DNA of 38,430 nucleotides from Natronohydrobacter sp. (GTDB lineage Bacteria; Pseudomonadota; Alphaproteobacteria; Rhodobacterales; Rhodobacteraceae), in NCBI GenBank assembly GCA_007116445.1, contig SKIM01000207.1:1-38430 (forward strand), given 5' to 3'. The stretch's first letter is position 1. Each line of letters opens with the position of its first letter. The notes below the pieces were generated by a model. That model had not been told where the DNA came from and made no database searches. It was given only the letters and a program-made list of their open reading frames with translations. A program made the translations under genes and the position numbers. Of the stretch, positions 1 to 38,430 are shown piece by piece.

Positions 1-261
1 ATGCTCTGGGGCGATCTGGAAGCTGGACGCCTGACGCCGGAAAGCATGGCGCAAGACCTGCCGCGCTTGCCCAAGACCATAGATTTCACCGTCGATTACC
101 TGCGCACTGGACTACCGCGCGACGCCTATGCCCGCGCCCGCGTCAACCGCTCGGGCCGACGCTATGCCAGCGTCCATGTCGAGGCCTGGCAGGACAACCG
201 CGCGCGACTGTTTGCACAGGCCACAGGTCATTTCCTGATGCCGCAACGCGCGGATGGCTGA
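1..261 (+). CDS. PaaI-like/hotdog thioesterase, C-terminal part (probably truncated by window start)
   Basis: ORF open from base 1. The tail 'TIDFTVDYLRTG...YASVHVEAWQDNRARLFAQATGHFLM' resembles the hotdog thioesterase C-terminus. Overlaps the next start by 8 nt. Confidence 0.65.
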   Translation: MLWGDLEAGRLTPESMAQDLPRLPKTIDFTVDYLRTGLPRDAYARARVNRSGRRYASVHVEAWQDNRARLFAQATGHFLMPQRADG

Positions 262-1573
262 CACGGATCTCAGCGACCGGCGGATCCTGAAGATCGCCGT
301 TCCCATCGTGCTGGCCAATCTCTCGGTGCCGCTTCTGGGCGCGGTCGATACAGGCGTGGTCGGGCAGATGGGTGACGCCGCCCCGATTGGGGCCGTGGGG
401 CTTGGCGCAATCATTCTTGCCTCGATCTACTGGATTTTCGGATTTCTGCGCATGGGCACGACGGGGCTCGTCGCGCAGGCGACCGGCGCGGGCGATCTGG
501 CCGAAAGCGGCGCGATCCTGACACGCGGCGTGATGATCGGGCTTGCTGCGGGTGCGGTGATGGTCGCAGGCCAGGCCCTGATCATCTGGGGCGCGTTTCG
601 AATCGCGCCTGCCAGCGTCGAGGTCGAGGCGCTCACCCGCGACTACCTCGCCATCCGCATCTGGGGCGCGCCCGCAACGATTGCGCTTTACGCGGTCAAT
701 GGCTGGCTGATCGCGACCGAGCGCACGCGCGCGGTGCTGGTCTTGCAGCTCTGGATGAACGGGCTGAACATTGCGCTCGATCTGTGGTTCGTGCTGGGCC
801 TCGGCTGGGGCGTGCAGGGCGTGGCGATTGCGACCCTGATCGCAGAACTGAGCGCGCTGGCACTGGGGCTGTGGCTCTGCCGTGCAGCGTTTTCGGGGGC
901 GCAGTGGCGCAACTGGGCGCGGGTCTTCGACCGCGTACGCCTCACGCGCATGTGGGTCGTGAATTCCGACATCATGTTGCGCACAGTCCTGTTGCAGGGC
1001 GCGATGACGGGATTTCTTTTCGTCTCGGCGGGGTTTGGCGATGTGCAACTCGCGGCCAATCAGGTGCTCTGGCAATTCCTGATGATCACCGCATATGCGC
1101 TGGATGGCTTCGCCTTTGCCGCCGAAGCACTGGTCGGGCAAGCCGCAGGCGCGCGCAGGGTGGCGATGATGCGCCGCGCAAGCCTGCGCGCAAGCCGCAT
1201 GGCGCTGATCGCATCAGGGGTGATGGCCATGGGATTCTGGGGGGGCGGGCCATGGGCAATTGATCTGATGACCACATCGCCAGAGGTGCGCGCGGCCGCG
1301 CGCGACTTCCTGCCCTTCGTCGTCGCACTCTCGGTGCTGGGCGTCGGGGCCTATATGCTTGACGGGATCTTCATCGGCGCAACCGGCACGCGCGAGATGC
1401 GCAATACAGTCGCGCTGGCAGTTGCGGTTTACGCATTGATCCTGTTGGTGTTCGTGCCGGTCTGGGGGAATATGGCGCTTTGGGGGGCGCTCATCGTGCT
1501 AAATCTGCTGCGCGGTGTCTTGCTCGGGCTGCTTTATCCGCATCTGGAAGCCCGCGTCGCAAAGGGGGTCTAG
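254..1573 (+). CDS. MATE family efflux transporter (DinF-like)
   Basis: 439 aa polytopic protein; N-term 'RRILKIAVPIVLANLSVPLLGAVDTGVVGQMGD' is typical of MATE/DinF. Confidence 0.92.
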   Translation: MADTDLSDRRILKIAVPIVLANLSVPLLGAVDTGVVGQMGDAAPIGAVGLGAIILASIYWIFGFLRMGTTGLVAQATGAGDLAESGAILTRGVMIGLAAGAVMVAGQALIIWGAFRIAPASVEVEALTRDYLAIRIWGAPATIALYAVNGWLIATERTRAVLVLQLWMNGLNIALDLWFVLGLGWGVQGVAIATLIAELSALALGLWLCRAAFSGAQWRNWARVFDRVRLTRMWVVNSDIMLRTVLLQGAMTGFLFVSAGFGDVQLAANQVLWQFLMITAYALDGFAFAAEALVGQAAGARRVAMMRRASLRASRMALIASGVMAMGFWGGGPWAIDLMTTSPEVRAAARDFLPFVVALSVLGVGAYMLDGIFIGATGTREMRNTVALAVAVYALILLVFVPVWGNMALWGALIVLNLLRGVLLGLLYPHLEARVAKGV

Positions 1574-1603
1574 GGGCGCTGCCCCTCTGCGGCCAGAGGC
1601 CGC
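1572..1603. repeat. Two adjacent intergenic hairpins between convergent MATE and pyrD genes
   Basis: AGGGGC-GCT-GCCCCT followed by GCGGCC(1589-1594)-AGA-GGCCGC(1598-1603), then CACCCCGGGATATATGAACAAGGATG. Confidence 0.6.
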
Positions 1604-1637
1604 ATTCACCCCGGGATATATGAACAAGGATGAAAGA

Positions 1638-2696
1638 TCAGAGCCATTCGTCGCGTCCGGTGCCGACAGCATCTGACAATGTCGTGAACCCGTCGCGGTC
1701 GAGCAGAGCGAGCAGGCCGCGATTGATCTCGGAGACGAGCGAAAGCCCTTGATAGCTGAGCGCAGTATAGAGCTGCACCACTGTCGCCCCGGCACGAATC
1801 TTCGCATAGGCGTGTTCGGCTGTGGAAATTCCGCCCACGCCAATCAGCGGCATCCTGCCTGCCGTGAGCTGTGACAACCGCGCAAGAATGCGTGTCGAAG
1901 GCTCGAAGAGCGGTGCGCCGGAGAGCCCGCCCTTTTCATGAGCATGCCTGCTTTTCAACCCGTCACGCGCGAGTGTGGTATTTGTAGCAATGATGGCATC
2001 CACACCGCCTTCGGAGGCGACCTCTGCCAGTTCGGCAAGATCACGCTCTGCGAGGTCCGGGGCGATTTTGAGAAAGACGGGGATCGGGCGTTCGAGCGCC
2101 GACCGCGCATGCATCACACCTTCGAGCAAGGCTCCAAGAGCGGCAGCGCCTTGCAGGTCTCGCAAGGATTCGGTGTTCGGCGACGACACGTTGATCGTCG
2201 CGAAGTCGATATGCGCGCCGCAGGTGGCAAGCACGGAAGCGAAATCCTGCGCGCGATCCGCACTGTCCTTGTTCGCCCCCAGATTAAGACCAAGGATCAT
2301 GCCTTCGGGGCGCTTGGCCAGTCGCGCGGCAATCGCAGCCGCGCCGTCATTATTGAAGCCGAAGCGATTGATCACGCCGCGATCTTTTTGCAGGCGGAAC
2401 AAGCGCGGGCGGCGATTGCCCGGCTGCGCGTAGGGTGTGGCGGCGCCGACTTCGACGAAACCAAATCCAACGCGGGAGAGCCCGCGCAAGGCTGCCGCAT
2501 TCTTGTCAAACCCCGCAGCCAGTCCCACGGGATTTGGAATATCCAGTCCCGCCAGCCTGACCTTCAGGCGCGGCGATAGGACTGGGGCAGGCATCGGCAC
2601 CACACCTGAACGCAGCGCCGTGAGTGCCACGCCATGCGCTCTTTCAGGATCTAGGCGACGCAAAAACGCAAGCCCGGTCCGTTCGAGTATGTTCAT
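1638..2696 (-). CDS. pyrD: Quinone-dependent dihydroorotate dehydrogenase (class 2)
   Basis: From [25 protein letters not shown]...; contains '[13 protein letters not shown]', '[15 protein letters not shown]', '[19 protein letters not shown]'. The ORF-track start (2822) is upstream of the likely true start at 2696. Confidence 0.95.
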
Positions 2697-3031
2697 ATCA
2701 GCCCCTCGGGAAAAATATGGCCGCTGGCACCGAGCGGCAATGCCTTGTCCCAGGTCACATCCGAGAGGCGCAAGGGACGGTAAAGATGCGGAAACAGCGC
2801 GCCCCCGCGCGATGGCTCCCATTTCAGCTCCGGGCCAAGATCATCAGCACGAACCGCCACAATGACCAGATTACTTTCCTGCGTGAAATGCCGCGCAGCC
2901 GTTTCCATCACCTGCTGCGCAGTCGAGAAATGGATATAGCCATCAGAGATATCGACGGGTGCGCCAAGGGTCTCGCCTCTGGCCACCAGATCGTCCCATT
3001 CAGCGCGGCGGAAAATCTTGTAAATCAGCAT
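2693..3031 (-). CDS. DUF952 domain-containing protein
   Basis: [49 protein letters not shown]...; overlaps the pyrD start by 4 nt (ATGA), suggesting translational coupling. Confidence 0.85.
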
Positions 3032-3377
3032 GGCACGTCTTTTGCCCAAAGCTGCGGAGGGCGTCAATCTCTGAGAACGCGATCTGGCGAAAGGGCAAGG
3101 GCCTGCCGACGATGCGTCGGTTCCATATCCGACTGGCAATGCTGTTTTGAAATATTGCCACCGCCCCTCTGCCGAGCATGGATCCTCGACTGTCGCAAGA
3201 TATGCTGCTGGACACGCATCAAACGCCGCCCAATCAGGCTGACCCGAAGGCACACCAATCATGAGTTCACTCATCAACACGGAGATGATACGCCCTAGCA
3301 TCGGGTCTGGAATGCACTGTCTGGTTGATTGCGGGCATCGAAAATCAGGTGCATCACAGCTTGCCACTATCGCTGTG

Positions 3378-3833
3378 CTAGAGTGGCCCGGACAGGCGTT
3401 CCTCGCTGAGCAGGACATTGGCATCGACCGCGCCGACCCCCGGCAAGGTCATGATCCGGCGGCGCAACACACGTTCGAAATCGGCCAGATCACGCGCCAC
3501 CACCCGCAGCCGGTAGTCATAGAGCCCGAGCACATGCTGCACGCTCTGGACTTCGGGGATGGCCACAACGGCACGTTCAAAATCCGCCAGCGCGACGCGG
3601 CCCTTGGCTGCGAGGCTGATCCCGAGAAAGACTGTAACCCCGAAGCCCAATGCCTCCAGGTCGAGATCGACGCGCTGGCGCGCGATCACCCCAGCTTCGC
3701 GAAGCCGCTTTACGCGCCGCCATGCTGCAGGCTGGCTCAGCCCGAGCTTTCGACCCAGCGCGCCGGCACTCTGCGTGGCATCTTCGCTCAGAGCGCGCAA
3801 AATTTCACGGTCCAGATCATCGAGCGTGATCAT
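3378..3833 (-). CDS. Lrp/AsnC family transcriptional regulator
   Basis: N-term 'LDDLDREILRALSEDATQSAGALGRKLGLSQPAAWRRVKRLREAGVI' HTH plus RAM-type C-terminal domain. Confidence 0.93.
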   Translation of the reverse strand: MITLDDLDREILRALSEDATQSAGALGRKLGLSQPAAWRRVKRLREAGVIARQRVDLDLEALGFGVTVFLGISLAAKGRVALADFERAVVAIPEVQSVQHVLGLYDYRLRVVARDLADFERVLRRRIMTLPGVGAVDANVLLSEERLSGPL

Positions 3834-3873
3834 AGGCGCAGTGTCATCTTGGATATTTGGGATACCAGAATGA

Positions 3874-4332
3874 TCACAATGGAAGGCTCCCTTCGGATTT
3901 GATGTCGGAGAGGTGCATCAGTGCTTCGAGATCGGAGATATGGGGCAAGGCCAGAATTCTGTCGCGATACAGTTCACGGTAATGGGCCATATCGCGCGCG
4001 ATGACATTCAGACGCATATCGACACGACCCAGAAAACTCTGGATTTCCAGAACCTCGGGCACAAGGCGGGCCGCGGAGGTGAATTCTTCAAAGGCGCGCG
4101 GGGTGGTCTTGTCCAGCGTAATACGCAGGCTGACTTCTACCTCATAGCCGAGCGCGCGCCAGTTGATCACAGCGCGCTGGCCACGCAGGATGCCGGCGCT
4201 GCGCAGCCGCTCCAGCCTGCGCCAGCACGTCGCCTCGGTCACATGGGCGCGAGCTGCAAGCTCCGCCGTGCTGGCCTCGGGTGTAGCGATAAGCTGACGG
4301 AGCAGCCTGCGATCACTGTCGTCAATACGAAT
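3874..4332 (-). CDS. Lrp/AsnC family transcriptional regulator (tandem paralogue); start apparently non-canonical ATT at 4332
   Basis: The ORF track starts at an internal GTG (4242). Reading upstream in frame gives (ATT)RIDDSDRRLLRQLIATPEASTAELAARAHVTEATCWRRLERL, a full Lrp HTH. GGAG lies 7 nt upstream of the ATT. No in-frame ATG/GTG/TTG lies between the upstream TAA and the HTH start. Confidence 0.8.
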   Translation of the reverse strand: MRIDDSDRRLLRQLIATPEASTAELAARAHVTEATCWRRLERLRSAGILRGQRAVINWRALGYEVEVSLRITLDKTTPRAFEEFTSAARLVPEVLEIQSFLGRVDMRLNVIARDMAHYRELYRDRILALPHISDLEALMHLSDIKSEGSLPL

Positions 4333-4387
4333 GATTTTTCTCCATATTTTTATAAGAACGAATGTTTATTGCAGGTATATGCCATAA

Positions 4388-5488
<1,101 letters not shown>

Positions 5489-5508
5489 TTGGCGCAGATC
5501 GCAGATCA

Positions 5509-5534
5509 GGAAAGGGGGCCTCGGCCCCCTTTCC
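5509..5534 (+). terminator. Hairpin downstream of ilvC
   Basis: Perfect inverted repeat GGAAAGGGGGCC-TC-GGCCCCCTTTCC 21 nt after the stop; weak T-tract. Confidence 0.65.
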
Positions 5535-5551
5535 CGTTTGAAGAAAGACTG

Positions 5552-5761
5552 TCAGCGCTTGGCGGTGACGAGCTCTCTGGGCTCCTGGTGCCCTTTGAGA
5601 AATGCAACACCGCCTTGCGGACCATCCTTGGCCAGCGCCGATTTGGGCACATTAGGATCAGCAGCGCGGGCTTGAACCGCTTTTTTGTTGATCAGCGCAA
5701 ACACGATCACGAAGAGCAAGGTAAACATGAACAGGACGGGGACGATCGAAGCGAAATCCAT
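5552..5761 (-). CDS. Small single-pass membrane protein, unknown function
   Basis: 69 aa: MDFASIVPVLFMFTLLFVIVFALINKKAVQAR...; one N-terminal TM helix, charged tail. Confidence 0.6.
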   Translation of the reverse strand: MDFASIVPVLFMFTLLFVIVFALINKKAVQARAADPNVPKSALAKDGPQGGVAFLKGHQEPRELVTAKR

Positions 5762-5869
5762 GTCGTTTCCTTTTCTGGTTGAGTGACTTGTCGACAGTCA
5801 ACGTGCGCCTGCTGTTTCCGTTCCACCGCACAACCAGATCTCTGTGACGGATGCCCGAACTGTGCAGTT

Positions 5870-6475
5870 TCAGTCAGGCATTTCGCTGGCAGGTATCACC
5901 GGAAAGAACCTGCCTGACGACCAAAGGCCAAACCAGTCGCGGCCCTCATGCGGCTCTGTCACGCCCAGCTCGACCAAACGATAAAAGCTTTTGCGGTCAA
6001 TCAGCGCCTCCAGTCCGGCGCGGACCATGACGTAGGGCGCAGGCTCGCCTGTTTGCGGGTCGCGGGTGACGCGGAGGGGCGCGTCTGGCCCGGCGACAGT
6101 TTCGTCGCCCAGATTGGTCACAAAGGTCAGCCGTTGATCCCGCCCCTGCCCTTCCGCGCGGAAATCAACCGCGACAAATGGCGCGTCATCGACGGTGATC
6201 CCGACTTTCTCGACCGGCGTGACCAGGAAATAGCGTCCATCCTCGCGCTTCAGGATCGTCGAAAACAGCCGCACTAGCGCCGGGCGTCCGATTGGCGTTC
6301 CTTCATAAAACCATGTCCCATCCCGCGCGATCCGCATATCCAGATCACCGCAAAAAGGCGGATCCCACAAATGCACCGGCGGCAGTCCCTTGCCCCGCGA
6401 CGCTGCGCGCGCCGCATCTGCTAGCGTGTCGGCTTTTGGTGTCACGGTATTTTGTTCGCTTGAGCTTTTTGCCAT
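5870..6475 (-). CDS. DUF1285 domain-containing protein
   Basis: MAKSSSEQ...LPPVHLWDPPFCGDLDMRIARDGTWFYEGTPIGRPALVRLFSTILKREDGRYFLVTPVEKVGI matches the DUF1285 pattern. Confidence 0.88.
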   Translation of the reverse strand: MAKSSSEQNTVTPKADTLADAARAASRGKGLPPVHLWDPPFCGDLDMRIARDGTWFYEGTPIGRPALVRLFSTILKREDGRYFLVTPVEKVGITVDDAPFVAVDFRAEGQGRDQRLTFVTNLGDETVAGPDAPLRVTRDPQTGEPAPYVMVRAGLEALIDRKSFYRLVELGVTEPHEGRDWFGLWSSGRFFPVIPASEMPD

Positions 6476-6554
6476 TGGCCCACCATGTAATATGTCAGAC
6501 AGTAAAGATAGGGCAGCATTGTCCATCGTCACGCACAGGACAAGGACCGCAGAT

Positions 6555-7562
6555 ATGACGACACAGGCTGAATTGGTCTCGGAAATCGAGGCGCTGGGCG
6601 ACAAGCTGGCCGAGGCGCGTAACAGCATCAATCGCCGGTTCATCGGGCAGAAGCGGGTTGTGGACCTGACGTTAACGGCGATGCTATGCGGTGGACATGG
6701 ATTGCTGATCGGCCTGCCCGGTCTGGGCAAGACTCGGTTGGTGGATACGCTTTCGACCGTGATGGGACTGCGGGGCAGTCGGATCCAGTTCACGCCCGAT
6801 CTGATGCCCGCCGATATTCTGGGGTCAGAGGTTCTGGATGTCGCTGAGGATGGCAAACGCGCCTTCCGTTTCATCGAAGGGCCTATTTTCTGTCAGCTGC
6901 TGATGGCCGATGAGATCAACCGCGCCAGCCCGCGCACGCAGGCCGCGCTCTTGCAGGCCATGCAGGAAGGTGAAGTCACTGTCGCGGGCGCCCATCATGC
7001 GCTGGAGCGCCCCTTTCATGTGCTCGCCACCCAAAACCCGATTGAACAGGAAGGCACCTATCCCTTGCCCGAAGCGCAGCTGGACCGGTTCCTTGTCCAG
7101 ATCGATGTGGAATATCCCGATCGCGCCACTGAACGCGATATCCTGCTGGCGACGACGGGCGAAGGCGAAGGCGAAGCGCATGAGGTATTCAGCGCGAGCG
7201 ACCTGCTCACGGCACAACGCCTGTTGCGGCGCATGCCAGTGGGCGAGGGTGTCGTGGATGCCATCCTTGATCTGGTGCGCGCCTGCCGCCCGAATGAAGC
7301 TGACGCCCATCCCGCCGTGAAAGACACGGTCAGCTGGGGGCCGGGCCCTCGCGCCGCGCAAGCGCTGATGTTGACAGTCCGGGCGCGCGCGCTGCTCGAC
7401 GGGCGGCTGGTGCCTTCGGTCGAAGATGTGGCGGCCATGGCGCGGCCGGTTCTGCTGCACCGCATGGCGCTTGGGTTTGCAGCCCGGGCGCGCGGCGAAA
7501 ATCTTGGTGCCGTCATTGACCGTGTGACCGAAACCGCCACCCGGATCGAGGTGGCAGCTTGA
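6555..7562 (+). CDS. MoxR family AAA+ ATPase
   Basis: Walker A 'GLPGLGKT', Walker B 'LLMADEINRASPRTQAALLQAMQEGEVTVAG', 'ATQNPIEQEGTYPLPEAQLDRF'. Start MTTQAEL at 6555 (alternative MSDSK at 6492). Confidence 0.95.
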   Translation: MTTQAELVSEIEALGDKLAEARNSINRRFIGQKRVVDLTLTAMLCGGHGLLIGLPGLGKTRLVDTLSTVMGLRGSRIQFTPDLMPADILGSEVLDVAEDGKRAFRFIEGPIFCQLLMADEINRASPRTQAALLQAMQEGEVTVAGAHHALERPFHVLATQNPIEQEGTYPLPEAQLDRFLVQIDVEYPDRATERDILLATTGEGEGEAHEVFSASDLLTAQRLLRRMPVGEGVVDAILDLVRACRPNEADAHPAVKDTVSWGPGPRAAQALMLTVRARALLDGRLVPSVEDVAAMARPVLLHRMALGFAARARGENLGAVIDRVTETATRIEVAA

Positions 7563-8437
7563 CCCTTTCGACGACGCTGCGCGCCCAGGCAGAGGGGCTG
7601 GCCACGCCGCTTCCTGCGCTTCTTGCCCAGGCTGATCAGCTTGCGGCCTCGGTTCTGCCTGGTGCACATGGGCGCAAACGGGCCGGATATGGCGATGAAT
7701 TCTGGCAATATCGTCAGGCGACCTCCGGCGATTGGGGTGCTCGGATCGACTGGCGGCGCTCGGGGCGCGCGGATGTGCATTTCGTGCGCGAGACCGAATG
7801 GCAGGCGGCACAAGCCGTCACGCTCTGGGTCGATCAATCGCAGGCGATGCAGTTTACTGGCGACAAGGTGCGTGCACCCAAAGCGGACCGTGCGCGGCTT
7901 CTGGGGCTCGCGCTGGCAGTTGTGCTGATCAAGGGCGGCGAGCGGGTCGGACTGATGCCTGACCTTCCCGCGCGAGCCGGACGCGCGCAGCTTGATCCGC
8001 TCGCGCTTCACCTTGTGCGCGCAGAACCCCGCGAAGATTACGGCACGCCGCCGGACGCGCTTCTGCCGACCCATTCGCAGGTGGTGTTTCTGTCGGATTT
8101 TCTGGGCGATCCCGGTCAGTTGGAACTCTGCGTCGCGCGCGCGGCGGATCGTGGGATCCGAGGGGCCATGGTGCAGGTTCTTGACCCGGTGGAGGAAGAA
8201 TTTCCCTATCAAGGGCGCTCGATCTTCGAATCCATGACCGGCGCGCTGCGCCACGAAACCCTGCGCGCCAATGACTTGCAGGCGCGCTACCGCGCTCGAC
8301 TGGCCGAGCGCAAGGACATGCTGGCCGGATTGGCACGCACAACAGGCTGGCAACTCCTGACGCATCACACAGATCAACCAGCGAGCGCGGCCCTGATGTG
8401 GCTCTGGCAACAGCTCGACGCTGGCCGGGGGCGCTGA
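7559..8437 (+). CDS. DUF58 domain-containing protein
   Basis: Contains 'GYGDEFWQYRQATSGDWGARIDWRRSGRADVHFVRETE' (DUF58 signature) and a VWA-like 'LWVDQSQAMQF'. TTG start overlaps the moxR TGA. Confidence 0.92.
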   Translation: MTLSTTLRAQAEGLATPLPALLAQADQLAASVLPGAHGRKRAGYGDEFWQYRQATSGDWGARIDWRRSGRADVHFVRETEWQAAQAVTLWVDQSQAMQFTGDKVRAPKADRARLLGLALAVVLIKGGERVGLMPDLPARAGRAQLDPLALHLVRAEPREDYGTPPDALLPTHSQVVFLSDFLGDPGQLELCVARAADRGIRGAMVQVLDPVEEEFPYQGRSIFESMTGALRHETLRANDLQARYRARLAERKDMLAGLARTTGWQLLTHHTDQPASAALMWLWQQLDAGRGR

Positions 8438-11193
8438 TGTTTGCAATCGGTCCCTTGGGTTTTGCCGCCCCGCTCGTCCTGACCGCGCTGGTCGCGCTGC
8501 CACTCTTGTGGTGGCTTCTGCGCGCTGTGCCGCCTGCACCGGTGGTCCGCCGCTTTCCGGGCGTAGCGCTGCTGATCGGACTGAAAGATGAAACCACCGA
8601 GACGGACAAGACCCCGCTCTGGTTGCTCCTGCTGCGCGCGCTGGCCGTCGCGGCGTTGATCTTCAGCTTCGCCGGACCAGTGCTTAATCCGCAAGCGGCC
8701 CGTGATGGAGATGGCCCTTTGCTGATCGTGCTCGATGCCAGCTGGGCGAGCGCGCGCGACTGGGCACGGCGTACAGACCGCGTGAATGATCTGCTGGCCG
8801 AAGCTCAACGCGCAGGGCGTCCTGTGGCGGTTGTCCCGCTCACCGATTTGCCTGCGGATGAAACCCCGTTTCGTGCCGCTGACTACTGGAGCGAGCGTGT
8901 CCCCGGCCTGACACCTGCTCCCTTCACCGCAGATCCCACCCAGCTGGAACGTTGGCTGGACGCGCTTCCGCAGAGTTTTGATACCTATTGGATCAGCGAC
9001 GGGCTCATGCATGCGTATCGCGAAGGGCTGCGCGGCGCCTTGCAGGCACGCGGCGCAGTGACCGTTTTCGAGACTTCGCGCCCTGTGCTGGCCCTCGCCC
9101 CGCCTGTTCTGCGCGAAGGCGTGATCATCCTGACCGCCCATCGCCCTGAAGGATTGCCCGCCCAGACCATCGAGGTGACGGCGACCGGACGCGACCCTGC
9201 TGGCATCGAACGGATGCTGGCGCGCGCCGAGATGAATTTCAGCGAAGGCGCCGCGCAAGCCAGCACGGAGCTGACCCTGCAGCCCGAATTGCGCAATCGA
9301 ATTACCCGGTTTCAGATTGCCGGCGAACGCAGCGCCGGCGCTGTCGCGCTCAGCGATGATGCACTGCAACGGCGCAAAGTGGCGCTGCTGACCGGACGCG
9401 AAGGGCGCGAAGGGCTCGATCTGCTTTCGCCTTTCTTTTATCTACGCCAGGCGCTGGAGCCTGTAGCAGAGCTGATTGAAAGCGCGTCAGTGGATGATTT
9501 GCTGCTGACTGCACCGGATGTTTTGATCCTTGTCGATATTGCGCAGCTCGGCGAACTGGAAAGCGCGCAGCTCCTCGATTTCGTCAATAATGGCGGGCTT
9601 TTGCTGCGCTTCGCCGGGCCACGACTTGCTGCCAGTGACATCGCACGCTCTGAGGAAGATCCGCTATTGCCTGTGCGCCTGCGCATCGGCGGGCGCACTG
9701 TGGGCGGCGCGATGAGTTGGGGGGCCCCGCGCGAATTGCGCGCTTTCAGCGCAGACTCGCCCTTTGCAGGCCTGCCCATCCCGCAGGATGTCACGATCTC
9801 TGCGCAGGTGTTGGCGCAGCCTGACCCGGGCCTGTCCGAACGCACCATCGCATCGCTTGCGGATGGCACTCCACTGGTCACGCGCAGATTCTCCGGCGAC
9901 GGTCAGGTGGTTCTGATCCACACCACAGCCAATGCCGAATGGTCCAACTTGCCGCTCTCAGTCCTCTTTGTGCAGATGCTCGAACGGCTCGCGGTCTCGA
10001 CCCGGCCTGCGGCGCCAACTGCCGAGGGCATGGAAGGCACCAGTTGGCAGCCCGAGCGCGTGCTCGACGGTTTCGGAGAAGTGCAAGACGCCAGCGCGCA
10101 GCCCGCCATCCCCGGGGAACGGCTGGCGCAAGGTCAATTCGACGCCGATCTGCGCCCTGGCACATATCGCAGCGCGGCTGGCACGCTGGCGCTCAATATC
10201 GGAACGGCGGATATGGTCTTGCGCAACGCCACATGGCCCACAGGGATCATTGTAGAGCGCGACACTGTTGCGCAGGAGCGCAATCTTGCGGGGATGTTTC
10301 TGAGCATGGGACTGGCATTGTTGCTGATAGATATTCTTGCGGCTCTTTGGATATCGGGCAGATTGCGCGCCGCTTCAGGTGGTATGGCCGTGCTTGTTAT
10401 GGCGCTTTTGCTGACCACGCCCGCCGCGCAGGCCGATGACAGGCTGGCGCTGCAGGCGACTTCGGAAATGGCGTTTGGGCATGTGCTGACGGGCGATGCG
10501 CGGGTCGACGAGGTGGCGCGGGCAGGGCTTCTGGGGCTGAGCCGCACGCTTTATGCCCGCACCTCGATCGAGCCCGCAGCACCAATCGGGATTGATATCG
10601 AGCGTGACGAGTTGACCTTCTTTCCCTTCCTCTATTGGCCGATCACGGAGAACACGCCTATCCCGTCCGATGCCGCCTATGCGAAACTCAACCGCTATCT
10701 GCGCGGCGGCGGGATGATCATGTTCGACACCCGTGACGCTGAATTGGCAGGGTTGACCCGGACCACGCCCGAAGCCAGACGGCTCCAGGCGATTGCCCGC
10801 CCCCTGGATCTGCCGCCCCTGGAACCAATACCGGAAGACCATGTTCTGACGCGCACCTTTTACCTGATCCAGGATTTCCCGGGCCGCTATCATGGTCGCG
10901 ACGTCTGGGTAGAAGCCGCGCCGCCTGATGCCGAACGCGCCGAAGGCATGCCGTTTCGCAACCTCAATGACGGCGTGACCCCTGTCATCATTGGTGGGCA
11001 TGACTGGGCAGCGGCCTGGGCCGTGGACGATACAGGCCGCCCCTTGGTGCGGCTGGGCATGGGTTTTGCAGGCGAGGAACAGCGCGAAAACGCCTTTCGT
11101 TTCGGGATCAATCTGATCACGCATGTCCTGACCGGCAATTACAAATCCGATCAGGTGCATGTCCCTGCCCTGCTGGAAAGGCTGGGCCAATGA
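8437..11193 (+). CDS. DUF4159 domain-containing protein with BatA-like N-terminal membrane region
   Basis: N-term 'PLVLTALVALPLLWWLLRAVPPAPVVRRFPG'; C-term 'DELTFFPFLYWPITENTPIPSDAAYAKLNRYLRGGGMIMFDTRD' typical of DUF4159. TGATG junction with DUF58. Confidence 0.9.
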   Translation: MFAIGPLGFAAPLVLTALVALPLLWWLLRAVPPAPVVRRFPGVALLIGLKDETTETDKTPLWLLLLRALAVAALIFSFAGPVLNPQAARDGDGPLLIVLDASWASARDWARRTDRVNDLLAEAQRAGRPVAVVPLTDLPADETPFRAADYWSERVPGLTPAPFTADPTQLERWLDALPQSFDTYWISDGLMHAYREGLRGALQARGAVTVFETSRPVLALAPPVLREGVIILTAHRPEGLPAQTIEVTATGRDPAGIERMLARAEMNFSEGAAQASTELTLQPELRNRITRFQIAGERSAGAVALSDDALQRRKVALLTGREGREGLDLLSPFFYLRQALEPVAELIESASVDDLLLTAPDVLILVDIAQLGELESAQLLDFVNNGGLLLRFAGPRLAASDIARSEEDPLLPVRLRIGGRTVGGAMSWGAPRELRAFSADSPFAGLPIPQDVTISAQVLAQPDPGLSERTIASLADGTPLVTRRFSGDGQVVLIHTTANAEWSNLPLSVLFVQMLERLAVSTRPAAPTAEGMEGTSWQPERVLDGFGEVQDASAQPAIPGERLAQGQFDADLRPGTYRSAAGTLALNIGTADMVLRNATWPTGIIVERDTVAQERNLAGMFLSMGLALLLIDILAALWISGRLRAASGGMAVLVMALLLTTPAAQADDRLALQATSEMAFGHVLTGDARVDEVARAGLLGLSRTLYARTSIEPAAPIGIDIERDELTFFPFLYWPITENTPIPSDAAYAKLNRYLRGGGMIMFDTRDAELAGLTRTTPEARRLQAIARPLDLPPLEPIPEDHVLTRTFYLIQDFPGRYHGRDVWVEAAPPDAERAEGMPFRNLNDGVTPVIIGGHDWAAAWAVDDTGRPLVRLGMGFAGEEQRENAFRFGINLITHVLTGNYKSDQVHVPALLERLGQ

Positions 11194-13259
11194 TGGGCGG
11201 TCAGGATATCGTTTTTGCGCCGCTGCTGGCATGGCCGTTGATCTGGGCGCTGGCTGCCTTGGCGGCACTCATGGTGGGACTTGCTCTCTGGCGTGGCTTG
11301 CGAGGCTGGTGGCTGCGGGCACTGGCCGCGCTGACTGTTCTGGCGGCACTCACCAACCCCTCGCTGCAGACGGAAGAACGCGAGGCATTGAGTGATATCG
11401 CGCTCGTGGTCATCGATGAGACGGCCTCGAACAGGATCGATATCCGTGGCGAACAGACCCGGGCCGCTTTGGCGCATCTCGAAGATGCGCTTGAGCAACT
11501 CGACCAGACCGAAACACGCGTGATCCGATTAGGCGATGGGGCGGGAAATGCTGGCACAGAGCTGAACACAGCTCTCGCAGAAGCACTGGCGGACCTGCCG
11601 CGTGACCGGATTTCAGGGATTTTCGCGATCAGTGATGGGCAGGTGCATGACAACCCCATCGGGTTGGCACTGCCCGCTCCGTTTCATCTATTGAAAAGCG
11701 GGACTGCGCAGGATTGGGACAGACGCCTGATCCTGCGCAATGCGCCCGCTTTCGCGATCCTGGGCGAACCGATCACATTGGGACTGAGGGTCGAAGATCA
11801 GGGCGCTGTGCCTGAGGGTCGAGGCGGCTTCGCCACGCTGAATTACGCGATCAATGGCGAAGAGATGCGCCAGGCGATGGTGCCGGTCGGCGAGGATATG
11901 GAAATCACGGTCACGCTCGATCAAGGCGGTATGAATGTCTTGCAATTTGAGCTTGAAGAAGCCGAGGGCGAACTGACCACGCGCAATAATTCCGCAATCG
12001 TGCAGATCAACGTGGTGCGTGACCGGCTGAGCGTGCTGCTTGTGTCAGGCGAACCCAATGCCGGGCAGCGAACATGGCGCAACCTGCTGAAATCGGATCC
12101 GGCAGTGGATCTGGTGCATTTCACCATTCTGCGGCCACCGGATCGCCATGATGGGGTGCCGGTAAGCGAATTGTCGCTGATTGCCTTCCCGACGCGCGAA
12201 TTGTTCATTGAGAAAATCGACGAGTTCGACCTGATCATCTTTGACCGCTACCGGCGGCGCGGGATCCTGCCCAACAGCTATTTTGCCAATATTGCGCGCT
12301 ATGTCGAAGATGGCGGGGCGCTTCTGGTGGTCGGGGGGCCGGAATTGGCCGGGGCCGAAAGCATCTGGCGCTCGCCGCTGGGCGATGTTTTCCCCGCGAT
12401 GCCGACCGCGCGCGTGTTGGAAGAGGGCTTTCTGCCGCGTGTCACGGAATTGGGCCAGCGTCATCCGGTCACGTCCGGGCTGGAAGCTCTGGCACCTGCG
12501 GGCGACGATGGGCCCGGCTGGGGACGCTGGTTCCGGCAGATCGAATTGCAACCGCAAAGTGGTCAGACTGTCATGAGTGGCGTGGACGAGCGCCCGCTCC
12601 TGATCCTCGACCGTGTTGGCGAGGGGCGGCTGGCGCTGCTGGCCTCGGATCAGACCTGGCTTTGGGATCGCGGCTTCGAGGGCGGTGGGCCGCAACTGGA
12701 ATTACTGCGTCGTCTGGCCCATTGGATGATGGGCGAGCCCGAGCTGGAAGAAGAAACCCTCAGCGCGACCGCCGAGGGCCAGCGCGTCACGGTGCTGCGT
12801 CGCAGCTTGCGCGATGACCAAGGGGAGGTCACAGTCACTGCGCCGGATGGATCGACACAGACGTTACAGTTGGTCGAAGACTCGCCCGGCGCTTTTCGTG
12901 CCGAATTCGACGCCCCGGAGATCGGTCTTTACCGGTTAGCGCAGGATAATCTTGAGAGCGTGATTGCATTGGGGCCGCAAGCGCCCCGCGAATTCGAGGA
13001 GACTATCGCAACGTCGGAAAAGCTTGCGCCGCTGATCACGGCAACGCGCGGGGGCGTGGTGCGGATCGAGGACGGCTTGCCGGAATTGCGCCTTATCCGC
13101 GAAGGGCGCGCGGCTGCAGGGCGCGGATGGCTGGGCCTGACGCCACGCAACGCCTATCTGACGCAGGAATTGCGCAGCGCAGCATTGCTGCCGGGTTGGG
13201 CTTGGCTGATGATCGCTGCAAGCTTCGCCTTGGGCGCTTGGATGCGCGAAGGCCGGTGA
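11190..13259 (+). CDS. Large membrane-anchored protein, VWA-like and glutamine-amidotransferase-like fold regions, unknown function
   Basis: 689 aa; TM segments at N- and C-terminus; 'IALVVIDETASNRIDIRGEQTRAAL'; 'YVEDGGALLVVGGPELAGAESIWRSPLGDVFP' GATase-like. ATGA overlap with the DUF4159 gene. Confidence 0.8.
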   Translation: MMGGQDIVFAPLLAWPLIWALAALAALMVGLALWRGLRGWWLRALAALTVLAALTNPSLQTEEREALSDIALVVIDETASNRIDIRGEQTRAALAHLEDALEQLDQTETRVIRLGDGAGNAGTELNTALAEALADLPRDRISGIFAISDGQVHDNPIGLALPAPFHLLKSGTAQDWDRRLILRNAPAFAILGEPITLGLRVEDQGAVPEGRGGFATLNYAINGEEMRQAMVPVGEDMEITVTLDQGGMNVLQFELEEAEGELTTRNNSAIVQINVVRDRLSVLLVSGEPNAGQRTWRNLLKSDPAVDLVHFTILRPPDRHDGVPVSELSLIAFPTRELFIEKIDEFDLIIFDRYRRRGILPNSYFANIARYVEDGGALLVVGGPELAGAESIWRSPLGDVFPAMPTARVLEEGFLPRVTELGQRHPVTSGLEALAPAGDDGPGWGRWFRQIELQPQSGQTVMSGVDERPLLILDRVGEGRLALLASDQTWLWDRGFEGGGPQLELLRRLAHWMMGEPELEEETLSATAEGQRVTVLRRSLRDDQGEVTVTAPDGSTQTLQLVEDSPGAFRAEFDAPEIGLYRLAQDNLESVIALGPQAPREFEETIATSEKLAPLITATRGGVVRIEDGLPELRLIREGRAAAGRGWLGLTPRNAYLTQELRSAALLPGWAWLMIAASFALGAWMREGR

Positions 13260-13269
13260 ACACGGCGCG

Positions 13270-13299
13270 AGCGGGGCAGGCACGCCGCCACGCCCCGCT
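13270..13299. terminator. Candidate hairpin between convergent genes
   Basis: AGCGGGGC (13270-13277) and GCCCCGCT (13292-13299) inverted repeat just downstream of the 13259 stop; no clear T-tract. Confidence 0.4.
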
Positions 13300-13337
13300 T
13301 CGGGCAGACAGTCTTCTATGTGAAGGATCGCAGATTG

Positions 13338-13628
13338 TCAGGCGCGTGTCGATCGCTTGCGCCACCACATGCCCGCGCCACCGAGAACCATGCCCAGAGT
13401 GGCTGGCAACACGAAGACAACAAGCATGATCACATATCCCAGGGCTTGCATGTTCTGCGCCTGTTGCGACGCAATATAAAGACCGATCGCCGCGAAGACA
13501 TGCCCAGCAAGGAAGGCCGCGAAAACCCGCGCCCATCCTCTGTGCAAGAGCATCGCACCGAGCAATATTCCGGCAAAGACAGAGCACGCGATCAGCAGAA
13601 AGACCCGGTATTCGGCGGGCACCATCAC
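13338..13628 (-). CDS. Small multi-pass membrane protein downstream of murC
   Basis: 96 aa hydrophobic protein '[51 protein letters not shown]...'; 4-nt overlap with the murC stop. Confidence 0.65.
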
Positions 13629-15037
13629 GCAGCCTTGGCGCGCAGACGCGGCAATAGTCCATGTGCCCAGCCCGATATCGTCCCGGCCCCCAGACAGACG
13701 ACCATATCGCCCGGCCCGGCATGTGCGCGGACCAGCGCTTCAAGGTCATCTTCGCTGTTCACCGGATGGGCAGAGCGGTGGCCATGCGCGGCCAGCCCCG
13801 CCAGCAGATCGTCGCGGCTTGCCCCCGCGATCGGCTCTTCGCCCGCAGCATAGACCGGCGCGATCCCGACGACATCAGCTTCATTGAAACAGGTGCAGAA
13901 ATCATCGAACAAGCTCGACAGGCGCGTGTAGCGATGCGGCTGGTGGATCGCAATCACGCGCCCTTCCCCCCCCAACGCCTGCCGGGCCGCGCGCAGCACG
14001 GCGGCAATCTCGACCGGGTGATGACCATAATCATCAATGATGGTCACACCTTCCACCTCGCCCACGCGGGTGAAACGACGGTTCACACCGCCAAATTTCG
14101 CCAAAGCCGTACGGATTTCAGCGCCGTTCATGCCCAAATGGCGCGCAGCCGCGACCGCAGCCAACGCGTTTGAGACATTATGATCACCCGGCATGGGCAA
14201 GGTGCAGCCCTTGATCACGCGGCGTTCGTCCTGAAGCGCGATGTCGAAATGGGCGACCCCGGCCTCATAGCGCAGATTCAGCGCACGGATATCAGCCTGA
14301 GCATTGAAACCGAAAGTCACCACGCGGCGGTCGGAAATTTTTGCGACCAGCGCCTGAACTTCAGGGTGATCCGTGCAGCAAATCGCCAGACCATAGAACG
14401 GCACGCCTGACACAAAATCGTGGAACCCCTTCCGCAGCGCGTCGAAACTACCCCAGTGTTCCATATGTTCGGGGTCGATATTCGTGACAATCGCGATGGT
14501 CGCAGGCAGGCGATTGAAAGAACCGTCGCTTTCATCGGCCTCGACCACCATCCACTCGCCCGCACCTGCCCGCGCGTTGGAGCCGTAAGCGTGGATGACA
14601 CCGCCATTGATCACTGTCGGATCAAGCCCGCCTTCGTCCAGAAGTGCCGCCACCATCGTCGTGGTGGTGGTTTTGCCATGCGTGCCGCCAATCGCGATGT
14701 TCGAGCGCAGCCGCATCAATTCCGCGAGCATTTCGGCGCGGCGCACAACAGGCAGGCCGAGGCGACGCGCTTCCATCAGTTCGGGATTGTCGCGCTTGAT
14801 CGCGGTTGAAACGACGATCACCGCAGCCGCGCCCAGATTTTCCGCCCGCTGACCGATCATGACCTGCGCGCCCAGAGATTCCAGCCGTTCGGTAATCGCG
14901 CTGGCCTTCATGTCGGAGCCCTGAACATCATAGCCCAAGGTCATCAGCACTTCTGCAATGCCCGACATGCCAATGCCGCCAATCCCGATGAAATGGATCG
15001 GGCCGATATCAGTGGGCAGTTTCGTTGCAGGGCTCAT
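13625..15037 (-). CDS. murC: UDP-N-acetylmuramate--L-alanine ligase
   Basis: '[18 protein letters not shown]', '[30 protein letters not shown]', '[10 protein letters not shown]'. Confidence 0.97.
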
Positions 15038-15049
15038 GATGGGCCTCCT

Positions 15050-16141
15050 TCATGCTTTATACAAAGTCTCGACCATATCGGCCAGATGCGCCGCCGCGTC
15101 AGGGCGCCCTACGCTCAGTGCGGCCCGCGCCATGGTCTCTGCACCTTTTGGGTTGCTCAGGATGGAAACCAGCGTCTCTGTCAGCGCCTCAGACGTGAAT
15201 TGCGCTTCCGGATAAACGACCGCCGCATCAACTCGCGACAGCATGCGCGCATTGGCCGCCTGATGGTTGGCGGCTGCTGCGGCAAATGGGATCAGTACCG
15301 CGGGGCGGCCAATCACGGAAATATCGGCGACAGACGACGCCCCTGCGCGGCTGATCACCAATTGACATTCTGACAATCTGCGCGGAATATCAGCGAAAAA
15401 AGGCGCTATTTCTGCAGCGACACCGCCTGCTTCATAGGCGGCCACAACGCGGTCGATATCTTCGTCGCGCGCCTGATGCGCGACCGAGAGGTTGCGCCGG
15501 ATATCTTCGGGCAGAGCCGCAATAGCTGCCGGTACCACATCTGACAGGATGCGCGCACCCTGCGATCCCCCGATCACAAGCAGATCCATCGGATAATCAC
15601 CGGGTGGAATATAGCCCGCGCCTGCGCGTTCACGCACAGCCGCACGCACTGGATTTCCGGTGAACTCTCCTTGCAGCCCATCTGGCATCTGCATCGGCCA
15701 GATTCCGCATGCAATTCGGTCCACACGGCGCGCGAAATTCTGGTTGACGCGGCCCAGGACGCCATTTTGTTCATGAATCATGCGCGGGACGCGCAACAGC
15801 CATGCCGCCGCCAATGCCGGGATTGACGGATAGCCGCCAAATCCTACCACGACCTTGGGGCGATCAAGAAGCATCCCAAAGGCCGCGCGCAAGATCCCTG
15901 CGCCCAGTTGAAATGGCAGTTTCAGTTTCTCGACGAGCCCCCCCCGCGCGGGTGTCGCCGCGCGAACCTGCTCGATGCGCACCGCCTCGGGGAAGCCATC
16001 GGTGTAGCGTGCGCCGCGCGCATCTGTCGAAAGCTTGACCCGCCACCCGCGCGCGAGCATTTCTTCGGCCAGCGCCTGAGCGGGGAACATATGCCCCCCG
16101 GTGCCCCCTGCAGCGATCAGCAAAAGTGGTGGCCTGGCCAT
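15050..16141 (-). CDS. murG: UDP-N-acetylglucosamine--N-acetylmuramyl-(pentapeptide) pyrophosphoryl-undecaprenol GlcNAc transferase
   Basis: '[22 protein letters not shown]', '[34 protein letters not shown]', '[27 protein letters not shown]'. Confidence 0.97.
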
Positions 16142-16152
16142 GATCTTGCCCC

Positions 16153-17322
16153 TCAGCCCTGCGCACGTCGCGAGAGGATCTCGCCGATTTCGCCCTGCGG
16201 GCGCGTGCGGGTCAAAGCCAGAAGCATACCGATTGCAATCCCCGTCGCAAGCAACGACGACCCACCATAGCTGACGAACGGCAAGGTCATGCCTTTGGAG
16301 GGCAGCAACCGCGCCGCGACGCCCATGTTGATCATCGCCTGCATCGAAAAGACGACAACAATCCCAGTGCCCGCGAGCCGTGTGAACGTGTCGCGTTCGC
16401 GCATCAGCCGAAACAGCGACCGGATCAGGATGGTGGCATAAAGCCCGATGATGAACAGCACGAGCACCAACCCGTATTCCTCGGCTGCCACTGCGATGAT
16501 GAAATCGGTATGGGCGTCAGGAAGCAGCCATTTGACGCGCCCCTCGCCGACCCCGACGCCGAAGAACCCCCCCTCGGAAATCGCGTTTTGCGCAAACCCC
16601 ATCTGGGTACGCGGGTCGATCTCGGCGGTCAGAAAGCCGTCGATACGGCGCGCGAAATGTTCGGAACTGTGATAGGCGCCATAAGCGCCGACAAGCACCA
16701 GACCGGCAAACCCGACCAGCAGGAACATTGGTGCGCCTGCCAGAAAATACATGATCATCCAGCCCGCAGCGATCAGTGCAGCCTGACCAAAATCCGGCTG
16801 CATGACCAGAAGCCCGAGCACCAGGAGCGTGAACCCGAGCGAAAGCGCTTTGCCGGGTGGGCCAGATTGATCCTGTCCGGCCGCAAGCAGCCAGGCTGCA
16901 AACACCGCAAGCATCGGCTTGAGGAATTCGGACGGCTGAAAAGAGCCGAAACCTAGACTGAACCAGCGTGTGGCACCCTTGCCGAAATCGGTCCCGAAAA
17001 ACGGCAGCAGCATCAGGGCGAGCAAGGACAGAAAAAACCCTACGGTTCCGATACGCCGAACCCGGTCAGGCGAACACAGCGACACCGCAAACATCGCGAT
17101 GATCCCCATCAGACCAAAGACAATCTGACGCTGGACGTAGAAAAATGGCGGCAAGCCATTGCGCGATGCCAAAGGCGGCGATGCTGCTAGCCCCAGCAGC
17201 AACCCCACGGCCATCAGCAGCAGCACAGCCGTCAGTGTCACCTTGTCAATCGTGCGCCACCACTTTGGCAGAACAGGTTCCACCACACGCGCAGGCGCGG
17301 ACCCATACACCATTTCCGTCAT
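16153..17322 (-). CDS. ftsW: Peptidoglycan glycosyltransferase FtsW (SEDS family)
   Basis: '[32 protein letters not shown]', '[32 protein letters not shown]'; adjacent to murG. Confidence 0.95.
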
Positions 17323-17359
17323 CGAACTGCCCCGATACCCGTTTTGTCAGATCGTAAGA

Positions 17360-17385
17360 TTGATCTTTGTTATTATCTTGATCTT
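17360..17385. promoter_or_regulatory. Direct repeat upstream of ftsW
   Basis: TTGATCTT at 17360-17367 and 17378-17385 (18 bp period), within 70 bp of the ftsW start; AAGAT-TG-ATCTT dyad at the left copy. Confidence 0.35.
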
Positions 17386-17467
17386 GCCTGATATTCGCCC
17401 GCTACCCGGGTCTATTCACACAGTTTAGCCGGAAATCGGCACAATTTCCAGCACAAAGACGCGCACC

Positions 17468-18133
17468 TCAGCGCCACTTGCCACGGCGCGCGGAAGCTTG
17501 CGCAGGTGGCGGCAACGGCAGCATCAACGCCCGCGGGCCAGTCACGATCGCACGCCCTTCGGGCACAAGCGCCTGCAGGACCGGATCCTGCCAATCAAGC
17601 CCCCCGGTATAAAGCCCATAAGCCGGCAGGATCAGGTGCTGCCTACCGATCAGAAAGACTGGCAAGCGCTGACCTGCAATGCGAATCTTTGGGTGGTAAT
17701 GCCCTGTAATATCGAAACTTTCACCTGCAATATGACGAAGGCTTATGCCTTGGAGATGCAACTCGCCCGCCTGCTGGCCCGGCAAATCAGCAGGCCCCGG
17801 ATCATGGTTGCCTGCAATCCAGGTCACTTGCACGCGCGCGCATAGCGCAGTGATTTCGGATGCCAGAGAATGCGCAGCGATATCATCATCGAATGTATCT
17901 CCCAGAGCGATCAGATGCGCCGCACGCGTCTCTTCCAGATCGATGGACAGTCGCTCGAGCGTCGCGCGCGTCTCGAACGGTGGCAGAAGCGCGCCGCCGC
18001 GCCGGGCCATGCGCTCGGATTTCCCCAAATGCAGATCCGCAACGATCAGCGCTTGCTCAACTGGCCAGAATAACGCGCCCGACGCACGGGCGACAAAATC
18101 CTGCCCCTGAAACTGAAACCCGAGATGCGTCAT
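17468..18133 (-). CDS. pdeM: Ligase-associated DNA damage response metallophosphoesterase/endonuclease PdeM
   Basis: 'ALIVADLHLGKSERMARRGGALLPPFETRATLERL', 'IALGDTFDD', 'WIAGNHDPG', 'ITGHYHPK'; located 5 nt after the Lhr-like helicase. Confidence 0.9.
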   Translation of the reverse strand: MTHLGFQFQGQDFVARASGALFWPVEQALIVADLHLGKSERMARRGGALLPPFETRATLERLSIDLEETRAAHLIALGDTFDDDIAAHSLASEITALCARVQVTWIAGNHDPGPADLPGQQAGELHLQGISLRHIAGESFDITGHYHPKIRIAGQRLPVFLIGRQHLILPAYGLYTGGLDWQDPVLQALVPEGRAIVTGPRALMLPLPPPAQASARRGKWR

Positions 18134-18138
18134 GGCGC

Positions 18139-20553
18139 TCAGATGGCGCAGTCCTCGTCCAGGTGCAAGCCTGCTTCGCGCATCATCCGCACGGCCTCTT
18201 CTTCAAGAAGCCGCGCCTGCCCGGCGCCCCGGATCGGAATGCGCCCGGCCTCGAGCATCAAGGGGGCGGCGAAAGGCGTGACATGGGGCGGCATGGAATG
18301 CACGATGCGCGGGCGGGTGCGCAGCATTTCCTCGATCCGGCCGTAATCGGCGAGCCCGCGCATCGACTCGGCGCGGGTGATCTGCAACAGTAGGTGATCA
18401 GGGTCGAATTTGCGCAAAGTGTCATACAGGATATCGGTCGAGAATGTGGCCTGTTTGCCGGATTTGCGCGCGCCGGGCAGGTTGCGCTGGATCAGACCCG
18501 CCACAGTAGCCACGGCGCGGAAGGTGCGCTTCATCACTGCATTGCCCGCGAGCCAGTCCTCCATACCGTCGCGCAAGCCCTCGGGATCGAGCAGCGGGGC
18601 GGGATCGCGCACTGGCTCGAGCGACCAGATCAGAAGCGCGTAATCCGTCGCCACAAATCCCAGCGGTGCGAGCCCCGCGCCCTCCATCCGATGGGTCAGA
18701 AGCAATCCCAGGGTCTGGTTGGCATTGCGCCCGGCGAAGGAATAGAGCGCGAAATACCACCATCCCCCGCGCGCGAAGCTTTCGCAGGTCATGGTGCCGG
18801 GGCGTGGCAGGGTTGCAATCCGCGCCTGCAAATCCAGCCAGTCGCGGGTATCAGCAGGCAGGCTGTCCCATGCGACGGGATCCCCAATCAGCGCCAGAAC
18901 GCGCGCCGAGAGTTCCGTCGAGGTGGCCATCTTCAGACCATTGAACACTGCAATTTTTGGCGTCTTGTCAGGCTGCGGCGTGACTTCCACCACCATGTCG
19001 CGCAGCCGGTCATAGCGTACTGTCTGACCGCCGATCAGGAATGTGTCACCGGGCGAAAGCGAAGCGGCAAAGACCTCCTCGATCTCGCCCAGAGGCGCAC
19101 CGCCACGCGGACCGCGCCGCACGCTCAGCAGTTCCGGTGCAACGATGGTGCCGATATTCATGCGAATATCGCGGGCCGCGCGTGGGTCGCGCAAGTGCCA
19201 GAGCCCGTCGCGCAGCACCAGCCTTTGCCAGCGGTCATAAGCGCGCAGCGCGTAACCGCCTGTCGCCACGAAATCGAGACAGGCATTAAAATCGGCCCGC
19301 GTGAGGCTTGCATAGGGCCCGGCCTGGGTGACCTCGGCGAAAAGCTGATCCGCATCCAGCGGCCCCGCACAGGCCAGCGTCAGGATATGCTGGCACAGCA
19401 CGTCCAGCGCGCCCAGACCGCTGCGCCCGTCACTATCGAGTTCGCCTGCTTCAACAGCCTGCAGCGCCGCCACACATTCGAGGATCTCAAAGCGATTCGC
19501 AGGCACGATCCGTGCGCGCGACGGAGCATCATAACGGTGATTGGCCCGGCCGATGCGCTGGACGAGCCGTTTGATGTTGCGCGGGGCCCCGATCTGAATG
19601 ACCAGATCAACATCGCCCCAATCAAGCCCCAGATCAAGACTGCCCGTCGCAACGACTGCGCGCAAGTCACCTGCAGCCATGGCCGCCTCGACACGGCGGC
19701 GCGCGTCGCGGGCAAGGCTGCCGTGATGCAGACCGATGGGCAGATTATCGTCATTAACAGCCCAGAGCGCCTGAAAGAATAGTTCGGCCTGCGCGCGGGT
19801 GTTGATGAAAACGAGAGTCAACCGCGCGGCCGCAATCGCGCGCATAACGTCACGCGCGGCATAGCCCCCCCCGGCACCCGACCAGGGCGGCGCGAGCACT
19901 GTGGGAAACATGGCAATGTCAGGCGCAGGGCCGGGATCGGCGTGAAAGACCTCGGCCCCGCCCATGAAATCTGCGAGCGCTTGCGGATTTTCGACCGTGG
20001 CAGACAGCCCTGCCACCTGCAGGTCAGGCGCAAGCTGGCGCAGACGCGCAAGCCCCAGCATGAGCTGATCGCCGCGCTTTGATACAGCCAGTGCGTGAAT
20101 TTCGTCGATGACGACACGCTTCAGGCTGGCGAAGATACGCGGTGCTTCCGGGTAGGACAGCATCAGCGCAAGGCTTTCAGGCGTGGTCAGCAGGATATGC
20201 GGCGGATCTACACGCTGGCGCGCGCGCTGGGTGGCGCCTGTGTCGCCGGTGCGGTCCTCGATACGCAAGGCCAGCCCCAAATCCGCAACAGGGCGCGCGA
20301 GGTTGCGACCAATGTCATGCGTGAGCGCCTTGAGCGGCGAAACATAGAGCGTATGCAACCCAGCCGGCGGGCCGGCACAGGCCTGCGCCAGCGTCGGCAG
20401 AAACCCCGCAAGGGTCTTGCCACCGCCAGTGGGCGCAATCAGCAAACTGTCGCCCCGCGCCTGCATCATGGCAAGCTGATGGTCATGCGGTTGCCAGCCT
20501 TGCGTCGCAAACCAACGCGACACAGGCTTGGGCAGATCAGGATGATCAGTCAT
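18139..20553 (-). CDS. Ligase-associated DNA damage response DEXH-box helicase (Lhr-core family)
   Basis: 'SLLIAPTGGGKTLAGFLPTLAQ', 'VVIDEIHALAVSKRGDQLMLGLARL', 'TGSLDLGLDWGDVDLVIQIGAPRNIKRLVQRIGRANHR'; likely start MTDHPDLPKP at 20553. Confidence 0.94.
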   Translation of the reverse strand: MTDHPDLPKPVSRWFATQGWQPHDHQLAMMQARGDSLLIAPTGGGKTLAGFLPTLAQACAGPPAGLHTLYVSPLKALTHDIGRNLARPVADLGLALRIEDRTGDTGATQRARQRVDPPHILLTTPESLALMLSYPEAPRIFASLKRVVIDEIHALAVSKRGDQLMLGLARLRQLAPDLQVAGLSATVENPQALADFMGGAEVFHADPGPAPDIAMFPTVLAPPWSGAGGGYAARDVMRAIAAARLTLVFINTRAQAELFFQALWAVNDDNLPIGLHHGSLARDARRRVEAAMAAGDLRAVVATGSLDLGLDWGDVDLVIQIGAPRNIKRLVQRIGRANHRYDAPSRARIVPANRFEILECVAALQAVEAGELDSDGRSGLGALDVLCQHILTLACAGPLDADQLFAEVTQAGPYASLTRADFNACLDFVATGGYALRAYDRWQRLVLRDGLWHLRDPRAARDIRMNIGTIVAPELLSVRRGPRGGAPLGEIEEVFAASLSPGDTFLIGGQTVRYDRLRDMVVEVTPQPDKTPKIAVFNGLKMATSTELSARVLALIGDPVAWDSLPADTRDWLDLQARIATLPRPGTMTCESFARGGWWYFALYSFAGRNANQTLGLLLTHRMEGAGLAPLGFVATDYALLIWSLEPVRDPAPLLDPEGLRDGMEDWLAGNAVMKRTFRAVATVAGLIQRNLPGARKSGKQATFSTDILYDTLRKFDPDHLLLQITRAESMRGLADYGRIEEMLRTRPRIVHSMPPHVTPFAAPLMLEAGRIPIRGAGQARLLEEEAVRMMREAGLHLDEDCAI

Positions 20554-20665
20554 GTCGCGCATCGTTTCCGTGTCCGTTCGGGGCACAGGGTAATTCAGGC
20601 GGCTGCCAAGACAAGCACAGCGAAAGCCCCTTTCCCATATCGTGTAAAGGGACTATCTGACCGCC

Positions 20666-21112
20666 ATGACAATGCGCCCCGAATTCTGGACTACCATCCC
20701 GCTTGCGAACATGACCCCGGAAGAATGGGAAGCGCTCTGTGATGGCTGCGGTAAATGTTGCCTCAACAAGCTCGAAGATATTGATACGGAAGAGCTGATC
20801 TTCACCCGTGTCGCCTGTCGGCTTTTTGACGACACGTCCTGCCGCTGCGCCAATTACGCAGTACGCAAGCAGCATGTGCCAGAATGTGTCGTTCTGACAC
20901 CGATCAACCTCGATGAGATCGCCTATTGGATGCCGCCGAGCTGCGCTTACCGGTTGCTGCACGAAGGCCGCCCCCTGCCCGACTGGCACCCGCTCGTGAC
21001 GGGCGATCCGGCCTCAACCCACAAGGCAGGAAAATCCGTTCTGGGGCTGACCGTATCGGAAGCTGCAGTAGCGCTCGACGATTGGGAAGATTACCCCTTA
21101 CCTCTGGACTGA
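20666..21112 (+). CDS. YcgN family cysteine cluster protein
   Basis: 'FWTTIPLANMTPEEWEALCDGCGKCCLNKLEDIDTEELIFTRVACRLFDDTSCRCANY' matches the YcgN/UPF0260 pattern. Confidence 0.93.
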   Translation: MTMRPEFWTTIPLANMTPEEWEALCDGCGKCCLNKLEDIDTEELIFTRVACRLFDDTSCRCANYAVRKQHVPECVVLTPINLDEIAYWMPPSCAYRLLHEGRPLPDWHPLVTGDPASTHKAGKSVLGLTVSEAAVALDDWEDYPLPLD

Positions 21113-21131
21113 ACCGCCGCGTTTCGCGCGC

Positions 21132-22040
21132 TCAGACATTCCAGCCCTGGTCGCGGCGCAGTTGCAACTCGCGCGCAACCTCCGAGCGCACCAATTTGCG
21201 GATGTTGCGCGTGATTTTCTCTCCCAACTCGCCCTGCAATTCCAACCGAACGATATCTGCGACCAGTCGGAACAGCATATCCTCATCGAGGATGATTTCA
21301 TTTCCCTCCACGAACGGCTCGGACTGCGCAACAGGGCGCTCAGTGGGTTGGGGCTCCGCGGCTTGGGGCTCGGAGTCTGCTTCGACAGCCGGGTCCGATT
21401 TCGGGGGCGCTGCGTGTGCTGTGACAGGCTCTTGCGCAACGGGTTGGCCTGACAGCACAGCCTCGAGCCGGGCAAGCGTTGCCTCAATGTCTAATTCATC
21501 ATGATCCGGGTCAGGCCCATGACTTGCCTGCGGGACAACAGCAGGTTCAGGCACCGGTTCGGGATCTCTGATCGCAGACGGTTCAACAAAATTCAGCCGC
21601 GGGCGCGGCGATTGCGGGATATGTTGGGCTGCAAGCTCTGGTGATGCCATCTCTGGCGGCGTGTGACGCGTGGGCTCTGGCTGCGGGATCGGCGCAGGGG
21701 CAGCTGTTTGCGCACGATTTTGCGTGATACGCTGCAATAGCGATGTCGGCGCGGAGGCGTCGCACGCCACTGCATCGGCACAGGGTGTGGGATCACGAAA
21801 CGCGGGCGCCACATTCGAGCCTTCGGCATGTTGCCGCTGCCCAGTGCAGGGTGCAGGCAGCGATGCGGCGCGCTTTTCAGGCGACAGATCCGATGCAGTA
21901 TCCACCCGCAATTCCGAGGTCAGGATCAGCTTTTCGCGCAGATCATGGCGCTCAGGACGCTCCTGCATGTCCTGAGACACCAGCCGCTTGATCGAAGACA
22001 AAACATCCTCGATTTCACGCCGCGACATTGCTTGTGTCAT
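21132..22040 (-). CDS. Putative PopZ-like (DUF2497-type) disordered polar-organizing protein
   Basis: 302 aa from MTQAMSRREIEDVLSSIKRLVSQD; long acidic/proline-rich linker; C-term helical 'DEDMLFRLVADIVRLELQGELGEKITRNIRKLVRSEVARELQLRR'. Adjacent to tolC and pcm. Confidence 0.6.
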   Translation of the reverse strand: MTQAMSRREIEDVLSSIKRLVSQDMQERPERHDLREKLILTSELRVDTASDLSPEKRAASLPAPCTGQRQHAEGSNVAPAFRDPTPCADAVACDASAPTSLLQRITQNRAQTAAPAPIPQPEPTRHTPPEMASPELAAQHIPQSPRPRLNFVEPSAIRDPEPVPEPAVVPQASHGPDPDHDELDIEATLARLEAVLSGQPVAQEPVTAHAAPPKSDPAVEADSEPQAAEPQPTERPVAQSEPFVEGNEIILDEDMLFRLVADIVRLELQGELGEKITRNIRKLVRSEVARELQLRRDQGWNV

Positions 22041-22135
22041 TTCACTGCCCTCTTTACTCGCCTTACCCCGTAGCCCCCGGACACCTCGCCCTCTGTCGGG
22101 GCGTTTGCCGCACAGGAAAAACACCCCCAAGCGTA

Positions 22136-22177
22136 ACCCGGCTTTGACGCCTTTACAATCTTGAATGACAGCCGGGT
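22136..22177 (-). terminator. Inverted repeat downstream of tolC
   Basis: ACCCGGCT (22136-22143) / AGCCGGGT (22170-22177) with a 26-nt loop, 15 nt past the tolC stop on the minus strand. Confidence 0.4.
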
Positions 22178-22191
22178 CTTGTCTTTACGCG

Positions 22192-23577
22192 CTATTGCCG
22201 CCCGATGGATTGGAGCACGCGATCAAGCGCTTCGCCTTGCGGTGATGAGACCGGAGCATTGCGCACTGCATTGAAATAGGCTTCTGCATCATAGGTCGGG
22301 ATCCCCAGCCCCAGATGATCCACTGTCAGCAGGCCCATTGCCGCGAGCAGGTTATAGGTTGCAATCTGCTGGCCGGCCTGAGCTTGCAGCAGTTGCGTGC
22401 GCGCATTGAGCAGGTCCGTTTCAGCGTTGAGCACGTCAAGCGTTGTGCGTGCCCCAAGCCGGGCTTCCTCGCGCGTGCCTTCAAACGCAGTCTGTGACGC
22501 GCGGACCTGCTGCTGGCTAGCCGCGATCCGGGCACTCGCCACATCGACATTGGCCCAGGCCACGGCGACATTCTGCACCACCTGCGCAACAGTCTGATGC
22601 AGTCCAGAGCGGGCCGCGTCACGGCGCGCAATCGCCTGACGCGACAAAGCGCTCAGCTGTCCGCCCTGATAGATCGGGCGGGCGTAGCGCACCCCTGCAT
22701 TGGCTGACGTCGTATCGCCCGCAGCCCCGCCGAACTGGCGGCCGATGGATGCACTTCCGGTGACAGAGCCATGACGCTGTGCGGCCACGCGCTCGGCATT
22801 GAACTCGGCGGCCGCGACATTGTGCTGCGCTTCAAGAACAGACGGGTGGGTGCGGCGCGCAATGTCCTGTGCGGTCTGCAAATTGACCGCCGTGCGAGGC
22901 AGGGCTGGCGGCGCGCGCAGCTGGTCAGGGTAAATGCCAGTGGCGAGCTTATAGGCTTCGCGCGCCACGGCGAGATCACCTTCTGCCGCGGCCAGCGACG
23001 AGCGCGCAGCCGCGAGACGCGCCTCAGCCAGAGCCACATCGGTGCGCGTGACCTCGCCGAGCTCAAAACGTTCGCGTGCGGCACTCAATTCTTGCGTGAT
23101 GACCCGCTGCGTCGTTTGTTGCAAGGCCACGGCCTCTGCGGTTGTGCGCATGTCGAGATGTGCCGCGATCGCATCAAGCAGAACCCCCTGTTCGACACTG
23201 ACCAAGGCCTGCCGGGTCGCAAGCACCTGCGCCTTTGCTGCCTCCTGGGCCAGTCTTCCGCGCCCGAAATCAATCAGCGTCACCTCGGCGGCCAGATTGA
23301 AACCCAGCGTGAGCGAATCCGGTTGAGCAGGATTATTGGTGATGCGCTGCTGAGCCTCGGTGACGAAATTGACCACAGGCCGAAGCGACGCGACCGCGAC
23401 CGCGACATCCTCATCCGCGGCACGCAACAGCGCACGGTTCTGTTCCAACAGATTGGAATTGCGATAAGCTGCGATCAGCGTATCGGCCAGACTCTGAGCC
23501 TGAAGCGGAGCAATGCTCCCCCCCAATGCCACAGAAAACGACGCTGCCAGCATCGTGGTCTTCAGGATGGATTTCAT
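22192..23577 (-). CDS. tolC: TolC family outer membrane protein
   Basis: From MKSILKTTMLAASFSVALGGSIAPLQAQSLADTLIAAYRNSNLLEQNRALLRAADEDV (signal peptide) ...'YEAGVRYARPIYQGGQLSALSRQAIARRDAA'-type repeats, 'GARTTLDVLNAETDLLNARTQL'. Confidence 0.92.
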   Translation of the reverse strand: MKSILKTTMLAASFSVALGGSIAPLQAQSLADTLIAAYRNSNLLEQNRALLRAADEDVAVAVASLRPVVNFVTEAQQRITNNPAQPDSLTLGFNLAAEVTLIDFGRGRLAQEAAKAQVLATRQALVSVEQGVLLDAIAAHLDMRTTAEAVALQQTTQRVITQELSAARERFELGEVTRTDVALAEARLAAARSSLAAAEGDLAVAREAYKLATGIYPDQLRAPPALPRTAVNLQTAQDIARRTHPSVLEAQHNVAAAEFNAERVAAQRHGSVTGSASIGRQFGGAAGDTTSANAGVRYARPIYQGGQLSALSRQAIARRDAARSGLHQTVAQVVQNVAVAWANVDVASARIAASQQQVRASQTAFEGTREEARLGARTTLDVLNAETDLLNARTQLLQAQAGQQIATYNLLAAMGLLTVDHLGLGIPTYDAEAYFNAVRNAPVSSPQGEALDRVLQSIGRQ

Positions 23578-23650
23578 TGCCTTCGCCTCTTTTATGCCAC
23601 GCGGTCCCGCTGCGAGCACAGGGCGTGCCAAAAGAGGGCCGCGTGTGGTT

Positions 23651-24304
23651 TTACAGGCTGAACGCCTGCTCTTTTTTGAACCCCGGAAGTACCGGGGCCG
23701 CGGCATTGAAGATATCACGCCATGCGATTGCGTCGCCATTGCGTATCCCCAGACGCACGACACCGAGGGCACCTTGCATGAAGACGGCAGCGACACGCCC
23801 CCCCTCCTGCAACTGCGCGACCAGCACCTGTGGAAACTCCTCTATCCCGCCTTGCAAGATCATCACGTCGTAAGGCGCATGGTCCGGCGCACCGTCACAC
23901 AGCGCGCCCTTGGTCAGGACCACTGTCTCGGACTCGGTGCGCGCGAAGGCGGCTTCTGCAGTCTTCAGAAAGTCGTCATCCTCCTCCAAGGCGATGACAG
24001 CTTGCGCCATGCGCTGAATGACCGCCGAGGAATAGCCCGTGCCACAGCCGATATCGAGCACCAGATCTCCTGGTGTGATATCGAGCGCATCCAGCATCTT
24101 CGCCAAAGTGCGCGGCTCAAGCAACACGCGACCGCGCCCGATGGGAAGATTTTCGCCCACATAGGCGGCTTCCACGCGCTCCTGCGGAACGAACTCTTCG
24201 CGCGGGACATGCAACATGGCTTCGATGATCGGAAATTTCGTCACATCTGACGGACGCACTTGCGTATCGACCATGATCAGGCGGCGCGAAGAGAAGTCGT
24301 TCAT
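23651..24304 (-). CDS. Protein-L-isoaspartate O-methyltransferase family protein
   Basis: 'MVDTQVRPSDVTKFPIIEAMLHVPREEFVP', 'LVLDIGCGTGYSSAVIQRMAQAVIALEED'. Confidence 0.92.
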   Translation of the reverse strand: MNDFSSRRLIMVDTQVRPSDVTKFPIIEAMLHVPREEFVPQERVEAAYVGENLPIGRGRVLLEPRTLAKMLDALDITPGDLVLDIGCGTGYSSAVIQRMAQAVIALEEDDDFLKTAEAAFARTESETVVLTKGALCDGAPDHAPYDVMILQGGIEEFPQVLVAQLQEGGRVAAVFMQGALGVVRLGIRNGDAIAWRDIFNAAAPVLPGFKKEQAFSL

Positions 24305-24411
24305 GGGATGAACTCTTGTTTATATTGCGTTTGACTTCAGTCTTGCCACAGTTCCCTGTCTGCCGCAACATGCCAGCGCGGGTGTGCCGCGAACTGAGGA
24401 AGGAATGACGC

Positions 24412-24858
24412 ATGACACTGAGAGTCTATCTGGCCGGTGAAATCCATACAGACTGGCGCGACGAGATCGCGCAGGGGTGCGATGGGCTGGATGTGATTTT
24501 CACTGGCCCGGTGACCGATCACGCCGCCTCGGATGATTGCGGGGTCGCGATCCTGGGGGCGGAAGCAGAGAAATTCTGGCACGATCACAAGGGCGCAAAG
24601 CTGAACGCGATCCGCACCCGCAAGGCCCTGCAGGACGCAGATATCGTCGTCGTGCGCTTTGGCGAGAAATACCGCCAGTGGAATGCGGCCTTTGATGCAG
24701 GCTTTGCCGCGGCGCTCGGCAAATCGCTGATCATCATGCATGGTGCCGATCACCAGCATGCGCTCAAGGAGGTCGACGCTGCCGCCCTTGCCGTTGTGGA
24801 ATCGCCCGGTCAGGTCGCCGATATCCTGCGCTATACGCTCCACGGCACGCTTCCCTGA
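24412..24858 (+). CDS. YtoQ family protein
   Basis: 'LRVYLAGEIHTDWRDEIAQGCDGLDVIFTGPVTDHAASDDCG...FWHDHKGAKLNAIRTRKALQDADIVVVRFGEKYRQWNAAFDAG'. Confidence 0.88.
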   Translation: MTLRVYLAGEIHTDWRDEIAQGCDGLDVIFTGPVTDHAASDDCGVAILGAEAEKFWHDHKGAKLNAIRTRKALQDADIVVVRFGEKYRQWNAAFDAGFAAALGKSLIIMHGADHQHALKEVDAAALAVVESPGQVADILRYTLHGTLP

Positions 24859-24915
24859 ATTTCCCATCGCAGTTATGCTCTGCCGTATTTCCGGGACCAG
24901 GCCAGGGAGCGTATC

Positions 24916-25299
24916 ATGTGGGCAGAATTTCGGGACTTCATCGCGCGCGGCAATGTCATGGACATGGCGGTGGGCATCATCATCGGCGCGGCATTTACGG
25001 CCATTGTGACTTCACTCGTGGAAGATCTGATCAATCCTTTTCTGGGGCTGATCGTTGGCGGGATCGACTTCAGCGGGATCAGTTTCGGGCTTGGGGATGC
25101 TCAGTTCATGCTGGGCAATTTCATCAATGCCGTCATCAAGTTTCTGATCATCGCCTTTGTCGTGTTCAAGTTGATCCGCGTGGTCAACAAGATCGGTCGG
25201 ATGGGCCAGCGTGAGGTTGCCGCAGAGCCTGAAGCCCCAGCAAAACCCACGACAGAAGAGTTGCTGACCGAGATCCGCGACGCGCTGCGCGCACGCTGA
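24916..25299 (+). CDS. mscL: Large-conductance mechanosensitive channel
   Basis: 'FRDFIARGNVMDMAVGIIIGAAFTAIVTSLVEDLINPFLGLIVGG' is the canonical MscL TM1 region; 127 aa. Confidence 0.95.
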   Translation: MWAEFRDFIARGNVMDMAVGIIIGAAFTAIVTSLVEDLINPFLGLIVGGIDFSGISFGLGDAQFMLGNFINAVIKFLIIAFVVFKLIRVVNKIGRMGQREVAAEPEAPAKPTTEELLTEIRDALRAR

Positions 25300-25321
25300 T
25301 TGTCGCGCCCCCGCAGCCCGC

Positions 25322-25780
25322 TCAGATATCAAGCGCCGTTGTCTTGACCACTGTGCGCAGCGCGAAAGAGGATTGCATCTGCGCGACACCTGGCAGGCGG
25401 CTGAGATACTGGCGATGAATGCGCGCGAAATCCTCGGTATCGGCGGCGATGATCTTGAGCAGGTAATCCGCGCTGCCCGCCATCAGGTGACATTCCAGCA
25501 CATCAGGCACGCGCGCCACTTCGCGCTCGAATGCATCAAGAATATCGTCGCGCTGCCCCGAGAGACTGATTTCGACAAAGACCACAGTGGGCCGACCGAT
25601 GCGCTTGGGGTCCAGAAGCGCGACGTAATCAGCGATGATCCCATCCGCTTCCAGCCGCTGCACGCGCCGGTGGCAGGCCGAGGGCGAAAGATTGACCATT
25701 TCGGCCAATTCTGCATTTGTCACCCGCCCTTGCCTTTGCAAGACACGCAAAATGCGGCGGTCCGTAGCGTCTAGCTGCAT
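25322..25780 (-). CDS. Lrp/AsnC family regulator, divergent from ald (candidate AldR-type)
   Basis: 'MQLDATDRRILRVLQRQGRVTNAELAEMVNLSPSACHRRVQRLEADGIIADYVALLDP' plus RAM domain; divergently oriented to alanine dehydrogenase. Confidence 0.93.
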   Translation of the reverse strand: MQLDATDRRILRVLQRQGRVTNAELAEMVNLSPSACHRRVQRLEADGIIADYVALLDPKRIGRPTVVFVEISLSGQRDDILDAFEREVARVPDVLECHLMAGSADYLLKIIAADTEDFARIHRQYLSRLPGVAQMQSSFALRTVVKTTALDI

Positions 25781-25923
25781 TGCAGCGCAACCTTCTTCGA
25801 TGATCTGGCAGTATTTCGCAAGAATACGCTACGTTTTTGCTGCAAGAAGTGCAAACTTTCAAGATTTATGCGTGTCTGGTGCAATATCATCTCATCATCG
25901 CGCAAGAAGGAAAGGTCAATGTG

Positions 25924-27042
25924 ATGCTGATCGGATGCCCCAAGGAAATCAAACCGCAGGAATTTCGCGTGGGGCTGACGCCCAATGCGGCAAACGAGGC
26001 AATAAGCCGCGGTCACTCCGTCATCATGGAACAAGGGGCCGGACTCGGGGCTGGATTCGCTGATGAAGATTACATCAAGATCGGTGCTGAAATCGTTGAC
26101 AACGCAAAGGAAGTCTTTGCGCGTGCCGAGATGGTGGTGAAAGTCAAGGAACCGCAGGCGGGTGAGCGCAGCCAGTTGCGCGCAGATCAGATCCTGTTCA
26201 CCTATCTGCATCTGGCCCCAGATCCCGATCAGACGCGCGACCTGCTCGCCTCTGGTGTTACTGCCATCGCCTATGAAACAGTCACTGACCGCGCTGGCGG
26301 GCTGCCCCTGCTCGCGCCCATGTCCGAAGTCGCGGGACGGCTTGCGCCGCAAATGGGCGCTTGGGCGCTGCAGAAAGCCAATGGCGGGCGCGGCGTGTTG
26401 ATGGGCGGTGTGCCGGGCGTGCGGCCTGCGAATGTCACAATCATCGGCGGCGGTGTCGTCGGGACAGCAGCAGCGCGGGTTGCGGTCGGGATGGGAGCGA
26501 ATGTAACCATCCTGGACCGCTCAATCGCGCGGATGTCCTATCTTGACGATATCTTTCACGGTCGTCTGACGACGCAATTCTCGGACGCCGCAGCGATTGA
26601 CGATCTGATCACGCGGGCGGATATGGTCATTGGCGCTGTGCTGATCCCCGGCGCAGCAGCGCCCAAACTGATCACCCGCGCGCAGTTGCAACGCATGCAA
26701 CCCGGAGCCGTGCTTGTCGATGTGGCGATCGATCAGGGCGGATGTTTCGAAACCTCGCGCGCCACGACCCATGCCGATCCGGTCTATGAGATCGACAATG
26801 TCCTGCATTACTGTGTCGCCAACATGCCTGGTGCTGTGGCGCGGACCTCGACGATTGCCCTTGGCAATGCGACGATGCCTTTCATGCTGGCACTGGCTGA
26901 CAAGGGTTGGCGCAAGGCCTGCGAGGACGACATACATTTGCTGGCAGGGCTGAACACCCATGCGGGCCATCTGACCCATGCCGCCGTCGGCGCGGCGCTG
27001 GGGCTTGAGAGCATCCCTGCCAGCAAGGCACTGAGCCTGTGA
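25924..27042 (+). CDS. ald: Alanine dehydrogenase
   Basis: MLIGCPKEIKPQEFRVGLTPNAANEAISRGHSVIMEQGAGLGAGFADEDY...; 'FTYLHLAPD', 'NVTIIGGGVVGTAAARVAVGMGANVTILDRS'. Confidence 0.96.
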   Translation: MLIGCPKEIKPQEFRVGLTPNAANEAISRGHSVIMEQGAGLGAGFADEDYIKIGAEIVDNAKEVFARAEMVVKVKEPQAGERSQLRADQILFTYLHLAPDPDQTRDLLASGVTAIAYETVTDRAGGLPLLAPMSEVAGRLAPQMGAWALQKANGGRGVLMGGVPGVRPANVTIIGGGVVGTAAARVAVGMGANVTILDRSIARMSYLDDIFHGRLTTQFSDAAAIDDLITRADMVIGAVLIPGAAAPKLITRAQLQRMQPGAVLVDVAIDQGGCFETSRATTHADPVYEIDNVLHYCVANMPGAVARTSTIALGNATMPFMLALADKGWRKACEDDIHLLAGLNTHAGHLTHAAVGAALGLESIPASKALSL

Positions 27043-27048
27043 CATCAA

Positions 27049-27078
27049 ATCGACCCGGCGCAAATATGCCGGGTCGAT
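27049..27078 (+). terminator. Intrinsic terminator downstream of ald
   Basis: 11-bp perfect stem ATCGACCCGGC-GCAAATAT-GCCGGGTCGAT followed by CCAATTTTCC, 7 nt after the ald stop. Confidence 0.8.
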
Positions 27079-27166
27079 CCAATTTTCCACAGCAATTACA
27101 TTCAAACCTTGCAATATGTGAGAGATAGGATATATGCTGCTCCAGACAGAATGATGGAGTTGCCAG

Positions 27167-28030
27167 ATGAACCCTGAAGTCACTGCTTTCTTTGATGAAG
27201 AGACGTTCACCGTTACCTATGTGGTGCGGGATCCCAACAGCAAGAAATGCGCGATTGTCGATTCCGTTCTGGATTTCGACTATGCGTCAGGGCGCACGGA
27301 TACGCGATCGGCCGATATGGTGGTCGATTTCGTGCGCGAGAACGGCCTTGAGGTCGAGTGGCTGCTCGAAACCCATGTCCATGCCGACCATCTCTCGGCC
27401 GCGCCCTACATCCAGCAAAAGATCGGCGGCAAGATCGCGATCGGCGAGAATATCCGCATCGTGCAGGATACCTTCGGCAAGGTCTTCAACGAAGGCACCG
27501 AATTCCAGCGCGACGGCTCGCAATTCGATGCGCTCTTCAAACATGGCGACAGTTTCCATATCGGCCAGATGCGCGGCGATGTGCTGCATACACCCGGTCA
27601 CACGCCTGCCTGCCTGACCTATGTGATCGGCAATGCCGCTTTCGTTGGCGATACGCTGTTCATGCCTGATTTTGGCACAGCGCGCTGCGATTTCCCCGGT
27701 GGCTCGGCGGATATGATGTGGGATTCGGTTCAGAAAATCCTGTCGCTGCCCGATGACACCCGCATTTTCGTGGGGCATGATTACAAGGCCGAAGGCCGCG
27801 ATACCTACGCATGGGAAACCACAGTGGGTGACCAGAAGCGGCTGAACAAGCATGTCGGCGAAGGCAAATCGAAAGAAGATTTCGTCACCGCCCGCAATGA
27901 GCGCGACGCGCAACTCGGCATGCCCCGCCTGATCGTGCCCTCGCTGCAGGTCAATATGCGCGCAGGCCAGATGCCCGCTGCAGAAGAAAACGGCACGGTC
28001 TATCTGAAAGTGCCCGTCAACACGCTCTGA
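27167..28030 (+). CDS. MBL-fold hydrolase, persulfide dioxygenase-like (Blh/ETHE1 type)
   Basis: MNPEVTAFFDEETFTVTYVVRDPNSKKCAIVDSVLDFD..., 'LLETHVHADHLSAAPYIQQKIGGKIAIGENI', 'HTPGHTPACLTYVIG'. Confidence 0.9.
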   Translation: MNPEVTAFFDEETFTVTYVVRDPNSKKCAIVDSVLDFDYASGRTDTRSADMVVDFVRENGLEVEWLLETHVHADHLSAAPYIQQKIGGKIAIGENIRIVQDTFGKVFNEGTEFQRDGSQFDALFKHGDSFHIGQMRGDVLHTPGHTPACLTYVIGNAAFVGDTLFMPDFGTARCDFPGGSADMMWDSVQKILSLPDDTRIFVGHDYKAEGRDTYAWETTVGDQKRLNKHVGEGKSKEDFVTARNERDAQLGMPRLIVPSLQVNMRAGQMPAAEENGTVYLKVPVNTL

Positions 28031-28052
28031 GCGATCCTTGGAAACCAACACA

Positions 28053-28076
28053 GGCGCGGCATGACACTGCCGCGCC
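28053..28076 (+). other. Intercistronic hairpin between the MBL gene and the first YeeE/YedE gene
   Basis: GGCGCGGCA-TGACAC-TGCCGCGCC followed by CTCTTTGCG; sits inside a putative operon. Confidence 0.55.
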
Positions 28077-28100
28077 CTCTTTGCGAACAGGACCAATGAC

Positions 28101-28532
28101 ATGATTGAAACTGACTGGATCTGGGGCCTTATCGGCGGCCTGATGATCGGGGCCGCTGCGGCGGTCTATCTCTTGGGCAACGGGCGCGTCATGGGCGCCA
28201 GTGGCATCATCGGCGGGCTTGTGGACCGCTCCGGACTGAGCACATGGGCTGAGCGGGTGGCCTTTCTCGCAGCGCTAGTGGTCGTGCCCGCGCTGATGCT
28301 GCCGCTCTTTTCCACCGAAGTCTCGACCAACATCACCCCCAACCTGGCCGTTGTCGTGGCCGCAGGGCTGCTTGTCGGCGTGGGCACGCGGCTTGCAAAT
28401 GGCTGCACGTCCGGTCATGGCGTTTGTGGCATTTCCCGATTTTCGCTGCGCGGGATCGTGGCGACTGTATTCTATCTTCTGGCAGGCGGCATCGTGATGG
28501 TCCTGTTTCGCCATCTTCTGGGGGTGATCTAA
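28101..28532 (+). CDS. YeeE/YedE family membrane protein (N-half, sulfur transport type)
   Basis: 'MGASGIIGGLVDRS', 'GVGTRLANGCTSGHGVCGISRFSLRGIVATVFYLLAGGIVMVL'. Confidence 0.9.
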   Translation: MIETDWIWGLIGGLMIGAAAAVYLLGNGRVMGASGIIGGLVDRSGLSTWAERVAFLAALVVVPALMLPLFSTEVSTNITPNLAVVVAAGLLVGVGTRLANGCTSGHGVCGISRFSLRGIVATVFYLLAGGIVMVLFRHLLGVI

Positions 28533-28966
28533 TGCAACGTATTGTGATTGCAGCGGTTTCAGGCGGGCTATTCGGCGCGGGGCTGCTGGTCTCGGGCATG
28601 ACGGACACCAATAAGGTGCAAGGCTGGCTTGACGTTTTCGGTGCATGGGATCCGACGCTGGCTTTCGTGCTCGGCGGGGCGATCATGCCGATGCTACTCG
28701 CGTGGCATCTGACGACCAAGCGCGCCGCGTCGCTCGTGGGGGAACCCTTTCCAGCCAAGCCTGACCCGAAACTTGGCCACAACCTTGTTATCGGCTCTGT
28801 GCTCTTCGGCGCGGGCTGGGGGCTTGCAGGCCTTTGCCCTGGTCCGGCCATTGCCTCGCTCAGCTGGGGCGGAACAGGCGGGATCACCTTTATCCTTGCC
28901 ATGATTGGCGGTATGGTCATCGCGCAGCCCGTAAGGGCGCAGATTGACCGGCTTGCTGCCGCCTGA
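28532..28966 (+). CDS. YeeE/YedE family membrane protein (DUF6691-type second half)
   Basis: MQRIVIAAVSGGLFGAGLLVSGMTDTNKVQGWLDVFGAWDPTLAFVLGGA... 'GWGLAGLCPGPAIASLSWGG'; TAATG junction with the preceding gene. Confidence 0.9.
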   Translation: MQRIVIAAVSGGLFGAGLLVSGMTDTNKVQGWLDVFGAWDPTLAFVLGGAIMPMLLAWHLTTKRAASLVGEPFPAKPDPKLGHNLVIGSVLFGAGWGLAGLCPGPAIASLSWGGTGGITFILAMIGGMVIAQPVRAQIDRLAAA

Positions 28967-28982
28967 ATTGGAGAGTCTGACA

Positions 28983-29408
28983 ATGGATATTCGCCCCCTG
29001 ACCGACAGCTATGCGGTCTCGCCACAGATCGCGTCCGAGGATATGGCCGCGATCGCTCAGGCAGGGTTCACAACAGTGATCTGCAATCGCCCGGACGGGG
29101 AAAACCCGCCCGAATTGCAGCAGGCGGCGCTGCGTGCAGCAGCTGAAGCGGCAGGGTTGACCTTTCTGGTCAATCCGGTCGTGGGCGGTGCCATCACGAT
29201 GGAAAATGTCCAGGGTCAGGCTCAGGCCCTCGAAAACAGCACAGGGCCTGTGCTGGCATATTGCGCATCGGGTAATCGCTCGTCGATTGTCTGGGCGCTG
29301 TCACAAGCGGGCAAAAGGCCGACTGAAGAGTTGATCGCCCTGCCCGCCCGGCATGGCTACACACTCGAACCCTTCCGCGAGATGATTGATCAACTCGCCA
29401 AAGCCTGA
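28983..29408 (+). CDS. TIGR01244 family sulfur transferase/phosphatase-like protein (DUF442)
   Basis: MDIRPLTDSYAVSPQIASEDMAAIAQAGFTTVICNRPDGENPPE..., 'PVLAYCASGNRSSIVWAL'. Confidence 0.9.
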   Translation: MDIRPLTDSYAVSPQIASEDMAAIAQAGFTTVICNRPDGENPPELQQAALRAAAEAAGLTFLVNPVVGGAITMENVQGQAQALENSTGPVLAYCASGNRSSIVWALSQAGKRPTEELIALPARHGYTLEPFREMIDQLAKA

Positions 29409-29423
29409 AACTTCCCGCGCGGA

Positions 29424-30197
29424 TCAGGCACTGAGCGCCCATGGTTCGCGCGCACTGGCCCAGGCGCGCGCAGCCTCGCCGAACGCCTCAAATAGCGGGC
29501 GCGACACAGGATCATGCGCCGCTTGCCACTCCGGATGCCACTGCACCGACAAGGTAAACCCTCGCGCGGCCTCGACATAGAGCGCCTCGGGCGTGCCATC
29601 GGGCGCGTGACCATCGATCACGATCCGCGCACCCGGCGTCTTGATCCCCTGTCCATGCAGCGTATTGGTCAAAACCTCGGGCGCGCCCATCAATCGATGA
29701 AACACGCCCCCCTCCCGAAAGGTGACCTTGTGGCGCAGCGCGAATTTCTCGTCAAGCGTGCCATCAGGCGGCATGCGATGGTTCATGCGCCCCGGCAAGT
29801 CACGGATTTCAGGGTACAGCGTGCCGCCCATGGCGACATTAACTTCCTGAAACCCGCGGCAAACCCCAAGAAACGGCTGCCCACGCTCCACACAAGCACG
29901 CACCAACGGAAGCGAAATGGCATCTCGCGCGCGGTCAAAAGCCCCATGCGCCGGTGTCGCAGCCTCGCCATATTCTTCGGGATGCACATTCGGCCGTCCA
30001 CCAGTCAGCAAAAACCCGTCGCAAACCTCCAGCAATTCCGCGATCGAGACAAAGCGCGGATCAGAGGGGATCAGAAGCGGTAGACATCCTGCAACCTCAG
30101 CAACAGCTTCGGAATTCATCGTCCCACCGGCATGGGCGGGATACTCATCATTGATGAGATGGGAGTTTCCGATGATACCAACGACTGGTCTTCGCAT
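29424..30197 (-). CDS. Gamma-glutamyl-gamma-aminobutyrate hydrolase family (class I glutamine amidotransferase-like)
   Basis: 'RPVVGIIGNSHLINDEYPAHAGG', 'DGFLLTGGRPNVHPEEYG', 'GQPFLGVCRGFQEVNVAMGGTL', 'SVQWHPEWQA'. Confidence 0.92.
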   Translation of the reverse strand: MRRPVVGIIGNSHLINDEYPAHAGGTMNSEAVAEVAGCLPLLIPSDPRFVSIAELLEVCDGFLLTGGRPNVHPEEYGEAATPAHGAFDRARDAISLPLVRACVERGQPFLGVCRGFQEVNVAMGGTLYPEIRDLPGRMNHRMPPDGTLDEKFALRHKVTFREGGVFHRLMGAPEVLTNTLHGQGIKTPGARIVIDGHAPDGTPEALYVEAARGFTLSVQWHPEWQAAHDPVSRPLFEAFGEAARAWASAREPWALSA

Positions 30198-30347
30198 CCG
30201 CTTGGCCTATGTTTTCAGATTACTTTAGCAGAGTTGGAGCAAAGGTCGAGTGTCGCAGTCCGTTTTGCGCGTCACACGGCAAATCCCCCGAAACTCCGTA
30301 TCTGAAATGCCCAAAGCTGAGCCACACCCCTACCCGGAGGCGCTGTC

Positions 30348-30890
30348 TCACATCCGGCGAAGATAGGTCCATGTCGGCACTGTCGCACGACGGGCCACGG
30401 AATAGGCTTCTGCATCCCCCAGATAGTCGAATCCCGCTTGCATCAGAACATGGGCCGAAGCGGGATTGTCCTGAAAGACCTCGGCGAAGAGCGTCCGCGA
30501 TTTTTGCGGGTTGTGTGTGATCACCGCACGCACCGCTTCCGAGGCGAAGCCCGCATTCCAGAAAGCCGGGGCGACCCAATAACCGATCTGGCTTTGCTGA
30601 CGGTCCAACGGCTTCAGCGACAGGACGCCCACCAAGGCCGATGCCCCGAATCCCGATCCGTCAAGCGCCCAGACATCTTCGGTCCGCTCGGGCACAGTGA
30701 CGCGCTGGATAAAGTGCTCTGCAGCATTCGGCGGCAACGGGTGCGGAATGCTTCGGGTACCTTCGGCGATCCGGGCGTCGCCTGCGTAAAGCTCCAGCAG
30801 CGCCTGATCCGTCCGCTGCAATGGCCGCAGGACAAGACGCGGGGTCGTCAGGATCGGCTGATCCGCACTGATCGCGTTATCTATATTCAT
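30348..30890 (-). CDS. GNAT family N-acetyltransferase (RimJ/RimL-like)
   Basis: 'LTTPRLVLRPLQRTDQALLELYAGDARIAEGTRSIPHPLPP...IGYWVAPAFWNAGFASEAVRAVITHNP'; likely start MNIDNAIS at 30890. Confidence 0.9.
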   Translation of the reverse strand: MNIDNAISADQPILTTPRLVLRPLQRTDQALLELYAGDARIAEGTRSIPHPLPPNAAEHFIQRVTVPERTEDVWALDGSGFGASALVGVLSLKPLDRQQSQIGYWVAPAFWNAGFASEAVRAVITHNPQKSRTLFAEVFQDNPASAHVLMQAGFDYLGDAEAYSVARRATVPTWTYLRRM

Positions 30891-30980
30891 GCTCACTCCT
30901 CGTTCAGGCATAGGCCTGCTCCCTGTGTCGCAATCTCTCCGAACAGGCCACTCCCACCACAGCGCAATCCGGAAAAGCAA

Positions 30981-31006
30981 ACAGGGCCGACTTTCGCCGA
31001 CCCTGT
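30981..31006 (-). terminator. Intrinsic terminator downstream of rpmA
   Basis: Minus strand ACAGGGTCGGC-GAAA-GTCGGCCCTGT (11-bp stem with two G-U pairs, GNRA loop) followed by TTGCTTTTCC. Confidence 0.82.
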
Positions 31007-31031
31007 CTACATGCGAAATGTAAAACTTCGG

Positions 31032-31301
31032 CTACTCTGCGGCTGTCTCCAGCGGCATGATCGACACGAAACTGCGGCCTTTCAAACCTTTGGTGAAGAC
31101 GACGCGGCCTTCTTCCAGCGCGAAAAGCGTGTGGTCACGCCCCATGCCCACGCCTGCACCAGCCCAATGCTTGGTGCCGCGCTGACGCACAATGATATTG
31201 CCGGGGATGGCATGCTGGCCACCATAGAGCTTGACGCCAAGGCGACGACCCGCTGAGTCGCGCCCGTTGCGGGATGAACCGCCTGCTTTCTTGTGTGCCA
31301 T
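31032..31301 (-). CDS. rpmA: 50S ribosomal protein L27
   Basis: [62 protein letters not shown]. Confidence 0.98.
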
Positions 31302-31307
31302 GAGGGG

Positions 31308-32000
31308 TTACTCCTTCTCGGCTGCGAATTGTTTGGCCTGATCGATCCAGCCATCACGCTCGATGCGACCTTTGAACGACAGCTGGTCATCCATATAAGC
31401 GATCTCGGACGAAGTCCAAGCTGCAATCTGATCGAAATGGAACACACCATTCTGATGGAGCAGCCCTTCGAGCTTGGGACCAACCCCGGAAATCTTTTTC
31501 AGATCGTCAGGCTTCCCATCCCGTGCTTCCGTCAGCAGGTTGGCAGGGCGCGTGCCCTCGACCGCTGCAGCTTCGGATTTGGCCGGTTTTGAGGACTTCG
31601 CCGCCTTTACAGGGGCTGCAGCTGCAACCGCGAAGCCCGAAACGGATCCGGTTCCGATCGCAGCTTTGACACCTGTCGCGTCAGCACCGGATGCAAGAAT
31701 ATCCGTCACCTTGACCAGCGTCAGTTTCTGGCGGTGGCCCTTGGTACGCTGCGAGCTGTGCTTGCGGCGACGCTTGACATAGTGGATCACCTTGTCAGCC
31801 TTGATCTGGTCGATCACTTCGGCCTGAACGCCTGCACCTTCAATGGTGGGCGCGCCGATCACCGGGTTGTCACCGCCCAGCATCAGGACTTCATTGAACT
31901 GGACCGTTTCGCCAGCTTGGGCAGCGATGCGCTCAATGCGCAGCAGGTCACCTGCCTGCACGCGATATTGCTTGCCACCAGTCTTGAGGACCGCAAACAT
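31308..32000 (-). CDS. rplU: 50S ribosomal protein L21 with long C-terminal extension
   Basis: N-term MFAVLKTGGKQYRVQAGDLLRIERIAAQAGETVQFNEVLMLGG...HYVKRRRKHSSQRTKGHRQKLTLVKVTDI is L21; residues ~105-230 form an extension with 'DDLKKISGVGPKLEGLLHQNGVFHFDQIAAWT'. Confidence 0.96.
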   Translation of the reverse strand: MFAVLKTGGKQYRVQAGDLLRIERIAAQAGETVQFNEVLMLGGDNPVIGAPTIEGAGVQAEVIDQIKADKVIHYVKRRRKHSSQRTKGHRQKLTLVKVTDILASGADATGVKAAIGTGSVSGFAVAAAAPVKAAKSSKPAKSEAAAVEGTRPANLLTEARDGKPDDLKKISGVGPKLEGLLHQNGVFHFDQIAAWTSSEIAYMDDQLSFKGRIERDGWIDQAKQFAAEKE

Positions 32001-32141
32001 GGGTCTTTCCTTCTTTTCTCTGCCGCGCCCTTTGGCCCCTGCGTAGTCTAGCAGGCGTTAGATGCTCTCGGGCAGCGTGCCTGGGCTGTGCCAGACAAAA
32101 TGCTGAATACCGCGCAGACCGGATGTCTGAGCGGAAACGTC

Positions 32142-32170
32142 CCTATGCTTCAAAGCCATCAGCCTGTCAA
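32142..32170 (-). promoter_or_regulatory. Candidate sigma70-type promoter for rplU-rpmA
   Basis: Minus strand TTGACA (32170-32165), 17-bp spacer, CATAGG (32147-32142); predicted 5' UTR of about 135 nt. Confidence 0.5.
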
Positions 32171-32234
32171 CCCAAGCTTGCATGAGATGACACGCAAGCG
32201 AGCCAGTCAACGCCTTGCGAACGGCCAGAAAGCT

Positions 32235-32269
32235 GAGCGCCGCCCATGACAGGCGGCGCTCGTATTTTT
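32235..32269. terminator. Strong hairpin between hemY and rplU; T-tract is on the + strand
   Basis: GAGCGCCGCC-CATGACA-GGCGGCGCTC perfect 10-bp stem, followed on + by GTATTTTT; on the minus strand it lies 40 nt after the hemY stop. Confidence 0.7.
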
Positions 32270-32300
32270 CGCAACTTTCAATGACTGTCGTTCGGATGAT

Positions 32301-33749
32301 TCAGGCGGGCTTGGTCGCATCCACAGGATCGGCAGTCACCACATCGGTGTCTTGCGAATCGACGGGTTTGGGCAAGCCTCCCACGATCAGCGGCAGCAAC
32401 TCGGTCTGCGTGGCAGAAGGGCCCACAGCGTCGGGCGCCTCGCGCCATTCCAATGTGTCAAAGGCGCCGCAGCCATCACAGATAGCCTGCCAAGTCGTGT
32501 GAATATGCTGACATTTGCTGCAAACCCATTGGGGCCCGCGCTTGGCCGTCAGGGCGCGCGTCAGCCACCCCCGCACGACCGAATCATCCGCCCCTTCGCC
32601 GCGTTCGATGGCCGCCATGATCGTGAACACCCGCACGGTCGGCGCGGTTTCGTGCAGATTGCCAAGCGCACGGCGCGCCGCCGGGAAATTTTCCGCGGCC
32701 AGCTGCATCTCAGCCAGCAACATCCGCGATTCGGTCGCATCGGGATTCTTGCGGATCAGCCCCTCGAACCGTGTCGCGCGCTGCTGCGGGCTTTCATCGG
32801 GCTCAATGGCAGCAAAAGCCGCTGCGAGTTCGGGATGCGGCAACGCTTTCCAGGCACGCTTGAGCACCTTCGCTGCATAGCCGCCATTGCCTTGCGCATT
32901 AAGGGCATGCGCAGCCGCCACCGCAGCTGGAATCAAATCGGGCGAAAGACGATTGGCCTCGATCGCCGCTTCGCGGGACCGCATCAGATCGCCACGCGCG
33001 GCCATTGCGTCGGATTCCTGCAAGGCCATGATCGCATCGCGGCGACGCCAGACATCTCGCGGCAACAGGCCTGAATTCTTTTTCAGCATCAGCGTGTTGC
33101 GTGCGCCAGACCAATCTTCGGCCTCAGTCTGCAACTGCAACAGCGTGTTCTGTGTTGCCTCGTGCACTGGCTGCATTTCCAAAGCTTTCTGCGCCAGAGC
33201 TTGGGCCTTGTCCTTGTCACCCGCCTCGATCTTTGCCTTCAGCAGCCCCTGCACGGCCACAAATCGCGTGCGGCTATCGTCGAGCAATGCCTTGTAACGC
33301 TCAACCGCAAGATCACCATTGCCTTTCATCTGCGCAGCCTGCGCGACAAGCAGGTTTGTAATCAACGGTTTATCGAGAAGTTTATGTGCCTTTTCCGCCT
33401 TGGCTATGGCGGTCTTGCCGTCGCCTTCGGCCTGCGCGACCATCGCCAGAAGCAGCGCATCCAGACCACGTCTTTCGCGGTTGCGTGTGAAGAAACGCCG
33501 GATCGCCGTCTCGTCTCCGTTCATGAAGCGCAAGGTCGCGAAGACCAGCGCCACGAGTTTCATCGCCAGCCAGACCAGCACGAAAAGCGCCACCAGCGCC
33601 CCGAGTGCTGCCATTGGCGACAGCACAAACTCCATGTCGAAAATGCGCAATTCAACTGTCTGGGTGCTGTCCATCACTTGCCCCAAACCAAAGGCGAGCG
33701 CAATTACCACCACCACAAAGAGCAAGATTTTTGTCAGGGTCCAAAACAT
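32301..33749 (-). CDS. hemY: HemY-domain TPR protein with C-terminal zinc ribbon
   Basis: N-term two TM helices 'MFWTLTKILLFVVVVIALAFGLGQVMDSTQTVELRIFDMEFVLSPMAALGALVALFVLVWLAMKL' and 'RFFTRNRERRGLDALLLAMVAQAEGD'; C-term CSKC...CDGC. Confidence 0.88.
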   Translation of the reverse strand: MFWTLTKILLFVVVVIALAFGLGQVMDSTQTVELRIFDMEFVLSPMAALGALVALFVLVWLAMKLVALVFATLRFMNGDETAIRRFFTRNRERRGLDALLLAMVAQAEGDGKTAIAKAEKAHKLLDKPLITNLLVAQAAQMKGNGDLAVERYKALLDDSRTRFVAVQGLLKAKIEAGDKDKAQALAQKALEMQPVHEATQNTLLQLQTEAEDWSGARNTLMLKKNSGLLPRDVWRRRDAIMALQESDAMAARGDLMRSREAAIEANRLSPDLIPAAVAAAHALNAQGNGGYAAKVLKRAWKALPHPELAAAFAAIEPDESPQQRATRFEGLIRKNPDATESRMLLAEMQLAAENFPAARRALGNLHETAPTVRVFTIMAAIERGEGADDSVVRGWLTRALTAKRGPQWVCSKCQHIHTTWQAICDGCGAFDTLEWREAPDAVGPSATQTELLPLIVGGLPKPVDSQDTDVVTADPVDATKPA

Positions 33750-33760
33750 CAGTGACGTCC

Positions 33761-35398
33761 TTACTCGTTCGAAAGGGAAGTGGTGAATTCGGCCAGCGCC
33801 GCTTCGGCATCCAGACGGGTGCGTAGATCAGATATCCAGCCCTGCATCGCCGCGCGCGCGGGGTCTGTCAGGCTGTCCAGCTCGGCAAGCGCGGCTTCGA
33901 ATGCACCGTCTTCGATAGCAGCTCCGGCACGCGACAGAACTGCATCAGTGTCATCGCCTTCCTTGGGCGCGGTCGAGCGCGCGCCCGTCTGCGCACGGAG
34001 GAAATTTGCAACGCGGTCATAGGCCGTATCTGCCGGCGCCTGCGCATATTCCGCGCGCAGTGCCGCGCGGGCAGCGGGCGGGAAGCGCTCCTGCAAAGCC
34101 TCCAGCGTCGGCACGCCTGTGGCCGCAACTACCGCAAGCGCCTCAGGCAGATCCACACCGGCATCGCGGAACAGACCAAGCGCATCTGCATAACTGCGTC
34201 CGGTGGCCAGCGCCGCGGTCATGATCTCCAGACCACTGCGCGCAAGCGCATCATCAACCTGCGCTTCCGCCTCGACGACACGGCGTTCGGACAAATCTCG
34301 CAGATCCTCCATATCGGCGCGCAAAGCAGATGTGATGCCCGAGACGTCACTGCGCAGTTCCGACATTTCCGATTGGATCGCCGCGAATTGCGCTTCAAGC
34401 GTCGATACGACCTCCGCGAAAGCATTCACATCGCCGCGTGTCGCGGCACCGATATCGCCAGGTGTGGCCGGGAGATCTGAAAGCGCGTTGCGCAACTCTT
34501 CGACTTCGGTGCCGAGCGTTGCCAGCGTCGCATCAATCGCGCTCCTCGCCGCCGTTTGCGCGTCAATCGCATCGCGCAGGGTCGAGAGCTCAGATTGCAC
34601 AGACGCGACATCGTCCTGCGCGGCACGCCCGGACAAGGCGCTGCGCAAGCTTTGCACTTCGTCTTGCAACGAAGCGATATCCTGCGCGGTGGGCGCATCG
34701 ACATCTTGCTCGGTCATGAGGAAACTTGCCCCATACCCGATGCCTCCGGCCAGAATCCCCCCCAGCACGAGCGGGAAAACCCCGCCCCGCGCCTGTGGTG
34801 CCGCAGCGGGTGTGTCATCCGGTTTGCGCGGCGGTGTCGAAGAAATCGGCCCGGGCGCAGCGATCGAGGCCGCCGGAGCCGCCGCAGCTCCCCCCCCCGC
34901 CCCGGTCTTGGCAGATTGTTGGGTTGCGGACTCCTTCGCTTGACCAGCCTCGCCCGGCACGACATCTGCCTTGGCCGCTGTTCCAGCAGCGGTCGGCACA
35001 GCCTTCTTCAACTCTGCATCAGCGCTCGGTCGCGGGTCAGATGACTGCGCCGTCTCCCCGGCCTTGCCGATGGTCGCGGCGCTGTCTGTTGCCTTGTCGG
35101 AATTTGCCGTCGCCTCCGACCCGGACGTCTTCGCCTGCGCCGCTGTGTCAGTCGGACTGGCCTGAGCTGATTCGAGGGGCGTCCCGGTCTTGGCGCTTGG
35201 TGAGACTGCCGCGGCGGGCGCTGCGTCCTTCGGCGCCGTGTTGTCTTGCGCACTGTCTTTGGCCCGGGGCTTTGGCGGTGTCTGTTGCGTCCCGTCGTCC
35301 GCAGTGCTTTCGACTGGCGATGCTGAAGGAGAACTCTTCAGACCGCCATCTGACTTGCCCCCGTTTTTTTGCCCGTTTGTTCTGCGCGCCAAAGCCAC
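33761..35398 (-). CDS. Mitofilin/Mic60-like inner membrane protein (COG4223 type)
   Basis: Disordered N-term, single TM 'GGVFPLVLGGILAGGIGYGASFLM', long coiled coil, C-term helical region 'GLEIMTAALATGRSYADALGLFRDAGVDLPEALAVVAATGVPTLEALQERFPPAARAAL'. Confidence 0.78.
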   Translation of the reverse strand: MALARRTNGQKNGGKSDGGLKSSPSASPVESTADDGTQQTPPKPRAKDSAQDNTAPKDAAPAAAVSPSAKTGTPLESAQASPTDTAAQAKTSGSEATANSDKATDSAATIGKAGETAQSSDPRPSADAELKKAVPTAAGTAAKADVVPGEAGQAKESATQQSAKTGAGGGAAAAPAASIAAPGPISSTPPRKPDDTPAAAPQARGGVFPLVLGGILAGGIGYGASFLMTEQDVDAPTAQDIASLQDEVQSLRSALSGRAAQDDVASVQSELSTLRDAIDAQTAARSAIDATLATLGTEVEELRNALSDLPATPGDIGAATRGDVNAFAEVVSTLEAQFAAIQSEMSELRSDVSGITSALRADMEDLRDLSERRVVEAEAQVDDALARSGLEIMTAALATGRSYADALGLFRDAGVDLPEALAVVAATGVPTLEALQERFPPAARAALRAEYAQAPADTAYDRVANFLRAQTGARSTAPKEGDDTDAVLSRAGAAIEDGAFEAALAELDSLTDPARAAMQGWISDLRTRLDAEAALAEFTTSLSNE

Positions 35399-35449
35399 TC
35401 CCCCGAAATGATCATGCTGCGATGCAGCGACTTATCCCCATGACTTACC

Positions 35450-36208
35450 TTAGCTTGGCTTTTCCGTAGGCTCAAGCGCCGCTTGCAGACAGGCCAAAGC
35501 GTCCAGCACCCCCCCAGCGTCAGGCCGAGTGGCAATTTGGCTATGGATCAACGGCAACTCCCGCAATTCAGACGCTGCCGCAGAACTGATCGCGACCATG
35601 TGCAGCTTTGCGCGCGACAGGTTCAGCCCCTCGATCTGCGCGCGCAAGAGGCGACTGGAGCGTGGCGAGAAACAGCTGAGCACCAGATCACCGCCCTGTT
35701 CGATGCGCGCGCGGTGCTCAGGCTGCAACGCGACCGGATGCTGATCATAGACCACGCAACCTGCGGCTTGCAGCCCGCGCGCGCGCAGATGCGCGCTCAG
35801 ATCGCAAGCAAGATGCGCCCCGTGCAAATGCAGAAAAGGACCGGACACAGCTGCGGCTTCGAGCTCCGCAAGCAGAGAAACCGCGTCCCCGCCCGAGGCC
35901 TGCGCGATATCCGAAAACCCCGCCCGACGCGCCGCTGCTGCCGTTCGCGGACCAACGGTCCAGACCGGCCAATGGCGTGCCTGCGTGGCGCGTGCAAAAC
36001 TGTCAACACCATGCTGTGATGTGAAAATAAGCACTGCTGCCTGTTTCAAAGGCTCTTGGGACGGGGGGTGAACTGCGATCTCCATCAAGGGCGCGATCAG
36101 AATTTCGCCACGCCAACCGGCAGCGCGGGCTTGCTGCGCGAAGTCTTCGGCGGCAGGTCGGGGCCGCGTGAGCACAAGGCAGGGGCGCATGGGCAGGTCC
36201 AGTTTCAT
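35450..36208 (-). CDS. hemD: Uroporphyrinogen-III synthase
   Basis: 'PCLVLTRPRPAAEDFAQQARAAGWRGEILIAPLMEI', 'LIFTSQHGVDSFARATQARHWPVWTVGPRTAAAARRAGFSDI'; start 36208 or 36190. Confidence 0.88.
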   Translation of the reverse strand: MKLDLPMRPCLVLTRPRPAAEDFAQQARAAGWRGEILIAPLMEIAVHPPSQEPLKQAAVLIFTSQHGVDSFARATQARHWPVWTVGPRTAAAARRAGFSDIAQASGGDAVSLLAELEAAAVSGPFLHLHGAHLACDLSAHLRARGLQAAGCVVYDQHPVALQPEHRARIEQGGDLVLSCFSPRSSRLLRAQIEGLNLSRAKLHMVAISSAAASELRELPLIHSQIATRPDAGGVLDALACLQAALEPTEKPS

Positions 36209-36291
36209 TGCGCCGGGGCCAAAGGCGCGGGATTGTGCCCCTTGGCGCGCAGTGGTAGCTGACATGGGCCCCTCTGGCAATCGGAGCTCCG

Positions 36292-37401
36292 ATGCACGTC
36301 CCTGACCCACATCGCCCGCTGACTGTTCTGGGAATCGAAAGCAGTTGCGACGACACGGCGAGCGCCGTGATCCGCCATGCACCACCTGCGCGGCCCGAAA
36401 TCCTGTCCTCGGTGGTCTGGGGCCAAACGGCGCTGCATGAAAGTTTCGGCGGCGTCGTCCCCGAAATCGCTGCCCGCGCCCATGCTGAGAAGCTCGACCT
36501 GGCCGTGGAAGCGGCCCTCGGGCAGGCCGGTGTCACTTTGTCGCAGCTCGACGCCATCGCAGTGACCGCAGGGCCGGGCCTGATCGGCGGGGTGCTGTCG
36601 GGTGTGATGCTGGCGCGCGGGCTGGCAGCATCGACCGGACGGCCGCTTCTGGGGGTCAACCACCTTGCAGGCCATGCGCTGACCCCGCGTCTGACGGATC
36701 CGGTCGCCTTTCCCTATCTGCTGCTGCTCGTGTCGGGGGGGCATTGCCAGTTTCTGCAGGTCGATGGCCCGGACCAGTTCACACGGCTTGGCGGCACGAT
36801 CGACGATGCCCCCGGCGAGGCGTTTGACAAGGTGGCCAAGCTTCTTGGTCTGCCGCAGCCTGGTGGCCCTGCTGTCGAGGCCGCCGCGCGCCACGGCAGG
36901 CCCGACCGCTTCACCCTGCCCCGCCCACTTCTGGACCGTCCGGGTTGCGACCTGTCATTTTCCGGGCTGAAGACCGCTGTTCTGCGCGCGCGCGACACGC
37001 TGGTCAGCACACAAAGCGGGCTGCACACGCAAGATCAGGCAGATCTCTGCGCCGCGTTTCAGGCAGCGGTCACCGATGTGCTTGCGGCAAAGTCACAGCG
37101 CGCGCTGGCGCTCTATCTGAAATCCAATCCTCAACAGCCGGTGTTTGCTGTCGCAGGCGGTGTCGGTGCCAATCAGACGCTGCGCGCGGCACTGCAGCAG
37201 GCTGCCGAAGCGGCCGGGGTCGGATTTCTCGCTCCCCCGCTTGCGCTTTGCACCGATAACGCCGCCATGATTGCATGGGCCGGGATCGAGCAATTGCGCG
37301 CCGGGGCGGCGCTGCAGGATTTTGTCGCGCGCCCACGTTGGCCGCTTGATCAGAACGCCGCACCGATGATCGGGTCCGGCAAGAAAGGGGCGAAAGCATG
37401 A
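36292..37401 (+). CDS. tsaD: tRNA N6-adenosine threonylcarbamoyltransferase
   Basis: '[16 protein letters not shown]', '[14 protein letters not shown]', '[16 protein letters not shown]', '[18 protein letters not shown]', '[13 protein letters not shown]'. Confidence 0.97.
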
Positions 37402-38348
37402 GTGTTGCCATCTTGGGCGCCGGAGCCTTCGGCACGGCGCTGGCCTGCGCGCTGGGTGAGGCGACGCTCTGGTGCCGCGACCCGGCGCGCGCGCGCGCGA
37501 TGCAAACCATGCGCGAGAACACGGCGCGGCTGCCGGGCGTCACCCTGCCTGACGGGGTGGTGGTCACATCAGATCTGGATGAAGTCGATGCGGACACTGT
37601 GCTTCTGGCCATTCCGATGCAGCAGACAGCCAGATTTTTGCGGGACAATCACGCGGCTCTGGCCGGACGGGTGCTGGTGGCCTGCTCGAAAGGTATAGAT
37701 CTGCAACAGATGATCGGACCTGTCGGCGTGATCCATTCCGTACTGCCAGAGGCCCGCGCGGCCCTGCTCACCGGGCCGAGCTTCGCGATCGATATTGCCC
37801 GCGGTTTGCCCACGGCGCTGACATTGGCCTGCGCAGATGCCACGCTGGGGCGCGCGCTCCAGGACCAGCTCTCGACCCCGGCGCTGCGGCTCTATCGCAA
37901 CACGGATGTCATCGGAGCAGAGCTGGGCGGGGCGCTGAAAAACGTGATCGCCATCGCGGCCGGGGTCTGCCTGGGCGCAGGCTTGGGCGAATCTGCCCGC
38001 GCCGCACTGATCGCGCGCGGCTATGCCGAGATCGTGCCACTTGCGCGCAAGCTTGGGGCAGAGCCTGAAACCCTCGTCGGCCTGTCGGGACTTGGCGATT
38101 TGATCCTGACCTGCAGCTCGGAGAAATCGCGCAATTTCCGCTATGGTCTGACGCTGGGGCGTGGCGAAGTTTTTGACAGCGCGACCACAGTCGAGGGGGC
38201 TGCAACGGCGCGCGCGGTCACCCGCCTGGCGCTGGGGGAAGGTTTGGATATGCCAGTCACCGCGATGGTGGCGGCGCTGATTGACGGCAAGATCACGCTG
38301 GATCAGGCGCGCGACGCGCTGCTCAGCCGACCGCTGACGGACGAATAA
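37398..38348 (+). CDS. gpsA: NAD(P)H-dependent glycerol-3-phosphate dehydrogenase
   Basis: '[27 protein letters not shown]', '[19 protein letters not shown]', '[36 protein letters not shown]', '[23 protein letters not shown]'; 4-nt overlap with tsaD. Confidence 0.96.
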
Positions 38349-38369
38349 CGCAACGGAAAGGACCGAACC

Positions 38370-38430
38370 ATGCCGCTTTACATGCTTCTTTGCACAGATA
38401 GACCCGAGGCGCTGGAGCTGCGCAAATCCA
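38370..38430 (+). CDS. YciI-like protein, N-terminal fragment (truncated at window end)
   Basis: MPLYMLLCTDRPEALELRKS... resembles YciI N-terminus; preceded by GGAAAGGA. Confidence 0.65.
   Translation, partial: MPLYMLLCTDRPEALELRKS

Follow-up and report, generated by a model that had tools for sequence, protein, structure and literature searches.

In bacteria, AUU start codons and noncanonical starts of transcription regulators (sigR and ccpN) are already known; few natural AUU starts occur in genes other than infC. IF3 represses noncanonical starts, as in the case of infC and sigR (PMC5472188). In Staphylococcus aureus, where cvfC1 starts at AUU, natural AUU and AUA sites give about 10% of the output of AUG in poor medium (PMC13009471). 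In one large reconstruction, 61,358 ancestral AUG starts yielded just one switch from AUG to AUU (PMC5622118). Our literature search, whose coverage was partial, retrieved neither an ATT start for an Lrp gene or for Rhodobacter, nor a switch from AUG to AUU at the level of a clade whose sister species preserve the ancestral state.

The present work concerns a stretch of 38,430 nucleotides (hereinafter, the window) assigned to Natronohydrobacter sp., which is one contig of a draft genome of 2.4 Mb in 361 contigs, 83.6% complete. The comparisons reported below suggest that the Lrp gene linked to ilvC is translated from the AUU at positions 4332-4330, a reading to which we assign a probability of roughly 0.87.

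Gene Organization and Protein Family

The gene lies on the reverse strand and, if read from the ATT, spans positions 3874-4332 (152 codons plus the stop). It is followed on the same strand by a tandem Lrp paralogue (3378-3833), about 36% identical to it, whose product of 151 amino acids has almost the same length, as the initial annotation had pointed out. The branched-chain amino acid gene ilvC (4466-5488, forward strand) is divergently oriented, 133 nt from the ATT. A tblastn search placed ilvC upstream of lrp in 84 out of 85 loci, and in the remaining one (L038, at a contig end) the gene was recognized by reading the DNA. Since the two divergent genes occur together in practically every one of the 85 loci, ilvC is probably the target of the regulator. 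By eye, the order lrp, second lrp, small protein gene, and dihydroorotate-dehydrogenase-like gene (1638-3833 in the window) also appears to be kept in a relative (L127).

The Pfam analysis of the ATT-initiated protein revealed a complete AsnC-type helix-turn-helix (HTH) at residues 3-44 (PF13404, 43 bits versus a cut-off of 27), a domain that also matched PF13412, and an AsnC ligand-binding (RAM) domain at residues 71-141 (PF01037, 49.7 bits versus 25). The score against the enterobacterial Lrp equivalog NF008370 was 72 bits, below the cut-off of 233. On the basis of these profiles, the regulator is a member of the Lrp/AsnC family and not an Lrp equivalog.

The Reading Frame Around the Start

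Starting from the upstream in-frame stop TAA (4368-4366, reverse strand), the frame reads ACA TTC GTT CTT ATA AAA ATA TGG AGA AAA ATC ATT CGT ATT GAC GAC. A codon-by-codon reading agrees with the earlier statement that no in-frame ATG, GTG, or TTG occurs between this stop and the HTH, and CTG is absent as well. The first canonical in-frame codon is the GTG at 4242-4240 (codon 31), located within the HTH; the ORF finder begins the gene there because the stretch between the TAA and the HTH lacks all four of these codons. That this called start is internal to the HTH, and that the frame upstream of it restores a full Lrp N-terminus, is borne out by the sequence and by the Pfam match, respectively. 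Gene callers limited to ATG, GTG, and TTG thus remove half of a DNA-binding domain in this case.

The coordinates proposed for the ATT and for its Shine-Dalgarno (SD) element also hold: a GGAG at 4343-4340 ends 7 nt 5' of the ATT, and its duplex with the anti-SD has an energy of -6.4 kcal/mol. An out-of-frame ATG at 4345 opens a short frame (4345-4322, reverse strand) overlapping both the SD and the ATT; as previously described, it encodes only MEKNHSY before a TGA. The initial annotation had left three options for this region, that is, an ATT start, a start controlled by slippage on the A-tract, and a sequencing indel. The comparison with the orthologous loci favored the first and spoke against the other two.

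The Start Codon in the Orthologues

The best matches found elsewhere carry names such as Roseinatronobacter, Natronohydrobacter, Roseibaca, and Rhodobacteraceae draft genomes. The set of orthologues comprises 33 genomes of the genus (Roseinatronobacter/Natronohydrobacter) with a readable N-terminus, the window included; among the 35 other genomes of the genus, two had no full-score orthologue and one had its gene cut off at the end of a contig. In 30 out of 33 orthologues the column of the ATT is occupied by an ATG, in the same frame and with no indel, and the protein starts with MRIDDSDRRLL or a close variant. The other three have ATT: the window, together with L037 and L038, the two species nearest to it (93% and 91% protein identity, respectively), each from an assembly of its own. 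The genomes of this trio all seem to have been assembled from metagenomes. Outside the genus, the loci of the family that were inspected have an ATG in the start column or at most two codons away.

The ATT is not a chance occurrence, because it falls exactly in the orthologous start column, with ATG in the 30 relatives and ATT in the two nearest species. The codon preceding it varies across the trio (ATC, CCT, and ATA) and the ATT itself is constant; 21 of the 26 internal isoleucine codons are ATC. In a tree built on codons 2-152, the three ATT genes form one clade (support 100/99) and the start-codon label requires one change, so that a single ATG-to-ATT change, later retained, represents the simplest history. 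This change is specific to the lrp gene, as judged from its neighbors, since the tandem paralogue starts with ATG in 33 out of 33 loci and ilvC does so in all 31 readable ones.

These data bear directly on the possibility of a sequencing or assembly error, according to which the AAAAA run contains one A too many and a true ATG start is thereby masked. The loss of one A would indeed bring the ATG at 4345 in frame (MEKIIRIDD...), L038 is arranged alike, and the window comes from a fragmented draft assembly. Nevertheless, the ATT occupies the same column in two other assemblies, and the error would have to recur in several of them; L037 has neither such an ATG nor an AAAAA at that place; and all 30 ATG orthologues start in the ATT column and not 13 nt upstream. 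The refuting condition set in the initial annotation, a conserved in-frame ATG in the orthologues, gave an informative picture here, as the 30 ATGs coincide with the ATT codon itself and the two closest species share the ATT. An error is thus very improbable; because of this sharing, the ATT is in all probability genuine, a weak start passed on by descent.

The same loci were informative about a programmed frameshift, or a transcriptional slippage, on the A-run by which the Lrp frame would be joined to the ATG upstream. In each of the three ATT species the relative frame of the nearest upstream ATG is the same, and ATGGAGAAAAAT is common to the window and L038. A run of five A's is, however, short for slippage, L037 has four A's with its ATG 31 nt upstream, and the ATG of the window overlaps the SD and has no SD of its own. 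Furthermore, the direct replacement of ATG by ATT accounts for all the observations by itself, which leaves slippage with hardly any likelihood. As in the window, no canonical in-frame start precedes the conserved N-terminus in either sister species, and the only upstream in-frame candidate in L037 is a distant CTG. On the whole, the indel, the slippage on the A-run, and the GTG start (see below) are disfavored because the orthologues contradict each of them, L037 most directly, and an ATT start inherited by the three species is the reading that we retain.

A family-wide pattern search for an ATT followed by an Lrp N-terminus in 397 genomes, which required CRN at codon 2 and so was not exhaustive, retrieved the window and three others. 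The matches in G254 and G293 are Lrp-like and have an in-frame ATG two codons upstream, and that in G125 is not an Lrp gene; all were discarded. Likewise, an ATT in the same column in Falsigemmobacter (L065 and L068) and Gemmobacter lanyuensis (L099) was rejected as a start, an ATG being present two codons upstream.

Selection on the Gene

Within the ATT trio, dS ranges from 0.39 to 0.81 and dN/dS from 0.05 to 0.09 over the gene. The identity is 84-90% in the gene versus 62-69% in the intergenic region. As far as codons 2-30 are concerned (about 23 synonymous and 64 nonsynonymous sites), the window differs from L037 by 11.5 synonymous versus 2.5 nonsynonymous differences and from L038 by 14 versus 7; between L037 and L038, which show few changes in this region, dN/dS is 0.32. 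According to these substitution patterns, the N-terminal codons as well as the remaining gene are under purifying selection, and codons 2-30, which a GTG start would omit, are read as coding.

This has a bearing on the internal GTG (4242-4240, reverse strand), from which a truncated protein of 122 residues, missing half of the HTH, would be made. This codon is the choice of the automatic caller and is present as codon 31 in all three ATT species; however, the 30 codons upstream of it are conserved as protein, with mostly synonymous changes, and match the full N-terminus of the 30 ATG orthologues, and an SD at the proper spacing is absent. We therefore reject it as the main start and consider its use as such most unlikely.

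A further explanation might be that the start codon was lost and that the gene is decaying or silent in the clade. AUU is a poor start, and a G-to-T change in such a codon is typical of the first step of gene inactivation. However, the frame is intact in three species, with the low dN/dS values given above persisting at a dS of up to 0.8, and a strong SD is retained. These data imply that the gene remained functional for a considerable time after the switch, and decay is accordingly a highly doubtful interpretation. The preferred reading is thus still that of a working gene that starts at ATT.

Shine-Dalgarno Element and Start-Site Context

In all three ATT species an SD-like core ends 7 nt before the ATT. 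For these species, the energies of pairing with the 16S tail amount to -6.4, -5.1, and -6.4 kcal/mol, versus +0.4 to -5.5 kcal/mol in the 30 ATG orthologues (Mann-Whitney p = 0.003, counting three related species as independent). An SD pairing unusually strong for the genus is therefore suggestive only, because the three species are related and may represent one event. A tendency for stronger SDs to accompany weaker starts has been published, and the present values are in line with it; in alphaproteobacteria that trend was not significant for substitution rates (PMC5622118). Folding of the region near the ATT did not detect a reduced mRNA structure (-9.5, -10.8, and -8.9 versus -2.0 to -14.7 kcal/mol).

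The preceding codon, AUC in the window and AUA in L038, could contribute to initiation; from that position the SD spacing is only 4 nt, and the codon is not conserved in L037. The window (4322-4345) and L038 share ATGGAGAAAAAT, which embeds the out-of-frame ATG overlapping the SD and its short overlapping frame, and which is absent from L037. This ATG could compete with, or be coupled to, the ATT start.

Other blocks were observed in the lrp-ilvC intergenic region (4333-4465 in the window). A CGCAGTATAGG block is kept in the window and in L037-L064, and its reverse complement resembles the -10 element of ilvC. A ATCATTCG-like block lies about 30 bp before the lrp start in the same loci and is perhaps an Lrp operator; ATTCG recurs at the start codon itself in the ATT genes.

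Apparent Noncanonical Starts of infC in the Genus

In five genomes of the genus (L121, L122, L123, L124, and L125), including those of both sister species with the ATT, infC reads as starting at a conserved ATA with an upstream AGGAG, AGGA, or comparable element. In four out of five there is no canonical in-frame start upstream of the ATA within the open frame, and in the fifth (G020) a GTG occurs a few codons upstream. The assembly that contains the window, 83.6% complete, yielded no infC. The automatic annotation probably misplaces the start of infC in this genus. Because infC reads from ATA, and given the analogous cases of E. coli and S. aureus infC, the genus seems able to use AUH starts, with discrimination by IF3.

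Possible Mechanism and Comparison with Known Systems

The most likely scenario is the following. The ancestral AUG changed to AUU once, through a single G-to-T substitution, in the ancestor of a small Roseinatronobacter-type clade, and the AUU has been retained in three species. The initiator tRNA would read AUU with a third-position mismatch, and hence inefficiently, so that the regulator would be made at a low level, with the SD partly compensating for the weak start. If the discrimination exerted by IF3 were lowered, the output of the regulator might rise, as for infC and sigR elsewhere, and through an IF3-responsive regulator the state of translation initiation would bear on how the neighboring ilvC is controlled. 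By analogy with infC, pcnB, sigR, and ccpN, the output of the regulator is most likely low and potentially IF3-sensitive. A stronger proposal is that the AUU represents a selected control point, where the IF3-dependent synthesis of Lrp ties amino acid biosynthesis to initiation and the SD has been strengthened to hold a useful output; we regard it as a speculative idea, with the odds against it. The switch on one branch, with ATG in 30 relatives versus ATT in three species, provides natural allele pairs for testing the cost of the change, the compensation by the SD, and the regulatory effect.

The Lrp gene can be compared with four systems. Like infC of E. coli and other bacteria (AUU, AUC, or AUA), it combines a near-cognate AUH start with an SD and is conserved rather than accidental; however, IF3 is itself the product of infC, which closes a feedback loop, whereas for Lrp there is no such loop and any effect of IF3 would be a one-way input. 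The sigR gene of Streptomyces also encodes a regulator of transcription, begins at a noncanonical codon that is conserved, has a strong ribosome-binding site, and is annotated wrongly by gene callers (PMC5472188). It differs in that it encodes a sigma factor, starts at GTC, and is under an experimentally shown IF3 control (PMC5472188); the SD of the Lrp gene is much shorter. A parallel can also be drawn with ccpN of S. aureus (AUA), which encodes an HTH-type regulator of metabolism; its near-cognate start is conserved, its SD is strong, and its output is about 10% of that of AUG in poor medium (PMC13009471). In that case the start is conserved between S. aureus and B. subtilis and the SD is extended (PMC13009471), whereas the ATT of lrp is confined to a small clade with GGAG or GAGAG. 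Lastly, pcnB of E. coli has an AUU in a gene that does not encode an initiation factor, thought to keep its product low (Binns and Masters 2002, as cited in PMC13009471); it encodes a poly(A) polymerase and has no relation to Lrp, and for Lrp the ancestral ATG is still visible in the sister species.
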